Shown here in pieces: positions 1-64,000 of a stretch of 64,000 bases of DNA. The DNA comes from Rhodococcus tukisamuensis NBRC 100609 (GTDB lineage: Bacteria > Actinomycetota > Actinomycetes > Mycobacteriales > Mycobacteriaceae). Each line of letters opens with the position of its first letter. Positions within the stretch are counted from its first letter, which is position 1. The notes beneath the pieces were generated by a model. That model was not told the origin of the DNA. It saw only the letters and a list, made by a program, of their open reading frames with translations, and made no database searches. Both the position numbers and the translations under genes were made by a program. Location of the stretch: contig NZ_BCXG01000002.1 in NCBI RefSeq assembly GCF_001894985.1, forward strand, positions 124,001 through 188,000, written 5' to 3'.

Positions 1-1734
1 CAGCGGCATCAGGTCGTGCAGCAGGCGGATCGGGGCGGGCATCTGCTCGATCGGGTACACGCCGCCGAACGCGAAGATCTGGATCATCAGGGCGCCCAGC
101 GCGATGAACGTGCCGTTGACCGCCCCGAACACCACGGTGAACACCCGGCCCAGCGCCACCCCGGCCGCACCGATCAGGATCATCACGGCGACCATCGCCA
201 GCACGCTCGGCGGGTCCGCCTTCGCGACCGTCAACGTGACCACCGAGAGCACCAGGGCCGCGACGAGGGTGATCGCGGCGGGCGCGCGGTACCGGCGCAG
301 TCCGCCCCGCACCACGCCCTCGTCCGGGTCCTCGTCGTCCCGTCGACCGCCTCGCGGCCGCAGCACGAACCACGTCAGGATCCCGCAGAGGAACAGCAGC
401 ACCGACATCACCACGGGCACGGCGCCGGGACCGAAGCCCGCCGCCACGTTCAGGTTGCGCTCGCTGACCGCCACCGGCGACGAGAGCAGGCCGGCCGTGG
501 ACTCCCGCTCCGCCTCCGTGAAGTGCGGGACCTGCTTGGCGCCGTCTGCCAGACCGGTCGCCAGTTCGTTGCTGCCGGCGTCGAGCTGGCCGACGCCGTC
601 CTTGAGCTGACCGAGACCGGCGCTGAGCTCGGTACCGCCCGCGTCGAGCTGGCCGAGACCGGTGTTGAGTTCGTTGGCGCCGGCGTCGAGCTCGTGCGCG
701 CCCGCCGCCAGTTCACCGAGGCCCGAGTTCAGTTCCGCCGCGCCGGAGGCCGCCGAGGCGATGCCGCCGCGGTACTCGGCGGTCGGGTCGGACAGCTCGT
801 GGGCCAGCTGCCGGGCGCCGTCGCGCAGCTGCTGCAGCTGACCGGCGATGTCCTCCGCGCCGGTGGGCAGCCCCGCGGCGACCGCGGCCTCGAGCAGCGG
901 CGTGACCACCGTGTCGATGACCTCGCTGATCTGCGTCGCCCCGGCGCCGAGCTGGTCGGTACCGTCCTGCAGCTGAGACAGGCCGGCGGCGAGTTCGCCG
1001 GACCCCGCCTTGGCCTCGTCTGCGCCGGCGGCCAACTGGCCGGTGCCGGAGGCCAGCTCGCCGCTGCCCGCGTAGGCCTCGTGCAGGCCCGCGGAGAGCT
1101 CGACGCTGCCGTCGGAGAGCTGGGTGACGCCGTCCAGGGCCTCGCCCGTGCCGTCCGAGAGCTGACGCGCACCGGCGGCCGCCTCGTCGAGACCCTTGCC
1201 CACGTCGCCGAGTCCGACGAGAACCTGGTCGACGGACTGCTCGCCGATACTCTCCGAGACCGCCGAGCGCACCTGCGCCATGACGCTCTCCCCGACCGGG
1301 CCGGCCACCAGGCTGTTGTGGTCGTTGTAGACCACGTCGAGCGTCGCCTTGCTGCCGTTACCGCTGGCCGCGCTGGCGATGTTCTTGCTGAAGTCCTCCG
1401 GGATCACCACGGAGAAGTAGTAGCGGCCGTCCTCGACACCCGCCTTGGCCTCGTCGAGGGTGACCTCCTGCCAGTTCACGTCGCCGCCGTCGAGCAGCGC
1501 CGTCGCCACCTCGGTGCCCGCGTCCAGGCGGGTGCCGTCCAGGTCCGCTCCCGCGTCGCTGTTCACGATGGCGACCGGCATCTGGGAAACGGTGTCGCCC
1601 GGATCCCACAGCGCCCACATGTAGAAGCCCATCAGCGCCAACGGCGCGATGACCAATACGGCCAGGGCCGTCCGGATCAGATGCGTCCGACGTGGCGACA
1701 CACCAGACTCGACGGCTGTGGATCCTGGCTCCAT
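1..1734 (-). CDS. YhgE/Pip family membrane protein (3' end cut by window edge)
   Basis: 578 codons are visible, with the C-terminus beyond the window. The ATG at 1734 gives a short basic N-terminus, then a membrane segment at about residues 21-43, as in YhgE/Pip proteins. A large extracellular part follows, and from about residue 150 to 430 it is built from repeats of the type ELxxGxxQLxxG, typical of the long helical stalk of this family. Several membrane segments follow, starting near VPVVMSVLLFLCGILTW. Family members resemble the phage-infection protein Pip and type VII-linked YhgE-like exporters; their transport role is not settled. The opposite strand is also open over this whole stretch, but only as a GC-codon shadow. 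Confidence 0.88.
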   Translation of the reverse strand, partial: MEPGSTAVESGVSPRRTHLIRTALAVLVIAPLALMGFYMWALWDPGDTVSQMPVAIVNSDAGADLDGTRLDAGTEVATALLDGGDVNWQEVTLDEAKAGVEDGRYYFSVVIPEDFSKNIASAASGNGSKATLDVVYNDHNSLVAGPVGESVMAQVRSAVSESIGEQSVDQVLVGLGDVGKGLDEAAAGARQLSDGTGEALDGVTQLSDGSVELSAGLHEAYAGSGELASGTGQLAAGADEAKAGSGELAAGLSQLQDGTDQLGAGATQISEVIDTVVTPLLEAAVAAGLPTGAEDIAGQLQQLRDGARQLAHELSDPTAEYRGGIASAASGAAELNSGLGELAAGAHELDAGANELNTGLGQLDAGGTELSAGLGQLKDGVGQLDAGSNELATGLADGAKQVPHFTEAERESTAGLLSSPVAVSERNLNVAAGFGPGAVPVVMSVLLFLCGILTWFVLRPRGGRRDDEDPDEGVVRGGLRRYRAPAAITLVAALVLSVVTLTVAKADPPSVLAMVAVMILIGAAGVALGRVFTVVFGAVNGTFIALGALMIQIFAFGGVYPIEQMPAPIRLLHDLMPL

Positions 1735-1780
1735 GTGGGGGCCCTTTCCCTCAATCCTGCTGGACACGCGTCCAAGTTGG

Positions 1781-2344
1781 TCAGGATAGAGAAGTCTGGC
1801 CCACCTGTTGCCGTTTTCGCTCGAACCAGACAACGCCCCAGATCCACAACGCCGCCCAGGCCGCCCCGAAGAGCCAGCCGGCGAGGACGTCGGTGAGCCA
1901 GTGGGCGCCCAGATACACGCGTGAGAGCCCGATCAGCAGTGTCCAGCACGCGAGCAGCGCGAACACCCACGGCGCGCGCCACCGGGGCGCGGCCAGCCGC
2001 ACGATCACCGCGGCGACCACACAGACCAGGATCGCGGACATCATCGCGTGCCCGGACGGGAACGAATGCGTCGCCTCGTCGACCAGCCGCTCCGGGAACG
2101 GCGGCCTGTCCCGCCGGAACACCAGCTTGAGCCCGGACATCACGAACAGCCCGGTGAACATCGCGCCGGCCACCATGACCGCCTCGACCCGGTGCCTGCG
2201 CACCACCAGCGCGATTGTGATCGCGGCGGCGATGGCCCAGGAGGCGGCGGTGCCGCCGAGATTGGTGATCACCGTGACGACGTCGGTGAGCCAGGGCGTC
2301 CGAACCTCCAGCATCCAGTCGAGCACGTTCCGGTCGATGTTCAT
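1781..2344 (-). CDS. PAP2-family phosphatase (membrane)
   Basis: 187-residue integral membrane phosphatase. All three PAP2 signatures are present: K73 to RP80-81 in KLVFRRDRP, PSGH at 96-99, and SR141 with H148 and D152 in SRVYLGAHWLTDV. It probably dephosphorylates a lipid phosphate such as phosphatidate or polyprenyl pyrophosphate at the outer membrane face. I start it at the ATG at 2344 (MNIDRN) because the upstream in-frame extension overlaps the preceding gene and looks like noise. It lies 44 bp downstream of a secreted-protein gene on the same strand. A second, broken PAP2 gene occurs at 30.3 kb. Confidence 0.85.
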   Translation of the reverse strand: MNIDRNVLDWMLEVRTPWLTDVVTVITNLGGTAASWAIAAAITIALVVRRHRVEAVMVAGAMFTGLFVMSGLKLVFRRDRPPFPERLVDEATHSFPSGHAMMSAILVCVVAAVIVRLAAPRWRAPWVFALLACWTLLIGLSRVYLGAHWLTDVLAGWLFGAAWAALWIWGVVWFERKRQQVGQTSLS

Positions 2345-2388
2345 GTCACGATCATCGTCGCCGCCACGAACACCGACCGAACCGGGCG

Positions 2389-3264
2389 TCAGCTGCCCGA
2401 GCTGCCCGAACTCCCCGAACTGCCGGCACTGCCAGAGCCGCCCGGCTCCTCCGGCGACGGCGTCGCGACGAGGTCGCCCGGCGCGTACATGTAGGCGGTC
2501 GCCTGCACCGCCAGCGAGGTGCCCGTGGTCGCCGGCGTCTTGGCACGCCAGTTCACGATCGGGTTGAGCGCACCGAACGGCCCGCACCCGGTGGCGCCGG
2601 GCAGCGCGAAGTCCTTCGCCGCCGTGTGCACGTTGGTGACCTGCAGGGTGCCCTCCGGGTAGTCCGGCCCGCCGACCACGCCGTACACAGGGTCGAGGTC
2701 CCCGCCTCGCACGCCACGGAGCTCGAACACCACCGGGCTCTCGGCGGATCCGAGGTAGCAGTTGTCTCCGAGGAATGCGTTGTCGAGCTTCATCCGGACC
2801 GGCATGTCGATGTTGAAGTCGAAGATCTCGTCGTGCATGACCGGCACCTCGACCGCCTGGACCTCCGCGGTCACCGCGGCGAGGCCGAAGAGGTTGTCGA
2901 ACGGCAGGTCCACGCCCAGCACGCCGCCCGGCACCGTCATGGGCTTGGCGTAGACGCCGAAGTTCTCGGTGTCGGTGCTCGTGAAGCCGGAGCCGTCGGC
3001 CGGGAAGCCGACGCTGAGCACCATGTCGCCCGCCTTGACGGGCAACTGGAAGCCGTTGTTGTCAAAGGTCCCACCGTTGATGGCGACGCCGACGCAGGCG
3101 CCCTGCGGGTCGCCCTCGGTGTCGCAGTGCTCGGCGCCGGGGATGTTGTCGAGCGTCGTGGCCGCCGCGGTCGGCGCGGTCATCACCGCGGTCGCGCCCA
3201 GCGCGAGGCCGACAACCGCGCGTCGGGACCAACGATGTCGACGACTGGTGGTTCGGTTGGCCAT
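2389..3264 (-). CDS. secreted protein of unknown function
   Basis: 291 residues. A twin-arginine-like, very basic N-terminus (RRHRWSRRAVVG) leads into a hydrophobic stretch and an AxA-type cleavage region near residue 35, so it is probably exported. The mature part is rich in Val, Gly and Asp, with paired cysteines (for example around NCYLG and TGCGPFG), suggesting a disulfide-bonded beta fold. The last 16 or so residues are a Gly-Ser run (GSSGSSGSSGS), an unusual end for a native protein. I do not recognise a named family. The upstream region to 3457 is a comparatively AT-rich divergent promoter region. Confidence 0.8.
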   Translation of the reverse strand: MANRTTSRRHRWSRRAVVGLALGATAVMTAPTAAATTLDNIPGAEHCDTEGDPQGACVGVAINGGTFDNNGFQLPVKAGDMVLSVGFPADGSGFTSTDTENFGVYAKPMTVPGGVLGVDLPFDNLFGLAAVTAEVQAVEVPVMHDEIFDFNIDMPVRMKLDNAFLGDNCYLGSAESPVVFELRGVRGGDLDPVYGVVGGPDYPEGTLQVTNVHTAAKDFALPGATGCGPFGALNPIVNWRAKTPATTGTSLAVQATAYMYAPGDLVATPSPEEPGGSGSAGSSGSSGSSGS

Positions 3265-3457
3265 GGGTCCTCCTGAATGGTCCGACCCGGCCCCAGGAAC
3301 GGCCGAGCCGATCAGAGTGCTTGTGCCCGCATCACATTGGGTGATAACTGTGAATAAATATCATGGATACAGCCATCGAAACGGACATTCGAGAAAACTA
3401 GTTTGAATAGGCAACGGTCCCCCCGGGGCCCGCGGGAGCTGTGCCACACTTCGCGCC
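3265..3457. promoter_or_regulatory. divergent promoter region
   Basis: 193 bp between the secreted-protein gene (minus) and the DUF732 lipoprotein gene (plus). It is clearly richer in A and T than its surroundings (around 3350-3410), as expected for two divergent promoters. No specific operator could be recognised. Confidence 0.4.
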
Positions 3458-4021
3458 ATGACGCTTTGGCGAACGATCTCCGTGTCCGCAGCCGTGGTTG
3501 CGTGCTGCGCCCTCACGGCGTGCGGCGGGGAGTCGACCGGCAACGGTGACGGCGGCAGCAGCGCAGTGGCGCCCAGCACCAGCAGTCAGGTCGGCTCGGC
3601 AACGGAGGCGCCAGCGGTCGAGCCGACGCCGGTCGCCGCGCCCGTTCCGACCAGCGCCGAGTCTCCCCCGATGCCGCCGGCGGGGATCCAGGCCTCCGAG
3701 CCAGCCACACCGGAACCCGTTGCGGCCGTATCGGATCCAGTCGACGCCCGGTCACCGGAGCAGGTGGTCGCCGAGTCCGGCGACAAGGGGCAGCGCTACC
3801 TCCGCGCCCTGCGCGGCGCCGGGATCCCGCCGGCAGGCATGGACGCGCAGGAGATCCTCTACGCCCAGGGGCTGTGCCGGGCGCGCGCCGAGGGCACCTC
3901 CCGCGCCGAGCTGCTGCGCGAGTTCGACGCCGTCGGCCAGGCGTACTCGAAGTTCACCCCGCTCTCCCCAGGGCAGGTCGCCGAGGCGTACGTCGTCACC
4001 GCGGAGCAGCACTACTGCTGA
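3458..4021 (+). CDS. DUF732-containing lipoprotein
   Basis: 187 residues. The N-terminus ends in the lipobox LTAC with Cys22, so the protein should be lipidated and held on the outer face of the membrane. Residues 23-110 are a low-complexity Ala/Pro/Thr/Ser linker. The last 75 residues, starting near RYLRALRGAGIPP and ending in HYC, are a DUF732 domain, a small helical domain common in mycobacteria and rhodococci that carries two conserved cysteines. Its function is unknown. It converges with the ATPase gene that ends at 4074. Confidence 0.82.
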   Translation: MTLWRTISVSAAVVACCALTACGGESTGNGDGGSSAVAPSTSSQVGSATEAPAVEPTPVAAPVPTSAESPPMPPAGIQASEPATPEPVAAVSDPVDARSPEQVVAESGDKGQRYLRALRGAGIPPAGMDAQEILYAQGLCRARAEGTSRAELLREFDAVGQAYSKFTPLSPGQVAEAYVVTAEQHYC

Positions 4022-4073
4022 TCCGACCTGGTCGGCAGCTGCCGGGACTCGGCCCGAAGGGCAACCGCCGCCG

Positions 4074-6800
4074 CTACTGCCTGCTGTCCCAGTGCGCGGT
4101 GCCCTGCTCGTCGACCCACCGGGGCACCGCGACGTCGGCCTCGACCGCGCCGCTGAGCCGGACGGTCAGACCCTCGTGCACCACCACCGTGCCCTCGGGC
4201 AGCTCCCGACCGGAGGCCACGTGTGCCAGCACAGCGCCGGGCTCCCGATCCCAGGTGCTGACGCGGCCCGTGCCGAGCACCTCGGCGTGCACCGCCTCGG
4301 AGGCGAGCGGTAGGTCCAGCAGTTCGGCCAGCGCGGCGGCGCCGGCGAGGTCGCCGACCACCAGCCGGTCGGCGGGGATCGCGGCCGCGAACCAGGGCCG
4401 GTCCAGCACCACCGCCGCGGCCGGATCGACGGCTGCGCCGGACATTGCCCGGACCCGCTCGGGCGGCGAGAGTTCGTCCAGGTCCAGAGTCCCGGCTGCG
4501 GTCGCCGCGGCAAGCAGCCGGTGCGCCCGCACCACCACGGCCGGGCCGGGCGCCCGTCCCGGGTCGGCCAGCCGGTCGATAAGCAGTTCGGCCGTCGCCA
4601 CCGAGTCCACCCGGTCGGCGGCCAGCGCACCGGTGAGCGCGGCGACGTCCGGGTGGTCGAGCACGTCCAGCAGGCCCTCGTAGGTGCGGTCGTCGGGCGC
4701 GCGCAGCGAGCCGAGCCGCACTCCCCCGACCCGGGCGTGACGGCGCAGCCACCAGGCCGTGTACCCGTCCCGGTCCGCCAGCAGCACCCGGGTGTCCGGC
4801 TCCGCGGCCAGCAGGCTCAGCGCGGCGGGCCACGCCGCCTCGTCCACCAGGTCCAGGTCGCGCACCGCGACCAGTTCCTCCGGGTCCTCGGGGAGCGTGG
4901 CCCACCACGACCCCTCGTCGTCGAGGTCCTGTTCGGGTCCGGTCGGCAACTCCGTGCGCAGCACCGAGAATCCCCAGCCGACACCGACCGCCCGCAGCGC
5001 GTCCGCGCCGTGGCGCTCCACCAGGTCCGCGGCGACCACCCCGAACGGTGCATCCCCGGCGAGCACGGCGGCCAGCGGGGCGCCGGGCAGCAGCATCTCG
5101 TCCGCACCTCGCAGGTCGCCGTCCGAGTCCGGCAGCAGCAACTGCCCGAGCCACCCAGGCAGCTCGCCACGGCCGGCCGCGGCCGCCGCCAGCGACAGCA
5201 CCGTGTCCGCGAGTTCCGTTGCCGCCGGCACGTCGTCGAAGTCCGTGTCCTGGATCTCCGCACGCAGCGCCGGATCGGCCAGGATCTCGAACACGCCCGC
5301 CGAGCCTGCCCCCAGCCGGGCCAGCAGCGGATCGGCGGCCGCCGGGTGCACCAGCCGGATCCAGTCGACGCCGCCCAGGTCGGACCCGAGGTCGTGGCCG
5401 AGGACGACCGTCCGCGGGCCCGTCACCGTGCGCCCGTCGGCGAGCGGCACGGGGATCGCCGCCAGCTCCTCGACGGCGACGGTGTCCACGACGAGGGGAT
5501 CGAGCGCCGCGTACAGCCTTCCCCACCACCCGGGTTCGCGGTGCAGCCCGGAGAGCAGCTCGGCCAGCCGAGCCAGCCCGATCCGGTGCGCGCCCACCGC
5601 GGACAGCGCCGGCGCGCCGGCGGCAGCGGACAGTTCCGGGACGACCAGTCCGGGGACGGCGTCGCCGAGCAACTCGGCCAGCTCCGCGCTCAGCCCGGGC
5701 AGCACCGTCGCGGACGTCGGCGTCAGCTGGTCCCCCGCGACGCCGGGCAGCCACGGCCGGGTGGTCAGCTCGCGCAGCACCGACTCGCGCAGCATCGCGT
5801 CCACCTCGCCACGCGCGAAACCGGGCACCGGGACCATCGCCAACCGTTGCGAAACAGGAAGCGCCGCAACGAAATCCGCATAACCGTCGGCCAGGTGCGC
5901 GAGCGCGACGCCGGGCATCAGCCGGCGCCGGTCCGGCTGCAGCGCCGTCTGGGCGATCAGGATCGCGGGCAGTGACAGCTCCTCGTCGGATCGGGTCGGG
6001 GCGCGCAGCACGTCCTCGCCGACCGGGCGGACGCGACCGCCGGTGACCGGCACCAGCCAGCGCGCGGCCGCGGTTTCGAACTGCCACCAGCAGCGCTCGC
6101 CGACGGTCACCTCGACCAGCCCGCCGTCGAGGACGCGCTCGGCGCGCGCGAACTCGCGTCCGTCGACCTGAATCGACTGCAGCGCAGGCAGTTCCAGCAG
6201 AAGATCGGCGGCTTCGCCGGCCAGCCGCTGCACCAGCGCGGCACCGTCGACGCCAGGGCGCAGCGCCAGCACCACCTCGGTGTCGTAGCCGTCTGCCGGC
6301 TCGGCCGCGGTCGGCCACGGCAGGCGCAGCACCGGCACGCCGGCGGCCGGCGCTTCGAGACCCGCCACGGCCAGTTCGGCGCGGGTACGGGCGGCGGAGA
6401 ACAGCACCGACCCGGTGGTCGAGCGCAGCTCGATCTCCTCGCTCACGGCGAGGACCGCGGTGAAGCCGACGCCGAACCGGCCGACGCCGACGGCCGGGTC
6501 GGTCTTGCCCGACACACGCAACGCCGAGAGCGCCTGCAGGCCCGTCGGATCCAGTGCGGTGCCGACATTCGCGACCCGCAGCATCATGCCGTCGAGCTTG
6601 ACCCGCAGCCGACCGGGCACCCCGGCCCGGGCCGCGGCGTCGGCGGCGTTCTGCGCGAGTTCGGTCAGCAGCCGGTCGCGGTACCCCGCGTGGACCAGGT
6701 CGGCCTCGGTGGTCGCGTCCTCGCGGAGCCTGGTCGGCGAGGAGGTCCACGCCAACAGCGTGGACTCCCTCAGCGCGTTCGCGCCGAGGGGGTCGGCCAC
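4074..6800 (-). CDS. sacsin-like HSP90-type ATPase domain protein
   Basis: 908 residues from a GTG start. The N-terminus is a GHKL ATPase domain of the sacsin/Hsp90 type: E47, N51 and D54 in ELAQNAADA form the N-box, and VGVGRFGVGF (about 104-113) is the glycine-rich lid motif. The remaining 600 or so residues are Ala/Leu/Asp-rich with no domain I can name. It begins 2 bp after the stop of the DUF3027 gene, so the two form an operon. This ATPase is found next to DUF3027 in mycobacteria too, as I recall. A chaperone-like role is plausible but unproven. Confidence 0.85.
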   Translation of the reverse strand: MADPLGANALRESTLLAWTSSPTRLREDATTEADLVHAGYRDRLLTELAQNAADAAARAGVPGRLRVKLDGMMLRVANVGTALDPTGLQALSALRVSGKTDPAVGVGRFGVGFTAVLAVSEEIELRSTTGSVLFSAARTRAELAVAGLEAPAAGVPVLRLPWPTAAEPADGYDTEVVLALRPGVDGAALVQRLAGEAADLLLELPALQSIQVDGREFARAERVLDGGLVEVTVGERCWWQFETAAARWLVPVTGGRVRPVGEDVLRAPTRSDEELSLPAILIAQTALQPDRRRLMPGVALAHLADGYADFVAALPVSQRLAMVPVPGFARGEVDAMLRESVLRELTTRPWLPGVAGDQLTPTSATVLPGLSAELAELLGDAVPGLVVPELSAAAGAPALSAVGAHRIGLARLAELLSGLHREPGWWGRLYAALDPLVVDTVAVEELAAIPVPLADGRTVTGPRTVVLGHDLGSDLGGVDWIRLVHPAAADPLLARLGAGSAGVFEILADPALRAEIQDTDFDDVPAATELADTVLSLAAAAAGRGELPGWLGQLLLPDSDGDLRGADEMLLPGAPLAAVLAGDAPFGVVAADLVERHGADALRAVGVGWGFSVLRTELPTGPEQDLDDEGSWWATLPEDPEELVAVRDLDLVDEAAWPAALSLLAAEPDTRVLLADRDGYTAWWLRRHARVGGVRLGSLRAPDDRTYEGLLDVLDHPDVAALTGALAADRVDSVATAELLIDRLADPGRAPGPAVVVRAHRLLAAATAAGTLDLDELSPPERVRAMSGAAVDPAAAVVLDRPWFAAAIPADRLVVGDLAGAAALAELLDLPLASEAVHAEVLGTGRVSTWDREPGAVLAHVASGRELPEGTVVVHEGLTVRLSGAVEADVAVPRWVDEQGTAHWDSRQ

Positions 6801-6802
6801 CG

Positions 6803-7696
6803 TCAGTTCGTCGATGCCGCGTCTTCTTCTTCGGTGTTCGCGGTCTTCTCGGAGGCTTCGGCGTTCTCGGAGCCCTCGGCGTTCTCGGAGGCTTCGGCGT
6901 TCTCGGAGCCCTCGGCGGCGTCCACCGGTGCGGGCACGGGGTTCGCGACGATCTCCACGGCACCGTCGTCGTAGGCGTCGAACTGCGGGCTGCCGGCGCC
7001 GGTGGGCAACTCGGTGTCAGAGTGCGCGCCGCAGCCGTACTCGGCGTAGACCACCCGACCGTCGGCCGCCATCTCGTTGCCGCACACCCCGAACGCCACC
7101 CGCAGCGACCCGGCCAGCGGGAGGTAGAAGCCGCACAGCTCACAGGTGGACGGCGCGGCCTTGGCCATCTCGGTGTCCGGCCCGTACTCGCCTTCGCGCC
7201 AGCGCTCGGCCGCGTCGAGCCGACCCTCCAGGCTCATCACCTGCTTGCGGCCGAGGCCGACCTCGAAGGCCAGGTCGTCGACGACCGGGTCGCCCGTCGC
7301 CACGTAACCCGGCACCAGCCGGGGGTCTCCCGCCCGAGGCGGCAGCAGCCCGCCGGGCGTGAGATCGCCTGCGCGGACGCGCTCGTCCCACGGCAGCCAG
7401 TCCGGAGCGGTCAGCGCGTCCGGGCCGGGGAGCAGGACCAACTCGCTCACGGTGACGTGGTCGGAGTCCGGTGCGGCGGCCAGGACCACCGCCCACTGCC
7501 AGCCTCGATACCCCGGCAGCTGGGCCGTGAACCGGTGGGTGGCGGCGCTCTCGTCCTCGAACGTGACGCCGAGATGTTCCCCGACCTCACCCTCGCCGAG
7601 GTCTACCAACGCCTGACGCGCCAGGTCGACCGCATCGGCCAGAACGGGGCGCACGGGGGCAAGCTCGGAGGCAGGCTGGGGACTCACGCGGTCCAT
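6803..7696 (-). CDS. DUF3027 protein with acidic C-terminal repeats
   Basis: 297 residues starting at the ATG at 7696 (MDRVSPQ). The body matches the actinobacterial DUF3027 family. Cysteines at CELCGFYLP, GVCGNEM and YGCGAH look like a zinc-binding set. The C-terminus is a tandem SENAEASENAEG-type repeat encoded by 18-bp units (6848-6919), making a highly acidic tail that can vary in length. It is translated just before the sacsin-like ATPase gene, with a 2-bp gap, and probably works with it. Its role is unknown. Confidence 0.83.
   Translation of the reverse strand: MDRVSPQPASELAPVRPVLADAVDLARQALVDLGEGEVGEHLGVTFEDESAATHRFTAQLPGYRGWQWAVVLAAAPDSDHVTVSELVLLPGPDALTAPDWLPWDERVRAGDLTPGGLLPPRAGDPRLVPGYVATGDPVVDDLAFEVGLGRKQVMSLEGRLDAAERWREGEYGPDTEMAKAAPSTCELCGFYLPLAGSLRVAFGVCGNEMAADGRVVYAEYGCGAHSDTELPTGAGSPQFDAYDDGAVEIVANPVPAPVDAAEGSENAEASENAEGSENAEASEKTANTEEEDAASTN
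6848..6919 (-). repeat. in-frame 18-bp tandem repeat (36-bp higher-order unit)
   Basis: Four 18-bp units read ctcggaggcttcggcgtt, then ctcggagccctcggcgtt, then the same pair again. They therefore form two copies of a 36-bp unit. They encode the acidic tail of the DUF3027 protein and preserve frame, so copy-number changes would alter tail length without breaking the gene. Confidence 0.85.
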
Positions 7697-7747
7697 TTTG
7701 CCGTATCGCAGCAAATCCGTGGCAGGACGGGCTGTCATGCTGTCGTA

Positions 7748-8536
7748 ATGACCTGGCGCCCACTCCTCACGACTGCCGTCGCGGCGGCCGCACTGGCCCT
7801 CTCCGGCTGTGCGCCAGATGCCTCGTCGGACAGGTCCCCGGCCGTCGAACGGCTCCGCGTCGAGGTGCTCGACACCCGACCGCACGACCCCACCGCCTTC
7901 ACCCAGGGACTCGAGATCTCCGACGGCGAACTGCTCGAGGGCACCGGGCTCAGCGGCCGGTCGTACCTGAGCGCGCGGGACCTCGGCACCGGCAAGGAGC
8001 GGGTCCGGGTGCCGCTGGCGGACCCGCTGTTCGGCGAGGGCGTCACGGTCGCGGGCGACACCGTATGGCAACTCACCTGGCGCGACGGCGTGGCAGTCGC
8101 GTACGACCGGGACACGCTCACCGAGCTCCGTCGGGTGAACTACGAGGGCGAGGGCTGGGGGGTGTGCGCGCAGGACGGTCGCCTGGTGACGAGCGACGGC
8201 TCCGACACGCTCACGTTCCGCGACCCGGCCACCTTCGACCGGCTCGGCACGGTGGTGGTCACCCTCGACGGCAAGCCGCAGTCCCAGCTGAACGAACTCG
8301 AATGCGCAAGCGACGGAAGCGTCTACGCCAACGTCTGGCAGTCCGACGTCATCCTCCGGATCGATCCGGGCACCGGCGACGTCACCGCGGTGGTCGACGC
8401 GTCGGGCCTGCTCACCCATGACGAACGACGGTCCGTGGACGTCCTCAACGGGATCGCGCAGGTACCCGGGACCGACCGATTCCTGATCACCGGCAAGTAC
8501 TACCCACACCTGTTCGAGGTGCGGTTCGTGCCGTGA
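7748..8536 (+). CDS. glutaminyl-peptide cyclotransferase-like lipoprotein
   Basis: 262 residues from the ATG at 7748. The signal peptide ends in the lipobox LSGC (Cys21). The mature part matches the beta-propeller glutaminyl cyclase family (plant/bacterial type): HDPTAFTQGLEI near the start, LNELECASDGSVYANVWQ in the middle and a closing segment VLNGIAQVPGTDRFLITGK. Such enzymes turn N-terminal Gln into pyroglutamate on exported proteins. It is divergent from the DUF3027 gene, with 51 bp between the starts. Confidence 0.85.
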   Translation: MTWRPLLTTAVAAAALALSGCAPDASSDRSPAVERLRVEVLDTRPHDPTAFTQGLEISDGELLEGTGLSGRSYLSARDLGTGKERVRVPLADPLFGEGVTVAGDTVWQLTWRDGVAVAYDRDTLTELRRVNYEGEGWGVCAQDGRLVTSDGSDTLTFRDPATFDRLGTVVVTLDGKPQSQLNELECASDGSVYANVWQSDVILRIDPGTGDVTAVVDASGLLTHDERRSVDVLNGIAQVPGTDRFLITGKYYPHLFEVRFVP

Positions 8537-8593
8537 CGCGCGGAGCCCTAGGGTGCGTGGCCCACTGTCGGCGATCTAGGACAGAATTGGGGA

Positions 8594-10222
8594 GTGACCG
8601 GACCCCGCGAGCCCCACGACCCCGACCGGGGTCGGTCGACCGGCGACCACCCACGGCACGAGAACCACCCCGGATTCGCGAACTATCCGCCGACCACGCG
8701 GCGGGTGGGCGGTCGTCGGCAGCCCCTGCCGCCGTTGCACCCCGTCGACAGCGGACCCACCGAGGAGATCCGGCAGCCCGGCCCCGGCGCACCGAAGCCG
8801 CCGCCGATCCCCCGCAAGCTCACCGTCACCCGGGTCGCCGCGATGCGCAGTCGCGAGCTGACCAACAAGGGCATCGCCACCTTCCACCGGGCCGCCAAGG
8901 CCGACGGCGCCGACAAGTCCGGCCTCACCGCACTCACCTATGCGGTGATGGCGAACTTCGCCACCGACGCCGCGATCGCCGTCGCCCTGGCCAACACGCT
9001 GTTCTTCTCCGCGGCGACGGGCGAGGACAAGACCAAGGTCGCGCTGTACCTGCTGATCACCATCGCGCCGTTCGCGGTGATCGCGCCGCTGATCGGTCCG
9101 ATGCTGGACCGGTTGCAGCACGGCCGCCGGCTCGCACTGGCGTCGTCGTTCGCCCTGCGGACGGTGCTGGCGGTGCTGCTGGTCTTCAACTTCGACAGCT
9201 GGGCGCTGTACCCGGCCGCACTGGGCATGATGGTGCTGAGCAAGTCGTTCTCGGTGCTCAAGAGCGCGGTGACGCCGCGGGTGCTGCCACCCGAGATCGA
9301 CCTGGTGCGGGTCAACTCGCGACTGACCGTGTTCGGCCTGATCGGCGGCACCATCGGTGCAGGCGCGGTGGCCGGCATCATCGCCTTCGCGACCGGCTCC
9401 ACCGGGGTGCTCTGGTTCGCCGCGCTCCTCACCACCCTGGGTGCCTACCTGAGCATGCGGATCCCGGCGTGGGTGGAGGTCACCGAGGGCGAGGTGCCCG
9501 CGACCCTGACCTACCACGGCAACGACGCCCACACCGAGGTGATCGGGGCGGACCGCAAGGAGACGGTCAAGGCCAGCAAGCGGCGACAACCGCTGGGCCG
9601 CACAGTCATCACGGGGCTCTGGGGCAACAGCACCATCCGCGTGATGACCGGCTTCCTCACCCTCTACATCGCGTTCGTCGCCAAGTCCCGGACCGGGCAC
9701 GAACCCCTGGAGCAGGCCGCGATGCTCGGCCTGGTCGGTGCCGCCGCCGGCATCGGAAACTTCGCGGGCAACGCGGCGGGCGCCCGGATCAAGCTCGGCA
9801 GACCCACCGTGGTGGTGCTCCGGTGCACCGCCGCCGTGACGGCGGTCGCGATCCTCGTCGCCCTCACCGACAGCCTCCTCACCGCGGCACTGGCTGCCCT
9901 CGTCGCGTCCGGCGCGAGCGCCCTGGCGAAGGTCTCGCTGGACGCCTCGCTGCAGGACGACCTGCCCGAGGAATCCATCGCGTCCGGCTTCGGCCGCTCC
10001 GAGACGGTGCTGCAGCTGAGCTGGGTGATCGGCGGCGCGCTCGGAGTGCTGCTGCCGACGCAGTACTGGATCGGGTTCTCGGTGGTGTCGGTGCTGCTCA
10101 CCTTCGGTCTCGTGCAGACCGTCCTCAGCTACCGGGGGTCGTCACTGCTCCCCGGGCTCGGCGGCAAACGCCCCGATGTGGCAAACCAGGAGATCACCAA
10201 GCCGATCTCGACCGCCGACTGA
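8594..10222 (+). CDS. MFS transporter
   Basis: 542 residues from a GTG start. The first 75 residues are hydrophilic and Pro-rich and lie in the cytoplasm. About 12 membrane segments follow, starting near LTYAVMANFATDAAIAVALA, with the loop-2 type motif GPMLDRLQHGRR. A long central loop (around 285-330) is charged. The position next to DUF2771, cold-shock and rpf genes matches the M. tuberculosis rv0876c neighbourhood as I recall it. The substrate is unknown. It runs into the DUF2771 gene after 23 bp, probably as one transcript. Confidence 0.85.
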   Translation: MTGPREPHDPDRGRSTGDHPRHENHPGFANYPPTTRRVGGRRQPLPPLHPVDSGPTEEIRQPGPGAPKPPPIPRKLTVTRVAAMRSRELTNKGIATFHRAAKADGADKSGLTALTYAVMANFATDAAIAVALANTLFFSAATGEDKTKVALYLLITIAPFAVIAPLIGPMLDRLQHGRRLALASSFALRTVLAVLLVFNFDSWALYPAALGMMVLSKSFSVLKSAVTPRVLPPEIDLVRVNSRLTVFGLIGGTIGAGAVAGIIAFATGSTGVLWFAALLTTLGAYLSMRIPAWVEVTEGEVPATLTYHGNDAHTEVIGADRKETVKASKRRQPLGRTVITGLWGNSTIRVMTGFLTLYIAFVAKSRTGHEPLEQAAMLGLVGAAAGIGNFAGNAAGARIKLGRPTVVVLRCTAAVTAVAILVALTDSLLTAALAALVASGASALAKVSLDASLQDDLPEESIASGFGRSETVLQLSWVIGGALGVLLPTQYWIGFSVVSVLLTFGLVQTVLSYRGSSLLPGLGGKRPDVANQEITKPISTAD

Positions 10223-10245
10223 CGCCCAACTAGAAACGGAACCCA

Positions 10246-10713
10246 ATGACTCTGCAAGCCCGGACGAAGAAGACCATTGCGGCCCTCTCGGTGGTCGCGC
10301 TGGTGGCCGCCGGCGGCCTCGCCGCCGTGGTCACCGTGCTCGTCCAGAACGCCCCGGAGACCCTGCCGACGGTCACCGCGTACGCGCACTACAAGACCGT
10401 CGACGCACACGCCGGTGTGTGCGACGCCGACCTCGCGTGCGCGGGGCTCGAGGTCGCGAACCTGAGCGTTCCGGCGGGTCAGCCGCTGCAGTTGTCGCTG
10501 CCCAAGGACGTATCGAGCTCCGACTGGCGGCTGAACGTGCAGATCGGCAACCCCAAGACCGGCGAGGTGTTCAACGGGTACCGCGACTACACACCGGGCG
10601 AGGCGTCCGCCGTGACGGTGCCGTCCGGCGAGAACGAGCAGCTCCTCGGCGTGATCATCCAGCTGCCCGCCAATGGCGGCCTCGCACCGGTGTGGGCGAT
10701 CCAGACCTACTAG
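10246..10713 (+). CDS. DUF2771 membrane-anchored protein
   Basis: 155 residues. One N-terminal membrane segment (about 10-33, AALSVVALVAAGGLAAVVTVLV) precedes an extracytoplasmic domain with two close cysteines (CDADLACAGL). It matches DUF2771, an actinobacterial family of unknown function usually beside this MFS gene. The TAG stop at 10711-10713 lies inside the left arm of the MITE-like element that follows, so the present end of the gene may have been set by that insertion. Confidence 0.8.
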   Translation: MTLQARTKKTIAALSVVALVAAGGLAAVVTVLVQNAPETLPTVTAYAHYKTVDAHAGVCDADLACAGLEVANLSVPAGQPLQLSLPKDVSSSDWRLNVQIGNPKTGEVFNGYRDYTPGEASAVTVPSGENEQLLGVIIQLPANGGLAPVWAIQTY

Positions 10714-10909
10714 GACGTGTCTCCTAATCCCACTCGGATGCACCCGGCGAAACAATCGTCGTCCGGCAAGGCGGAGGAGTCGCTCCGCGGGCTCCGCTCT
10801 TGTGCGGAGGAGAAGCCGATACCGGGGTTGTATCGGAGCCGACGACAACGCCGCGGGGCGGCGATTGAGCGCCGGTGGCGCCGAAACGGGGATTGGGAGA
10901 CATGTCCTA
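10711..10909. mobile_element. 199-bp MITE-like element with 21-bp inverted ends
   Basis: The left end taggacgtgtctcctaatcc (10711 onward) and the reverse complement of the right end taggacatgtctcccaatcc (back from 10909) match at 19 of 21 positions. Both ends abut CTAG (10710-10713 and 10907-10910), consistent with a TA or CTAG target duplication. The inside has no open reading frame of note and folds on itself: cgtcgtccggc near 10757 can pair with the gccgacgac stretch near 10838. The stop codons of both convergent neighbours lie in the arms. It could instead be a purely structural bidirectional terminator, but the near-perfect ends favour a non-autonomous element. Confidence 0.6.
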
Positions 10910-11320
10910 GCTGTCGAGCTCCCGGGCGACGGCGCGCACGACCTCGGAGATCCGCTGCGCGGTCTTGCGGTCGGGGTACTTGCCCCGGCGCAGGTCCGGC
11001 TGCACCTTGGCCTCGAGCAGGGTGATCATGTCCTCGACCATCCCGTGCAGCTCGTCGGGGGTGTGCTTACGGGCGGCGTCGTCCTTGCGGGCGCCGCCGC
11101 CCTGCCGGATGGTCGGGGTCGGTTCGAGCACGGTCACGCTCAGGGCCTGCGGGCCACGACGGCCGGCGGCCATCCCGAACTCCACACGCTGGCCCGGCTT
11201 CAGTGCCTCGACACCCGCGGGCAGCGCGGCGGACCGGACGTAGACGTCCTCGCCCGACTCCTGGGAAAGGAAGCCGAAGCCCTTTTCCGCGTCGTACCAC
11301 TTCACCTTGCCGGTAGGCAC
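10907..11320 (-). CDS. cspB: CspB-type cold-shock protein with C-terminal extension
   Basis: 137 residues. The first 65 or so form a cold-shock domain with the RNP1-like KGFGFLSQ and RNP2-like DVYVRSAAL motifs. The rest, with [20 protein letters not shown] and AVARELD, is the extension typical of the mycobacterial CspB group. I take the GTG at 11320 ([10 protein letters not shown]) because AGGTGA lies 5 bases upstream; an ATG at 11362 would add 14 unrelated residues. It should bind single-stranded RNA or DNA. The TAG stop falls in the right arm of the MITE-like element. Confidence 0.85.
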
Positions 11321-11441
11321 TGCGTTCACCTGCTCATCCACATATAAAGGAACGCGCCCCACGGATGCGGGACGCGACGCCCGCAGTCTACCCCCGCGCG
11401 CCGCCGGACCGGCCCACGGTTTGAGGCGATACCGTTGGACG

Positions 11442-11669
11442 GTGGCAAGTCAACAGTCCCCCCGCGGCACCGCGCTCTTGCGTGTCGCGCTCGTCTGCTT
11501 CTCCGTCGGCGTGCTCGCGATCATCGCGGCCTTCGTGGTCTTCGCGCTCGGGCATGAACCCCCGCTCGCCCTGTACCTGCTGGCAGGCGCCTGCCCCGTC
11601 GGCTTCCTGCTGGCAATCGTCTTCGCACTGAGGTCCGGGCGCCGCGTCCGGGGAGGGACACAACAATGA
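11442..11669 (+). CDS. small two-helix membrane protein
   Basis: 75 residues from a GTG at 11442 (VASQQSPRG). Two membrane helices (about 14-36 and 43-65) with a short loop and a basic tail (RSGRRVRGG). The family is unknown to me. Its stop overlaps the start of the YccF gene in an ATGA junction, so it is the first gene of a translationally coupled three-gene membrane operon. Confidence 0.7.
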
Positions 11670-12073
11670 GAATCGTCCTGAACATCATCTGGCTGATCTT
11701 CGGCGGCCTCTGGCTGGCGCTCGGCTACTTCCTGGCCGGCGTGGTCATGTGCATCCTCATCATCACCATCCCGTTCGGCATCGCGGCGTTCCGGATCGGC
11801 GTGTACGCGCTGTGGCCGTTCGGCAAGACGGTCGTCAACAAGCCCACCTCCGGGCTGGGCTCACTGATCGGCAACGTGATCTGGCTGGTGCTGGCCGGCA
11901 TCTGGCTGGCCATCGGACACGTGGTCAGCGCGATCGCGATGGCCATCACGATCATCGGCATCCCGCTCGCTGTCGCGAACCTGAAGATGGTGCCGATCTC
12001 GTTGATGCCGCTGGGCAAGGACATCGTCGACGTCGACGCGGTACCCGCCTACCCAGGGGGCGCCCAGGGATGA
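11666..12073 (+). CDS. YccF-domain inner membrane protein
   Basis: 135 residues with two copies of the YccF motif: IIWLIFGGLWLALGYFLAG at the start and VIWLVLAGIWLAIGHVVSA after residue 70. Each is followed by a TIPFGIAAFR/IIGIPLAVAN-type segment. Four membrane helices are expected. Function is unknown. It is coupled by 4-bp overlaps to genes on both sides. Confidence 0.85.
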   Translation: MRIVLNIIWLIFGGLWLALGYFLAGVVMCILIITIPFGIAAFRIGVYALWPFGKTVVNKPTSGLGSLIGNVIWLVLAGIWLAIGHVVSAIAMAITIIGIPLAVANLKMVPISLMPLGKDIVDVDAVPAYPGGAQG

Positions 12074-13371
12074 GCCTGCTGCCCCCTCCCGTCCGTGCTC
12101 CCGGCCCCGCGCCGGACACCTGTCCAGTCACGGCGGAGGGGCGCTCGCTGCCGTCCTCCCCCTTCTTCACCGGCGCGCTGGCCACCCTCGCCGTGGCGGT
12201 GGTCGTCGCGCACGACCGGGCGGTCCCGCTCGGTCACCCGCTGTGGGGCCTGTTCAGCAACGGCCTCGACCTGCTGGTGTACCGCAGCGGCGGTGCCACC
12301 GTCCTCAGCTCCGCGGGCCTCTACGACCACGCCCTGTACGGCGGCATGTGGTTCACCTATCCGCCGTTCTCGGCGGTGCTGTTCGCGCCGCTGAACCTGG
12401 TCGGCGCCGACATGGCCGGCCTGCTCGGCTACCTCGCCAACTTCGTCACCCTCTACCTGGTGGTGCTGCTGTGCTGGCGACAGCTCGGCTATCGGGCCGG
12501 CCGGCACCTCTACATCGTCAGCGCCCTGCTCACGGTGATCTTCAGCGCGCTCGAGCCGGTCCGCACCACCGTGTGGCTCGGGCAGGTCAACCTGGTGCTG
12601 ATGCTGCTGGTGATCTGGGACCTCGGGCGGCCGGAAGGCAGCCGCCTGCGCGGGTTCGGCGTCGGTGTCGCCACCGGGATCAAGCTGACGCCGGGGCTGT
12701 TCCTCGTGCAACTGCTGATCACCCGGCAGTGGCGCGCGGCCGTCGTCGCGGCCACCACACTGCTGGCGACCGTGGCCGTCGGATTCGTGGTGATCTTCTC
12801 CGACTCCAAGGATTACTGGACCGGCGTGATCGTGCACTCCACGCGGATCGGCGAGACGGCCTGGCCGGCCAACCAGTCGGCCTCCGGGGTGCTGGCCCGG
12901 TGGCTGGACGTCGCGGAGCCGCCGCGGCTGCTGTGGCTGGCGGTCGCCGGCGCCCTCACTGCACTGGGCATGGGCGCGTCCTACCTGGCCCACCGCCACG
13001 GGCACGCGCTGCTGTCGGTGACCGTGTGCGGCCTGACAACGGGCGCCGTCTCCCCCTTCTCCTGGGGGCACCACTGGGTGTGGTTCGTGCCGATGCTGGT
13101 CCTCGCGGCGGACTGGGCGCTGCGCAACGGTCGCGCAACCGCCTGGCTGGTGCCGGCGGCGCTCGCCCTGCCACTGCTGATCTGGAGCCACCGGTTCCCC
13201 GACGGGGTGTACGCGATCGGGCTGTTCATGATCCCGACCACGACCTACCTGGCCCCCATCTTCGCCGCGGTCTACCCGTTGACGTTCGTCGCGATCGCCA
13301 CCACGGTCGTGGTCGCACTGCGCCGCTCCCCCGCCACCGAACCCCCTGGTCAGCTCCGAGAACTTCTGTGA
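12070..13371 (+). CDS. GT87-type polyprenyl-phosphate mannosyltransferase
   Basis: 433 residues, with about ten or more membrane helices, matching the GT87/DUF2029 family of GT-C glycosyltransferases. The luminal motif DLLVYRSGG near residue 75 carries the acidic residue expected in the first loop, and TYPPFSAVLFAPL follows. Relatives such as PimE transfer mannose from polyprenyl-phosphate to PIM, LM or LAM outside the membrane; the acceptor here cannot be told. The ATG at 12070 overlaps the upstream TGA, completing the operon. Confidence 0.82.
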   Translation: MSLLPPPVRAPGPAPDTCPVTAEGRSLPSSPFFTGALATLAVAVVVAHDRAVPLGHPLWGLFSNGLDLLVYRSGGATVLSSAGLYDHALYGGMWFTYPPFSAVLFAPLNLVGADMAGLLGYLANFVTLYLVVLLCWRQLGYRAGRHLYIVSALLTVIFSALEPVRTTVWLGQVNLVLMLLVIWDLGRPEGSRLRGFGVGVATGIKLTPGLFLVQLLITRQWRAAVVAATTLLATVAVGFVVIFSDSKDYWTGVIVHSTRIGETAWPANQSASGVLARWLDVAEPPRLLWLAVAGALTALGMGASYLAHRHGHALLSVTVCGLTTGAVSPFSWGHHWVWFVPMLVLAADWALRNGRATAWLVPAALALPLLIWSHRFPDGVYAIGLFMIPTTTYLAPIFAAVYPLTFVAIATTVVVALRRSPATEPPGQLRELL

Positions 13372-13554
13372 TCTGCCTCACATAACGGTGAGATAACAGG
13401 GCGGTCTCGGAACCGACTGGGCGCTTCTACCTGCGGAAACTTGCGCACTTCCAGGCGAAACGCCGAATATTCCACAATTTGGGTAACAGATGACGCACAG
13501 TCCCGATCCACGTACGGTCATCAGCGGCCGGAAGTTCGGCCAGATCCGGTCCGC
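13372..13554 (+). promoter_or_regulatory. upstream region of the riboswitch-rpf transcript
   Basis: 183 bp between the mannosyltransferase stop and the riboswitch. It includes an AT-richer patch (gaatattccacaatttggg, about 13467-13485) that is the likely promoter zone. No clear hexamer pair was identified. Confidence 0.35.
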
Positions 13555-14404
<850 letters not shown>

Positions 14405-14416
14405 CACCCCGCACTT

Positions 14417-14460
14417 ACGAAGAAGGGCCCCACACCTCACGGTGTGGGGCCCTTCTTCGT
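14417..14460 (+). terminator. strong terminator after rpf
   Basis: Perfect 20-bp stem (acgaagaagggccccacacc with its complement) and a 4-base loop tcac, 13 bases after the rpf stop. The 3' arm ends in ttcttcgttc, so it can terminate; as a near-symmetric hairpin it can also serve the small minus-strand gene that converges from 14667. Confidence 0.85.
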
Positions 14461-14472
14461 TCGGCGCGGTCG

Positions 14473-14667
14473 TCAGCGGTTCACGACGGTGTGCGGATGG
14501 GTGTACGGCAGCTCCGAGACGGGGAGCGGGAACTCGATCTCCTCCCCGAAGGGGGAAAGCCCCCCGGAACGCGTCGACGAAAGCTCCGTCACGGCGTAGT
14601 CGCCGTCCTGGATCTCCGCCGACGGCCAGCCTGGATCAACGTATCGCTTGCTCGATTTGTTAGCCAC
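14473..14667 (-). CDS. small conserved protein
   Basis: 64 residues, MANKSSKRYVDPGWPS at the start, then an acidic middle and a Pro-rich end (PLPVSELPYTHPHT). It has normal codon-position GC, lies divergent from the helicase-associated gene (60 bp between starts), and matches in place and N-terminal style the small protein at this locus in mycobacteria (rv0863 as I recall). Function is unknown. Confidence 0.65.
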   Translation of the reverse strand: MANKSSKRYVDPGWPSAEIQDGDYAVTELSSTRSGGLSPFGEEIEFPLPVSELPYTHPHTVVNR

Positions 14668-14727
14668 GGGGTCATTTTGGCAGGAGGTCGCGTCGCCGTA
14701 CAGCCCAGGTATCTAATCTGATACGCG

Positions 14728-17019
14728 ATGACCGACACCGAAGGCGTTGACCCGGCCGCCGAAACCGAGAGCCTGGCCGCCTGGCTGACCGCGAGAACCG
14801 ACGCCGAGCTGGCCGAGTTGCTGCGTCTGCGTCCCGACCTCGCAGTCCCGCCGCCGGCCCACCTCGCGGTGCTCGCCGCCCGCGCCGAGCAGCGGGCGTC
14901 GGTGCTGCGCGCCGCCGACGAGCTGACCGTGCTCGAGCTCACGGTGATCGGGATCCTCTCGCAGGAGGGGGGTCGTGAGCGCGGCGTGCCCCGGGCGGCG
15001 CTCACCGCGGCAGTCGCGGGCCGGGCGCCGGTGCGCTCCGTCGACAAGGCACTGAAGGCGCTCCGCGATCGAGCCCTGGTGTGGGGGGCGAAGGTGCTGC
15101 GGGTGACTCCCGCCGCGCAGGACGCCGTCACCTGGCGGGTCGACGCCCCGCGGGACGCGCTGACGGCCGCGGAGATCGAGTCCGCCCTCGCCGAACTCAG
15201 CGACACCGAACGCCGGCTGCTGACCACGCTGGCCACCAGTTCGCCGATCGGCCGCACCCGCGACGCCGCGCCCGGCACCGACCCGGAGCGGCCCGTGCAG
15301 CGGCTGCTGGCCCGGCGCCTGCTGAACTGGATCGACGAGCAGACCGTGGAGCTGCCGTACCAGGTGGGCCAGGCCCTGCGCGGGGAAACGGTCAGCGACC
15401 CCGCCGCACTGACCCCGCCGCCGATCCGGGCGACCAAGTTGAAGGTCGCCGACGTCAACGCCGCCGCGGGCGGTGAGGTGCTCGAACTGGTCCGGCACTG
15501 CGAGGACCTGATTGCCGCCCTCGGCGCACAGCCGGCCGCGACCCTCAAGGCGGGCGGGCTGGGGGTCCGGGAGACCAAGCGGCTGGCGAAGGCCGTCGGC
15601 GTCGACGAGGCCCGGCTGGGCCTGCTCGCCGAGGTCCTCGCCGCGGCCGACCTGATCGGCCGCGGGACACCGGACCCGCTGCCCGCCGCCGACACCGGCG
15701 ACGACTACTGGGCGCCGACGGTGGCGGTGGACTCGTGGCAGACCACCACGCCCGCACAGCGCTGGCACGTACTCGCGCAGGCCTGGCTCGACCTGCCGCG
15801 GCGGCCGTGGGTGGTCGGCATGCGCGACGAGCACGGCAAGCCGATCGCGGCTCTGTCGGAGGAGGTGCGCGCCACCGGCGCCCCCCGGGACCGCCGGTTC
15901 GTGCTGGGGCTGCTCGCCGAGCTGGGCACCGGGCAGGGCGCGACCGCGTCCGAGGTGGCCGCCACGGTGGCCTGGCGCCGGCCCCGGTGGTCGGCCCGCT
16001 TCGGCGCCGACGCGGTCCGGCACACCCTGGCCGAGGCCGCGACCCTCGGACTGGTCGGCCGCGGCGCCCTCAGCTCCCCCGGCCGCAGCCTGCTGCACGA
16101 CGCCCCCGCCGAGTCCGCCGTCGCCGAGATGGCCGCGAGCCTGCCCGCGCCGATCGACTACGTCCTGCTGCAGGCGGACCTCACGGTTGTCGCACCCGGG
16201 CCACTGACCCCGGAACTGCAGGAACAGATCGCGCTCGTGGCGGACCTCGAGTCCGCCGGGGCCGCCACCACCTACCGGATCGGCGAGTCCAGCGTGCGCC
16301 GCGCCCTCGACGCCGGCCTGAGCGCGTCCGAACTGCACACGCTCTTCGCCACCCGCTCCCGGACACCGGTCCCGCAGTCACTGACCTACCTGATCGACGA
16401 CGTGGCCCGGCGCCACGGCCGGCTCCGGGCGGGCGTGGCCGCGTCGTTCGTCCGATGCGAGGACCCTGCGCTGCTCGCGGAGGTACTCGCGTCACCGGTG
16501 GCCGAACCACTGGCCCTGCGGGCTCTCGCCCCCACCGTCGCGATCTCCCAGGCACCGCTGGCCGAGGTGCTCGACCAACTGCGCACCGCCGGTTTCGTGC
16601 CCGCGGGCGAGGACTCGTCCGGCGCCATCGTGGACCTCCGCCCGCGCGGGTCCCGGGTGATGCGGCGCCGGGCCCGGCCGGCGCCGCGGATGCCGGCCGT
16701 CCCCACCGCCGAGCAGCTCGAGACGCTGGTCCGCCAGCTCCGGGCCGGCCAGCGGGCCGCATCGGCGACTCGCGGCGACGGCGTCCGCTCGGATGGCAGC
16801 CGGGCCAGCGGCGCCGCCACCGTCGCGCTGCTGCAGCTGGCCGCCCGGGTGCACCGCAGCGTGTCGATCGGGTACGTGGACGCGCAGGGCGTGGCCACGG
16901 AGCGGATCGTGGACCCGGTCAGCGTCGGCGGCGGTCAGCTCGACGCCTTCGACCCGGCGGCGGGCGCAGTGCGCCGGTTCACATTGCACCGGATCACCTC
17001 GGTGAACCTGGTCGACTGA
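14728..17019 (+). CDS. helicase-associated (Helicase_C_3/WYL-like) protein
   Basis: 763 residues. It lacks Walker motifs. It is a long Ala/Leu-rich protein with winged-helix-like segments in the N-terminal half, a region near 480-600 (PIDYVLLQADLTVVAPGPL) typical of the helicase conserved C-terminal domain-like family, and a C-terminal WYL-like domain (VHRSVSIGYVDAQGVATERIVDPVSV, about 710-763). It is always found close to the XPB helicase in mycolata and is thought to partner with it in DNA repair; that partnership is inference. Confidence 0.82.
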   Translation: MTDTEGVDPAAETESLAAWLTARTDAELAELLRLRPDLAVPPPAHLAVLAARAEQRASVLRAADELTVLELTVIGILSQEGGRERGVPRAALTAAVAGRAPVRSVDKALKALRDRALVWGAKVLRVTPAAQDAVTWRVDAPRDALTAAEIESALAELSDTERRLLTTLATSSPIGRTRDAAPGTDPERPVQRLLARRLLNWIDEQTVELPYQVGQALRGETVSDPAALTPPPIRATKLKVADVNAAAGGEVLELVRHCEDLIAALGAQPAATLKAGGLGVRETKRLAKAVGVDEARLGLLAEVLAAADLIGRGTPDPLPAADTGDDYWAPTVAVDSWQTTTPAQRWHVLAQAWLDLPRRPWVVGMRDEHGKPIAALSEEVRATGAPRDRRFVLGLLAELGTGQGATASEVAATVAWRRPRWSARFGADAVRHTLAEAATLGLVGRGALSSPGRSLLHDAPAESAVAEMAASLPAPIDYVLLQADLTVVAPGPLTPELQEQIALVADLESAGAATTYRIGESSVRRALDAGLSASELHTLFATRSRTPVPQSLTYLIDDVARRHGRLRAGVAASFVRCEDPALLAEVLASPVAEPLALRALAPTVAISQAPLAEVLDQLRTAGFVPAGEDSSGAIVDLRPRGSRVMRRRARPAPRMPAVPTAEQLETLVRQLRAGQRAASATRGDGVRSDGSRASGAATVALLQLAARVHRSVSIGYVDAQGVATERIVDPVSVGGGQLDAFDPAAGAVRRFTLHRITSVNLVD

Positions 17020-17127
17020 CCGGAATTCGCGGGCCCCGAAAAGCTCCTGATCAGCGCGACTGGCTTTTCCTGCGGAATGACGTATGGTCTCGGTCAAGTG
17101 ATTGCCACTTCGTATTCAGGAGAGACA

Positions 17128-17253
17128 ATGGCCGATCGAAACTCTGGTAAAACCCTGAAAAAGCCCGCCCAGTCCATCAAGGAAAAGCGGGCGGAAAAAC
17201 GGGAGAAGTCAGTCGAGTCCACGGAGTTCATCCGGAAGCGGAAACGCAGCTGA
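17128..17253 (+). CDS. small basic Lys/Arg-rich protein (41 aa)
   Basis: ATG at 17128 with an excellent AGGAGA site 5 bases upstream; 41 residues ending at 17253. MADRNSGKTLKKPAQSIKEK starts it and KRKRS ends it; 17 residues are Lys or Arg. Small proteins with this KTLKKxPAQSIKEKRA pattern occur widely in actinobacteria and have no known function. It is followed after 4 bp by a second small gene, with a terminator after both. Confidence 0.75.
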   Translation: MADRNSGKTLKKPAQSIKEKRAEKREKSVESTEFIRKRKRS

Positions 17254-17257
17254 CTCC

Positions 17258-17572
17258 ATGCCCCCGTATGCCGGCGCCCTCGATGCACTGTACGAACAGT
17301 TCTCGAACAGCGGCAACGCCACCGCCAGGATCTTCGTACTGGACGAGCAGGCCAAACAGTCCGGCCTCCCGGTGCTACACCCGACAGGACACGGAAGGAC
17401 CGTCACTGTGAAACGGACACTGCTCGCACTGGACCAGATCAAGGAAAGGCTGGAGAACGAACTGGACGCCGCCACCGGAAACGGTGAACGCCAGTCCGGG
17501 TATCGCTCCGGAATTTCCGAGGCACTGGTCCAGGTGATGGACACGAGAAATTCACTCACCGCGCAACGCTAG
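17258..17572 (+). CDS. hypothetical protein (104 aa)
   Basis: 104 residues, soluble, with a predicted helical C-terminal half (KRTLLALDQIKERLENELDAA). No family recognised. It begins 4 bp after the small basic protein and is followed by a terminator, so the two are a small operon of unknown role between the helicase-associated gene and the XPB helicase. Confidence 0.65.
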   Translation: MPPYAGALDALYEQFSNSGNATARIFVLDEQAKQSGLPVLHPTGHGRTVTVKRTLLALDQIKERLENELDAATGNGERQSGYRSGISEALVQVMDTRNSLTAQR

Positions 17573-17599
17573 AAATTCGCGCGGCGAAAAACGGTTACA

Positions 17600-17640
17600 A
17601 AGGAAGGGATTCGGCGTTTCCGCCGAACCCTTCCTTTTCT
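17600..17640 (+). terminator. terminator after small-protein operon
   Basis: 17-bp stem aaggaagggattcggcg with cgccgaacccttcctt (one mismatch), loop tttc, followed by ttct. It ends the two-gene small-protein transcript and insulates the helicase gene. Confidence 0.8.
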
Positions 17641-17718
17641 CGCGTGCGGCCTCGGCGGCGGCCGCCCACCCGGACAACGTGGACAATGGTGGGGCTACGA
17701 CCGTCAAAAGGAGGACGC

Positions 17719-19377
17719 GTGACCGACGGACCCTTGATCGTCCAGTCCGACAAGACCCTGCTCCTGGAGGTCGACCACGAGCTGGCCGGCCAGGCCAGGC
17801 AGGCCATCGCCCCGTTCGCCGAACTCGAACGCGCCCCCGAGCACGTGCACACCTACCGGGTCACCCCGCTGGCGCTGTGGAACGCGCGCGCGGCCGGGCA
17901 CGACGCCGAGCAGGTGGTCGACGCCCTCGTGACCTACTCGCGATTCGCGGTCCCGCAACCGCTGCTGGTCGACGTCGTCGACACCATGGCCCGCTACGGC
18001 CGGCTGCAGCTGGTGAAGAACCCCGCGCACGGGCTGACCCTGGTCAGCCTGGACCGCGCCGTGCTCACCGAGGTGATGCGGCACAAGAAGATCGCCCCGA
18101 TGCTCGGCGCCATGGTCGACGAGGACACCGTCGTGGTGCACCCGTCCGAGCGCGGGCACCTCAAGCAGATGCTGCTCAAGATCGGCTGGCCGGCCGAGGA
18201 CCTGGCCGGGTACGTGGACGGCGAGGCGCACCCGATCGACCTGGCCTTCGAGGAGGGCCACTGGCAGCTTCGCGACTACCAGGAGATGGCGGCCGAGTCG
18301 TTCTGGGCCGGCGGGTCCGGCGTGGTGGTGCTCCCCTGCGGCGCCGGCAAGACCATGGTCGGTGCGGCCGCGATGGCCAAGGCCAAGGCCACCACCCTGA
18401 TCCTGGTGACCAACACCGTCGCCGGCCGGCAGTGGAAGCGGGAACTGATCGCCCGGACCTCCCTGACCGAGGACGAGATCGGCGAGTACTCGGGCGAGCG
18501 CAAGGAGATCCGGCCCGTCACCATCGCCACCTACCAGGTGATCACCCGCCGCACCAAGGGCGAGTACAAGCACCTGGAGCTGTTCGACTCCCGCGACTGG
18601 GGCCTGGTGATCTACGACGAGGTGCACCTGCTGCCCGCGCCGGTGTTCCGGATGACCGCGGACCTGCAGTCGAGACGTCGGCTCGGCCTGACCGCGACGC
18701 TGGTCCGTGAGGACGGCCGTGAGGGCGACGTGTTCTCCCTGATCGGTCCGAAGCGCTACGACGCGCCATGGAAGGACATCGAGGCCCAGGGCTGGATCGC
18801 GCCGGCGGACTGCGTCGAGGTCCGGGTGACGATGACCGACGCGGAGCGGATGGCGTACGCGACTGCCGAGCCGGAGGAGCGCTACAAGCTCTGCTCGACG
18901 GCGCACACCAAGATCGCGGTGGTGAAGTCGATCCTGGCCAAGCACCCGGACTCCCCCACCCTGGTCATCGGCGCTTACATCGACCAACTCGACGAGCTGG
19001 GCGAGGCGTTGGATGCGCCGGTCATCAAGGGCTCGACCAAGACCAAGGAACGCGAGATCCTCTTCGACCGGTTCCGCAACGGCGAGATCCAGACGCTGGT
19101 GGTGAGCAAGGTCGCCAACTTCTCGATCGACCTGCCGGAGGCGTCGGTCGCGGTGCAGGTCTCGGGCACCTTCGGGTCGAGGCAGGAGGAGGCCCAGCGG
19201 CTCGGGCGCCTGCTGCGGCCCAAACACGACGGCGGCCAGGCGCACTTCTACTCGGTGGTGTCTCGGGACACACTCGACGCGGAGTACGCCGCGCACCGGC
19301 AGCGATTCCTCGCCGAGCAGGGCTACGCGTACCGGATCACCGACGCGGACGACCTGCTCGGACCGGCGATCGGGTAG
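17719..19377 (+). CDS. XPB/Ssl2-type DNA helicase
   Basis: 552 residues from the GTG at 17719, with AGGAGG 4-5 bases upstream. An N-terminal damage-recognition-like region (1-190) is followed by a superfamily 2 helicase core: Walker A LPCGAGKT near 205-212, the DEVH box at about 300-303 (YDEVHLLPAP), motif III LTATLVRED, an RED motif, and motif VI QRLGRLLRP near the end. The archaeal/bacterial XPB (ercc3) proteins unwind DNA with ATP in nucleotide excision repair. Length agrees with the mycobacterial homologue. Confidence 0.92.
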   Translation: MTDGPLIVQSDKTLLLEVDHELAGQARQAIAPFAELERAPEHVHTYRVTPLALWNARAAGHDAEQVVDALVTYSRFAVPQPLLVDVVDTMARYGRLQLVKNPAHGLTLVSLDRAVLTEVMRHKKIAPMLGAMVDEDTVVVHPSERGHLKQMLLKIGWPAEDLAGYVDGEAHPIDLAFEEGHWQLRDYQEMAAESFWAGGSGVVVLPCGAGKTMVGAAAMAKAKATTLILVTNTVAGRQWKRELIARTSLTEDEIGEYSGERKEIRPVTIATYQVITRRTKGEYKHLELFDSRDWGLVIYDEVHLLPAPVFRMTADLQSRRRLGLTATLVREDGREGDVFSLIGPKRYDAPWKDIEAQGWIAPADCVEVRVTMTDAERMAYATAEPEERYKLCSTAHTKIAVVKSILAKHPDSPTLVIGAYIDQLDELGEALDAPVIKGSTKTKEREILFDRFRNGEIQTLVVSKVANFSIDLPEASVAVQVSGTFGSRQEEAQRLGRLLRPKHDGGQAHFYSVVSRDTLDAEYAAHRQRFLAEQGYAYRITDADDLLGPAIG

Positions 19378-19387
19378 GAATAGGTCC

Positions 19388-20059
19388 GTGCGCCGCTTCG
19401 AGTTCCCCGTCGACAATGCCCATGCCCGGTCCGTGAACGAGACGGTCGGCGACGTCCGCCGACTGAGGGTCTCGTCGATCATCACCGCCGTCCTGTTCGT
19501 CGCGCTCGCGGTGTGGTTGTTCACCCTCGCGCACCCGTGGTCGTACATCCTCGGTGTGGTGCTGGCCCTGGTCGGGGCGACCTCGTTGTGGGTCGCATTC
19601 TGGGCCCCGCGCAAGGTCGGGTCCATCGAGGACCTGTACGCCAAGGGCGCGCTGGTGCCGGCGGTGGTGGCCGAGACCCGGCCGCGCGGCGCCACCCTGC
19701 TCGCGCTGATCGACGTCGCCAAGCCAACCGCGGACGGCCCGCACTACGTGCTCGTCACCCGCAACGTGCAGTCCCTGCCCGGCCACACGCTCAACCACGT
19801 GGGCGAGCGGGTGCCGTCGATCTCGGTGCTCTCGGACCGCAACACCCGGGCCAAGGGCGACACCTGGCAGATGGTCAGCCCGATGCCGATCGCGTGGGGC
19901 ACCCGGGACGCGCGCGTGCTGCGACGCGCGGCGGATGCGATCGGCGGCGAGGAGTGGAAGCTGCTCGCCAAGAGCATCCCGCTCGCCGAGCAGGTGCGCC
20001 GGGCGGACAACCAGCAGCTGCCCGTCGCGACCGCGGACCTGCCCGACTACCTGCGTTAG
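19388..20059 (+). CDS. DUF3239 membrane-associated protein
   Basis: 223 residues from a GTG start 10 bp after the helicase stop. Two membrane helices (about 28-66, IITAVLFVALAVWLFTL and a second) precede a soluble beta-rich domain (IEDLYAKGALVPAVVAETRP onward) that matches DUF3239. Function unknown. Its stop overlaps the stop region of the convergent LLM oxidoreductase gene. Confidence 0.78.
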   Translation: MRRFEFPVDNAHARSVNETVGDVRRLRVSSIITAVLFVALAVWLFTLAHPWSYILGVVLALVGATSLWVAFWAPRKVGSIEDLYAKGALVPAVVAETRPRGATLLALIDVAKPTADGPHYVLVTRNVQSLPGHTLNHVGERVPSISVLSDRNTRAKGDTWQMVSPMPIAWGTRDARVLRRAADAIGGEEWKLLAKSIPLAEQVRRADNQQLPVATADLPDYLR

Positions 20060-21042
20060 GCGAGCGCGGGGATGACCTCGCGTTCGAACAGTTCGATCCC
20101 GGACGTGTCGTACGCCGCCTCCGGGAAGTAGCAGATGGCGTAGTCGAGCCCCTGCGCCCGCAGCGCGGTGAGGTTCTCGACGATCTGCTCGGGTGTCCCG
20201 ACCGCGGGCATGCCGGTGAACGCGGCCATCGACGCCTCCGCCAGGTCCTCGCCCACGTAGCGGGCCATCCGGTCCTTCGTCTGCGCGAGCCGGTCGTCGA
20301 CGTCGGCCTGCGTCGCACCGATCGCGACGTTGTAGTTGGCGGAACGCACGATCGCGCCGAAGTCGGTGCCGACGGCCGCGCAGTGCTCGCGCAGCACCGC
20401 GGACTTGTGCGCGAAGCCCTCCGGGGTGCCGTCGAAGTTGGTGTACTGCGCGTACTTCGCCGCGATCTTCAGCGTGACCTTCTCCCCGCCTCCGGCGATC
20501 CACAGCGGCGGTCCGCCGTCCTGCAGCGGCAGCGGCCGGCAGATCGCGCCGTCCACCTGGTAGTGCCTGCCGTCGAACGTCGCCGACCCCGTGCGCCACG
20601 CCTGCTGCAGGATCTGCACACCCTCGTCGAGGCGGGCCAGCCGCTCGCCGGCCCGCGGGAAGCCGTAGCCGTAGGCGCGCCACTCGTGCTCGTACCAGCC
20701 GGCGCCGATGCCCATCTCGATGCGGCCGCCGGAGATGAGGTCCGCGGTCGCGGCGACCTTCGCGAGGTAGGCCGGGTTGCGGTAGCTCATCGCCGTGCAC
20801 ATCTGCCCGAGGCGGATCTGCGAGGTCACCGCGGCCAGCGCCGACATCAGCGACCACGCCTCGTGGGTGGCCTCCTCGGTGGGTGCGGGCACCGTGTGGA
20901 AGTGGTCGTACACCCACGCCGACTCCCACGGTCCCGCCTCCGCGCGCAGGGTCAGCCCCTTCATCACCTGCCAGTGGTCGGCGGGCTCGATGCCCGCCAG
21001 GTCCAGCCGCCAGCCCTGAGGTACGAACATCCCGAATCGCAT
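20056..21042 (-). CDS. LLM-class F420-dependent oxidoreductase
   Basis: 328 residues with the luciferase-like TIM barrel: MRFGMFVPQGWRLDLAG at the start, VYDHFHTVP, LGQMCTAMSYRNPAYLAKVAATAD and ISGGRIEMGIGAGWYEHEWRAYG. These match the F420-dependent LLM family (TIGR03560-like, by pattern). Substrate not predictable. It overlaps the upstream DUF3239 gene by 4 bp tail to tail. Confidence 0.88.
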   Translation of the reverse strand: MRFGMFVPQGWRLDLAGIEPADHWQVMKGLTLRAEAGPWESAWVYDHFHTVPAPTEEATHEAWSLMSALAAVTSQIRLGQMCTAMSYRNPAYLAKVAATADLISGGRIEMGIGAGWYEHEWRAYGYGFPRAGERLARLDEGVQILQQAWRTGSATFDGRHYQVDGAICRPLPLQDGGPPLWIAGGGEKVTLKIAAKYAQYTNFDGTPEGFAHKSAVLREHCAAVGTDFGAIVRSANYNVAIGATQADVDDRLAQTKDRMARYVGEDLAEASMAAFTGMPAVGTPEQIVENLTALRAQGLDYAICYFPEAAYDTSGIELFEREVIPALA

Positions 21043-21161
21043 CGGTCGAGCCTACGACGGTCGGCGCCGGGTCCGGCAGACAAACTCACCCGGAGGCCCG
21101 CGGCGTGATGGAAGATGCACGGCAAGAGGACGACCCGGCCCAGCGGAAGAGGACCCCCGTC

Positions 21162-22241
21162 ATGCAGAGCACGCTGATCGACACCGCACTCGAACGTGCG
21201 ACCCGCGCCGCCGTCGTGGCCGCCGGCGCCCTCCCCCGCCCCGTGCAGCGCCTGCTCGCCGGCCGGCCGGTCCGAGTCGACGGCAACGAACTCAACCTCG
21301 AGATCCAGCTGCTGCTGCGCATGCTGACGCTGCTGCCGGACTCCGACTACGCGGCACAACCGGTCGCGACGTCGCGGGCGCAGATCGACTTGGAGGCGCG
21401 GTTGGTGGCCGGCGCCCCGATCCCGATGGAAGCGGTCCGGGACCTCACCGTGCCGGGCCCGGCCGGCTTGATCCCGGTTCGGCTCTACCGGCCGAAGGGC
21501 CTGCCGGCGCAGGCCCCGGCGGTGGTCTACTTCCACGGCGGCGGGTTCGCCCTGGGCAGCCTGGACAGTCACGACAGCGTCTGCCGCTTCCTCGCCGCAC
21601 ATGCCGAGGTGGCGGTGCTGGCCGTCGACTACCGGCTGGCCCCCGAGCACCCGTACCCCGCGGCCGTCGAGGACGGGCTGGCCGCCTTCCGCCATGTCGC
21701 CCTGAACGCGGACGAGCTGGGCATCGACCCCCGCCGCATCGCCGTCGCCGGGGACAGTGCCGGCGGCAACCTCGCCGCGGTGCTCGCCCAGGTGACCGCG
21801 GCCGCCGGCGGACCACGGCCGGCGTTCCAGCTGCTCTTCTTCCCCTGGGTCGACATGTCGACCAGACACCGGTCGTACCAGCTGTTCACGGACGGGTACT
21901 TCCTCACCGAGGCCCAGATGGACTGGTACACCGAGCAGTACCTGCCCGACCGCGGCGCCCGCACCGACCCGCAGGCGTCACCGTTGCTGGCCGACGACCT
22001 GGCCGGGCTGCCGCCGGCGTACATCGCGGTCGCCGGCTTCGACGTGCTGCGCGACGAGGGGCAGGCGTACGCGACGCGGCTGCGCGAGGCCGGCGTCACC
22101 ACGACGCTGCGCACCCACCACGACCTGGTGCATGCCTTCGTCAACATGACCGGCTACGGCCGCGCCGGCAGCGACGCGCTGCGTGAGGCCGTCGGCGCGC
22201 TGCGGGTCGGGCTCTCGCTGGACACGGCACCGGACGCGTAG
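21162..22241 (+). CDS. hormone-sensitive-lipase family esterase (alpha/beta hydrolase)
   Basis: 359 residues. HGGG at 125-128 forms the oxyanion hole, the nucleophile Ser199 is in GDSAGG, and Asp294 and His324 complete the triad. The family IV (HSL) fold is clear. It likely hydrolyses short to medium acyl esters. The ATG at 21162 is used because GAAGAGGA lies about 10 bases upstream; an in-frame start near 21104 would add 19 polar residues. Confidence 0.88.
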   Translation: MQSTLIDTALERATRAAVVAAGALPRPVQRLLAGRPVRVDGNELNLEIQLLLRMLTLLPDSDYAAQPVATSRAQIDLEARLVAGAPIPMEAVRDLTVPGPAGLIPVRLYRPKGLPAQAPAVVYFHGGGFALGSLDSHDSVCRFLAAHAEVAVLAVDYRLAPEHPYPAAVEDGLAAFRHVALNADELGIDPRRIAVAGDSAGGNLAAVLAQVTAAAGGPRPAFQLLFFPWVDMSTRHRSYQLFTDGYFLTEAQMDWYTEQYLPDRGARTDPQASPLLADDLAGLPPAYIAVAGFDVLRDEGQAYATRLREAGVTTTLRTHHDLVHAFVNMTGYGRAGSDALREAVGALRVGLSLDTAPDA

Positions 22242-22281
22242 ACCCGGGTCTCGTAGGCACCGGCCTCGTAGACTCGACCGC

Positions 22282-23247
22282 ATGGCCGTTACCGCGCTGG
22301 CCGAGACATTCGAATCGCACCGCCAGCACCTGCTCGCCGTGGGCTACCGGATGACCGGCAGCGTCGCCGACGCCGAGGACGCCGTCCAGGAGGCCTGGCT
22401 GCGGCTGAGTGAACGCGACGCCGACGACATCCGCGACCTGCGGGCGTGGCTGACTACGGTGGTCGGGCGAATCTGCCTGGACCACCTGCGCAGCGCGGCA
22501 GTCCGGCGGGAAAGCTATGTGGGGCAATGGCTTCCGGAGCCGATCGTGAGCCCGCTCGGGGGACACAGCCCACCGGACCCGTTGGACGCGGTGGTCCGGG
22601 ACGAGGACACCCGGCTCGCGGCGATGATCGTGCTCGACACCCTCGGCCCGGACCAGCGGACCGCCTTCGTGCTGCACGACGGGTTCGGCGTGCCGTTCGA
22701 CGAGATCGCCGCACTGCTCGACACCTCCGCCCCGGCGGCGCGTCAGCTCGCGTCCCGGGCGCGGCGGGCGGTCGCGGGCGTGGACTCTCCGACGCCGGAT
22801 CCCGAACACGCCGAGGCGGTGGGCGCGCTGCTCGCGGCGATGGCCAGCGGCGACCTCCAGCAGGTGCTCGACGCCCTGCACCCGGACGCCCTGGTGATCG
22901 GGGACGCGGGCGGCACCACCCGCACCGCCGTCAACGTGCTGCACGGCGCCGACCACTTCGCCCGGTTCTGCCTCGGCCTGGCGAAGCGCTACGGCCCGCG
23001 GGCCCTCCTGGCCATCGAACCGGCCCTGGTCAACGGCCAGCTCGGCTTCCTCTCGCACGGCTCACCCGGCGACGAGACACACCCGGCCTTCCCCGGCCGC
23101 GTCGGCGGGTTCACCGTGCGCGACGGCAAGGTCTGCGCGGCCTACGACATCGCGAACCCGGCCAAGCTCACGTGCGTCCGGATTCCCGGCTGGCACCGGC
23201 CTGATCCGCCGCCGCCCACGGAACCCGGCACGCGTCGCCGGAACTGA
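22282..23247 (+). CDS. ECF41-family sigma factor (SigJ-like)
   Basis: 321 residues. Sigma region 2 (HRQHLLAVGYRMTGSVADAEDAVQEAWLR, about 13-42) and region 4 (GPDQRTAFVLHDGFGVPFDEIAALL) are joined by the QWLPEPI linker motif typical of ECF41. A C-terminal SnoaL-like domain (about 175-310) replaces an anti-sigma factor and tunes activity in this family. The adjacent convergent gene is a carboxymuconolactone decarboxylase-like protein, the usual ECF41 target, so this is a textbook ECF41 pair. Confidence 0.9.
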   Translation: MAVTALAETFESHRQHLLAVGYRMTGSVADAEDAVQEAWLRLSERDADDIRDLRAWLTTVVGRICLDHLRSAAVRRESYVGQWLPEPIVSPLGGHSPPDPLDAVVRDEDTRLAAMIVLDTLGPDQRTAFVLHDGFGVPFDEIAALLDTSAPAARQLASRARRAVAGVDSPTPDPEHAEAVGALLAAMASGDLQQVLDALHPDALVIGDAGGTTRTAVNVLHGADHFARFCLGLAKRYGPRALLAIEPALVNGQLGFLSHGSPGDETHPAFPGRVGGFTVRDGKVCAAYDIANPAKLTCVRIPGWHRPDPPPPTEPGTRRRN

Positions 23248-23776
23248 ACCCCTGGTCCACGATCCCGAGCGCCGAGTACATCCGCGAGCGCTGGTTCTCC
23301 AGTGCGATCTGGTAGGTCAGCTCCACCACACCGTCGCGGCCGAACCGGCGTTCGAGGTCCGCGACCTGCTCGTCGGTGACGGCGGTGGGCGTGGCGGTCA
23401 TGGCGTCCGCATAGGCGATCGCGGCCCGCTCGTCGTCGCTGTACCGCGACGAGTTCTCGTAGTCGCCGATCTGCTGGAGCCGCTCGACGTCCAGGCCGTC
23501 CAGACGGGTGAGCATGGTGCCGAAGTCCACGCACCAGGAGCAGCCGACCGTCCAGGCCACCCGGTAGACCGCGATTTCGCGGACGTTTGCCGGCAGCACG
23601 GTCGACGCCTTCTCCACGGCCATCTCGTGCCCGGCCGAGGCCAGGAACAGCTTGCGGTGGTGTGCGAGCACGGCGAAGGGCTCCGGCACCGCGCCGAACC
23701 GGCGTCCGGCGATCCGGTATGCGAGCTTGACCAGCGGGCCTGCCTCCTGCGGCGGAACCGGGGGAATTCGAGTCAT
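23168..23776 (-). CDS. carboxymuconolactone decarboxylase/AhpD-like protein
   Basis: 202 residues from the ATG at 23776 (MTRIPPVPP). The CMD fold is marked by the CxxC in TVGCSWCVDFGTM and the helix LPANVREIAVYRVAW before it. The AhpD-type His three residues after the CxxC is replaced (CVDFG), as in other ECF41-linked members. It probably handles peroxide or small electrophiles by thiol chemistry. Its 3' end overlaps the sigma gene by 80 bp. An ECF41-type promoter lies 54 bp upstream. Confidence 0.82.
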   Translation of the reverse strand: MTRIPPVPPQEAGPLVKLAYRIAGRRFGAVPEPFAVLAHHRKLFLASAGHEMAVEKASTVLPANVREIAVYRVAWTVGCSWCVDFGTMLTRLDGLDVERLQQIGDYENSSRYSDDERAAIAYADAMTATPTAVTDEQVADLERRFGRDGVVELTYQIALENQRSRMYSALGIVDQGFSSGDACRVPWAAADQAGASRESGRT

Positions 23777-23829
23777 GACACTCTCCTGTTCGCGGTATCG
23801 ACGGCCCGTGTGCGGCCGTCTACTCCCTG

Positions 23830-23856
23830 GACGAGACGGCCCAGCCAAACGTGACA
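23830..23856 (-). promoter_or_regulatory. putative ECF41-type promoter of the CMD gene
   Basis: On the minus strand TGTCACG (complement of 23850-23856), 16 bases, then CGTC (complement of 23830-23833). The published ECF41 consensus is TGTCACA and CGTC with about this spacing. It lies about 55 bp before the CMD start codon, as expected if the neighbouring ECF41 sigma factor drives this gene. Confidence 0.65.
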
Positions 23857-23900
23857 GTAGGCGTTTCCCGGCCCGATGCACCCCCGCCTAAGCTGTGACA

Positions 23901-25085
23901 ATGCCCGCAGCACGCCATTCGCAGACGGTCGCTCGCCTGCGGCCCTTCGCCTCGACGATCTTCGCGGAGATGACGGCGCTCGCCACCGCGACGGGCGCGA
24001 TCAACCTCGGTCAGGGGTTCCCGGACACCGACGGTCCGCGCGCCATGCTGGACGTCGCCCGCGCCGCGATCGCCGACGGGTTGAACCAGTACCCGCCCGG
24101 CCCGGGCATGCCGGTGCTGCGCGAGGCCATCGCCGCGGACCAGGCCGCCAGGTACGGGATCTCCTACGACCCGGACACCGAGGTGCTGGTGACCGTCGGC
24201 GCCACCGAGGCGATCAGCGCCACCCTGCTCGGGCTGGTCGAACCGGGCCAGGAGGTGGTGCTGATCGAGCCGTACTACGACTCCTACGCCGCCGCCGTCG
24301 CGCTGGCCGGCGGGGTGCGCCGGACGGTGCCGCTGGTGCCGGACGGCGCGGGCTTCGCGCTGGACCTCGACGCGTTGCGTGCGGCGGTCGGGCCGAACAC
24401 CGCGATGCTGGTGGTCAACACCCCGCACAACCCGACCGGCACCGTGCTCGGCGCCGCGGACCTGGCCGGGATCGCCGCGCTCGCCGTCGAGCGGGACCTG
24501 CTGGTGCTCAGCGACGAGGTCTACGAACACCTGGTGTTCGACGGCGCCGCCCACACCCCGCTGGCCTCGCTGCCGGGGATGGCCGAGCGCACCGTCACCG
24601 TGTCGAGCGCCGCGAAGACCTTCGCGGTGACGGGCTGGAAGACGGGCTGGGTGTGCGGGCCCGCGGAACTGGTGGACGCGGTCCGCACCGCCAAGCAGTT
24701 CCTCACCTTCGTCGCTGGTGGCCCGTTCCAGCCGGCCGTCGCGTACGCGTTGCGGCACGAGCAGGGGTGGGTCGCCGAGCAGCGAGATGCCTTGCAGCGC
24801 AAGCGGGACACCCTCAGCGACGCGTTGCGCACGGCGGGGTTCGGGGTGCACGCCAGCGGCGGCACCTACTTCGTGTGTGCGGACATCACCCCGTTCGGCA
24901 CCACCGACGGTGCGGCCTTCTGCCGGGCGCTGCCCGAGCGGATCGGGGTGGCCGCGGTCCCGGTGAGCGCGTTCGCCGACGACAAGGCGGCGTGGGATCA
25001 CGTGGTGCGCTTCGCGTTCTGCAAACGCGACGAGGTGCTGACGGAGGCCGCCGAGCGGCTCGCCTCGCTGGCGGGGCGGTGGTGA
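23901..25085 (+). CDS. dapC: DapC-like PLP aminotransferase
   Basis: 394 residues, class I/II aminotransferase. LGQGFPDTDGP, NQYPPGPGMPVLREAI, NTPHNPTG and SDEVYEHLVF are present, with the PLP Lys near 239 in SSAAKTFAVTGWK and a terminal Arg in VRFAFCKR. It closely resembles the mycobacterial N-succinyldiaminopimelate aminotransferase in the motifs I remember, which makes meso-diaminopimelate for lysine and peptidoglycan. A GTG at 23895 is an alternative start; no clear ribosome site precedes either. Confidence 0.82.
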   Translation: MPAARHSQTVARLRPFASTIFAEMTALATATGAINLGQGFPDTDGPRAMLDVARAAIADGLNQYPPGPGMPVLREAIAADQAARYGISYDPDTEVLVTVGATEAISATLLGLVEPGQEVVLIEPYYDSYAAAVALAGGVRRTVPLVPDGAGFALDLDALRAAVGPNTAMLVVNTPHNPTGTVLGAADLAGIAALAVERDLLVLSDEVYEHLVFDGAAHTPLASLPGMAERTVTVSSAAKTFAVTGWKTGWVCGPAELVDAVRTAKQFLTFVAGGPFQPAVAYALRHEQGWVAEQRDALQRKRDTLSDALRTAGFGVHASGGTYFVCADITPFGTTDGAAFCRALPERIGVAAVPVSAFADDKAAWDHVVRFAFCKRDEVLTEAAERLASLAGRW

Positions 25086-25092
25086 CCGCACG

Positions 25093-26115
25093 ATGAGCGC
25101 CCCCCGCACGGTGCCCGCCGACTTCGTTCGCCGGGCAGCCGAGATCGCGGCCGGCGGCGGCTTCGACCTGGGCTTCCCGCTGGACGCGGCAGGGGTGTCC
25201 GCGGCGGTGCTGCGCGACGCCACCGCCCGCATCACCCCGGACCAGTTGTCGCGGTTCACCCAGGCGGCGTGGCAGCTCACCGACGACGAACTGTTCGGCC
25301 TGGGCGCGGCGCCCGTGCCGCGGGGCACCTTCAAGCTGGTCAGTCTGGCCCTGATCCACACCCCCGACCTCGGCAGCGCCCTCGAGCGGATCACCGACGT
25401 GACCCGCGCCCTGCCCGGCATGCCGCCGATGCGGCTGGAGACCGGCGCGGCCACCACCCGACTGCTGGTGCAGGTCCCCGAGCGCGCGCGGGCACTGCCG
25501 CCGGCCTCCGCGCTCGCCGCCGACCGACTGCTCATCGACTTCGTGATGATGGTGCTGCACCGGTTCGCGGCCTGGTTGGTGGGCAGGAGAATGAAGCTCG
25601 TCTCGATGGAATTGCCTTATCCCACACCGGATCCAGCACTCGCAAAGAACTACGACGCCATTTTCGGGGTGCCCGTCGTCTTCGGCGCGGACATCGCCGC
25701 GCTGGAGTTCGACAGCGCGCTGCTACGGGCCCCCATCGTCCAGACGGAGGAGACGCTGCTCGCCTACCTCCGCGAGTCCCCGAACCTGATCTTCTCCGAG
25801 CGCGACTACGACAGCTCCGCGGCGACGCAGGTGCGCAAGGTTCTCGAAGCCGGGGTCCGGGGACGCACCTCGACCGCCGACGACATCGCGGAGATGCTCT
25901 CGATCAGCGTCCCGCACCTGCGACGACTGCTCCGGCAGGAGGGCACGTCGCTCAACCAGCTGCGCGAGGAGGTGCTGCGCGACGCCGCGATCTCCGGCCT
26001 CGGCCGCGGCGAGTCCGTCGACGAGCTGTCCGCCCGGCTCGGGTTCTCCGAGCCCAGCGCCTTCCGCCGGGCGTTCAAGCGCTGGACCGGCGAGACCCCC
26101 GGCGCCTACCGGTAG
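25093..26115 (+). CDS. AraC-family regulator with Arabinose_bd-like domain
   Basis: 340 residues. Residues 1-230 resemble the ligand domain of OruR/ArgR-type AraC regulators (FKLVSLALIHTPDLGSALERI, AMFGVPV-like IFGVPVVFG). The C-terminal HTH_18 domain (about 255-340) has TADDIAEMLSISVPHLRRLLRQEG and ends in FSEPSAFRRAFKRWTGETPGAYR, the AraC hallmark. It begins 7 bp after dapC. Ligand and targets are unknown. Confidence 0.87.
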   Translation: MSAPRTVPADFVRRAAEIAAGGGFDLGFPLDAAGVSAAVLRDATARITPDQLSRFTQAAWQLTDDELFGLGAAPVPRGTFKLVSLALIHTPDLGSALERITDVTRALPGMPPMRLETGAATTRLLVQVPERARALPPASALAADRLLIDFVMMVLHRFAAWLVGRRMKLVSMELPYPTPDPALAKNYDAIFGVPVVFGADIAALEFDSALLRAPIVQTEETLLAYLRESPNLIFSERDYDSSAATQVRKVLEAGVRGRTSTADDIAEMLSISVPHLRRLLRQEGTSLNQLREEVLRDAAISGLGRGESVDELSARLGFSEPSAFRRAFKRWTGETPGAYR

Positions 26116-26124
26116 GGCCCGGGC

Positions 26125-26550
26125 TCAGCACAGGCAGAACTCGTTGCCCTCCGGGTCCGCCATGGTGATCCACCGGTACGGCCCCTGCTGCCCGCGGTGC
26201 AACTCCGTCGCCCCGGCCGCGACGAGCCGGTCCGCGACGGCCTGCCTGTCGTCGCCGACCCGCAGGTCCAGGTGCATCCGGTTCTTCACCGTCTTCGGTT
26301 CCGGCACCGTCTGGAACAGCACCCGTGGCCGGTCCGGGTGCTCGGGGTCCGAGATCGCGGCCCCGGCCTTCCAGACCAACACCCCCTCGAACAGCGTGGT
26401 GTCCTGCTCGCTGGCCTGGCCGGCGGCGACCAGCCCGCGGATGAAGTCCTCGTCGCTCGGCTCCACCTCCCAGCCGAGTGCCGCGGCCCACCACTTGGCC
26501 AGCGTGTGCGGATCGTTCGAATCGACAGTCACCTGAAATTCGTATCCCAT
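26125..26550 (-). CDS. VOC (glyoxalase-like) protein
   Basis: 141 residues, with two beta-alpha-beta-beta-beta units of the VOC superfamily (FQVTVDSNDPHTLAKWWAAALGW; HLDLRVGDDRQAVADRLVAAGA; WITMADPEGNEFCLC). It resembles the Glyoxalase_6 type common in actinobacteria. Metal ligands are not certain, so the reaction is unknown. Convergent with the AraC gene, 9 bp apart. Confidence 0.82.
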   Translation of the reverse strand: MGYEFQVTVDSNDPHTLAKWWAAALGWEVEPSDEDFIRGLVAAGQASEQDTTLFEGVLVWKAGAAISDPEHPDRPRVLFQTVPEPKTVKNRMHLDLRVGDDRQAVADRLVAAGATELHRGQQGPYRWITMADPEGNEFCLC

Positions 26551-26662
26551 GTCCGGACGGTACAACCGGCCACCGACAGGTTCGGACAGCTCAGCCGCGC
26601 AAGCAGATCCGTCGAACGCCAGACGGATCTCGACCCGAACGGCATCCTGGACCAACGTTCAA

Positions 26663-28159
26663 ATGAGAGGCCGCGTCTTGCGCAAGCTCCTTCTACTGAT
26701 CCCGTTGCTCGCACTGGCCCTGCAGGTCGCGCCGACCGCGACCGCGGCACCGACCGCCGAACCGGCGGCGACAACGGACGGATGGACGCTGCCGCGGCTC
26801 ACGGTCGACGATCGCGCGATCACGGACGTGACGGGCCGGACGGTGCTGCTGCGCGGCGCAAACATCAACCAGCTCAACGACTACGCGCAGAACGACCCCG
26901 CGATCCCGGCCACGGCGCCCCTCGACCGCACCGACTTCACCCGGATGGCAACGCTCGGCTTCAACGTCGTGCGGCTCACCGTCGCGTGGTCCGCCCTCGA
27001 GCCCACCCCGGGCGCCTTCGACCAGGCCTACGTGGCCCGGATCCGCGAGGCCGTCCAGGACGCGAAGGACCACGGCATCTACACCGTGCTGGACATGCAT
27101 CAGGACGCCTGGGGCAAGGCCGTCGGCACCCCCGCCGGCGAGACCTGCCCCGCGCCGATGCGCGCGGGTGTCGGCTGGGACGGCGCCCCCGCCTGGGCCA
27201 CCCTCACGAACGGCTGGACCACCTGCAACATCGCCGGCGTCCGGGAGACCGCACCGGCGGTCGCCGCCGCGTTCCAGAACTTCTACGACGACGTCCAGGG
27301 CATCCAGGGACACCTCGTCGACACCTGGGCGCGACTGGCCGCCGAGTTCAAGGACGAACCCGCGGTCGCCGGCTACGACCTGCTCAACGAGCCCAACCCG
27401 GGCCTGCGCGACCCGGTCACCGCCGCCGATCAGATCGGCCGCTTCTACCAGCGGACCGTCAACGCGATCCGCGGCGCCGAGCAGGGCGGCTTCCCGCATC
27501 TGGTGTTCTTCGAGCCGAGCGCGGTGTGGTCGGCCTTCGGCGTCGACGCCCTGCCGCCGCGCCACTACCTGGCCGACCCACTGGTGGTGTTCTCGCCGCA
27601 CCTCTACGCCGGGTCGATCACCGTCAGCAGCGACCTCCCGTCCCTCGAGGAGGGCTTCGACCTGGCGAAGCGCGCGGCCGCGGTCTACGACGCGCCGCTG
27701 TGGACCGGCGAATGGGCCTGGTTCGGCGAACCCGAGGACGACGCCGACCAGGTCGAGCGGTTCATGGACGCGATGGACGCCCACAGGATGGGCGGCGCCT
27801 GGTGGTCGTGGTCCCAGGCGTGCGGCGATCCGCACGCCGTCCGGGACGGCCACACCGACGAGCCGATGGGCAACCTCAACCGCATCGACTGCCCGTCCGG
27901 CGAACAGTTGGGCCTGGTCGAGGGCTTTGCGAAGCCGCTCTCCCGGGCCTACCCGCGCGCTGCCCCGGGAGCGCTGACCGAGATCACCGCGGCCGGCTTC
28001 ACGGGCATGGGATCCGGACGTCTGGAGGCGTGGTACCCCGGCGCCGACCGGCCGGCCCTGGACACCGCCAACGTCTCGGGCCCGGTCCTGACGCAGGTGG
28101 ACGGCGGCTGGCGTCTGACCGCGGTCACCGACGGCGCCTACTCGGTGACCGCCCGCTGA
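26663..28159 (+). CDS. secreted GH5 endoglycoceramidase-like glycosidase
   Basis: 498 residues. A signal peptide to about residue 29 (ALQVAPTATAA) marks secretion. The GH5 barrel shows acid/base Glu243 in LLNEPNPG and nucleophile Glu350 in LWTGEWAWFG, plus LRGANINQL and LDMHQDAW. A C-terminal beta domain (about 440-498) follows. The arrangement fits rhodococcal endoglycoceramidases (EGCase), which free the glycan from glycosphingolipids. The ATG at 26663 precedes the hydrophobic stretch. Confidence 0.85.
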   Translation: MRGRVLRKLLLLIPLLALALQVAPTATAAPTAEPAATTDGWTLPRLTVDDRAITDVTGRTVLLRGANINQLNDYAQNDPAIPATAPLDRTDFTRMATLGFNVVRLTVAWSALEPTPGAFDQAYVARIREAVQDAKDHGIYTVLDMHQDAWGKAVGTPAGETCPAPMRAGVGWDGAPAWATLTNGWTTCNIAGVRETAPAVAAAFQNFYDDVQGIQGHLVDTWARLAAEFKDEPAVAGYDLLNEPNPGLRDPVTAADQIGRFYQRTVNAIRGAEQGGFPHLVFFEPSAVWSAFGVDALPPRHYLADPLVVFSPHLYAGSITVSSDLPSLEEGFDLAKRAAAVYDAPLWTGEWAWFGEPEDDADQVERFMDAMDAHRMGGAWWSWSQACGDPHAVRDGHTDEPMGNLNRIDCPSGEQLGLVEGFAKPLSRAYPRAAPGALTEITAAGFTGMGSGRLEAWYPGADRPALDTANVSGPVLTQVDGGWRLTAVTDGAYSVTAR

Positions 28160-28205
28160 CCCGACCCATGGGAACATCTGTTCGCATGGGGGTAGGCTCA
28201 CCCTC

Positions 28206-28841
28206 GTGGACATCGCGGTGCAGGCGTCGCTGTTCGACGACCCGACCGGGGGCGCGCGGCTCGGGCCGCTCGACGGCTCGGTGCGCAGGCGCACGTTGAC
28301 GGCCGGCGCCTGGGTGGACGTGCGCCCCGGCTGGATGTCCGGGTCGGATCGGCTGTTCGCCGACCTGGCGGAGCGCACGGTGGCGTGGCGGGCCGAGAGC
28401 CGGCGGATGTACGACCGCGTCGTGGCGGTCCCCCGCCTGGTCGCCTTCTACGACGTCGGCGCCGCGCTGCCGGACCCGCTGCTCGCCGACGCAATGGCGG
28501 CGCTGAGCGGGTACTACCTGCCGGAGCTGGGCGAACCGTTCGTCTCCGCCGGGCTCTGCTACTACCGGGACGGCACCGACAGCGTCGCCTGGCACGGCGA
28601 CACCATCGGCCGCAGCGCCACCGAGGACACCATGGTGGCGATCCTCTCGCTCGGCGCCGCCCGGACCCTCGCGCTGCGGCCGCGCGGTGGCGGCGACTCC
28701 GTGCGGTTCTCGCTCGGCCACGGCGACCTGCTGGTGATGGGCGGGTCCTGCCAGCGCTCCTGGGAGCACGCCGTCCCCAAGAGCTCCCGCCCCACCGGCC
28801 CCCGGGTCAGCGTGCAGTTCCGGACCCGCGGCGTGCGGTGA
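28206..28841 (+). CDS. alkB: AlkB-type 2-oxoglutarate/Fe(II) dioxygenase
   Basis: 211 residues from a GTG start. Iron ligands are His130 and Asp132 (WHGDTIG) and His188 (WEHAVPKS); Arg200 and Arg206 (RVSVQFRTR) bind 2-oxoglutarate. It should repair N-alkylated bases in DNA or RNA by oxidative demethylation. Its last 35 bp overlap the 3' end of the DAHP synthase gene on the other strand. Confidence 0.88.
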   Translation: MDIAVQASLFDDPTGGARLGPLDGSVRRRTLTAGAWVDVRPGWMSGSDRLFADLAERTVAWRAESRRMYDRVVAVPRLVAFYDVGAALPDPLLADAMAALSGYYLPELGEPFVSAGLCYYRDGTDSVAWHGDTIGRSATEDTMVAILSLGAARTLALRPRGGGDSVRFSLGHGDLLVMGGSCQRSWEHAVPKSSRPTGPRVSVQFRTRGVR

Positions 28842-29907
28842 GCACCGCGCCGGCGAGCCGGTCGAGCTGCTCGGCGGTGGTGTCCCAGTCCAGGCACGCG
28901 TCGGTGATGGACTGCCCGTAGGTGAGCTCGTCCGCCTTGCCGAGGGTCAGGTCCTGACGGCCGGCCTCGATGAAGCTCTCCAGCATGATGCCGACGACGC
29001 CCTTCTCACCGCCCGCGATCCGGGCCGCGATGTCGGTCGCCACGTCGACCTGACGCTCGTGGTTCTTCTGGCTGTTGCCGTGGCTGGCGTCGATGACGAC
29101 CCGCTCCGGCAGACCCGACTTCGCAAGGCGTGCAAGGGCGTCCGCGACCGACTCCCGGTCGTAGTTCGGACCGGCGGCGCTGCCGCGCAGGATGACGTGG
29201 CAGTCCGGGTTGCCCGCGGTCCGGATCAGCGCGGACCGGCCGCTGAGGTCGGTTCCGGGGAAGACGTGGCTGGCGCCGGCGGCGCGGGTGCCGTCGACCG
29301 CGACCTGCACGTCGCCCTCGGTGGAGTTCTTGATGCCGACCGGCATGGACAGCGCGCTGCACAGCTGGCGGTGCACCTGGCTGGCCGCCGTGCGGGCGCC
29401 GATCGAGCCGTAGCTCACCAGGTCCGCGATGTACTGCGGGGTGATCGGGTCCAGGAACTCGCAGCCCACCGGCAGGCCCAGCGCGGAGATGTCGAGCAGC
29501 AGTTTGCGTCCCACCCGCAGGCCGGTGTTGACGTCGAAGCTGCCGTCCAGGTGCGGGTCGTTGACCAGACCCTTCCAGCCCAGCGTGGTGCGCGGCTTCT
29601 CGAAGTAGACGCGCATGACCACGTGCAGCGCGTCGCGGTGCTGCTCCGCCTTCTGCGCCAGCCGGCGGGCGTAGTCCAGCGCGGCCTCGGTGTCGTGCAC
29701 CGAGCACGGGCCGACGACGACGAGCAGGCGGTCGTCGCTGCCGTCGAGGATGCCGACAGTCGCGGCGCGGCCGTCGCGCACGGTCTCCGACACCGCGGCG
29801 TCGACCGGGTGCTCGGCACGCACCTCTGACGGCGGCGCCAGGGGGCTGATGGAGATCGTCCGCTGGTCGTCGAGATCGCGGACGTCGGATTCGATGGTGA
29901 TCGTCAT
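28807..29907 (-). CDS. aroG: class I DAHP synthase (first step of aromatic biosynthesis)
   Basis: 366 residues matching AroF/G/H: RRLAQ-like early segment, VVGPCSVHD, VYFEKPRTTLGWKG, GARTAASQVHR, GVKNSTEGD-like VGIKNSTEGDVQVA, VIDASHGNSQKNHE and EGEKGVVGIMLES-like GGEKGVVGIMLESF. It joins phosphoenolpyruvate and erythrose 4-phosphate. The first 25 residues are extra and variable. A leader peptide rich in aromatic codons and stem-loops lie upstream, so expression is probably controlled by attenuation. Confidence 0.92.
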   Translation of the reverse strand: MTITIESDVRDLDDQRTISISPLAPPSEVRAEHPVDAAVSETVRDGRAATVGILDGSDDRLLVVVGPCSVHDTEAALDYARRLAQKAEQHRDALHVVMRVYFEKPRTTLGWKGLVNDPHLDGSFDVNTGLRVGRKLLLDISALGLPVGCEFLDPITPQYIADLVSYGSIGARTAASQVHRQLCSALSMPVGIKNSTEGDVQVAVDGTRAAGASHVFPGTDLSGRSALIRTAGNPDCHVILRGSAAGPNYDRESVADALARLAKSGLPERVVIDASHGNSQKNHERQVDVATDIAARIAGGEKGVVGIMLESFIEAGRQDLTLGKADELTYGQSITDACLDWDTTAEQLDRLAGAVLTARRGSGTAR

Positions 29908-29960
29908 GTGAGTGTCCTGTTCGGTGAGGACCGACCCACTGAGGATGCGTGCACACTCGC

Positions 29961-30020
29961 GAGCCGGTGAGGTCCGGCTCGGGGTGGAAGAAGTCAGCGC
30001 AGGTCTACGCTGACCGGCCC
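29961..30020 (-). promoter_or_regulatory. attenuator-like stem-loops between leader peptide and aroG
   Basis: On the minus transcript three helices are possible. GTCAGCG with CGCTGAC (29993-30014) spans the leader stop codon. GAGCCGG with CCGGCTC (29961-29980) is downstream. GGGCCGGT (30013-30020) can pair instead with ACCGGCTC (29961-29968), which would break the other two. Such mutually exclusive pairing is the mark of translation-coupled attenuation. No U-run follows, so it may act through Rho or on translation. Confidence 0.55.
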
Positions 30021-30062
30021 ACCCGGGGCCGGCCTGCTAAACCAGAAATATGCGCGCTGCAT
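29994..30062 (-). CDS. aromatic-rich leader peptide of aroG (22 aa)
   Basis: ATG at 30062, stop at 29994, 86 bp before aroG on the same strand. It reads MQRAYFWFSRPAPGG and so on, with the run Tyr-Phe-Trp-Phe at residues 5-8: all three aromatic end-products in four consecutive codons. A TACAGT -10 type hexamer ends 7 bases before the ATG, so the transcript may be leaderless. The layout fits ribosome-mediated attenuation of DAHP synthase by aromatic amino acid supply. It is far too short for homology-based calling. Confidence 0.75.
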   Translation of the reverse strand: MQRAYFWFSRPAPGGPVSVDLR

Positions 30063-30315
30063 GGCCGCCACTGTAGCAGCGCCCCCGGACCGCACTGTGA
30101 ACGGTCACCGTAGTTGGCCATTCGTAGCGAGTCGCCCGGTCCCATTCCGCCGATAGTCCGCTTCCTAGATAACCTGTATCATCTGGCAAAATCCTAGCGG
30201 TCCCCGACCGCCCAGAGGCGGCCCGTGGGATTCGGGAGAAACTGCGCGATCAGCGCACCGAGCGCAGCGTCCGGAGCGACCTGATCCGGGTCGGTTCGAA
30301 GCCCTTCTTGTTCCC
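30063..30315 (-). other. promoter region of the aro leader; nothing else seen
   Basis: About 250 bp. The first part upstream of the leader ATG carries the likely promoter. The rest, up to the PAP2 remnant, is AT-richer around 30160-30195 (cctagataacctgtatcatc) and has no open frame I can support. Confidence 0.4.
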
Positions 30316-30618
30316 ATGCCGGAGTCCGCGTCCTTCCCATCCGGTCACGCCGCCTCGGCTTTTGCGTTCGCCTATACGGTGGGCCGACACTACCCGGCGT
30401 TGGCAGTGCCGATCCGGTTGCTCGCCAGTGGGGTGGCCTATTCGAGAGTGCACACCGTTGTGCACTACCCCGGTGACGTGGTGCTCGGCTCCGTCCTCGG
30501 AGCCGGAACGTCGGCCATGGTGGCGGGCGCACGCGACCGTAGGAATCGGCCGCCAGGGCGGGAGGAAGGCGTCGTATCCGGCCGACTACTCGGGCTCCTC
30601 CTGGCGGACGACCGGTGA
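30316..30618 (+). pseudogene. N-terminally truncated PAP2 phosphatase
   Basis: 100 codons starting directly at the second PAP2 motif: FPSGHAASAFAFAYTVGRHYP, then the third motif SRVHTVVHYPGDVVLGS. The first motif (KxxxxxxRP) and the membrane part before it are missing. A KPFL stretch just upstream is in a different frame, which suggests a frameshift plus deletion. The convergent neighbour is a diacylglycerol-kinase-type lipid kinase, and these two domains are often fused in one actinobacterial protein, so this may be a broken and rearranged fusion. Likely non-functional. Confidence 0.7.
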
Positions 30619-31581
30619 AGCGCTCCTCGGTGACCTTGGAGGTCGGAGGCGGGCGGAGGGCGAGGCGCCAGGATGTCGGGACGAGATGCGCACGCGAAGG
30701 ACTACCGGGCGAATGGCGAACCTGAGCGGTGGACTCAGCACCACTGATTCACCGTCGATACCCGCGTGCACGGGCGCGGGGGCGAAGACCTCAAAGTCCG
30801 TTGCGCTCCAGGCGCGCCCTGGAGGATGCCGCCCACTGTCCGGTGCGTCGAGAATGACGATGCCCAGAAGGCCGTCACCAAGCGAGCGGCGACTGCCGAG
30901 GGCAAGAGGGTCCAACGCGTAGGGGTTGTTCGATACCAGCACAACGGCGAGTTGAGCGTGCTGGCGCCCTACGTCGTCGACGAGGCGCAGCGCCGGAGTC
31001 CTTGCACCGGGGCCGACGACCCGATCGGCAGTCTCCACGAGGATGCGCACCTTGGCGTCGCGATAGGCCGGATGGCGGACCGCCTCACCGTAGATCCCGA
31101 GAGAGACGTTGTTCACAAATGCGCGGCCGTTCACTTCTGCCAGGTCGATCCGCCGCTCTACCCCATCGGTGAACGCGTCGAGCGCGCCCGCCACGTCCTG
31201 CCGGTCCACTCCGAGGTCGAGCGCGAAGTGGTTTCGTGTCCCGGCCGGGACGCAGATGAACGGCACCCCCTGCGCGGCTGCGGCGGCTGCCACGACCGCC
31301 AGGGACCCGTCGCCACCAGCCATCCCCAGCGCATCCGCGCCCTGCTTCACCGCCTCGTCGACGCACTCCATGAGGCTCTGGCCCGGATCGAGGACGACCA
31401 CCTCGATCCCGCGATCCCGTGCCCGTTCAGCAACCCTTGCCCTGCCCGCCGCACCATCTCCCGATCTTGGGTTGACAAACAACACCGGCCGTAGCGGCGG
31501 GTCGGCTGCACACCAGCCACAGCGGGTCAATCTCTGCTGGGACGGACCACTACCCGGCCGGGGAACCGGGGGCATGATCAT
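30586..31581 (-). CDS. diacylglycerol kinase-type lipid kinase
   Basis: 331 residues from the ATG at 31581 (MIMPPVP); an ATG 36 codons earlier (31689) is possible but the added part looks random. The DAGK catalytic domain is clear: PVLFVNPRSGDGAAG, GGDGSLAVVAAAAAA and PAGTRNHFALDLG, with NNVSLGIYG later. It should phosphorylate a lipid such as diacylglycerol, sphingosine or undecaprenol-like substrates. The last 40 residues are Arg/Pro/Ser-rich and overlap the PAP2 remnant, so the true end may have been replaced. Confidence 0.8.
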   Translation of the reverse strand: MIMPPVPRPGSGPSQQRLTRCGWCAADPPLRPVLFVNPRSGDGAAGRARVAERARDRGIEVVVLDPGQSLMECVDEAVKQGADALGMAGGDGSLAVVAAAAAAQGVPFICVPAGTRNHFALDLGVDRQDVAGALDAFTDGVERRIDLAEVNGRAFVNNVSLGIYGEAVRHPAYRDAKVRILVETADRVVGPGARTPALRLVDDVGRQHAQLAVVLVSNNPYALDPLALGSRRSLGDGLLGIVILDAPDSGRHPPGRAWSATDFEVFAPAPVHAGIDGESVVLSPPLRFAIRPVVLRVRISSRHPGASPSARLRPPRSPRSASPVVRQEEPE

Positions 31582-31997
31582 GATGCCGTTCCCCGAGAGC
31601 CACCAGCTACCGATGCCAGCCCCATGTCGCCCTCGTGGAGCCCGCCGCCGGTCGGATCCCGCGAAGGACCGTTGACCGCTCGTCGGCATCGGACTGGCAC
31701 GTCGAGCCCCCTAGGCGGTTTGCTGACCGTGACCTACCTATCTACCTACCTACCTTACGTCTCGATTCCACGGTGATCGATGCCGCCGAAAACCGAGGCT
31801 CGTGCAACAGCCCGACTGCAGGGTCACGGTCGGGGCCGACCTCTGCCAGCAGTCCGGCGGTGCGAAGGCCGCGTACGCGTCCCATTGGATGTGTCTCGAA
31901 ACCAGTTCACGTCGAAGAGTTTTGGGACACCCGAGCTCGTGAGCGCATTACTGGGCTCCAATGGGGGTTCGTACGCTGACGAGGGCGTCGTTCCCAC
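31582..31997. other. non-coding stretch with a (CTAC)n microsatellite
   Basis: About 415 bp upstream of the lipid kinase gene. The only feature seen is a short tetranucleotide run at 31732-31757 (cctacctatctacctaccta). Open frames here have no codon bias and I support none of them. Confidence 0.5.
31732..31757. repeat. imperfect CTAC/CTAT tetranucleotide run
   Basis: About six imperfect units of cta(c/t)c. Short simple repeats are rare in such GC-rich genomes, and this one lies in the decayed accessory region. Confidence 0.7.
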
Positions 31998-32174
31998 ATG
32001 GAGCCGTTCAGGGCGACTGAGCGCATGAAGGGCCAGCTGGACCAGATCGATGCACCAGCAAAGTTGCATGGCCAATCTTCTCCGGCACTCGGGCGACATG
32101 ATTTGGCCAACGAACGGTTGCGAACAATTGCCAACTTCGATGACGACGATCGCGCGCTGCCGTCGTCACGCTAG
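31998..32174 (+). CDS. 58-aa open frame ending in repeat copy A (possibly a decayed gene)
   Basis: MEPFRATERMKGQLDQIDAP starts a 58-residue frame that ends LANERLRTIANFDDDDRALPSSR. The same C-terminal sequence, LTNEQQRTIANLDDEDRA, occurs in repeat copy B at about 33280-33350, so it is a conserved peptide end rather than noise. The stop codon TAG is the first base triplet of the 43-bp repeat element. It may be a tiny gene or the tail of a lost larger one. Confidence 0.4.
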   Translation: MEPFRATERMKGQLDQIDAPAKLHGQSSPALGRHDLANERLRTIANFDDDDRALPSSR

Positions 32175-32230
32175 TTGTCACACCGCAGGTCAGAGCGCCG
32201 GGAAATGCCAACTACGGTGACGATTCACAG
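32093..32230 (+). repeat. repeat copy A (138 bp; includes 43-bp inverted-repeat element 32172-32214)
   Basis: About 85% identical by eye to copy B at 33266-33406. Its core is the 43-bp element with arms TAGTTGTCA and TGCCAACTA. The left arm begins with the stop codon of one frame and the right arm holds an ATG of the next (MPTTVTIH). Beyond 32235 copies A and B diverge completely. Confidence 0.75.
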
Positions 32231-32311
32231 CTGCCATGCCGGTGTCCCACAGCAGCTGGATCCGCTGGCCGGATCTGATGCGAGACGCCGGGTCCGACTC
32301 GCTCGGACCTG

Positions 32312-32884
32312 CTACCTGGCGTTCTCCACCACCATGGACACTATCGGGGTACCCGCAGGATCGAACAAGTTCAGACCGCATGAGTCGCACTCGCCGTCAA
32401 CAGGCTTCGCTTCCGTCTTGGGTAGCTGCCACACGTTCATGCCACCACACGGACAGACAATGGTGTAAAGCACCTCAGGAGAAGGCCGATCCAGACCCCA
32501 CGCCCGACTCGACGCCCTCGTGCGACGCATGACGCCAACACGGTACGTGTCGTCTCCAGAACGCAGTTCGCCAAGCGCCAATCCCATACCCGCCAGGGCA
32601 TCATCCACTGCGCGCAGGATCGCTGGCACGTGCTCACCGCGCTCCAAGTCAGCCCCGGCTGCTTCCCTGGCTGCGGACTCGACCGCAGCGACAACCGCGC
32701 GGTCCGCCTTCCCAAAGGCCGCCACCCGACCCGCCACGAACTGCGCTACCTGTCCGGGCTGGTCCTCACCAGACCAGTCGACCGGCAAGAGAACCCCCTC
32801 CCGGATCAAGGAATCCACCAAATCGTCCACGTCGAACACGAACCCCCGCTCAGCCGCCGCAAGGAAAAACGCCATATCGTTCAT
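32312..32884 (-). CDS. hypothetical protein with zinc-ribbon C-terminus
   Basis: 190 residues, MNDMAFFLAAAERGFVFDVD at the start. Helical first two thirds (VAQFVAGRVAAFGKADRAVV), then a four-cysteine knuckle near the end: CPCGGMNVWQ and CDSCGLNLF about 28 residues later. I recognise no family. Codon-position GC bias is good, so it is a real gene inside an otherwise broken region. It shares the CxCGG type of knuckle with the protein at 35313. Confidence 0.65.
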   Translation of the reverse strand: MNDMAFFLAAAERGFVFDVDDLVDSLIREGVLLPVDWSGEDQPGQVAQFVAGRVAAFGKADRAVVAAVESAAREAAGADLERGEHVPAILRAVDDALAGMGLALGELRSGDDTYRVGVMRRTRASSRAWGLDRPSPEVLYTIVCPCGGMNVWQLPKTEAKPVDGECDSCGLNLFDPAGTPIVSMVVENAR

Positions 32885-32949
32885 GACGCCAGCATACGAA
32901 CGATCCTCCGACGACTACGCACCAAAACGTGGTTCACCCGAATGCCGTA

Positions 32950-33110
32950 ATCGCTGGTCATTCGGTGAGGTTGCCCGGGTCGAGGTGGCCGGTAGATGGT
33001 CTTGCGGGAGACGTTGGATGTCACCAGGAAGCTTCGAACATGACCTCATCCGTGAACGCACCTCCGCCGGCCTGGCCGCCGCGCGCGCCCGCGGCCGGCC
33101 GCGAACACCG
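32950..33110. pseudogene. serine-recombinase (resolvase) scraps in both orientations
   Basis: On plus, at about 33034-33102, FEHDLIRERTSAGLAAARARG matches the alpha-E helix end of Tn3/Hin-type resolvases almost perfectly. It is preceded and followed by unrelated sequence. On minus, at about 32965-33015, VSRKTIYR followed by HLDPGNLTE in a shifted frame matches the C-terminal helix-turn-helix of the same kind of protein. The two scraps face each other, so the gene has been broken and inverted. The catalytic Ser domain is not present. Confidence 0.6.
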
Positions 33111-33265
33111 CCATCCATCGCCGCGAGTCACACATCACTGGGCTCCCCGGAGGGTTCGGTATGCCGACAGTCGATCCCGCACGGAGCCGTTACGACCAGG
33201 AGCCCCACGGATGCCCTCTGGAACGGGCTCTCACAACGGGGAGGCCGCGACGAGAACCGCCAAAG

Positions 33266-33406
33266 GCGACAACATGGTTTGACCAACGAACAGCAGCGAA
33301 CAATTGCCAACTTGGATGACGAAGATCGCGCCGTGTCGTCGTCAACCTAGTTGTCACACCGCAGGTCAGAGTGCCGGGATATGACAACTACGATGACGAT
33401 TCACAC
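33266..33406 (+). repeat. repeat copy B (141 bp; includes 43-bp inverted-repeat element 33348-33390)
   Basis: Second copy of the sequence at 32093-32230. The 43-bp core has perfect 9-bp arms TAGTTGTCA (33348-33356) and TGACAACTA (33382-33390). The left arm carries the stop codon of a frame ending EDRAVSSST; the right arm begins with the ATG of the pentapeptide-repeat frame. Weaker similarity extends left to about 33177. Confidence 0.75.
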
Positions 33407-33821
33407 CGGCGGACGGGCCGCACTCCGTCCAGCGCTCCCACCACACCTGGACCGAGCCCGATTTCCCACGGGCGGTAGCGGGCCGAAAGTCCCTACGGCT
33501 GACGCCCAACCCGCAACAATCACAGAGACCGGGCCCCAGGAACTGGAAGTCCGCGCTGCGATCATCACTGTCATCCGGAGCCGCACAAGGAAGACAGCGA
33601 GCCTTGAAAGGCGCTGGCCAGATGGTGCGCTCGTTCTCTATACGGCGGACCTGCGTGACGTGTGCCTGGTCGGCGCGGACCTGCGCGGCGCGGACCTGTC
33701 CGGCGCGAACCTGGTCGAGGTTTCTGGGGGTCGCTTGCGCGCGGCGCCCGCGGTTGTCCGGCTTGATCGACAACCAGGGTGGCCGATGGGGTGCCGGTGT
33801 GGTCCACGCGCACATTGGTGA
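33381..33821 (+). CDS. truncated pentapeptide-repeat protein
   Basis: 146 codons. It starts inside the repeat element (MTTTMTIHTGG). Residues about 96-113 are pentapeptide repeats (ADLRDVCLVGADLRGADLSG), after which the sequence changes abruptly to Arg-rich shadow of an Hsp70-like scrap on the other strand. Pentapeptide-repeat proteins form a right-handed beta-helix of many coils; only about five repeats remain, so this is probably a broken gene rather than a working one. Confidence 0.45.
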   Translation: MTTTMTIHTGGRAALRPALPPHLDRARFPTGGSGPKVPTADAQPATITETGPQELEVRAAIITVIRSRTRKTASLERRWPDGALVLYTADLRDVCLVGADLRGADLSGANLVEVSGGRLRAAPAVVRLDRQPGWPMGCRCGPRAHW

Positions 33822-33897
33822 CTTGGCCGTCGCGGCTGCGGACGGCCGCGGTGACTGTGTGGGTGCCGATGTCGAGCGCAAGGACGGTGCAGGGCAT
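33740..33897 (-). pseudogene. Hsp70/actin-like ATPase N-terminal scrap
   Basis: From the ATG at 33897, MPCTVLALDIGTHTVTAAVR and then GTPSATLVVDQAG resemble the phosphate-1 loop and first strands of Hsp70-type proteins (DIGTxx followed by GxPSxxxV). After about 50 residues it runs into the antisense of the pentapeptide repeats. The gene has been cut by rearrangement. An Hsp20 gene lies 180 bp away, so this may once have been a heat-shock locus. Confidence 0.5.
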
Positions 33898-33973
33898 GGG
33901 GGGCGATCGTGGCCCGAGTGTCTCTACCGGACGCCTGCACGGTGCGATGCCATGCACGCCCGGTTGCGCTGCA

Positions 33974-34000
33974 CTGGCACTAGTGCCTGCGAAGTGCTAA
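33974..34000 (+). promoter_or_regulatory. CIRCE-like operator before hsp20
   Basis: CTGGCACTA, 9 bases, AAGTGCTAA. The CIRCE consensus bound by HrcA is TTAGCACTC, 9 bases, GAGTGCTAA. The right half matches 8 of 9, the left 6 of 9, and the spacing is exact. It lies 79 bp before the Hsp20 start, a normal place for control. HrcA control of this Hsp20 is therefore likely. Confidence 0.6.
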
Positions 34001-34078
34001 ACCGAGAGGAGCACAGCCGAGCCGATATCCCACCACGGTGGCGGGGTGCGGCCCACCAACCTGTAGGAGGTGGTTGCT

Positions 34079-34549
34079 GTGCCACTTCGATTCGATCCAT
34101 TCCGCGATTTCGACCGGCTCAGCGAGCAGATGCTCGGGGCGGCAGCCGGATCCGCCCGGGCCCCACGGTTCATGCCGATGGACCTCTACCGGTCCGGCGA
34201 TCACTACGTCCTGCACGCCGACCTTCCCGGCGTGGATCCCGGTTCCGTCGAGGTCAGTGTCGATGGCGGCATCCTCACCGTGAAGGCCCAGCGCAGCGAG
34301 CGCACCGAACACGATGTGCAGTGGTTGGCCTCAGAACGCTTCACAGGGGGTTACATGCGCCAGCTGTCTCTCGGCGACGGAATTGACTCCGAGCACATCG
34401 CCGCGACCTATCAGAACGGGGTGCTCACCGTCACCCTCCCTGTGGTGGAGAAGGCCAAGCCCAGGCGCATCGAGATCACTCCAGGCGCCAGCGACGAAAC
34501 GAAGATCATCGCGCCCGCCGACGCACCCGGGCAGGCCACCACGACCTGA
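34079..34549 (+). CDS. Hsp20/alpha-crystallin small heat-shock protein
   Basis: 156 residues from the GTG at 34079, placed 8 bases after AGGAGG (34065-34070). PLRFDPFRDFDRL begins it. The alpha-crystallin domain covers about 37-135: MPMDLYRSGDHYVLHADLPGVDPG, ILTVKAQRSERTEHDVQW and NGVLTVTLPVVEKAKPRRI, including the GVLTVTLP motif. It should bind unfolded proteins as an oligomer. It is an isolated gene in a decayed region, with a CIRCE-like operator upstream. Confidence 0.9.
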   Translation: MPLRFDPFRDFDRLSEQMLGAAAGSARAPRFMPMDLYRSGDHYVLHADLPGVDPGSVEVSVDGGILTVKAQRSERTEHDVQWLASERFTGGYMRQLSLGDGIDSEHIAATYQNGVLTVTLPVVEKAKPRRIEITPGASDETKIIAPADAPGQATTT

Positions 34550-35312
34550 CTTCGTCCCCAGACGGGGTCAACCTTGCCCAGGCGATCGACGCGGGTCGGC
34601 GGCGGGTAAGTCTGCGCCTCGGCAACGGCACCTCGGTACCTTCTGAGAGGTCAGGTGTCAGCGCTTCGGCAGGGCCGTATCACCGGGTGATGGAGGAACG
34701 ACAGCGCTGACATGAGGTGCCGGCGCAGGAGGTGGAGCGACGAGGGGTGCAATCTGCACCTGCGGTGCCGATGTGGGAAACCAACCGTTCGCGCAGTTCG
34801 GCGAACCGGCCGCCGGTGGCCGCAACGGCGGCTGCAGGTCGACACCGCAAGCGGTCGTATGCCACGTCCGCGGTGTAGCCGAGTTCTGCGAGGCGCGGCG
34901 CCGTCGAGAAGCAGTCCGGCCCAAGACCTCGCCAGTCGACCAGGGTGGCCACGGCTCCCCCGGCGCCAGCGCGACGACGCTACGGCGCCATCCGGACCCA
35001 GTCCTCGGTCTGCCTCAGGACATCGTCGTCGCTGCGCCCGACCATCGCGAAGATCGAGTCGGCTCGCGACGTCGGATCCACACTGCTCGGTGTCCCCATG
35101 CCCCGTTCCCTCGCAACGGGTCTGCTGCACGACCGGTCAACCTGTCCAATCCGCATGCAGCCAGACGAACGCCATTGGTGAACACCCATGGGACCGTGTC
35201 GGTGATCGCAATCGAGACTCCCCAGCCACCGGACTCGCCCGGATCGCGGGTGTTCGGGAGCTGACACACAGCCGCGCGAACCGGGCCCGAGGGCGCCCGC
35301 TCGCCGTGCACA
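34550..35312. other. decayed stretch, no intact gene
   Basis: About 760 bp. On minus, MGTPSSVDPTSRADSIFAMV (from 35102) runs to a stop at 34980 after ...WVRMAP; a +1 shift then gives VDWRGLGPDCFSTAPRLAEL and GGRFAELRERLVSHIG down to about 34690, and another shift gives a Pro-rich end. This looks like one gene broken by a stop and two frameshifts. I cannot name its family. Nothing else is supported here. Confidence 0.45.
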
Positions 35313-35765
35313 ATGGCGCGAGTGACGTTGGAAGAAACTCAGGGACCGGGGCGCGGCGAGGATTTCGCCACCCTCGCCGCGCATGTGAAGGACTTCCGCG
35401 CCGGCGGCTACGACGTCGACACCGTCACCGAGTCGGTGTGCGCGAAATGCGGCGGACGAGCCTTCGAGATAGGCGTGGACGACGAGGCGGGGTGCGCCGA
35501 ACGGCTATGTGTGGGCTGCGGCGACGCCGTCCTGATCGCCGACAGCGTGGACCACTGGCCTGAGGCCGAACCGGTCCAGTGCGAATGCCCTTGCGGCGGC
35601 GAGGAGTTCGCCATCGCCGTCGGCTTCGCCCCGGTCGGCGACGGGAGCGACGACGTGCGCTGGGTGAGCATCGGGCTGCGGTGTCTGCGAGACGGGATGC
35701 TCGGCGTGTACACGGACTGGAAGATCGACTACAGCCCTTCGGGCCATCTGCGAGGCATGGCGTAG
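35313..35765 (+). CDS. hypothetical cysteine-rich (zinc-ribbon) protein
   Basis: 150 residues. Three cysteine pairs: CAKCGG near 43, CVGCGD near 67 and CECPCGG near 91, with beta-rich sequence after. This suggests two zinc ribbons. No known family recognised. The ATG at 35313 has no Shine-Dalgarno sequence, so it may be leaderless. Codon-position GC is regular, so it is a real gene. A GTG three codons on is an alternative start. Confidence 0.65.
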   Translation: MARVTLEETQGPGRGEDFATLAAHVKDFRAGGYDVDTVTESVCAKCGGRAFEIGVDDEAGCAERLCVGCGDAVLIADSVDHWPEAEPVQCECPCGGEEFAIAVGFAPVGDGSDDVRWVSIGLRCLRDGMLGVYTDWKIDYSPSGHLRGMA

Positions 35766-36292
35766 GCGGGACGTACCCCGAAGATCATCGACGAACCGGG
35801 CATCACGCCCGGCCGCAGGACGTCTCGCCCATCACGGCGGCTATGTCGGGGGTCTCGAACGCCGACCAGACCCCCAACCTCACAGGAAGCTCTCTTCGCT
35901 ACGGGTTGCCGAGATCGAATTTTGGAGTGCCCCCCGTGGCCGGCACCCGGCTCTCCAACCCTCGCGCAGTTCGCTCCTCGAACCACCCCGCGAAATGCGA
36001 CCTCCCGCCACGAGCGGCGCCGGGGGCATCCATACCCAGCCTCTTTCCCGGCGTAGCCAGCTGTTCTTCCGTGGACCATCGGCAACGGAAGTGGCGCAAA
36101 GACCGGGCGGGACCGATCGAATCGGGCCGGGTGTCACATTTCCGTCACGGTCGGTGTCTCTACGTGTGTGTGATCGAGGTCGGCGAGAGGGCGGGGAGGT
36201 TGTGGCGATGACGCATGGCCACAGCAGGACTTGCATCCGCTCACACGAATGGCAGGACACGACATGGATACGACATCGGCAGGAGAATCATC
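35766..36292. other. intergenic stretch before the flavodoxin-like gene
   Basis: About 525 bp. No open frame with good codon bias on either strand. The last 200 bp hold the promoter of the next gene, with tgtcacatttccgtcacg near 36132 as a possible direct-repeat regulator site (TGTCAC/CGTCAC). Confidence 0.4.
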
Positions 36293-36766
36293 GTGAAGGC
36301 ACTGATCGTGTGCACATCCGTCTCGCACGGCAACACCAGAAAGATCGCCGAAGTCATGGGCGGAGTGCTGTCGGCGCCGGTCGTGGCTCCCGAGCAGGTC
36401 GATCCAGCCGCGTTGGCAGGCTACGACCTGGTGGGATTCGGGTCCGGGATCTTCCAGATGTCGTTCCACCCACAGCTCCGAGACTTCGTCAGGGCCCTCC
36501 CGCCGCAGCCTGCAACCGCGGCGTTCCTGTTCTCCACCAGCGGCCTTCCCGAACCTCCGCTGCGGCGCTACAACCGTTCTCTCGAACGACTACTCGAGCA
36601 GAAGGGGCTCGAGGTGGTCGACACGTTCTCCTGCCGGGCGTTCGACACCTACCTGCCGTTCAAGCTCGTCGGCGGCATCAGAAAGGGACGGCCAGACACC
36701 AACGATCTGCGGGCAGCGCGTACATTCGCCGAGCACCTGCGCTCGCGGACAATCCCCGCGTCCTGA
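36293..36766 (+). CDS. flavodoxin-domain protein
   Basis: 157 residues from the GTG at 36293, with CAGGAGA about 7 bases upstream. MKALIVCTSVSHGNTRKIAE carries the FMN phosphate-binding loop (TSxSHGNT, like T-x-T-G-N-T). DLVGFGSGIFQMSFHPQLRDF and FLFSTSGLPEPPLRRYN complete the fold. It is probably a small FMN redox carrier or menaquinone-dependent flavodoxin-type enzyme. No partner gene is adjacent. Confidence 0.8.
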   Translation: MKALIVCTSVSHGNTRKIAEVMGGVLSAPVVAPEQVDPAALAGYDLVGFGSGIFQMSFHPQLRDFVRALPPQPATAAFLFSTSGLPEPPLRRYNRSLERLLEQKGLEVVDTFSCRAFDTYLPFKLVGGIRKGRPDTNDLRAARTFAEHLRSRTIPAS

Positions 36767-37207
36767 GCGGTCCGATGCCAGATCACGATCACGCCATCCA
36801 ACGCACCGCCGGGGTGAGTCCCCTGGAGTGATGTGAATCTGGAGCGGCCCGGCGCCGGGGAATCCGTGAGGGAGATCAACTCCTCGACCCGTTTGTCGGA
36901 ATTGGGAAGACCTGCTCTGGTGAGGAACGACGCCGTCACTTCTCGGGCTATGGCGTGGACTTCGAACTGCGTCGTCAGCTTTCCTCGAAGCAGCGGTTCG
37001 TCATCGAGTTCGAGACCGGCCACGATCGAGCTGCAGAGTCGCCGCCCGAGTTGTCACATCGCAAGTCAGAGCTTCGGGCAATGACAACTTCGCGATTCAC
37101 AACGGCCGGTAACCGGCCGCGTGGTTGGCAATTTGCCAGGTGAAACTCGAGACCGGCGCAGTCGCCGCAAATGCCGTGTGCCGGTGCCGGCAGTCAGCGC
37201 ACCGATG
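36767..37207. other. intergenic stretch with repeat copy C
   Basis: About 440 bp. A minus-strand frame (from 37023, MAGLELDDEPLLRGKLTTQF, through EVTASFLTRAGL) may be a remnant of a small helical protein, but it then runs antisense through the flavodoxin gene and I do not support it as a gene. The rest is the third repeat copy and the palindrome cggccggtaaccggccg at 37103-37119. Confidence 0.4.
37048..37090 (+). repeat. repeat copy C (43-bp inverted-repeat element)
   Basis: Same 43-bp layout as copies A and B: AGTTGTCA (37049-37056), a loop of the same length containing the shared caag/gtcagag tract, and TGACAACT (37082-37089). Similarity continues about 15 bp further right (cgcgattcaca). 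Here only the core has been kept. Confidence 0.7.
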
Positions 37208-37951
37208 TCACTGGCGCGCCAGCCACTCCGACAGTCGCGTCTGCGCCAGCTCTGCATCACGGCCGGGCAGCAGGCTCTCGGGCCCGAGCACCGCCCCGAA
37301 GTACCGCGCCCGGGGATCGGTGACCACCGTGCGCGGATCGGAACGCGCGGCCAGTACTGTGCCGATCCACTGGTCCATGCCGAACACTTCCGGACCCGCT
37401 GCCTCGACGGTGCCGTTCAGCGGAGTGCCCACCGCCGTGCGGCCCACGACCGATGACACCTCGTCCGCGGCAATGGGTTGCACACCTGCGCCCGGGAGCC
37501 GAACCTCGCCGTCGACAGTCGCGGAATCGGCTATGCCCCCGGCAAATTCGAAAAACTGCGTCGCGTGCACCAGCGAGTAGGGCAGGCCCGATCCCTCAAT
37601 CAGTTCCTCCTGCGCCGCCTTCGCCCGCAGGTACCCGGACTCCGGCAACCGATCCGCACCGACCACCGACAAGGCGACGTAGTGTCCGACGCCGGCCGCG
37701 GCGGCGGCCGCGAGCAGGTTCGTGGTGGAGGTCCGGAAGAAGTTCATGACGTCGTCGTCGGCGAACGACGGCGAATTGGAGACATCGACCACCACGTTCG
37801 CATCCTGGAGCACCTCCCCCACTCCCTCACCGGTGAGCGTGTTCACGCCCGTGCTGGGTGCGGCCGGAACCGCTTGGTGGCCAGCCTCACTCAGACGAGC
37901 GACGAGCGTCGAGCCGATCAGCCCGGTGCCGCCGATGACGACGATCTTCAT
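37208..37951 (-). CDS. NmrA-like NAD(P)-binding atypical SDR
   Basis: 247 residues from the ATG at 37951. MKIVVIGGTGLIGSTLVARL is the Rossmann GGxGxxG motif. VVDVSNSPSFADDD, HYVALSVVGADRLPESGYLR and the YLRAKAAQEELIEGSGLPYS segment fit NmrA/NAD(P)H-quinone-type atypical SDRs that lack the YxxxK catalytic Tyr in its usual form. Its role is unknown. It is divergent from the arylsulfatase gene. Confidence 0.85.
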   Translation of the reverse strand: MKIVVIGGTGLIGSTLVARLSEAGHQAVPAAPSTGVNTLTGEGVGEVLQDANVVVDVSNSPSFADDDVMNFFRTSTTNLLAAAAAAGVGHYVALSVVGADRLPESGYLRAKAAQEELIEGSGLPYSLVHATQFFEFAGGIADSATVDGEVRLPGAGVQPIAADEVSSVVGRTAVGTPLNGTVEAAGPEVFGMDQWIGTVLAARSDPRTVVTDPRARYFGAVLGPESLLPGRDAELAQTRLSEWLARQ

Positions 37952-38413
37952 GCTCAATTCCTTCCGTCGGCGCATTGCTTCGGGACCGGCGAGGGCCCTG
38001 CGAACACGATGGGGCAACCGGCCATTTCGTGACGGCGCCGCTGTTCGGATGCGCGTAACCCACGTGAGAGGGATTGCTCTCGACCGCACCCGCTCCCGCC
38101 GCGTGACTGGCGCAATTGGCGCAACTGCACGGAATCTCGCCATCCTACCTCCGCCCAAACAGCCAGGGGTACCGTCGCGCTCGGGCCTGGTGCATCCGGT
38201 GCAGGTCAAGGCGGTGGCTGGGCTTCCTCCTCGGACTGTCCCCCAGCTGCCGAGCACTCCCTCGGGAGCTGACTCGAGGGCGCCCGCGGGCCTGCCGACG
38301 CACCTGCTCCCGCGCGGCGCTCCGATGATCACCCGCGTCAGGTGAAGCGCACGGCCACCCGGTTGCCGAGGGTTGTATTCGGGGGTTCGGGGGTACACGC
38401 GAGGAGAGATGCA
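37952..38413. other. divergent intergenic region, no gene seen
   Basis: About 460 bp between the NmrA-like gene and the arylsulfatase gene. It contains the promoters of both. Frames open here have no codon bias. The direct repeat ttggcgcaa/ttgcgcaa-type stretch near 38115-38130 (gcgcaattggcgcaac) is the only structure noticed. Confidence 0.4.
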
Positions 38414-40768
38414 ATGGCCAAACCATTCCGGGGTGTCGCCAACGTGGACATCCGTGACTCCGTTCCCGACTGGTCCCCGTTCGAACCACCCAGGGCCCCC
38501 GCCGGGGCGCCCAACGTCGTCTACGTCGTCCTCGACGACGTCGGATTCTCCGCAATGGGCTGCTACGGCGGACCGATCGAAACACCGAACATCGATCGGA
38601 TCGCCGCCAAGGGCGTCCGGTACACCCAGTGGCACACGACGGCACTGTGCTCGCCCACGCGTTCCTGTCTGCTGACAGGACGCAACCACACGCGCAACAG
38701 CATGGCTTGCATCACCGAGGCGGCGAGCGGATTCCCGAACGCGAGCGGAACCATTCCGCCGGAGAACGGGATGCTCTCGGAAATCCTCGGCGAACAGGGT
38801 TGGAACACCTACATGGTGGGCAAGTGGCACCTGTGCCCGACCGATGAGATGAACCTGGCCGCCACCCGCCGAAACTGGCCGAGCGGGCGAGGTTTCGAGC
38901 GGTGGTACGGGTTCCTCGGCGCGGAGACCAACCAGTGGTACCCGGACCTGGTCTACGACAACCACCCGGTCGACCAACCTCGTTCCCCGGAGGAGGGATA
39001 CCACCTCACCGAGGACATCACCGACAAGGCAATCGAGTTCATCAAGGATGCCAAGGCGATCGCGCCGGACAAGCCGTTCTTCCTCTACTACGCACCCGGT
39101 GCATGTCACGCCCCACACCACGCTCCGAAGGAGTGGATCGACAAGTTCAAGGGCAAGTTCGACATGGGCTACGACACGCTCCGAGAACAGACCCTCGCCC
39201 GGCAGAAGGAACTGGGCATCGTCTCGGCGGACACCGAACTTCCGCCGGTCAACCCGATCGGCACCCCCGAGACCCGATCCGGCCCGGAGGGCCAACCGTT
39301 CCCGGAACTCGACTACACCCGGCCCTGGGACTCTCTGGGCGACGACGAAAAACGCCTCTTCGCGCGCATGGCCGAGGTCTACGCCGGCTTCCTGGCCCAC
39401 GCCGACCATCACATCGGGCGGTTGCTCGATCATCTGGAGCAGACCGATCAGATGGAAAACACCGTGGTGGTCGTCGTCTCGGACAACGGCGCGAGCGGTG
39501 AGGGCGGCCCGAACGGCTCCGTCAACGAGATGAAGTTCGCCAACGGCGTCCCGGACGACCTCGCGGAGAACCTCGCGCAGCTCGACGATCTCGGAAGCCC
39601 CAAGACGTACAACCACTACGCCAACGGCTGGGCGATGGCGTTCAACACCCCGTTCAAGATGTGGAAGCGCTACGAGTTCAATGGCGGAACCGCCGACCCG
39701 TGCATCATCTCGTGGCCGGCGGGCACCAAGGCCCGAAACGAGATCCGCGATCAGTACCACCACGCGATCGACCTCGTGCCGACGATCCTGGACATCCTCG
39801 GTGTCGACGCCCCCGAGACGATCAAGGGTCATGTCCAGAGCCCGTTCGACGGCGTCAGCATGCGGAGCAGCATCGACGACAAGTCCGCACCGTCGACCCG
39901 GAAGACCCAGTTCTACGCGATGCTCGGCTCGCGTTCGATCTGGCACGAGGGATGGAAGGCCGTCACGACCCATCCGACCCTCGCGGGCTGGGGGCACTTC
40001 AACGACGACGAATGGGAGCTCTACCACACCGACGTCGATCGCGCGGAGGTCAACAACCTGGCTGCGGAGCACCCCGAGAAGCTCCGGGAGTTGGTCAACG
40101 TCTGGTTCGCGGAAGCCGGCGCGAACGGGGCCTTCCCGCTGGACGATCGATCAGCAGTCGAGATCCTGAACACGGCCCGACCCCAGCTCTCCGCGGTGCG
40201 CGATCGGTACGTGTACTACCCGGACGTCGCCGCGGTCTCGGAGTGGCAGGCGGTCAGCACCCGCGGCAGGTCGTTCGTGATCGGCGCGCTCGTCGACATC
40301 CCGGCACCGGGAGCCGAGGGCGTGCTCTTCGCGATCGGCTCCCGCTTCGGCGGCCACGCGCTGTACGTGAAGGACGGCCGGCTGCACTACGTCAACAACT
40401 TCGTGGGCAGCGAAGAACAGGTTGTCGTCGGCTCCGAGGACATCCCCACCGGCACGGACCTGATTCTGTCTGCCTCGTTCGAAAAGGACGGGCAGGAGCC
40501 CACTTTCACCACGGGAATCCTGTCCCTCTTCCACGCCGGCCGGAAGGTCGGCGAAGGCCGCATCAAGACCCAGTTGGGGGCGTTCGCGATCGCCGGCGCC
40601 GGGCTCTACGTCGGCCGGCACCCCGGCGAGGCGATCACCGAGGACTACCCGGGCGCATCACCCCACCACTTCACCGGCGGCACGATCGATCGGGTCGCCG
40701 TCGACGTGAGCGGTGAGCCGTACCTCGATCTCGAGCGGGAAGCCACCCTGATGATCATGCGGGAGTGA
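38414..40768 (+). CDS. arylsulfatase (type I sulfatase)
   Basis: 784 residues. The formylglycine site is Cys79 in CSPTR followed by SCLLTGRN, the type I sulfatase signature, with metal-binding Asp41-Asp42 (VVLDDVGF) and a second part GKWHLCP. SDNGASGEGG gives the downstream metal ligands. The length matches mycobacterial AtsA/AtsD. The C-terminal 200 residues (from about 575) are a beta-sandwich LGIC-like region. It needs a formylglycine-generating enzyme, not seen in this window. GAGGAG precedes the ATG at 38414. Confidence 0.9.
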   Translation: MAKPFRGVANVDIRDSVPDWSPFEPPRAPAGAPNVVYVVLDDVGFSAMGCYGGPIETPNIDRIAAKGVRYTQWHTTALCSPTRSCLLTGRNHTRNSMACITEAASGFPNASGTIPPENGMLSEILGEQGWNTYMVGKWHLCPTDEMNLAATRRNWPSGRGFERWYGFLGAETNQWYPDLVYDNHPVDQPRSPEEGYHLTEDITDKAIEFIKDAKAIAPDKPFFLYYAPGACHAPHHAPKEWIDKFKGKFDMGYDTLREQTLARQKELGIVSADTELPPVNPIGTPETRSGPEGQPFPELDYTRPWDSLGDDEKRLFARMAEVYAGFLAHADHHIGRLLDHLEQTDQMENTVVVVVSDNGASGEGGPNGSVNEMKFANGVPDDLAENLAQLDDLGSPKTYNHYANGWAMAFNTPFKMWKRYEFNGGTADPCIISWPAGTKARNEIRDQYHHAIDLVPTILDILGVDAPETIKGHVQSPFDGVSMRSSIDDKSAPSTRKTQFYAMLGSRSIWHEGWKAVTTHPTLAGWGHFNDDEWELYHTDVDRAEVNNLAAEHPEKLRELVNVWFAEAGANGAFPLDDRSAVEILNTARPQLSAVRDRYVYYPDVAAVSEWQAVSTRGRSFVIGALVDIPAPGAEGVLFAIGSRFGGHALYVKDGRLHYVNNFVGSEEQVVVGSEDIPTGTDLILSASFEKDGQEPTFTTGILSLFHAGRKVGEGRIKTQLGAFAIAGAGLYVGRHPGEAITEDYPGASPHHFTGGTIDRVAVDVSGEPYLDLEREATLMIMRE

Positions 40769-40810
40769 TGCCGCACAGTCGTGAGGCTCGTCGGGTCGTC
40801 CCGCGGACTC

Positions 40811-40866
40811 CGACCCAAGCGCCGAGCGCCGCCAAGCAGTAGCGGCGGCGCTCGGCGCTTGGGTCG
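40811..40866 (+). terminator. terminator after arylsulfatase
   Basis: Perfect 23-bp stem (cgacccaagcgccgagcgcc and on) with a 10-base loop, 43 bp after the stop codon. No T-run follows, as usual in such GC-rich genomes. Confidence 0.75.
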
Positions 40867-40921
40867 TCAACGGGACTGCCTGGGTCGCGCGGATCCCACC
40901 GCGGCCCCGCGGGGTGGGCGA

Positions 40922-40952
40922 GTGTGCGGCCGCACACATAGGTTGTGCACAA
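40922..40952 (+). promoter_or_regulatory. two palindromes in the ohrR promoter
   Basis: A perfect 16-bp palindrome gtgtgcggccgcacac (40922-40937) is followed by ttgtgcacaa (40943-40952), 26 bp before the ohrR start. TTGxxxxCAA is the usual shape of MarR/OhrR operators, so OhrR probably binds here and represses itself and ohr until organic peroxide oxidises its cysteine. Confidence 0.6.
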
Positions 40953-40978
40953 CTGAAACGTGCACTACCGTTCTTGTC

Positions 40979-41416
40979 GTGACCGACGATCTCGCCCTCG
41001 ACCGGCAGGTGTGCTTCGCCCTCTACTCGGCGTCCCGAGCGGCCACCGCGGCGTACCGGCCGCTGCTCGACGAGCTGGGCGTCACCTACCCCCAGTACCT
41101 GGTGCTCCTGGTCCTCTGGGAGCGCGACGGCCGCGGGGTGCGCGAGATCTGCGACGAGCTGGGCCTCGACACCGGCACCCTCTCGCCGCTGCTGAAACGA
41201 CTCGAGGGCCTCGGCCTGGTCGAGCGTCGGCGCCTGATCAGCGACGAGCGACGCGTCGAGATCCACCTCACCGACGCCGGCACCGCCCTGCGCGAGCGCG
41301 CCGCAGACATTCCCCGCAAGCTCGCGGCGGCCACCGGGATGTCGGAGGAGGAGCTGTTGGCGCTCCGGCAGGCACTGCTCCGGGTCGTCGCGGCCCTGCA
41401 CGGCTCCACCTCCTGA
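40979..41416 (+). CDS. ohrR: OhrR-type MarR repressor
   Basis: 145 residues from a GTG start. Winged helix of the MarR family: LDELGVTYPQYLVLLVLWE, ICDELGLDTGTLSPLLKRLE and the wing RRRLISDERRVEIHLTDAG. The sensing Cys12 (RQVCFALYSASRA) identifies it as OhrR, which reacts with organic hydroperoxides. It lies 57 bp before ohr on the same strand, the usual operon. Confidence 0.9.
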   Translation: MTDDLALDRQVCFALYSASRAATAAYRPLLDELGVTYPQYLVLLVLWERDGRGVREICDELGLDTGTLSPLLKRLEGLGLVERRRLISDERRVEIHLTDAGTALRERAADIPRKLAAATGMSEEELLALRQALLRVVAALHGSTS

Positions 41417-41473
41417 TCGCCGGCCGGCACAGATCCCCTACCGACACCGATTCCCCTACCAAGGAGACACACC

Positions 41474-41902
41474 ATGAAGGCTCTCTACACCGCGGAGGCG
41501 CTCGCCACCGGCGACGGCCGCAACGGGCACGCCCGCTCGTCCGACGGCCGGCTCGACTTCGACCTCGCGATCCCGGTCGCGATGGGCGGCACCGGCGAAG
41601 GCACCAACCCCGAGCAGTTGTTCGCGGCCGGCTACGCGGCCTGCTTCCACTCCGCGCTGCAGGTGGTCGCCCGCCAGGCCAAGGCGAACGTCGCCGACTC
41701 CGCGGTCGGCGCCCGGGTGGGCATCGGCTCGCTCGAGGGCGGCGGATTCGGCCTCGAGGTCACCCTCGAGGTGTCCCTGCCGCACCTCGCTCGCGCCGAG
41801 GCCGAGGAGCTGACGGCGAAGGCCCACCAGGTCTGCCCGTACTCGAACGCCACCCGCGGCAACATCGACGTCGCCCTCGTGATCGCCGAGGCCGGCGAAT
41901 GA
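41474..41902 (+). CDS. ohr: organic hydroperoxide resistance protein Ohr
   Basis: 142 residues of the OsmC/Ohr fold. The peroxidatic Cys57 (GYAACFHSAL) and resolving Cys121 (VCPYSNATRGN) are both present, as is GTNPEQLFAAGYAACF. It reduces organic hydroperoxides with lipoyl thiols. It follows ohrR and its stop overlaps the start of the MDR reductase gene (ATGA). Confidence 0.93.
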   Translation: MKALYTAEALATGDGRNGHARSSDGRLDFDLAIPVAMGGTGEGTNPEQLFAAGYAACFHSALQVVARQAKANVADSAVGARVGIGSLEGGGFGLEVTLEVSLPHLARAEAEELTAKAHQVCPYSNATRGNIDVALVIAEAGE

Positions 41903-42900
41903 GCGTCACCGGCAAGGAGATCCAGCTCGCCTCCCGGCCCGACGGCTGGCCGACGCCGGAGAACTTCCGGCTCGCGGAGGTGCCCGTCCCCGAGCTCGAG
42001 GACGGCCAGCTCCTGGTCCGCAACATCGTGATGTCCGTCGACCCGTACATGCGCGGGCGGATGAACGACGTCAAGTCCTACCTGCCGCCCTTCGCGCTCG
42101 ACGCCCCGCTCGACGGCGGCGCGGTCGGCGAGGTGATCGCCTCCCGCACGCCGTCGCACCCGGTCGGCAGCACCGTCGTCCACGGTCTGGGCTGGCGGGA
42201 GCTGGCGGTGGTCCCCGCCGCGTCCGCACGTCCGGTGGACGTCACCGTGGCGCCCGCCTCCGCCTACCTCGGCGCGCTCGGCATGACCGGCCTGACCGCG
42301 TACGCCGGACTGACCTCGATCGCTCAGTTCCGCGAGGGCGACACCGTCTTCGTCTCCGGCGCCGCCGGCGCGGTCGGCTCCCTCGTCGGCCAGATGGCCA
42401 AGCTCCTCGGCGCCGACCGCGTGGTCGGCAGCGCCGGCTCCCCCGCCAAGGTGGCGCGGCTGCTCGACCTGGGCTTCGACGCCGCCTTCGACTACCACGA
42501 CGGCCCGGTCTCCGACCAGCTCTCGGCGGCGGCACCGGACGGAATCGACGTCTACTTCGACAACGTCGGCGGCGAGCACCTCGAGGCGGCCATCGGCGCG
42601 ATGAACCACGGCGGACGCATCGCCCTGTGCGGCGCGATCGCCCAGTACAACAGCACCGAACCGCCGGCGGCGCCGCGCAACCTCGCCGCGGTGATCGGAC
42701 AGGCGATCACCCTGCGCGGCTTCCTGGTCGGCTCCCAGCAGCACCTCGCCCCGGAGTTCCGCGACCACATGACGCGGTGGCTGGCCGACGGCCGGATCCA
42801 GTTCGACGAGACCGCCGTGCACGGCCTCGAGAACGCGCCGACCGCGTTCATCGGACTCATGCGCGGAGAGAACACCGGGAAGATGGTCGTCACCCTCTGA
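41899..42900 (+). CDS. NADP-dependent MDR oxidoreductase (zinc-free)
   Basis: 333 residues of the prostaglandin/leukotriene reductase type (curcumin or alkenal reductase group): MSVDPYMRGRMND, then the NADP motif SGAAGAVGSLVGQMAKLLGA near 151-170, and YFDNVGGEHLEAA. No zinc Cys set. It reduces activated double bonds with NADPH. It is translationally coupled to ohr (4-bp overlap), so it joins the oxidative-stress operon and may clear lipid-peroxide aldehydes. Confidence 0.88.
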   Translation: MSVTGKEIQLASRPDGWPTPENFRLAEVPVPELEDGQLLVRNIVMSVDPYMRGRMNDVKSYLPPFALDAPLDGGAVGEVIASRTPSHPVGSTVVHGLGWRELAVVPAASARPVDVTVAPASAYLGALGMTGLTAYAGLTSIAQFREGDTVFVSGAAGAVGSLVGQMAKLLGADRVVGSAGSPAKVARLLDLGFDAAFDYHDGPVSDQLSAAAPDGIDVYFDNVGGEHLEAAIGAMNHGGRIALCGAIAQYNSTEPPAAPRNLAAVIGQAITLRGFLVGSQQHLAPEFRDHMTRWLADGRIQFDETAVHGLENAPTAFIGLMRGENTGKMVVTL

Positions 42901-42931
42901 CCTGACCGGCCGCAGGATGCCCCGCCCACTG

Positions 42932-42960
42932 TTGACAACGTGCGTTGTCACTCCTAGCGT
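42932..42960 (+). promoter_or_regulatory. promoter with palindromic operator before MpaB-like gene
   Basis: TTGACA (42932-42937), 17 bases, TAGCGT (42955-42960). Overlapping the -35 and spacer is TGACAACGTGCGTTGTCA (42933-42950), with 7-bp perfect arms. The arms are the same TGACAAC/GTTGTCA halves seen in the 43-bp repeats at 32-37 kb. A TetR-type repressor probably binds here; none is adjacent. Confidence 0.6.
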
Positions 42961-42985
42961 CGACCCCATCGAGGGTGGGCTGAAC

Positions 42986-43927
42986 ATGGGAGTGTCGATG
43001 GCGCACGAGGTCGCGGTACCGCTGGACGAAACATCGCTGACCTGGAAGTACTTCGGCGACTGGCGGGGCATCCTGCTCGGACTGTGGGCCGGGTCGATGC
43101 AGAACATGCACCCTCAACTGGGGGCGGGCGTCGAGGAGCACTCGCTCTTCTTCGACGAGCGCTGGGAGCGGCTCTACCGCTCGCTCTACCCGATCTACGG
43201 CGTCGTCTACGACGGTGAACGGGCCGAGCAGACGGCCGTGGAGATCCGCGGCTACCACCGCACCATCAAGGGCATCGACAAGAAGGGCCGACCGTACAGC
43301 GCCCTCAACCCCGAGACGTTCTACTGGGCGCACGCCACCTTCGCGATGGGCCCGATCGCGGTCAACAAGTACTTCGGCGACCGGCTCACCGAGTCGGACA
43401 AGGAACGGCTCTACGCCGAGAGCATCCAGTGGTACCGGCTGTACGGAATGACCATGCGCAACGTCCCGCCGGACTGGAAGTCGTTCCAGGAGTACTGGAA
43501 CGACATGTGCGTCAACGTACTCGAGGACAACAAGGCCACCCGCGACGTGCTCGACATCGGCCGGCTGGAGCGGCCGCCGTTCATGTCCTGGCTGCCCGCG
43601 CCGTTGTGGCGTCTGGCCCGCATCCCGGTTGCCCGCGGATACGTGTGGCTCACCGTCGGGATGTACCCGGACCCGGTGCGTAAACGGCTGGGGTACAAGT
43701 GGTCCCGCGCGGACGAACTTGCCCTGGTGGCGCTCGGGCGGGCGGTGGCGTGGTCCTGGAAGCTGCTGCCCTTCGACCGGCGCTTCCACCCGCGGGCCCG
43801 GTCCGCCTGGCAGCGCTCCCGCGGCGAGCTACCGGCCACCGCCCCGCTGGTGCAGACGCCGGCGCGCAACCTGCCACCGGCCGAGCGCCGGGACCTGCCG
43901 CAGCACTACTCGCCGACGCCGAGCTGA
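42986..43927 (+). CDS. MpaB/DUF2236-type oxygenase
   Basis: 313 residues from the ATG at 42986 (MGVSMAHEV). It matches the oxygenase MpaB (rubber oxygenase/latex clearing protein-like, DUF2236) family: GILLGLWAGSMQNMHPQLGAGV, the conserved His in GYHRTIKGI, and ALNPETFYWAHATFAMG. These are heme-binding proteins; several act in secondary metabolism or polymer cleavage. The C-terminal 40 residues are Pro/Arg-rich. The upstream palindrome suggests repression by a TetR protein. Confidence 0.83.
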   Translation: MGVSMAHEVAVPLDETSLTWKYFGDWRGILLGLWAGSMQNMHPQLGAGVEEHSLFFDERWERLYRSLYPIYGVVYDGERAEQTAVEIRGYHRTIKGIDKKGRPYSALNPETFYWAHATFAMGPIAVNKYFGDRLTESDKERLYAESIQWYRLYGMTMRNVPPDWKSFQEYWNDMCVNVLEDNKATRDVLDIGRLERPPFMSWLPAPLWRLARIPVARGYVWLTVGMYPDPVRKRLGYKWSRADELALVALGRAVAWSWKLLPFDRRFHPRARSAWQRSRGELPATAPLVQTPARNLPPAERRDLPQHYSPTPS

Positions 43928-43938
43928 CCAGCCGCGCG

Positions 43939-44469
43939 CTAGCGACCGGCGAACAGCCGCGCCCACACCGCATGGTCGGTGCGCGGCCCGCTCGGGGTGT
44001 CCGCGCCGTACCGGGCGATCTCGGCCACGATGTCGAGCGGGCGGGTCGGCGGCATCCCGGGCACCAACTCCTCCTCGATGCGGGCGTCCGGCACCAGCCA
44101 GCAGACCTCGAAGTCGATGCCGTCGGGGTCCTTCGCGTACAGCGCCTTGGTGGATCCGTGGTTGCTCGCACCCACCAGGGCCCCTGCCGCGGAGAGCCTT
44201 TCGCGCATCTCGGCGAGGTCGGTCAGGGTGTCCACCTCCCACGCCAGGTGGTAGAGGCCGACGTCGCCCTGACGCGCCCGACTCGGCCCGCTCGGACTCT
44301 GGAACAGGCCGAGGTCGTGGTCGTTGGCCGAGTTCGCGGCCTGCAGGAAGGCCGCGCCCGGGAATCCGCCCGGCAGCGGACGGAAGCTGAGCACGTCGAC
44401 GTAGAACGCGAGGCTGCGCTCGAGGTCGGAGACAAACAGGACGGCATGGTTCAGTCTGCGAATCGCCAT
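43939..44469 (-). CDS. VOC-family dioxygenase-like protein
   Basis: 176 residues from the ATG at 44469. RLNHAVLFVSDLERSLAFYVDVL starts the first VOC unit, HLAWEVDTLTDLAEM and DPDGIDFEVCWLVPD the second; His8, His around 73 and Glu near 122 could be metal ligands. The extra 50-residue tail is as in catechol 2,3-dioxygenase-like members. It lies 10 bp after the SDR gene on the same strand, so the two form an operon. Confidence 0.83.
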   Translation of the reverse strand: MAIRRLNHAVLFVSDLERSLAFYVDVLSFRPLPGGFPGAAFLQAANSANDHDLGLFQSPSGPSRARQGDVGLYHLAWEVDTLTDLAEMRERLSAAGALVGASNHGSTKALYAKDPDGIDFEVCWLVPDARIEEELVPGMPPTRPLDIVAEIARYGADTPSGPRTDHAVWARLFAGR

Positions 44470-44479
44470 GTGTACGAAC

Positions 44480-45358
44480 TCAACTCCCGAACGAGTAGTG
44501 GACGCCGGTGAGGCGCTCGGACTGCGCCCACAGGCCTCTGGCAATCGACTCGTCGCGCGACTTGCGGTTGGACACCACCACCTTCGGGTAGCCGCGCTGC
44601 TCGAACGGGCCGTCGGGCCCGATGAAGGTGCCACCGGAGACGTCGGGCGCCGTGGCCGCGTACAACTCGGGCAGCGCACCCATCTCGGCGCTCTGCGCGA
44701 ACAGGTCACCGATGCCCATCAGGCGGTCCCACACCGACTCGGTGTGCGACTGCAGGTTCGTCGACGCGTAGCCGGGATGCGCGGCAACGGATTTCACCTT
44801 GGATCCGGCGGCGGTAAGCCGCCGCTGCAACTCGTAGGTGAACAGCAGATTGGCGAGCTTGGACTGCCCGTACGCCGACCATCGGCGGTACCGACGGCGC
44901 TCCCAGTTCAGGTCGGCCAGGTCGACCGTGCCGAGCTTGTGCGCCAGGCTGGACATGGTGACCACCCGGTCGGTGACCCGGTCGAGCAGCAGGCCGGTGA
45001 GCGCGAAGTGCCCCAGGTGGTTGGTGCCGATCTGCATCTCGAAACCGTCTGCGGTGCTGCGCCGGGGAACCGCCATGACGCCGGCGTTGTTCACCAGGAC
45101 GTCGACCTTCTCGATCCCGGAGGCGAAATCCCGGACCGAGGCCAGGTCCGCGAGGTCCAGCCTGCGAACCTCGGCGTTGTCGCCGATTTCGGCCGCGACC
45201 CGCTGGCCCTTCGCGACGTCTCGGCAGGCCAGCACGACATGCGCGCCGGACGCGGCGAGCGCCCGCGCGGTCACCTCCCCCAGCCCGCTGTTCGCACCGG
45301 TCACCACGAAGGTGCGTCCGCGCTGGTCGACGATGTCCTCAGTGGTCCACTTCGTCAT
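44480..45358 (-). CDS. short-chain dehydrogenase/reductase
   Basis: 292 residues from the ATG at 45358. FVVTGANSGLGEVTARALAA is the TGxxxGxG cofactor loop, NNAGVMAVP follows, and the catalytic set is Ser in SSLAHK, Tyr-Lys in YGQSKLAN. It is the retinol dehydrogenase-like/protochlorophyllide-type SDR common in mycolata. It precedes the VOC gene by 10 bp. Confidence 0.88.
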   Translation of the reverse strand: MTKWTTEDIVDQRGRTFVVTGANSGLGEVTARALAASGAHVVLACRDVAKGQRVAAEIGDNAEVRRLDLADLASVRDFASGIEKVDVLVNNAGVMAVPRRSTADGFEMQIGTNHLGHFALTGLLLDRVTDRVVTMSSLAHKLGTVDLADLNWERRRYRRWSAYGQSKLANLLFTYELQRRLTAAGSKVKSVAAHPGYASTNLQSHTESVWDRLMGIGDLFAQSAEMGALPELYAATAPDVSGGTFIGPDGPFEQRGYPKVVVSNRKSRDESIARGLWAQSERLTGVHYSFGS

Positions 45359-45423
45359 CCGTCCAGCATACGAGTGCGGGCGCCGATCCAATCGATCAGC
45401 GCCCGCACCCGTCCGTATGCCGG

Positions 45424-45705
45424 CTACTGCTGGCCGCTCCGGATCCCGCCCGAGAGGGACCTGATCAGGTCTTCGAGGTCGTCGAAGTCGAAGTTGCTGG
45501 AACCGTTGTCGGCGGCATGGGGCCGCGTGATCGGCGTGGCTTGGGTGGATGAACCGAGCGGGGAGGAGTCGCAGGCCAGTCCCCCCTCGGTGTGGCTCTG
45601 ACCCGGCGGGCAGATCACCTGCCCGGGGGCGGCGTGTGCGGCTGCGGGCGCCAGCAGGATTCCTGCGGTTGCGAACATGAGGCTCGCAACGATACGTCGC
45701 TTCAA
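45424..45705 (-). CDS. small secreted protein with SGGIxSGQ tail
   Basis: 93 residues. A signal peptide (MKRRIVASLMFATAGILLAP to about residue 26, AHAA) leads to a short mature protein with two cysteines (VICPPGQ, LACDSS), an acidic helix (DFDDLEDLIRSL) and the end SGGIRSGQQ. The same tail type, SGGITSGQN, ends the secreted protein at 47134, 1.4 kb away, although the two are otherwise unlike. Family unknown. Confidence 0.75.
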   Translation of the reverse strand: MKRRIVASLMFATAGILLAPAAAHAAPGQVICPPGQSHTEGGLACDSSPLGSSTQATPITRPHAADNGSSNFDFDDLEDLIRSLSGGIRSGQQ

Positions 45706-45830
45706 TCTGACTCCAAATCACTCGTATCCGGCGCCTCCTGCGGCCCCGGCTCTCGATGCGACCGGACGCTACATGAGCGTCGAATGACGCATGACAACTT
45801 TGCGAATACCATTACGCCGCAGCAATTTTA

Positions 45831-45843
45831 AGTGTCGTACACT
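45831..45843 (+). promoter_or_regulatory. possible operator before the Gfo/Idh/MocA gene
   Basis: AGTGT-CGT-ACACT: 5-bp arms around a 3-base centre, 95 bp before the start codon, in an AT-rich patch (caattttaagtgtcgtacac). Weak but correctly placed for a repressor site. Confidence 0.35.
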
Positions 45844-45938
45844 ACGGAGTGCGCTGCGGTCCACCTGCACGAAAAGGCCGGTCGAAGAACCTCCCGTCGG
45901 TCGCGCCCGACAACTACTCAATTCAGTCAGGAAGAGAC

Positions 45939-47051
45939 ATGACGGACAAATCGCTGGGGCTGGCCGTGATCGGCACCGGGTTCGGTTGCATCACACACGT
46001 GCCCGCGTTCCGCGACGCGGGCTTCGAGGTGCGCGCGCTGATCGGACGCGACCGCGCGCGTACCGCCGAACGGGCCCGGCGGATGGACATCGAGCACGCG
46101 GTCACCTCCCTCGACGAAGCGCTCGGGGCCGCCGACATCGACGCCGTCACCATCGCCACTCCCCCACACACGCACGCCGCGCTGGCCATCGAGGCGGCCG
46201 AGCGCGGCCTGCATGTGGTGTGCGAGAAGCCGTTCGCGGCGAACCTCGCCGAGGCCAGCGCAATGCTCGAGGCCGTGGAGAGGGCCGGCGTCGTGCACCA
46301 GATCGGCACCGAGTTCCGGTACGCGACGGAGCAGGCGCTGCTGCGCCGCCAGGTGGCCGCAGGCGCCATCGGCACACCCCGACTGGCGACGTTCCTGATG
46401 CACCTGCCGATGTTCGCGGACCCGTCCAGCCAAGCCCCGGACTGGTGGACCGACGCTGCCAGCGGCGGTGGCTGGCTCGGCGCGCAGGGCACCCACATGA
46501 TCGACCAGATCCGAAGCACCCTGGGTGAATTCGAGATGGTCAGCGCCGGGCTGCCGGTGGTGGCCGACCGGGGAGCGGACGCGGAGGGACGCGGCGCCGA
46601 GGACAGCTTCACGGTGCACTTCCGGACCGTTTCCGGGGTGGACGGGGTACTGCAGAGCACCGTCGGCGCCTGGGGGCCGATGCTGATGACGACCAGGGTC
46701 TCCGGCACGACGGGCACGCTCTGGATCGACGGCCGCACGCTTCGGCAGGCCGACGCCGACGGCGACCGGGAGGTTCCGGTGCCGGCGGACCTGGTGAACC
46801 CGGCGCCGGTGCCGCCGCCGCACGACCTGTTCGAGACGACGTACGACTGGATGCACGCCACCGGCCTCGACCGTGCCCCGTACACCAGGCTGGCCGACGC
46901 CTTCCGGCGGCAGATCCTCGGTGAGACGATCGGCGCGGACGAACCCCGACCCGCCACCTTCGCAGACGGCGTCGCCGGCCAGGCCGTACTCGACGCGATC
47001 CGACTCTCGGCGACGCAGGGCCGGTCGGTCCGGCTGAGCGACCTGACCTGA
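45939..47051 (+). CDS. Gfo/Idh/MocA-family dehydrogenase
   Basis: 370 residues; AGGAAGAG precedes the ATG at 45939. N-terminal Rossmann part LAVIGTGFGCITHVPAFRDA, TIATPPHTHAAL and the CEKPFA motif near 90-95 (the Lys acts in catalysis). The C-terminal half is the GFO_IDH_MocA alpha/beta domain with GGGWLGAQGTHMIDQIRSTLG. It oxidises a sugar, inositol or related polyol with NAD(P). Substrate unknown. It is flanked by the two SGGIxSGQ secreted proteins, which are on the other strand. Confidence 0.88.
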   Translation: MTDKSLGLAVIGTGFGCITHVPAFRDAGFEVRALIGRDRARTAERARRMDIEHAVTSLDEALGAADIDAVTIATPPHTHAALAIEAAERGLHVVCEKPFAANLAEASAMLEAVERAGVVHQIGTEFRYATEQALLRRQVAAGAIGTPRLATFLMHLPMFADPSSQAPDWWTDAASGGGWLGAQGTHMIDQIRSTLGEFEMVSAGLPVVADRGADAEGRGAEDSFTVHFRTVSGVDGVLQSTVGAWGPMLMTTRVSGTTGTLWIDGRTLRQADADGDREVPVPADLVNPAPVPPPHDLFETTYDWMHATGLDRAPYTRLADAFRRQILGETIGADEPRPATFADGVAGQAVLDAIRLSATQGRSVRLSDLT

Positions 47052-47056
47052 GGCGA

Positions 47057-47101
47057 AACGACGTCGGCGCGGCCCCACCGGGGGACCGCGCCGACGTCGT
47101 T
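47057..47101. terminator. bidirectional terminator
   Basis: 16-bp perfect stem aacgacgtcggcgcgg with ccgcgccgacgtcgtt around 13 bases, between the convergent Gfo/Idh/MocA gene and the secreted protein gene, so it serves both. Confidence 0.8.
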
Positions 47102-47133
47102 CGGTACGGCTACCGCTCAGCCGTCACGAGCGG

Positions 47134-47949
47134 TCAGTTCTGGCCGCTGGTGATGCCGCCCGAGGTTGAGCTGCCCGTCGGGAGTGCGTCGAACAGACCA
47201 CCGAGCGAACCGAACAGGTCGTCGGTCGACCCCGCGCCGACACCCGGAGTACCCGGATCCGTCTGCTTCTGTGACGCGAACCAGGTCTGGTAGGTGGGCT
47301 GGCCGTTGCGCTGGCTGTAGGTGAAGGTGAGCGTCTTGAGCGGCACCGTCGGCTCGAACCAGGCTGCGGCACCATCGGTGTCGCCGGCCGCCGCATTGCC
47401 GGTCAGAGTGCCGTTGCCGTCCCAACTGGGCAGGTCGGCGTTGGCGACGCACGGCGACGGGGTTCCACCGCAGTAGTTGAACGTCGACTTGAAGCCGAGC
47501 GCCGACGCCGGCACCGCCGCTCCCGCGGCATTGGTCGCCGAGACGACGACCTTGTCGGCGTCGATGTCGCCGAGCACGAACGTCCAGCCGCTGGCCGGGG
47601 TCGGCGAGCTGAAGGTGTAGGTCGTGATCGACGGCGTGTTCGCATCGACCTTGGGACGCAGGTTGAGGTACTGACGGTCCTTGCTCGTGCCGTACTTCGC
47701 ACCCACAGGCGTCGCCGCGTTGAGGAAGGTGCTGGCACCGGTCTGGACGCCGGCCGCGGCCCTGGAGTCGCTTGCGATGGTGGCCGTCGGGAAGCCGTCG
47801 CCGAGCGTCAGGGTGCCCGTGTATGCCTGCGAACCACCGGTGAAGGTCATCGTCCCCCAGGTACTGACGACATCCGCCGATGCCCCGGCGGGCAGCGTCA
47901 GTGCAGCTACCGAGGCCAGAAGGACGGCGGTACCCAGTCGTCGTTTCAT
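47134..47949 (-). CDS. secreted protein with SGGIxSGQ tail
   Basis: 271 residues. Signal peptide MKRRLGTAVLLASVAALTLP, cleaved near residue 25 (AGASA). The mature protein is beta-rich and looks like an Ig-like or adhesin fold: TGTLTLGDGFPTATIASDS, SPTPASGWTFVLGDIDADKV, and a disulfide pair CGGTPSPC. The linker SQKQTDPGTPGVGAGSTDD leads to the helix LFGSLGGLFDALP and the end SGGITSGQN. Function unknown. It may be a surface protein whose tail is shared with the protein at 45424. Confidence 0.78.
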   Translation of the reverse strand: MKRRLGTAVLLASVAALTLPAGASADVVSTWGTMTFTGGSQAYTGTLTLGDGFPTATIASDSRAAAGVQTGASTFLNAATPVGAKYGTSKDRQYLNLRPKVDANTPSITTYTFSSPTPASGWTFVLGDIDADKVVVSATNAAGAAVPASALGFKSTFNYCGGTPSPCVANADLPSWDGNGTLTGNAAAGDTDGAAAWFEPTVPLKTLTFTYSQRNGQPTYQTWFASQKQTDPGTPGVGAGSTDDLFGSLGGLFDALPTGSSTSGGITSGQN

Positions 47950-48133
47950 TCGAACTCCTGCCAATCGAGTGAATGCGCCACACACTGTCCGGCGCAGCTG
48001 TCGCCCCGGACAGCGACGTCAACATAGCCGGGGCACAGCGCGAATTCCCGGGTTCTGCGGATTATGTGCAGCCACGATCGGAATTGGTCGCGGCCCACGA
48101 CGGGACGTCACAGCTCAGGCATACCGTTACGGT

Positions 48134-49033
48134 GTGCCCGCCATCCCGCTCCCCGTCCGCAACGGACTAAACCCCACCCGGCTGAGGCTGCCCGGCGACG
48201 GCGGGTGGCCGACCGTCCTCGAGTACCTGCTCGCCCGGTTCCCCGACGACACCGCACGCCTGCTCGAGAAGGTGTCCGCCGCCGAGGTGGTGGACGGTGA
48301 GGGGCGCCCGGTCACCGCCACCACCGCCTACCGGCCACACACCTTCGTCTTCCTGTACCGCGACCCGCCCACCGAGGCCCGGGTCCCGTTCGAGGTGGAA
48401 CTGCTGCACCGCGACGAGAACCTCCTGGTGGTGGACAAACCGCACTTTCTCGCGAGCACACCGCGCGGCCGGTACGTCGCGGAGTCGGCACTGGTACGAC
48501 TGCGCCGCGACCTGGACCTGCCGGAACTGACCCCGGCGCATCGACTGGACCGGGTCACCGCGGGCGTGCTGGTCTTCACCGTCCGACCACAGGCGCGGGG
48601 GGCCTACCAGTCCCTGTTCGACCAGCGCAGGGTACGCAAGGAGTACGAGGCAATCGCCGGATACGACCCGTCAATCACCCTGCCACTGACGATCAGCAGC
48701 CGAATCATCAAGCAGCGCGGGACAATCCAGGCCGAGGAAGTGCCCGGCGAACCGAACGCCGAGACCCGGGTCGAACTGCTCGAGGTACGCGGCGAGCGGG
48801 CGCGGTACCGACTGCTCCCCCACACCGGGAAGATGCACCAGCTGCGCGTGCACCTGAGCTCGCTCGGCATCCCGATCGTCGGCGACGACTTCTACCCGCG
48901 GCTGCTCGACGTCGCACCGGACGACTACTCGAACCCGCTGCAACTGCTGGCCAGGTCCCTGACCTTCGAGGACCCGTACAGCGGGGAGTCGCGAACATTC
49001 ACCAGCCGGCGCCGCCTGACCGGCTGGCACTGA
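48134..49033 (+). CDS. RluA-type 23S/tRNA pseudouridine synthase
   Basis: 299 residues from the GTG at 48134 (VPAIPLP). HRLDRVTAGVLVF carries the catalytic Asp (HRLD); LLVVDKPHFLASTP and KEYEAIAGY, then LPHTGKMHQLRVHLSSLGIPIVGD complete the RluA family. No S4 domain is evident at the N-terminus. It isomerises uridine in rRNA or tRNA; the exact site is unknown. Confidence 0.9.
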   Translation: MPAIPLPVRNGLNPTRLRLPGDGGWPTVLEYLLARFPDDTARLLEKVSAAEVVDGEGRPVTATTAYRPHTFVFLYRDPPTEARVPFEVELLHRDENLLVVDKPHFLASTPRGRYVAESALVRLRRDLDLPELTPAHRLDRVTAGVLVFTVRPQARGAYQSLFDQRRVRKEYEAIAGYDPSITLPLTISSRIIKQRGTIQAEEVPGEPNAETRVELLEVRGERARYRLLPHTGKMHQLRVHLSSLGIPIVGDDFYPRLLDVAPDDYSNPLQLLARSLTFEDPYSGESRTFTSRRRLTGWH

Positions 49034-49069
49034 CCCCGCCACCTGCGCCTCCCGGACCGGCACCCCACA

Positions 49070-49111
49070 ACTACTACAGGCGGTAGTGGACTGCGTCACA
49101 TTAACTAGACT
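49070..49111 (+). promoter_or_regulatory. hmp promoter region with inverted repeat
   Basis: ACTAC, 8 bases, GTAGT (49070-49087) lies before a TAGACT -10 type hexamer (49106-49111). The in-frame ATG at 49117 would be almost at the transcript start. The inverted repeat is a candidate repressor site for nitric-oxide or stress control; the regulator is unknown. Confidence 0.4.
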
Positions 49112-49140
49112 CTCAGATGCCAATTAAATACGTTCTGGTC

Positions 49141-50364
49141 ATGAGCCTCTCCGCAGCGTCCACCGAAGTCATCCGCGCGACCCTTCCGGCCGTCGGCGCG
49201 GCCATCGAAGAGATCACCACGCTCTTCTACTCGAAGATGTTCGCGGCCCACCCCGAACTTGAACGCGACCTGTTCAACCGCGGCAACCAGAAGCAGGGCG
49301 AGCAGCAGAAGGCCCTCGCCGGCGCCATTGCCGCGTTCGCCGCACTGCAGGTCAGCCCCGACGCCGACCGCACCGACGTGATCATGTCGCGGATCGCCCA
49401 CAAGCACGCCTCGCTCGGCATCACCGCCGACCAGTACGAGATCGTCCACAAGTACCTCTTCGAGGCCATCGTCGAGGTGCTCGGCGCGGCGGTCACGCCC
49501 GAGGTCGCCGCGGCCTGGGACGAGGTCTACTGGCTGATGGCCAACACCCTGATCAGGATCGAGGCCGACCTCTACGCAGAGGCAGGGGTCCCCGCCGGCC
49601 AGGTCTGGCGGACCGTCACCGTCGGCAGGCGAGTCCTGCAGTCCGCGGACACAGTCTCCTTCGTCCTCACCTCCACCGACGGCACACCGTTGCCGAACTA
49701 CCTTCCCGGGCAGTACATCTCGGTGAGTGTGCCGCTCCCCGACGGCGCGCACCAGATCCGCCAGTACAGCCTGGTCGGGGCGCCGTCGGCGACCGAGTGG
49801 CAGATCAGCGTCAAGGCCGTCCCCGGCGGTGTCGCGCCGGACGGTACCGAGAAGCCGGCCGGCGAGGTGTCGAACTTCCTGTACCACAACGTCTTCGAGG
49901 GTGACAGCCTGTCGGTTTCGCACCCGTTCGGCGACCTGGTACTCGAGCAGGACGACGCGCCCCTGTTGCTGGTGTCTGCCGGGATCGGCTGCACCCCGAT
50001 GATCGGCATGCTCAACCATCTCGCCGACACCGACGACCGGCGCACGGTGTCCGTCCTGCACGCGGACCGTTCACCGGCCCACCATGCCCATCGGGCCGAG
50101 CTGACCGAACTGGTGCAGCGCGTCCCGTTTGCGACGATGCACCGCTGGTACGAGGACCTCGGCGCCCGACTGCCGGGCGGCACCACGCACAGCGGTCGGG
50201 CGGACCTGTCCACGATCGAGATCGAGGCGGGCACCAAGGTGTACCTGTGCGGGCCCCTGCCGTTCATGCTCGCGGTTCGCGACTCGCTGCTCGCGCGTGA
50301 CGTGCCCGCAGACGCGATCCACTACGAGGTGTTCGGGCCGGACAGTTGGTCCGCCAACGCCTGA
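49141..50364 (+). CDS. hmp: flavohemoglobin (nitric oxide dioxygenase)
   Basis: 407 residues. Globin domain 1-135 with B10 Tyr30, heme His89 (AHKHASL), and NQKQGEQQ. The FAD domain has RQYSLVG, and the NAD domain GIGCTPMIGML and YLCGPLPFM, ending in FGP. It oxidises NO to nitrate with NADH. The ATG at 49141 (MSLSAAS) aligns with the start of E. coli Hmp; an ATG at 49117 is possible and would fit a leaderless transcript. Confidence 0.9.
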   Translation: MSLSAASTEVIRATLPAVGAAIEEITTLFYSKMFAAHPELERDLFNRGNQKQGEQQKALAGAIAAFAALQVSPDADRTDVIMSRIAHKHASLGITADQYEIVHKYLFEAIVEVLGAAVTPEVAAAWDEVYWLMANTLIRIEADLYAEAGVPAGQVWRTVTVGRRVLQSADTVSFVLTSTDGTPLPNYLPGQYISVSVPLPDGAHQIRQYSLVGAPSATEWQISVKAVPGGVAPDGTEKPAGEVSNFLYHNVFEGDSLSVSHPFGDLVLEQDDAPLLLVSAGIGCTPMIGMLNHLADTDDRRTVSVLHADRSPAHHAHRAELTELVQRVPFATMHRWYEDLGARLPGGTTHSGRADLSTIEIEAGTKVYLCGPLPFMLAVRDSLLARDVPADAIHYEVFGPDSWSANA

Positions 50365-50376
50365 CCACCCGCCACC

Positions 50377-50404
50377 GGGCCCCGGCTCACCCGAGTCGGG
50401 GCCC
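50377..50404. terminator. terminator between hmp and small secreted protein
   Basis: GGGCCCCG with CGGGGCCC around 12 bases, between convergent genes. Confidence 0.6.
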
Positions 50405-50417
50405 CGCGCGGCGACCG

Positions 50418-50705
50418 TCACGAACTCCAGGTCCACGGAGCCAGCTTGGCGGGGTCGAAAACGACGTTGTACCAGGCATTTGCCTCGGGGTCGTAGGTAC
50501 ACGGCACGAGTATCGTCATGCGCCAGCCCGGCTCGAGGGCGCTGGCCTTGCCGCAGAGGTACTGCCCCGCCTCGCCCGAGTACTCGGCCCGGAAGAACGG
50601 GCCGACCTGCCAACTCGATGCGCTGGCGGTACCCGCGCCCAGCAAGATCGGCGCGGCCAACAGGCCGAGAACTGCCGCGCTCCGGTGGATCGCTCGCTCC
50701 GCCAT
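50418..50705 (-). CDS. small secreted protein
   Basis: 95 residues from the ATG at 50705. Signal peptide to about residue 30 (LLGAGTASA). The mature part has two cysteines (YLCGKA, PCTYD) and ends APWTWSS. Family unknown. It probably forms a small disulfide-bonded domain outside the cell. Confidence 0.7.
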   Translation of the reverse strand: MAERAIHRSAAVLGLLAAPILLGAGTASASSWQVGPFFRAEYSGEAGQYLCGKASALEPGWRMTILVPCTYDPEANAWYNVVFDPAKLAPWTWSS

Positions 50706-51040
50706 GGCCGCTCCTCGCGTTGCGTCACCCTCGCATGCCTTGTCGGCCCGGGCGGACACGCCGTTACGTGGGGCAGTCGTTCGGCACATCGGCCGACGAA
50801 CCGGTTCGCGCACAGGGCACCCCCACGGAAGCCGGGGCAGTCGAAACTCCGGACGGGAGCACCTCTCAGTCGTTGCCGTGACATGACAGTGACAGTCGAC
50901 ACATGTTCGGCATCGGGGGCCCTTTCGGGGTCGCGAACGGCCTTCGACGCCATCTGCGCGAGCCGCGCTGGGAGCACCCAAGGGGGGCCTGTGAGGTACG
51001 CCATACCGGCCGATCCGGGCGCGAAACCTTCCCCGGACAC
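50706..51040. other. intergenic region, no gene seen
   Basis: 335 bp between the small secreted gene and the tRNA terminator. A short near-repeat tgacatgacagtgacagtcg (50879-50898) is the only structure. No open frame with codon bias. Confidence 0.4.
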
Positions 51041-51075
51041 AAAAAAACCCGAGATTCAGTTTCCTGAACCTCGGG
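51041..51075 (-). terminator. intrinsic terminator of tRNA cluster
   Basis: On the minus transcript CCCGAGGTTCAG, GAAA loop, CTGAATCTCGGG, then TTTTTTT. One mismatch pair is compensated by G-U. It is 14 bp after the CCA of tRNA-Phe. A classical U-run terminator, unusual in such GC-rich DNA. Confidence 0.92.
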
Positions 51076-51089
51076 CCTGTTCTCGATCT

Positions 51090-51166
51090 TGGTGGCCAGG
51101 GCCGGGATCGAACCGGCGACCTTCCGCTTTTCAGGCGGACGCTCGTACCAACTGAGCTACCTGGCC
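51090..51166 (-). tRNA. tRNA-Phe (GAA)
   Basis: Full cloverleaf: acceptor GGCCAGG with CCTGGCC, anticodon loop CTGAAAA (GAA), T-loop GGTTCGATC. CCA is encoded at the 3' end (complement of 51090-51092). Confidence 0.95.
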
Positions 51167-51214
51167 GGACGGCACCCGAACCGAATGCCTATCGCACTAA
51201 AATTCTGTCGCACT

Positions 51215-51248
51215 GCATTGTTCTCAGCCAATTGACTGAGAACAATGC
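51215..51248. other. stem-loop between tRNA-Asp and tRNA-Phe
   Basis: Perfect 13-bp stem gcattgttctcag with ctgagaacaatgc, 8-base loop. It is likely an RNase processing site or a partial terminator in the tRNA transcript. Confidence 0.6.
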
Positions 51249-51252
51249 TTTG

Positions 51253-51326
51253 CGACCCTGACGGGACTCGAACCCGCGACCTCCGCCGTGACAGGGCGGC
51301 GCGCTAACCAACTGCGCCACAGGGCC
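51253..51326 (-). tRNA. tRNA-Asp (GTC)
   Basis: Acceptor GGCCCTG with CAGGGTC (one G-U), anticodon loop CTGTCAC (GTC), T-arm CGCGGGTTCGAGTCCCG. Discriminator G; CCA is not encoded. Confidence 0.95.
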
Positions 51327-51406
51327 TTGCTGGAGTGCTTGTGTCAGAAGCACTCGGTGTAACCGGTAGAGAATGTATCAGGTGGAGCGTCTAACTTGTT
51401 AATCCG

Positions 51407-51479
51407 TACCCCCTACGGGATTCGAACCCGCGCTACCGCCTTGAAAGGGCGGCGTCCTAGGCCGCTAGACGAAGGGGGC
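51407..51479 (-). tRNA. tRNA-Glu (TTC)
   Basis: Acceptor GCCCCCT with AGGGGGT, anticodon loop CTTTCAA (TTC), T-loop GGTTCGAAT. CCA is not encoded. First gene of the Glu-Asp-Phe cluster on this strand. Confidence 0.95.
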
Positions 51480-51560
51480 GCCGCCGGATCTCTCCGGCAA
51501 GTACCCTCAACGGCGTTCCGTTGGGAGCTGGGATAGCTTAGGACACATCAGCGGAGAAAC

Positions 51561-52256
51561 TCAAATCGGCTGGTCAGGGTCGGTTTTTGGGCCATTTTCG
51601 CTGGCCGGGCGCCCCGCTGCCTCGCGCAGGTCCAGCCAACCGTCCCGCCGCCACTGCTCGAGCCAACTCGGCGACGCCATGGCCGCCAGCACCACCTCCA
51701 GAGCCTCCTCGAACCGTTCGCCGAGTTCGGTGGTGTCGGTGGTGAGGTCGAGCATGTAGCGCTGGCCGGCGAGAGCCGCGCCGAGCACCCGGGTGAACGA
51801 CTCGGGGTTGGCGCCCTCACGCAACAACCCCTCGGCCTCCGCCCGCAGCACCAGTTCGTGCGCCGTGTGCCCCCAGACCTGACTGCCGCCCGAGCGCACC
51901 TCCTCGTAGAACTCCGGCTCCACGATCAGACGGAACTCCGCCTGGACGATGACATCGGAGGCGAATCGTTCGGCGAGTTCGACGATGATGCCGTGCAGCA
52001 CCTGGAACGGGTCGGCGTCGACCCGCTTCCAGCGGTCCGTCGAGTCGGTGTACCGGTCGAGTGCGACCGCCAGCACGGCCCGCGCCAGCTCTTCCTTGGA
52101 CTCGAAGTGGAAGTACATCGCTCCCTTGGTGGCGTGCGAACCCTCGAGAATCGCGTTCACCGACGCTGCCGCGTAACCACGACGGGCGAACTCCACCGCC
52201 GCTGCCTCGACAATCGCGGCTCGGGTCCGACGCGCGCGTTCCTGTTGACGTGCCAT
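51561..52256 (-). CDS. TetR-family regulator (gamma-butyrolactone receptor type)
   Basis: 231 residues from the ATG at 52256. The HTH region MARQQERARRTRAAIVEAAA and GYAAASVNAILEGSHATKGAMYFHFESKEELA has the GALYFHF-like motif of ArpA/ScbR gamma-butyrolactone receptors. The ligand domain is conserved (RLIVEPEFYEEV, EGLLREGANPESFTRVLGAA). Such receptors sense quorum-like butyrolactones. No butyrolactone synthase gene is in view. It lies next to the tRNA cluster. Confidence 0.85.
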   Translation of the reverse strand: MARQQERARRTRAAIVEAAAVEFARRGYAAASVNAILEGSHATKGAMYFHFESKEELARAVLAVALDRYTDSTDRWKRVDADPFQVLHGIIVELAERFASDVIVQAEFRLIVEPEFYEEVRSGGSQVWGHTAHELVLRAEAEGLLREGANPESFTRVLGAALAGQRYMLDLTTDTTELGERFEEALEVVLAAMASPSWLEQWRRDGWLDLREAAGRPASENGPKTDPDQPI

Positions 52257-52535
52257 GTGAGCTTGTCCGCCTCCGAAACGTGCTGCCCCCGTACTCGCCC
52301 CCGCCGGGCCCACCAGGACCCCGTGGTCACCCTAGCCCGGACGCACCACAATTGCGTCAACCAACTGCGCCGACCCTACTCAGAAGTAAGAAAGCTTTCC
52401 GCAAGAACACACCAGGTGGTATGCTTTGAATTGGCTCGGGTGCGCCGCAGGGGGTGCGCACCCGAGCCGTTCACGTCTCGTGGACGCCCGGTCGAACCAT
52501 GCCTCCCGCGCGCCCACTAGACTCCTGCTGCGCCG
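52257..52535. promoter_or_regulatory. region between tetR and tRNA-Lys, with a strong hairpin
   Basis: 280 bp. Promoters of both. A perfect 13-bp stem ggctcgggtgcgc with gcgcacccgagcc at 52433-52468 is followed by no T-run and ends no gene I can see, so it may be the tail of a small RNA or a structural element. Confidence 0.4.
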
Positions 52536-52611
52536 GCCCCTTTAGCTCAGTTGGTAGAGCTACGGACTTTTAATCCGCAGGTCCTCGGTTCGAGCCCGAG
52601 AGGGGGCACCA
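52536..52611 (+). tRNA. tRNA-Lys (TTT)
   Basis: 76 bases: acceptor GCCCCTT with AGGGGGC, anticodon loop CTTTTAA (TTT), T-arm CTCGGTTCGAGCCCGAG, CCA encoded at 52609-52611. Confidence 0.95.
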
Positions 52612-53025
52612 CCGTCCCGCCAGGCCCCGCCTGGCGGGACGGAGTGCATCAAGCGCCCGAGGTAACCCGTCGCCGCCCCCGCCCATGTGCGAATGGTCAC
52701 ATTCCGGACACGATTCAACCGGCGCCGCCCGACCCGGTACGAATCCCCATCGAAATCCGTAAACCGTTGCAGCAAAGCGAAATTGGCCGCAATTACGCCA
52801 CGGCAGAGCACCCTTCACCCCCGGTCGCACGGGACGAAAACCCGACCAACCTGCCCGCAACGGGACGTCGCGCCCGAGCGGCACAGTTCCCTGCGGGCCG
52901 CTGCTCTGATACCACTTAGAGGCAGAACACGGCATGGAACGGCCATTTCGATTATCGGTCAACATGATTCGAAAATAGGAACTGGACGAACGCCCAATTA
53001 GGAACCGGAAAGGCGGTGCGTGGCC
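52612..53025. other. intergenic region after tRNA-Lys
   Basis: 414 bp. First a hairpin ccgccaggc/gcctggcgg at 52617-52639, a possible tRNA terminator. The rest is AT-richer than average and I see no gene. tRNA 3' ends are common integration sites, but no integrase or att duplication is seen here. Confidence 0.45.
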
Positions 53026-53400
53026 ATGAGCCCCTCCGACGTCAGGCTCCACCCCACCCTCACCCCCAGGCGCGCGGCATCATTCCAGCAAGACTGCCCG
53101 GGACCCCGAGTCGCCGACTCGGCCAGGACCCGCGCCACCGACACCGAACTGGGTCACATCACCCTCCGCACGCTCGAGGGTCTCGACGCATCCCCCCTGG
53201 ACGACGACGACGCGGCCGGCCTGGGACGACTCGTCCGGAAGATCGTGAACAGCCATGCCGGGCTGCCCGACGGGTTCGACAGTGTCGAGGACCTCTCCCG
53301 CGCGTACCTCGACGCGGTCCGCAGCCGTCCCGGCGCCCGGCGTTCACGAGACGCCGCGGCGCGCACCTTGACTCGGCTTCGCAACACCGCCCAGCGTTAG
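53026..53400 (+). CDS. hypothetical protein (124 aa)
   Basis: 124 residues, Arg/Asp/Ala-rich, helical C-terminus (AARTLTRLRNTAQR). Starts at ATG 53026 with AAAGGCGG about 9 bases upstream; a GTG at 53020 is possible. Family unknown. Confidence 0.55.
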   Translation: MSPSDVRLHPTLTPRRAASFQQDCPGPRVADSARTRATDTELGHITLRTLEGLDASPLDDDDAAGLGRLVRKIVNSHAGLPDGFDSVEDLSRAYLDAVRSRPGARRSRDAAARTLTRLRNTAQR

Positions 53401-53490
53401 CCGAGAGGCCGCCCGCGCGCACGGGTCGACACCGGACCCGAACTGGGATCAGAATGGGGTCACAGTGGATCCGGCGCGAGGGAGGCCGTC

Positions 53491-53880
53491 ATGTTGGATT
53501 CGGAACACGCCCGCGAGGTCAGACGAGACATCCTGGTAGTGGTCACCGGTGTGGCCCTCATCCTGCTCAGCCTGTGGCTACCAGTGCAGGGCGACGAGCA
53601 GATCACAGGTTCGATCCTCATTCTCGGGATGCTCGCGTACTCCGCCGGCCTGTGGGCGATGACCACCGAGTCGCGTTCGAGCCACTGGGGCCTGGTGGCA
53701 CTCGGACTCTTCCTGCTCGCCGCCCCGCTGGCGATGAACTACCCGCCCGGCACCACCACCGCGGCGGCCGTCTCCGTGGCGGCCGGCGCGATCATCGCCG
53801 GCGTGGGCGCGCTCGGCCTGATGCGGGTGAACCGGCACGAGCCGACCTCCGCCGACAAGTTGCAGCACCAGCCCGCCTGA
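53491..53880 (+). CDS. small four-helix membrane protein
   Basis: 129 residues. Four membrane helices from DILVVVTGVALILLSLW to AGAIIAGVGALGLMRV, resembling SPW-repeat-like small membrane proteins but without the SPW motif. Family uncertain. Function unknown. Confidence 0.65.
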   Translation: MLDSEHAREVRRDILVVVTGVALILLSLWLPVQGDEQITGSILILGMLAYSAGLWAMTTESRSSHWGLVALGLFLLAAPLAMNYPPGTTTAAAVSVAAGAIIAGVGALGLMRVNRHEPTSADKLQHQPA

Positions 53881-54052
53881 TCCGCCCCACACTCGCCGCG
53901 GGCGGGCCCGCCCGCGGCGTGAATCCTGCGGTAGCTGCACTACTTTCGCCCGACAACACGCCAGCCAGGTCGAACCATGTCGGGACTGCCGTCCGCTAAT
54001 GTCAGCGAACCGGGCGTTCGGGGATGGACGCCCACTACAAGGCGGGGCATAC

Positions 54053-54667
54053 ATGGCTTCCATTGACGACCTTCTGTCTCAGATCCCGATCGGTCAGATC
54101 GCCGCGAAGCTCGGCGTCGACGAGGCCACCGCGGAGACCGCGGTCCGCTCGGCGATCCCGACGCTCGTCGGCGGACTCGAGGCCAACTCACAGGACCCCG
54201 CGGGCGCGGCCTCGCTGGAGAGCGCATTGCAGAAGCATGCCGACGACGGCCTGCTCGAAGGCGGCATCGACATCGACCAGGTCGACGCGGCGGACGGCGA
54301 GAAGATCGTCAGCAACGTCTTCGGCGACAACACCAACCAGGTTGTCAGTGCCCTCGGCGGGGTCGGCGGCGCGGGTGACAGCTCGCTGGTGAGCAAGCTG
54401 CTCCCGATCCTCGCGCCGATCGTCCTGGCGTACGTCGCCAAGCAGTTCGGCGGCGGCGGTGCGACGGCTCCCGCGCAGGCACAGTCGGGTGGTGGACTCG
54501 GCGACCTGCTCGGCGGACTGCTCGGCGGCGGCCAGTCGGCGGGCGGACTCGGCAACGTACTGGGCGGACTGCTCGGCGGCAGCGGCGGCGCGGCCGGCGG
54601 AATCGGCGGCGCGGCCGGCGGAATCGGCGACCTGCTGGGCGGACTGCTCGGTGGTGGCCGCAAGTAG
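54053..54667 (+). CDS. DUF937 protein with Gly-rich repeats
   Basis: 204 residues from the ATG at 54053. DUF937 domain in 1-150 (MASIDDLLSQIPIGQIAAKL, GLLEGGIDIDQVDAADGEKI). The C-terminal 65 residues are repeats of the type LLGGLLGGGQSAGGLGN. This domain family is found near phage-like or storage loci but has no settled role. A terminator follows. Confidence 0.82.
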   Translation: MASIDDLLSQIPIGQIAAKLGVDEATAETAVRSAIPTLVGGLEANSQDPAGAASLESALQKHADDGLLEGGIDIDQVDAADGEKIVSNVFGDNTNQVVSALGGVGGAGDSSLVSKLLPILAPIVLAYVAKQFGGGGATAPAQAQSGGGLGDLLGGLLGGGQSAGGLGNVLGGLLGGSGGAAGGIGGAAGGIGDLLGGLLGGGRK

Positions 54668-54680
54668 GCCAGCAACTTCT

Positions 54681-54721
54681 GCGCGAACGGCGGCACCCAT
54701 CTTCGGGGCCGCCGTTCGCGC
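54681..54721 (+). terminator. terminator after DUF937 gene
   Basis: 13-bp stem gcgcgaacggcgg with ccgccgttcgcgc around 15 bases, 13 bp after the stop. Confidence 0.7.
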
Positions 54722-54913
54722 GTTCCGGCCCTCCCGACCACGACTCATATCGGTAACGATTTGAGCGCCGCCCGCGATGCCACAACGGGAACAGTCCAGC
54801 TCCTGGCGGTAACGGCCCAGGCTGTGGGCACTGCAAACCACAACACCGCAAGGTTACGGTGCCGTAGGCTGGCGCTCCGAGCCGATTTCCACGGATACAT
54901 GGAGGCAAGTTAA

Positions 54914-55867
54914 ATGGCCAGAGATTTGACCCAGCTCGAGCTGCTCACGGAGCTGCAGCCCGAAGCCGAAGCCAATCTCAACCGACACCTGTCCATGGCG
55001 AAGGACTGGCACCCCCACGACTATGTCCCGTGGGACGAGGGCCGGAACTTCGCCTTCCTGGGTGGTGACGACTGGGATCCGGAGCAGTCCCGCCTGGACG
55101 AGGTCGCCAAGGCCGCGATGATCACCAACCTCCTCACCGAGGACAACCTGCCCTCGTACCACCGCGAGATCGCCGAGAACTTCTCCCGGGACGGCGCCTG
55201 GGGCACCTGGGTGGGCCGCTGGACCGCCGAGGAGAACCGCCACGGAATCGTGATGCGTGACTACCTCGTCGTGACGCGCAGCGTGGACCCGGTCGCCCTC
55301 GAAGAGGCCCGGATGATCCACATGACCAACGGCTACTCCTCCCCCGGCGACACCGAGGGCCTGCTGCACTCGGTCGCGTACGTGACCTTCCAGGAGCTGG
55401 CCACCCGCGTCTCGCACCGCAACACCGGCCGGGCCTGCAACGACGACATCGCCGACAAGATGCTCGCCCGCATCGCCGCCGACGAGAACCTGCACATGAT
55501 CTTCTACCGCAACATCTGCGGCGCAGCCCTCGACGTCTCCCCCGACCAGGCGATGGCCGCCATCACCGACGTCGTCACGCACTTCGAGATGCCCGGCGCA
55601 GGCATGCCCAACTTCCGCCGCAACGGCGTCCTGATGGCGAAGCACGGCATCTACGACCTCCGCCAGCACCTCGACGAGGTGGTCATGCCGGTCCTGCGCA
55701 AGTGGCAGATCTTCGAGCGCAACGACTTCTCCGACGCCGGTGAGCGCGCCCGCGACACGCTGGCCGCGTTCCTCGAGACGCTCGGATCGAACGCCACCAA
55801 GTTCGAGGAGCAGCGCGACCGGATGCTCGCCCGCGAGGCCGCCAAGCGCGAACAGCAGGCCTCCTGA
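54914..55867 (+). CDS. desA1: acyl-ACP desaturase (DesA1 type)
   Basis: 317 residues. Diiron ligands in EENRHG and DENLHM, with ITNLLTEDNLPSYHREIA and THFEMPGAGMPNFRR. The M. tuberculosis DesA1 sequence I remember has the same blocks, including LNRHLSMAKDWHPHDYVPW-like text. It introduces a double bond in acyl chains used for mycolic acids. GGAGG lies 9 bases before the ATG. Confidence 0.9.
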   Translation: MARDLTQLELLTELQPEAEANLNRHLSMAKDWHPHDYVPWDEGRNFAFLGGDDWDPEQSRLDEVAKAAMITNLLTEDNLPSYHREIAENFSRDGAWGTWVGRWTAEENRHGIVMRDYLVVTRSVDPVALEEARMIHMTNGYSSPGDTEGLLHSVAYVTFQELATRVSHRNTGRACNDDIADKMLARIAADENLHMIFYRNICGAALDVSPDQAMAAITDVVTHFEMPGAGMPNFRRNGVLMAKHGIYDLRQHLDEVVMPVLRKWQIFERNDFSDAGERARDTLAAFLETLGSNATKFEEQRDRMLAREAAKREQQAS

Positions 55868-55881
55868 CCGACCCAGCTATC

Positions 55882-55915
55882 CTGTGCCCGGTACCGAACT
55901 CGGTGCCGGGCACAG
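55882..55915 (+). terminator. terminator after desA1
   Basis: 10-bp stem ctgtgcccgg with ccgggcacag and an inner accg/cggt pair, followed by tcatttt. Confidence 0.8.
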
Positions 55916-55937
55916 TCATTTTCCTACCGAGGTACAC

Positions 55938-57080
55938 ATGTCTTCACTCAAGATCGGCTCGCTGGAGCTGCGCAGCCCCGTCGTGCTCGCCCCCATGGCA
56001 GGCATCACGAACGTCGCATTCCGCACCCTCTGCCGGGAGCTGGAGACCGCCCGCGCCGGCAGCACCTCCGGCCTGTACGTGTGCGAGATGGTGACCGCGC
56101 GGGCCCTGGTCGAACGGCAGCCGGCCACCCTGCACATGACCACCTTCGGCCCCACCGAGTCGCCGCGGTCCCTGCAGCTGTACACGGTGGACCCGGACAC
56201 CACGTACGCCGCCGCGAAGATGATCGTCGACGAGAACATGGCCGACCACATCGACATGAACTTCGGCTGCCCGGTCCCGAAGGTCACCAGCAAGGGCGGC
56301 GGTGCCGCACTGCCCTACAAGCGGACCCTGTTCGGCAGGATCGTCGCGGCCGCGGTCAAGGCCACCGAGGGAACCGACATCCCGGTCACGGTGAAGTTCC
56401 GCGTCGGCATCGACGACGAGCACCACACCCACCTCGACGCCGGCCGGATCGCCGCCGGGGAGGGCGCCGCGGCCGTGGCGCTGCACGCCCGGACCGCCGC
56501 CCAGCGGTACTCCGGCACGGCAGACTGGGGCGAGATCGCCCGCCTCAAGGAGCACGTCACCGACGTCCCCGTGCTCGGCAACGGCGACATCTTCGCCGCC
56601 GAGGACGCCGTGCGGATGATGGCCGAGACCGGCTGCGACGGCGTCGTCGTCGGCCGCGGCTGCCTCGGCAGGCCCTGGCTGTTCGCCGAGCTCAGTGCGG
56701 CCCTGAACGGCACCCCCGAGCCCACACCACCGACCCTCGGCGAGGTGGCCACCATCATCCGCAGGCACGCCGAACTGCTCGCGGACCACCACGGTGAGGG
56801 CAAGGGCCTGCGCGAACTGCGCAAGCATGTCGCCTGGTACCTGCGTGGCTTCCCGGCCGGCTCGGACATGCGGGTGGCCATGGCCATGGTGTCGACGCTC
56901 GACGAACTCGACGGGCTCCTCGTCCAGCTCCCCACGGATGTCCCGTTCCCCAAGGACGCCGAGGGCCCGCGCGGACGACAGGGTTCGCCCGGCAAGGTCT
57001 CCCTGCCTGAGGGCTGGCTCGACGATCCCGAGGACTGCCTCGTCCCGGCCGGCGCCGATCTCATGCATTCGGGCGGCTGA
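55938..57080 (+). CDS. dusB: tRNA-dihydrouridine synthase (DusB type)
   Basis: 380 residues. FMN barrel: VVLAPMAGITNVAFRTLCRE, MNFGCPVPKVTSKGGGAAL with the catalytic Cys in FGCPVPK, VTVKFRVGID, RTAAQRYSGTADW, and GNGDIFAAEDAVRMM, GVVVGRGCLGRPWLF. It reduces uridines in tRNA. The extra C-terminal tail is as in mycolata. Followed after 105 bp by the LCP gene. Confidence 0.9.
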   Translation: MSSLKIGSLELRSPVVLAPMAGITNVAFRTLCRELETARAGSTSGLYVCEMVTARALVERQPATLHMTTFGPTESPRSLQLYTVDPDTTYAAAKMIVDENMADHIDMNFGCPVPKVTSKGGGAALPYKRTLFGRIVAAAVKATEGTDIPVTVKFRVGIDDEHHTHLDAGRIAAGEGAAAVALHARTAAQRYSGTADWGEIARLKEHVTDVPVLGNGDIFAAEDAVRMMAETGCDGVVVGRGCLGRPWLFAELSAALNGTPEPTPPTLGEVATIIRRHAELLADHHGEGKGLRELRKHVAWYLRGFPAGSDMRVAMAMVSTLDELDGLLVQLPTDVPFPKDAEGPRGRQGSPGKVSLPEGWLDDPEDCLVPAGADLMHSGG

Positions 57081-57185
57081 CCAGTCGTCTTCCAACCGGG
57101 GTGGAACCCTCGGGCTGGATAAGTATCATGTTGGAACCCATCACGGGTCGACGTCGAAGTTCGTGCGAGAGGCAAGGATCCATAG

Positions 57186-59084
57186 GTGGGTGACGAGCAG
57201 AGTCCGGGCCACATGCCCGAGGGTCGTGCCCCCTGGGAGAGACCGATCTCCCACGTCAGCGATCCGCAGCTCAGTCCTCGCCACACCCCTCTCCCCGTCC
57301 CGCCGGCCGACGCCGACCGCACCCCGTCGGGCCGGATCCGCGGGCGCAGCGGCGACCCGAGCGAGCGGCTGTCCGTCTCGGAGCTGATGGACAGGGTCGG
57401 CCAGGACGACGACCCCGCCGTGGCGCAGACCCCGGAGACCCCGGAGGCGGCCACCGGTTGGCCGGGCCGCGCCGAGCCCACGCCGATCGTCCCGGAGGGA
57501 CCCGCCGCGGAGGCCGTCGCCGCCGGCACCCGGCTGGCGGCAAGCAAGCGGCGTAAGCAGAAGCGCATCCGGGTGCTCGGCCGCAGCGCCGTTGCACTCG
57601 TCGCGGTGGCCTCGCTCACGGTGACCGGCGTCGCGTGGGGCTACCTGCGTGCCACCGACAACGGCTTCCTCCAGGTCGCCGCGCTGGACCCGGACAGCAC
57701 CGACGTCGTCGACCCCGGCGGCCAGTACGGCGACGAGACCTACCTGATCGTCGGCACCGACACCCGCGCGGGCGCCAACGGCGAGATCGGCGCGGGCTCG
57801 GTCGCCGACGCCGAGGGCACCCGCGCGGACACCGTCATCCTGGTGAACATCCCGGCCGACCGCAGCCGGGTGGTCGCGGTCTCCTTCCCCCGGGACCTCG
57901 ACATCGTGCGCCCCAGCTGCCAGGCCTGGGACAACGACAAGGGCCAGTACACCAACGAGATCAACCCAGGCGCCGACAACGACAAGCTGAACTCCGCGTA
58001 CGCGTACGGCGGGCCGAAATGCCTGGTCAAGGTCGTCCAGAAGATGTCGGGCCTGAAGATCGGCCACTTCATCGGGATGGACTTCTCCGGATTCGAGTCG
58101 ATGGTCAACCAGATCGGTGGGGTGGAGGTGTGCACGTCCACCCCCCTGATCGACGACGAACTCGGTGCCGTGCTGCCGAACGCGGGCCGCCAGACCGTGG
58201 ACGGCGCCACCGCACTGAACTACGTGCGGGCCCGCAAGGTGGAGGCCGAGGGCAACGGCGACTACGGCAGGATCAAGCGTCAGCAGATCTTCCTGTCCTC
58301 GCTGTTGCGGTCGGCACTGTCGAACAAGGTCCTCTTCGACCCGGGCAAGCTCAACGGATTCATCACCGCGTTCACCCGGGAGACGTTCGTGCAGAACGTC
58401 GACACCAAGTCGCTGGTGACGCTGGGCCGGTCGCTGCAGAAGGTGGACGCCGGCGCGGTCACCTTCCTGACCGTCCCGACCGCGGGCACCAACGAGCTGG
58501 GCAACGAGATCCCGCGACTGGACGACATCAAGGCGATCTTCCAGGCGATCATCGACGACGAACCGCTGCCCGGCGAGGAGCGCAAGGCACCCGAGCCCGA
58601 CAAGTCGGCCGCCGCCGCACCCGCGACCGCCACCACGCCGGCCCCGGAGCCGCAACTGCTCTCGGTGGACCCGAGCGAGGTGTCCCTCCAGGTGTCGAAC
58701 GCGTCAGGCGTGACCGGTATCGCCGCCGGCGCCGCCGAGAAGCTCGGCGCGGAGGGCTTCCAGATCTACAGCGTCGGCAATTACAGCGGCACCAGCACGA
58801 ACACCCTGATCCGCTACGCCCCCGGCCAGGCCGAGGAGGCCGCCACCGTGGCCGCCTCCATCCCCGGCGCCCTGCTCCAGGAGACCTCCACGGCGGACCT
58901 CGGCGGCCTGATCGACGTGGTGCTCGGCTCGAACTTCACCGGCGCAGTCAACCCCGCGAAGCCGGCGGACACCGCGCTGCAGCCGCAGATGGCGCCGAAG
59001 AGCACCGTCATCTCCGGCACCACGATCGAGGAGTTGCCCGCGGACCTGTCGTTCACCAACGCGGCGGACGACACCTGCGCGTGA
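57186..59084 (+). CDS. LytR-CpsA-Psr (LCP) cell-wall ligase with LytR_C domain
   Basis: 632 residues from a GTG start. A cytoplasmic, Pro/Asp-rich 128-residue head precedes one membrane helix (about 130-152, SAVALVAVASLTVTGVAWGY). The LCP catalytic domain spans about 185-350: TYLIVGTDTRAGANG, RADTVILVNIPADRSRVVAVS, SFPRDLDI, and GGVEVCTS. A LytR_C domain is at about 495-590. LCP enzymes join arabinogalactan or other polymers to peptidoglycan. A TAAA-like spacer precedes the PHO box of phoU. Confidence 0.88.
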   Translation: MGDEQSPGHMPEGRAPWERPISHVSDPQLSPRHTPLPVPPADADRTPSGRIRGRSGDPSERLSVSELMDRVGQDDDPAVAQTPETPEAATGWPGRAEPTPIVPEGPAAEAVAAGTRLAASKRRKQKRIRVLGRSAVALVAVASLTVTGVAWGYLRATDNGFLQVAALDPDSTDVVDPGGQYGDETYLIVGTDTRAGANGEIGAGSVADAEGTRADTVILVNIPADRSRVVAVSFPRDLDIVRPSCQAWDNDKGQYTNEINPGADNDKLNSAYAYGGPKCLVKVVQKMSGLKIGHFIGMDFSGFESMVNQIGGVEVCTSTPLIDDELGAVLPNAGRQTVDGATALNYVRARKVEAEGNGDYGRIKRQQIFLSSLLRSALSNKVLFDPGKLNGFITAFTRETFVQNVDTKSLVTLGRSLQKVDAGAVTFLTVPTAGTNELGNEIPRLDDIKAIFQAIIDDEPLPGEERKAPEPDKSAAAAPATATTPAPEPQLLSVDPSEVSLQVSNASGVTGIAAGAAEKLGAEGFQIYSVGNYSGTSTNTLIRYAPGQAEEAATVAASIPGALLQETSTADLGGLIDVVLGSNFTGAVNPAKPADTALQPQMAPKSTVISGTTIEELPADLSFTNAADDTCA

Positions 59085-59140
59085 GGCGTCCGACCTCCCC
59101 ACTGACCTGGTCGCCCGTACCGCGCTGACGTGCACTGCCG

Positions 59141-59162
59141 GTTCACGCAACGTTCACCCGCT
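59141..59162 (+). promoter_or_regulatory. PHO/RegX3-type box before phoU
   Basis: Two 11-bp direct repeats: GTTCACGCAAC (59141-59151) and GTTCACCCGCT (59152-59162). The actinobacterial PhoP/RegX3 box is two direct repeats of GTTCACC spaced 4 bases apart. A TAGGCT -10 type hexamer (59190-59195) with TGACTT 16 bases earlier puts the box just upstream of the promoter, the normal activator position. phoU should therefore be induced by phosphate starvation. Confidence 0.75.
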
Positions 59163-59203
59163 GCTCGTGACTTGGTCCCTACCAGGCCGTAGGCTGTGGC
59201 ATC

Positions 59204-59878
59204 ATGCGCGTGGCTTACAACGAACAGATGACCGGGCTCGCCGACATGCTCGGCGAGATGGCCGGCCTCGCCGGGACGGCGATGGAGGTGGCGACCCAGT
59301 CGCTGCTGCAGGCAGACCTCTCGCTCGCCGAGCAGGTCATCAGCGATCACGACAAGATCACCGAGCTGAGCGTCGCCTGCGAGGAGCGTGCCTTCGCCCT
59401 GCTCGCGCTGCAGGCGCCGGTCGCCGGTGACCTCCGCTCGGTGGTCAGCGGAATCCAGATCGTCGCCGACATCGACCGGATGGGCGCGCTGGCGCTGCAC
59501 GTGGCGAAGATCGCCCGCCGCCGGCACCCGAACCACGTCCTCCCCGAGGAGGTCAACGGCTACTTCGCCGAGATGGGCCGGCTCGCCGTCACCCTCGGTG
59601 CCGGCGCCAAGGAGGTCCTCGAGACCCGCGATCCCGAGCGTGCCGCGCAATTGCGCGAAGAAGACGACGCGATGGACGACCTGCACCGGCACCTGTTCAG
59701 CGTGCTGATGGACCGGGAGTGGAAGCACGGCGTGGCCGCGGCCGTCGACGTCACGCTGCTCGGACGGTTCTACGAGCGTTTCGCCGACCACGCCGTCGAG
59801 GTCGCCCGCCGGGTGATCTTCCTGGTCACCGGCAAGATGCCGGTCGACCCCGACGAGACCACGGAAATCGAGTCCTGA
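59204..59878 (+). CDS. phoU: phosphate signalling protein PhoU (PhoY2)
   Basis: 224 residues of the PhoU six-helix bundle: [19 protein letters not shown] at the start, [39 protein letters not shown] with acidic metal ligands, and [20 protein letters not shown] at the end. It links the Pst transporter to the sensor kinase (SenX3/PhoR) and represses the Pho regulon when phosphate is enough. Confidence 0.93.
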
Positions 59879-59900
59879 CCTACGCGCACCGAAACCTGAC

Positions 59901-59932
59901 ACGCCCCGGCCGGATTCCACCGGTCGGGGCGT
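59901..59932. terminator. terminator between phoU and PLP gene
   Basis: acgccccggccgg with ccggtcggggcgt around 6 bases, between convergent genes. Confidence 0.75.
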
Positions 59933-59956
59933 AGTCGTCTCGCCGACTCTCCGTCG

Positions 59957-61168
59957 TCAGAAGGTCGCGTCCAGCGCGGCCCGGAGGTCGCCGATGATGT
60001 CCTCGGTCTCCTCGAGCCCCACCGAGAAACGCAGATGCCCCCAGGTCCGGAACGCCTCGGGATAGGCCGCCACCCGCGGGCCCGTGCTCGACACGTGCAC
60101 GATCAGGGATTCGTCGTGCCCCAGGGACACCGCGGAGGTGATCACGCGCAGGTTCGAGACGAAGCGGTTGTGGGTGTCGGGATCGCCCTCCAGCGCGAAC
60201 GCCATCATGCCGCCGAAACCGCCGTGCATCTGCCGCGCCGCCAACTCGTGCTGGGGATGTGAGGGCAACCCCGGGTAGGCCACGAAGGCCACCCGCGGAT
60301 CGGATTCGAGGAACTCCGCCACGGCCTGCGCGCTGGCGTTGTGCTGGCGCATCCGCAGCGGCAGGGTGATCGCCCCGCGGTTGATCAGCCAGGCGTTGAA
60401 CGGGCTCATCACGCCGCCGACGTCCACCATCGCCTCGGTCTTGATCCGGTCGACCAGCGCCCGCGAACCGGCGACCGACCCGCCCATCGCGTCGCCGTGG
60501 CCGTTGACGTACTTGGTGAGGGAATGCACCGACAGGTCGGCTCCGAGTTCCAGCGGCCGCAGCAGCAGCGGCGTCGCGAAGGTGGCGTCGACCGACAGCA
60601 GCGCGCCGACGCCGTGCGCCAACTCGGCGACGGCGGTCACGTCGGCGATCCGGGTGGTGGGGTTGGCGGGTGTCTCGATGTGCACCAGCGCGGTCTCCGG
60701 TCGCAGCGCGGCGCGCACGGCGTCCAGGTCGCTGGTGTCGACGAAGGTCACGTCGATGCCGTACTTGGTGGGCAGCAGTTCCGTGAACATCCGGAACACG
60801 GCCTCGTACGTGACGTCGGCGACGACGACGTGGTCGCCCGTCTTGAGGAAGGTGAAGAACACCGCGTGCAGTGCCGCCACCCCGCTGGCCAGGACGACCG
60901 CGTCCTCGGCCCGTTCGAGCGCCGCCAGTTTGCGCTGCAGCGCGACCTGGTTGACCCCGCCGTTGCGCGTGTAGAAGAGCACGTCGGTGGCCGACCAGTT
61001 CATCTGCGACGGGTCCTCGGGCAGCGCATACGAGTTCGCCAGCACCAGCGGGGTCCGGACCGCGCCGGTACCCGGGTCGATCTGGTTCCCGGCGTGCACA
61101 CTCTGGGTCATCGCACCGAGGGTCTCGGGGCTGTGCTTGTCGGGTCGGGGCCGGTCGGCGTTCGTCAT
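59957..61168 (-). CDS. trans-sulfuration-type PLP enzyme (Cys/Met metabolism)
   Basis: 403 residues. The family is shown by SVHAGNQIDPGTGAVRTPLVLANSYA, YTRNGGVNQVALQRKLAALE, and the PLP Lys near 218 in SLTKYVNGHGDAMGG. It is of the cystathionine gamma-synthase/lyase, O-succinylhomoserine sulfhydrylase or methionine gamma-lyase group; which one cannot be told. It lies 128 bp downstream of pstB on the same strand but beyond a terminator, so it is a separate unit. Confidence 0.85.
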   Translation of the reverse strand: MTNADRPRPDKHSPETLGAMTQSVHAGNQIDPGTGAVRTPLVLANSYALPEDPSQMNWSATDVLFYTRNGGVNQVALQRKLAALERAEDAVVLASGVAALHAVFFTFLKTGDHVVVADVTYEAVFRMFTELLPTKYGIDVTFVDTSDLDAVRAALRPETALVHIETPANPTTRIADVTAVAELAHGVGALLSVDATFATPLLLRPLELGADLSVHSLTKYVNGHGDAMGGSVAGSRALVDRIKTEAMVDVGGVMSPFNAWLINRGAITLPLRMRQHNASAQAVAEFLESDPRVAFVAYPGLPSHPQHELAARQMHGGFGGMMAFALEGDPDTHNRFVSNLRVITSAVSLGHDESLIVHVSSTGPRVAAYPEAFRTWGHLRFSVGLEETEDIIGDLRAALDATF

Positions 61169-61220
61169 CGATCCAACCTATCCCCCACCGCGCGCGGCCC
61201 TGCTCGGGTGCGGATGACGA

Positions 61221-61277
61221 CGAACGGGCGGTTACCGGAGCATCGCCCGAGAGGGTGCCCCGACAACCGCCCGTTCG
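61221..61277 (-). terminator. terminator after pst operon
   Basis: 13-bp stem cgaacgggcggtt with aaccgcccgttcg around 31 bases, 20 bp after the pstB stop. Confidence 0.7.
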
Positions 61278-61296
61278 ACTGAACAGTTGGCAGTGC

Positions 61297-62073
<777 letters not shown>

Positions 62074-62114
62074 GGTGGCTCCCTCGGTATTCGGTGATCG
62101 AGAAGGTCATTGGG

Positions 62115-63020
62115 TCACTTGCTCCGCACGCGGGACAGGTGCCCGATCGCCTTGGCCGCGATGTTGAGCACCGCGATGAGCAGGATGAGAGTCAGCGCGG
62201 CGCCCCAGATCCGGTTGGCGCCCGCGGCCGTCGGGTTGTTCATCTCGGCGACCATCACGCCGGGCAGCGAACCCATCTCGCCGTTGAACATGTCGAAGTT
62301 GATGAACGGCGCGTAGCCGACCAGGATCAGCAGCGGCGCGGTCTCGCCGAGCACCCGGGCCAGCGCCAGCATGACGCCGGTGATGATGCCGGGCAGCGCG
62401 GTCGGGATCACGATCCGCATGATCGTCTTCCACTTCGGCACACCCAACGCGTACGACGCCTCACGCAGGTCCTGCGGGACGATCCGGAGCATCTCCTCGG
62501 TGCTGCGGATGACGACCGGCACCATCAGCAGCACCAGCGCCAGCGACACCGCGAACGCGGACTTCGGGAACCCGAACGTCGCGATCCACAGCGCGTAGAT
62601 GAACAGCGCCGCCACGATCGACGGGACACCGCTGAGGATGTCGACCATGAAGGTGGTCAGCCGGCCCAGCCGCGAACCGTTCGCGTACTCCACCAGGTAC
62701 ACCGCGACGAACAGGCCCACCGGGATCGAGAGCGCGGCGCACACCAGTCCCTGGAGGATGGTGCCGATCAGCGCGTGGTAGATGCCGCCGCCCTCGGCCG
62801 ACGCCGACAACCCGTTGAGGGAGTTGGTGAACCAGGTGGCACTCATGAGCGCCGGCAGGCCCTTGGCGATCACCGTCACCAGCACCCACACCAGGGGCAC
62901 CAACGCCAGCAGCACCGAGCCGGTGACCAGCACGCGGGCCATCACGTCGGTGAAGCGTCGCCGACCGCTGACCCCCTGGAAGGTGGGCTTCTTGACCGGA
63001 CGGTCCAGAGTCGCCGTCAT
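62115..63020 (-). CDS. pstA: phosphate ABC transporter permease PstA
   Basis: 301 residues, six membrane helices, with the permease motif EASYALGVPKWKTIMRIVIP and GIITGVMLALARVLGETAPL. Its ATG lies 1 bp after the pstC stop. It forms the channel with PstC. Confidence 0.94.
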   Translation of the reverse strand: MTATLDRPVKKPTFQGVSGRRRFTDVMARVLVTGSVLLALVPLVWVLVTVIAKGLPALMSATWFTNSLNGLSASAEGGGIYHALIGTILQGLVCAALSIPVGLFVAVYLVEYANGSRLGRLTTFMVDILSGVPSIVAALFIYALWIATFGFPKSAFAVSLALVLLMVPVVIRSTEEMLRIVPQDLREASYALGVPKWKTIMRIVIPTALPGIITGVMLALARVLGETAPLLILVGYAPFINFDMFNGEMGSLPGVMVAEMNNPTAAGANRIWGAALTLILLIAVLNIAAKAIGHLSRVRSK

Positions 63021-63021
63021 G

Positions 63022-64000
63022 TCAGTCCTTCTTTCCGGCGATGGCGGCGCGGGCCGCGGCGTTGACCAGGAAGGTCAGCACGAACAGCACCAGACCCGCC
63101 GCGATGTAGGCGCCGGCCTGGATGTTGTTGTTGAACTCCGCGTAGCCGAGGGCGATCTTCGAGGCGAGGGTGGAGCCGGTGTCGAACAGCGACCAGCCGA
63201 ACTCCTTCGTGGTGGTGCGCAGGATCATGTACAGCGCCATCGTCTCTCCGAGCGCGCGGCCCAGTCCGAGCATCGACCCGCTGACGTAGCCGGACTTGCC
63301 GAACGGGATCACCGTGGTCTTGACGACCTCCCACTTGGTCGCGCCCAGCGCCAGTGCCGCCTCGATGTGCGCGGTCGGGGTCTGGGTGAACACCTCGCGG
63401 GTGACCGCGGTGATGATCGGCAGGATCATCACCGCCAGCACGATGCCCGCGGTGAAGATGGTGCCACCGCCGCGCACCGAGCCGGAGCCCGTCGCGAACA
63501 GCGGGATCCAGGAGAGGTTCTCGTTGAGCCACACCGCCAGCGGCCGGATCGCGGGCGCGAAGATCAACATGCCCCACAGGCCGTAGACGATGGACGGCAC
63601 CGCCGCCAGCAGGTCGATCACGTAGGCCAGCGGCCGGGCCAGCCGCTTGGGCGAGTACTGCGTCAGGAAGATCGCGATGCCCAGCGCCACCGGCATCGCC
63701 AGCACCAACGCGAACAGCGACACCAGCACGGTGACCTGGAGCAGGTCCAGGATGCCGAACGCCATGTTGGTGATGTCGTCGGTGTTCCAGACGCTGCTGG
63801 TGAGGAAGTTCGCCTCGTTGCGCGAGAGCGCCGGCACCGCTCGCCAGACCAGGAACGCCCCGATCGCGCCGATCAGCACCGTGATGAACACCGCCGACCC
63901 CGACGCAAGCGTGGTGAAGATCCGGTCGCCCGGACGGGTCACCGTCTTTGCGGGGGCCTTGGGTGACGAAGTGATCGGAGCCTCCGGTGTTCCTGGTGGA
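63022..64000 (-). CDS. pstC: phosphate ABC transporter permease PstC (5' end at window edge)
   Basis: At least 306 residues from a GTG at 63942, but the frame stays open to the window edge (PGTPEAPITSSPKAPAKT before VTRPGD), and PstC proteins of mycolata usually have such an N-terminal tail, so the true start is probably beyond the edge. Six membrane helices; permease motif EAALALGATKWEVVKTTVIPF and GYVSGSMLGLGRALGETMAL. A pstS gene is expected upstream, outside the window. Confidence 0.92.
   Translation of the reverse strand, partial: PPGTPEAPITSSPKAPAKTVTRPGDRIFTTLASGSAVFITVLIGAIGAFLVWRAVPALSRNEANFLTSSVWNTDDITNMAFGILDLLQVTVLVSLFALVLAMPVALGIAIFLTQYSPKRLARPLAYVIDLLAAVPSIVYGLWGMLIFAPAIRPLAVWLNENLSWIPLFATGSGSVRGGGTIFTAGIVLAVMILPIITAVTREVFTQTPTAHIEAALALGATKWEVVKTTVIPFGKSGYVSGSMLGLGRALGETMALYMILRTTTKEFGWSLFDTGSTLASKIALGYAEFNNNIQAGAYIAAGLVLFVLTFLVNAAARAAIAGKKD

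Follow-up and report, generated by a model that had tools for sequence, protein, structure and literature searches.

In the 64,000-nucleotide window of the Rhodococcus tukisamuensis genome analysed here, aroG is preceded by a 22-codon frame in which Tyr, Phe and Trp codons stand side by side, and a leader of this kind is found before the same gene at nearly all sampled loci of the family. Judging from sequence comparison, the frame, its three aromatic residues, the leaderless −10 geometry and a core of the RNA are under strong selection and go with aroG. We consider it likely that an aroR-type, leaderless, ribosome-read leader controls this gene.

The leader frame upstream of aroG and its conservation

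The initial annotation had described a 22-codon frame 86 bp before aroG with the run YFWF at codons 5–8, and the following coordinates, all on the minus strand, confirm it.

28807–29907, minus strand: aroG, class I DAHP synthase, 366 aa (NCBIfam TIGR00034, E 1.3e-141; NF009395, E 2.6e-143)
29994–30062, minus strand: leader peptide frame MQRAYFWFSRPAPGGPVSVDLR, 22 codons from the ATG at 30062 to a stop TGA that ends at 29994 (sequence)
30039–30050, minus strand: control codons TAT TTC TGG TTT, Tyr-Phe-Trp-Phe, codons 5–8 (sequence)
30070–30075, minus strand: −10 promoter hexamer TACAGT, 7 nt before the ATG, leaderless geometry (sequence)

The product of aroG, DAHP synthase, is the first enzyme of aromatic amino acid synthesis. 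Its gene, 86 nt beyond the leader stop, is the only class I DAHP synthase match in the genome, a class II enzyme being encoded elsewhere, and the named genomes closest by AroG protein belong to Rhodococcus. The leaderless start that had been suggested for the frame agrees with the geometry, in which TACAGT (30075–30070) is followed after 7 nt by the ATG, and the leader transcript is probably leaderless. A −10 element of the form TAnnnT is known from Streptomyces (PMC8079986, in excerpt).

Short frames are frequent in this region, where 15 frames of at least 20 aa in the ORF list overlap 29700–30200, and a frame could arise by chance in such GC-rich upstream DNA. Conservation refutes this explanation, whose probability we regard as negligible. 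Upstream regions of class I DAHP synthase genes were taken from 151 sampled genomes of the family, of which 24 were dropped for having no match to the enzyme; the 127 with the gene gave 128 loci. Presence of the aromatic frame in relatives, used here as a refutation test of the original proposal, leaves that proposal standing: Tyr, Phe and Trp lie within 7 codons of a short leaderless frame in 126 of the 128 loci, spread over 26 genera. Under a stricter rule (a short ATG or GTG frame with Y, W and F inside a 5-codon span) 123 of 128 loci pass, every one of them with a TANNNT box at leaderless spacing. The same 5-codon rule is passed by 0/128 loci on the antisense strand and by 1.2% of dinucleotide shuffles for the frame alone, or 0.16% for the frame with its −10 box. 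The leader is not universal among class I DAHP synthase genes, being absent by the 5-codon rule from all 16 loci of f18, another family of the class.

The two exceptions among the 128 are L127, which has Trp-Arg-Phe with no nearby Tyr, and L051, a second copy in one genome. A set of 80 named loci (Rhodococcus, Nocardia, Amycolatopsis, Pseudonocardia and others), drawn partly from the same genomes as the 128, gives a similar picture, with all three residues in 78, one locus without Tyr, and one, L178, without such a frame. L178 is the L051 copy, which the named locus assigns to Antrihabitans cavernicola; this second class I DAHP synthase copy has no aromatic leader, and the other copy in that genome, L046, has one. 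Of 208 loci, 199 could be anchored and 9 were left out; 198 of the anchored ones have a TANNNT box 6–8 nt ahead of an in-frame start, the spacing being 7 nt in 161, 6 nt in 20 and 8 nt in 17. The 199th, L031, was misanchored and is excluded from the codon counts below; its leader reads MQCAYFWF and is included in the 126.

The leaders fall into two groups. Group A (Rhodococcus, Nocardia, Prescottella, Amycolatopsis, Pseudonocardia and others; enzyme mostly 64–100% identical) reads about YFWF(S/T)xPAxGG...R-stop, and group B (enzyme 52–62% identical) about AYWRF(I/T)EAPGGA. The aromatic run is reordered between leaders (YFWF, YWRF, YYWRF, YRWRF, YWF), with Tyr, Phe and Trp remaining together, and codon-sized insertions or deletions within it preserve the frame in L045, L048 and L091 among the loci listed. 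The Tyr codon of group A leaders lies at a variable distance from a conserved GCTGA, but one divisible by three in 138 of 139 loci; the one odd distance, 62 nt, fits L042, whose peptide stops at an earlier in-frame TGA. The last Phe codon of group A is almost invariably TTT.

A covariance model of the group A core, with the best 50 candidates per genome scored, has one match in this genome, at aroG, and matches 22 of 81 genomes. Two weak matches to the group A leader model were also seen: a second one in genome G035 (L300, E 2.5e-4) and one in genome G033 (L298, E 6.7e-5), in which no class I DAHP synthase gene was detected; the latter possibly lies at another gene or arose by chance. No leaderless frame appeared before trpE, the second PF04715 gene, pheA or the class II DAHP synthase gene of this genome in a search that ran from some 650 nt upstream up to where the family match begins, a weak negative because such a match can begin inside the gene.

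Several other features of the window were recorded in their own right. On the plus strand, a 536-aa protein (26549–28159) has a partial match to endoglycoceramidase I at 109 bits against a curated cut-off of 700. A 100-aa plus-strand frame (30316–30618), which matches only profile positions 115–183 of 188 of an undecaprenyl-diphosphatase model and lies opposite and overlapping a lipid-kinase-like frame (30586–31689, minus strand), may be a PAP2 remnant. Further away are a direct repeat (32096–32234 and 33272–33410; 139 nt, 87% identical, 1176 nt apart), a c-di-AMP riboswitch (13580–13763, plus strand; RF00379, 54.4 bits) and a match to ASdes ("ASdes TB sRNA"; 55232–55299, minus strand; RF01781, 69.5 bits), which we guess is possibly just conserved desaturase coding sequence.

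Leader RNA folding and the proposed output of control

For the leader RNA in the window, the predicted folding energy is −76.3 kcal/mol (z −3.88). The elements of this RNA are as follows.

30026–30032, minus strand: arm 1, CCGGCCC, in the codons Pro-Ala-Pro (sequence; RNAalifold consensus)
30014–30020, minus strand: arm 2, GGGCCGG, pairing with arm 1 around the loop CGGGT (sequence; RNAalifold consensus)
30019–30024, minus strand: GGGTGG, which can pair with CCACCC and then excludes arm 1/arm 2 (minimum-energy fold; swap test)
29982–29987, minus strand: CCACCC, partner of GGGTGG at 30024–30019 (minimum-energy fold; swap test)
29974–29980, minus strand: segment 3, GAGCCGG, 5′ arm of the downstream hairpin (sequence; RNAalifold; nearly invariant, with little evidence of covariation)
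29961–29967, minus strand: segment 4, CCGGCTC, 3′ arm of the downstream hairpin, with no U-tract after it (sequence; RNAalifold)
29908–29940, minus strand: hairpin over the aroG Shine-Dalgarno site, GTCCT (29931–29927) with AGGAC (29918–29914) (minimum-energy fold)

Alignments began with 140 group A and 59 group B loci, which removal of near-duplicates (after exclusion of L031 and L207) reduced to 95 and 50, and 89 and 44 of these were aligned. The group A rows left out are L042, L084, L120, L167, L190 and L197, so that both relatives with a T-run described below, L042 and L120, are absent from the group A alignment. In the RNAalifold consensus of the 89 group A sequences, only 1 of 21 pairs shows a two-sided change; the conservation of this RNA is therefore mostly invariance, not covariation. 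The inner four pairs of arm 1/arm 2 (alignment columns 25–28 with 34–37) belong to this consensus.

The initial annotation had proposed mutually exclusive hairpins at 29961–30020. This holds for arm 1/arm 2 and GGGTGG/CCACCC, which exclude each other, but not for GAGCCGG/CCGGCTC, which coexists with GGGTGG/CCACCC in the minimum-energy fold and keeps a mean probability of at least 0.87 in every simulated state across 117 relatives. In a swap test of GGGTGG/CCACCC over 91 distinct relatives, the native partners pair more strongly than exchanged ones in 65 (p 0.002, a value that ignores phylogeny); of the 13 sequences whose loop is unusual, only 8 behave this way. Compensating changes occur in L195, L204 and L208. 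Segment 4 might also pair with the stretch that precedes the Shine-Dalgarno site, and the match is perfect in some lineages; over all sequences the signal is weak (2.45 vs 2.32 pairs of 5, with 69/2000 permutations as good), and we do not propose this pairing.

So conserved and stable an RNA might be a riboswitch or a protein-binding site in which the frame is incidental. However, a scan of the whole window places no Rfam family at its gathering score at the leader, and at E up to 5 the matches near it (28000–31000) score far below gathering. The codon-sized indels, the conserved start and stop and the leaderless −10 geometry indicate a translated frame, and we judge the riboswitch or protein-site explanation very improbable.

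The residues that follow the aromatic run (PAPGG..., EAPGGA...) are conserved even between distant leaders, as might be expected of a nascent arrest peptide that responds to a free aromatic amino acid inside the ribosome tunnel. TnaC is the model for an arrest peptide of this type. Third codon positions are conserved here too, the loop Gly codon being GGT in 116 of the 130 group A loci examined, and the arm 1/arm 2 hairpin, formed by the codons after the aromatic run, can explain the conservation of PAPGG at the RNA level. Moreover, APGG is kept by 0 of 13 Corynebacterium leaders (APG by 5), in which the aromatic run stays. Tunnel sensing consequently appears improbable to us.

A terminator with a U-tract, as in a trp-type attenuator, is not found in this genome: no U-tract follows the hairpin at 29980–29961, and the terminator scan of 29800–30320 found no terminator-like site, just as the accompanying sigma-70 scan of this interval returned nothing. 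A Shine-Dalgarno site held in a hairpin by default, as in a translation attenuator, is what the predicted folds of group A contain. Because the hairpin lacks a U-tract and the Shine-Dalgarno site is folded, translational control is here as likely as termination. Across 81 group A relatives, the site has a mean paired probability of 0.62, compared with 0.52 after shuffling of the upstream part (p 9e-6); the native halves pair better than swapped ones in 52 of 81 (p 2e-5), neither value being corrected for ancestry. In group B, native halves also do better, in 32 of 46 (p 0.003, likewise uncorrected for ancestry), and the site is not significantly more paired than in shuffled sequences (46 sequences; 0.53 vs 0.50, p 0.34). 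Within group A, the GAGCCGG/CCGGCTC hairpin of L042 is followed by a seven-T run, and in L120 another GC-rich hairpin occupies this place and carries a six-T run. These two differ from the other group A sequences listed, and the output may have switched more than once.

The terminator hairpin of group B has 5 pairs with two-sided changes. Automatic calls give it a T-rich tail in 35 of 57 cases; in several others a larger hairpin was chosen that swallows the T-run. The 48 distinct sequences compared, from group B, other families and Corynebacterium, show covariation in helix 1:3 of this group (GGCTCCGGGT with ACCCGGAGCC): 2.42 of 3 pairs form, against 1.99 when permuted, and 0/5000 permutations are as high. 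A pairing of segments 3 and 6 finds no support in group B (59 loci, 13 of them dropped because the pattern is missing).

Competing folds had also been predicted for this region. Overlapping helices are indeed present; equilibrium folding of the RNA beyond a ribosome placed at each aromatic codon or at the stop gave no clear switch between them. With the ribosome so masked in 117 relatives, the downstream hairpin stays (0.99 at the stop, 0.90–0.99 at the aromatic codons) and the mean accessibility of the Shine-Dalgarno site is 0.50 at the stop and 0.55, 0.54, 0.49 and 0.48 at the four codons. In this genome, stalls at the four successive codons (Tyr, Phe, Trp, Phe) give accessibilities of 0.33, 0.34, 0.15 and 0.08, and the stop gives 0.07; a stall at the second Phe would accordingly do nothing in this calculation. 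In group B, a stall at Tyr or Trp favors helix 1:3 (0.91 and 0.96 vs 0.64 without a ribosome), and the masked folding produces no terminator switch.

Proposed sensing of three aromatic amino acids

In the mechanism that we propose, transcription would start at the leader ATG and the ribosome would load at the 5′ end of the transcript. A shortage of Tyr, Phe or Trp, leaving the cognate tRNA uncharged, would stall the ribosome on the adjacent codons 5–8, next to arm 1, and the stalled ribosome would decide which of the overlapping downstream helices form, raising aroG expression. Any one of the three shortages would act, so that the leader would work as an OR gate. Where relatives possess a typical terminator, transcription termination would presumably be the output; in this genome, the output would probably be mixed or translational, via the hairpin over the aroG Shine-Dalgarno site. 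The ribosome very probably gauges the supply of aromatic amino acids through this leader and sets aroG expression. The original idea of ribosome-mediated attenuation that senses all the aromatics is partly supported, by the conserved three-residue leader, its leaderless geometry and its stable RNA. Attenuation through a terminator stays putative for this genome, in which no U-tract follows the hairpin, the Shine-Dalgarno site can be sequestered and equilibrium folding gave no clear switch.

The leader may instead regulate aroG while a single amino acid, most likely Phe, counts, the Tyr and Trp codons being tuning or ancestral. Two Phe codons are present here, the last of them the TTT that is nearly invariant in group A; Trp is missing from 8 of 14 Corynebacterium leaders and from 12 of the 17 leaders found in family f21; and C. 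glutamicum aroF rises on Phe limitation and not on Tyr limitation (PMC11802643, as excerpted). On the other hand, all three residues are kept in 126 of 128 loci and 26 genera, though Trp has a single codon, and changes of order and spacing leave the set of three intact, as selection on each of them would predict. Sensing of a single amino acid seems to us rather unlikely, and we favor a leader in which Tyr, Phe and Trp would each be sensed.

The choice of synonyms within the run is also distinctive. Leaders from 198 loci, some of which share a genome, use TAT 184 times and TAC 12 times for Tyr, and TTT 207 times and TTC 112 times for Phe. The corresponding counts are TAT 1/TAC 204 and TTT 1/TTC 143 in 30 aroG genes, and TAT 16/TAC 283 and TTT 7/TTC 413 in 37 ORFs of the window. 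The aromatic codons of the leaders lean to synonyms that genes avoid; the rare TAT and TTT may slow decoding and sharpen the sensor, or may serve RNA pairing.

We tentatively extend this reading to a wider picture, which we hold to be possible rather than probable in its entirety: one leaderless peptide would act as an OR gate on three tRNA chargings at the entry enzyme of the pathway, would be ancestral over much of the Actinomycetes and would be sharpened by rare codons; C. glutamicum aroR would be a reduced descendant without Trp, and in Rhodococcus, Nocardia and their relatives the output would have shifted from termination towards translation.

Relation to Corynebacterium aroR and other leaders

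The AroR leader peptide and the aroF attenuator of C. glutamicum are reportedly the subject of Neshat et al. 2014 (J Biotechnol 190:55). Excerpts of later papers describe a Phe-Tyr-Phe leader, aroR, before aroF that is reported to attenuate this gene, whose expression goes up on Phe limitation and is unaffected by Tyr (PMC11802643, PMC4046766). The likeness to the present case lies in a short aromatic leader before a DAHP synthase gene; the differences are that the run here is Tyr-Phe-Trp-Phe and that, in these excerpts, Phe acts there and Tyr does not. C. glutamicum aroR is a precedent for the leader that had been called unusual, and the leaders of its relatives resemble the family described here. 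The Rhodococcus frame stands just before a class I DAHP synthase gene, carries a run of aromatic codons and, by sequence, has the geometry of a leaderless transcript; an intrinsic terminator, present in many group B relatives and in the locus L238, is missing here.

L238, from a close relative of C. glutamicum, was located by a primer sequence (PMC7356990, in excerpt). Its aroF start differs from that primer, so it is not C. glutamicum ATCC 13032 itself. Its leader, MFAARFYFMSGSGAFPRQLAVSRAT, has a −10 box at a leaderless spacing of 8 nt, a kind of spacing shared with the Rhodococcus leader, and its RNA has the group B core GGCTCCGG...CCGGAG, whereas the hairpin and T-run that follow form a clear terminator that contrasts with the hairpin without a U-tract in this genome. 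An aromatic leader at leaderless spacing is found at 13 of 15 further Corynebacterium loci, with Trp present in 6 of the 13. Beyond the family, the class yielded 43 matching loci, of which 42 were considered (all but G264). An aromatic leader stands at 23 of the 42; Tyr, Phe and Trp are all present in 11 of these leaders, and the other 12, all in f21, lack Trp. At the 16 f18 loci this survey likewise found no such leader. Most simply read, the full set of three residues would be ancestral and Trp would have been lost in several lines. The known C. glutamicum aroR looks like a reduced form of a wider leader family.

Leaders that respond to several amino acids at once are familiar from the thr and ilv operons of E. 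coli. The pheL and trpL leaders of that organism are proteobacterial, sense one amino acid each and use U-tract terminators. They resemble the present leader in their ribosome-read aromatic control codons and alternative hairpins (PMC11802643, as excerpted) and differ from it in reading one amino acid each, as opposed to the Tyr, Phe and Trp codons found here. Actinobacteria have trp, ilvB, cys and leuA leaders (Seliverstov et al. 2005, PMC1262725), which in the excerpted text also have runs of regulatory codons, some with no obvious terminator, and several leaders of S. lividans are leaderless (PMC8079986, in excerpt); these actinobacterial leaders differ in their Trp, branched-chain, Cys or other codons. 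The same excerpt of Seliverstov et al. (PMC1262725) states that no conserved structures were found for other amino acid pathways, and a C. diphtheriae transcriptome lists only trp, ilvB and leu leaders in its excerpted part (PMC5784534). The poly-cysteine leaderless short ORFs of mycobacteria, described in excerpt as acting by translation attenuation of cysteine genes (PMC13236596, citing Canestrari et al. 2020), likewise are leaderless short frames, with cysteine codons and other genes; the likeness is by description alone. In the excerpts of open-licence literature consulted, the Corynebacterium leader is the only one found reported before a DAHP synthase gene.

The leader described here appears ordinary in kind and new in extent: it is of aroR type, covers three aromatics and occurs in many genera. 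This widespread element is absent from the excerpted text of the 2005 survey of Actinobacteria (PMC1262725). The preference for rare codons is a testable tuning device, and the family-wide frame could be of use in engineering aromatic production in Rhodococcus, Amycolatopsis and Corynebacterium. To our knowledge, each leader attenuator known for aromatic synthesis reads a single amino acid or, in C. glutamicum, carries Phe and Tyr codons. If all three amino acids are read at the entry enzyme, the leader would be a compact sensor of the whole set of end products.
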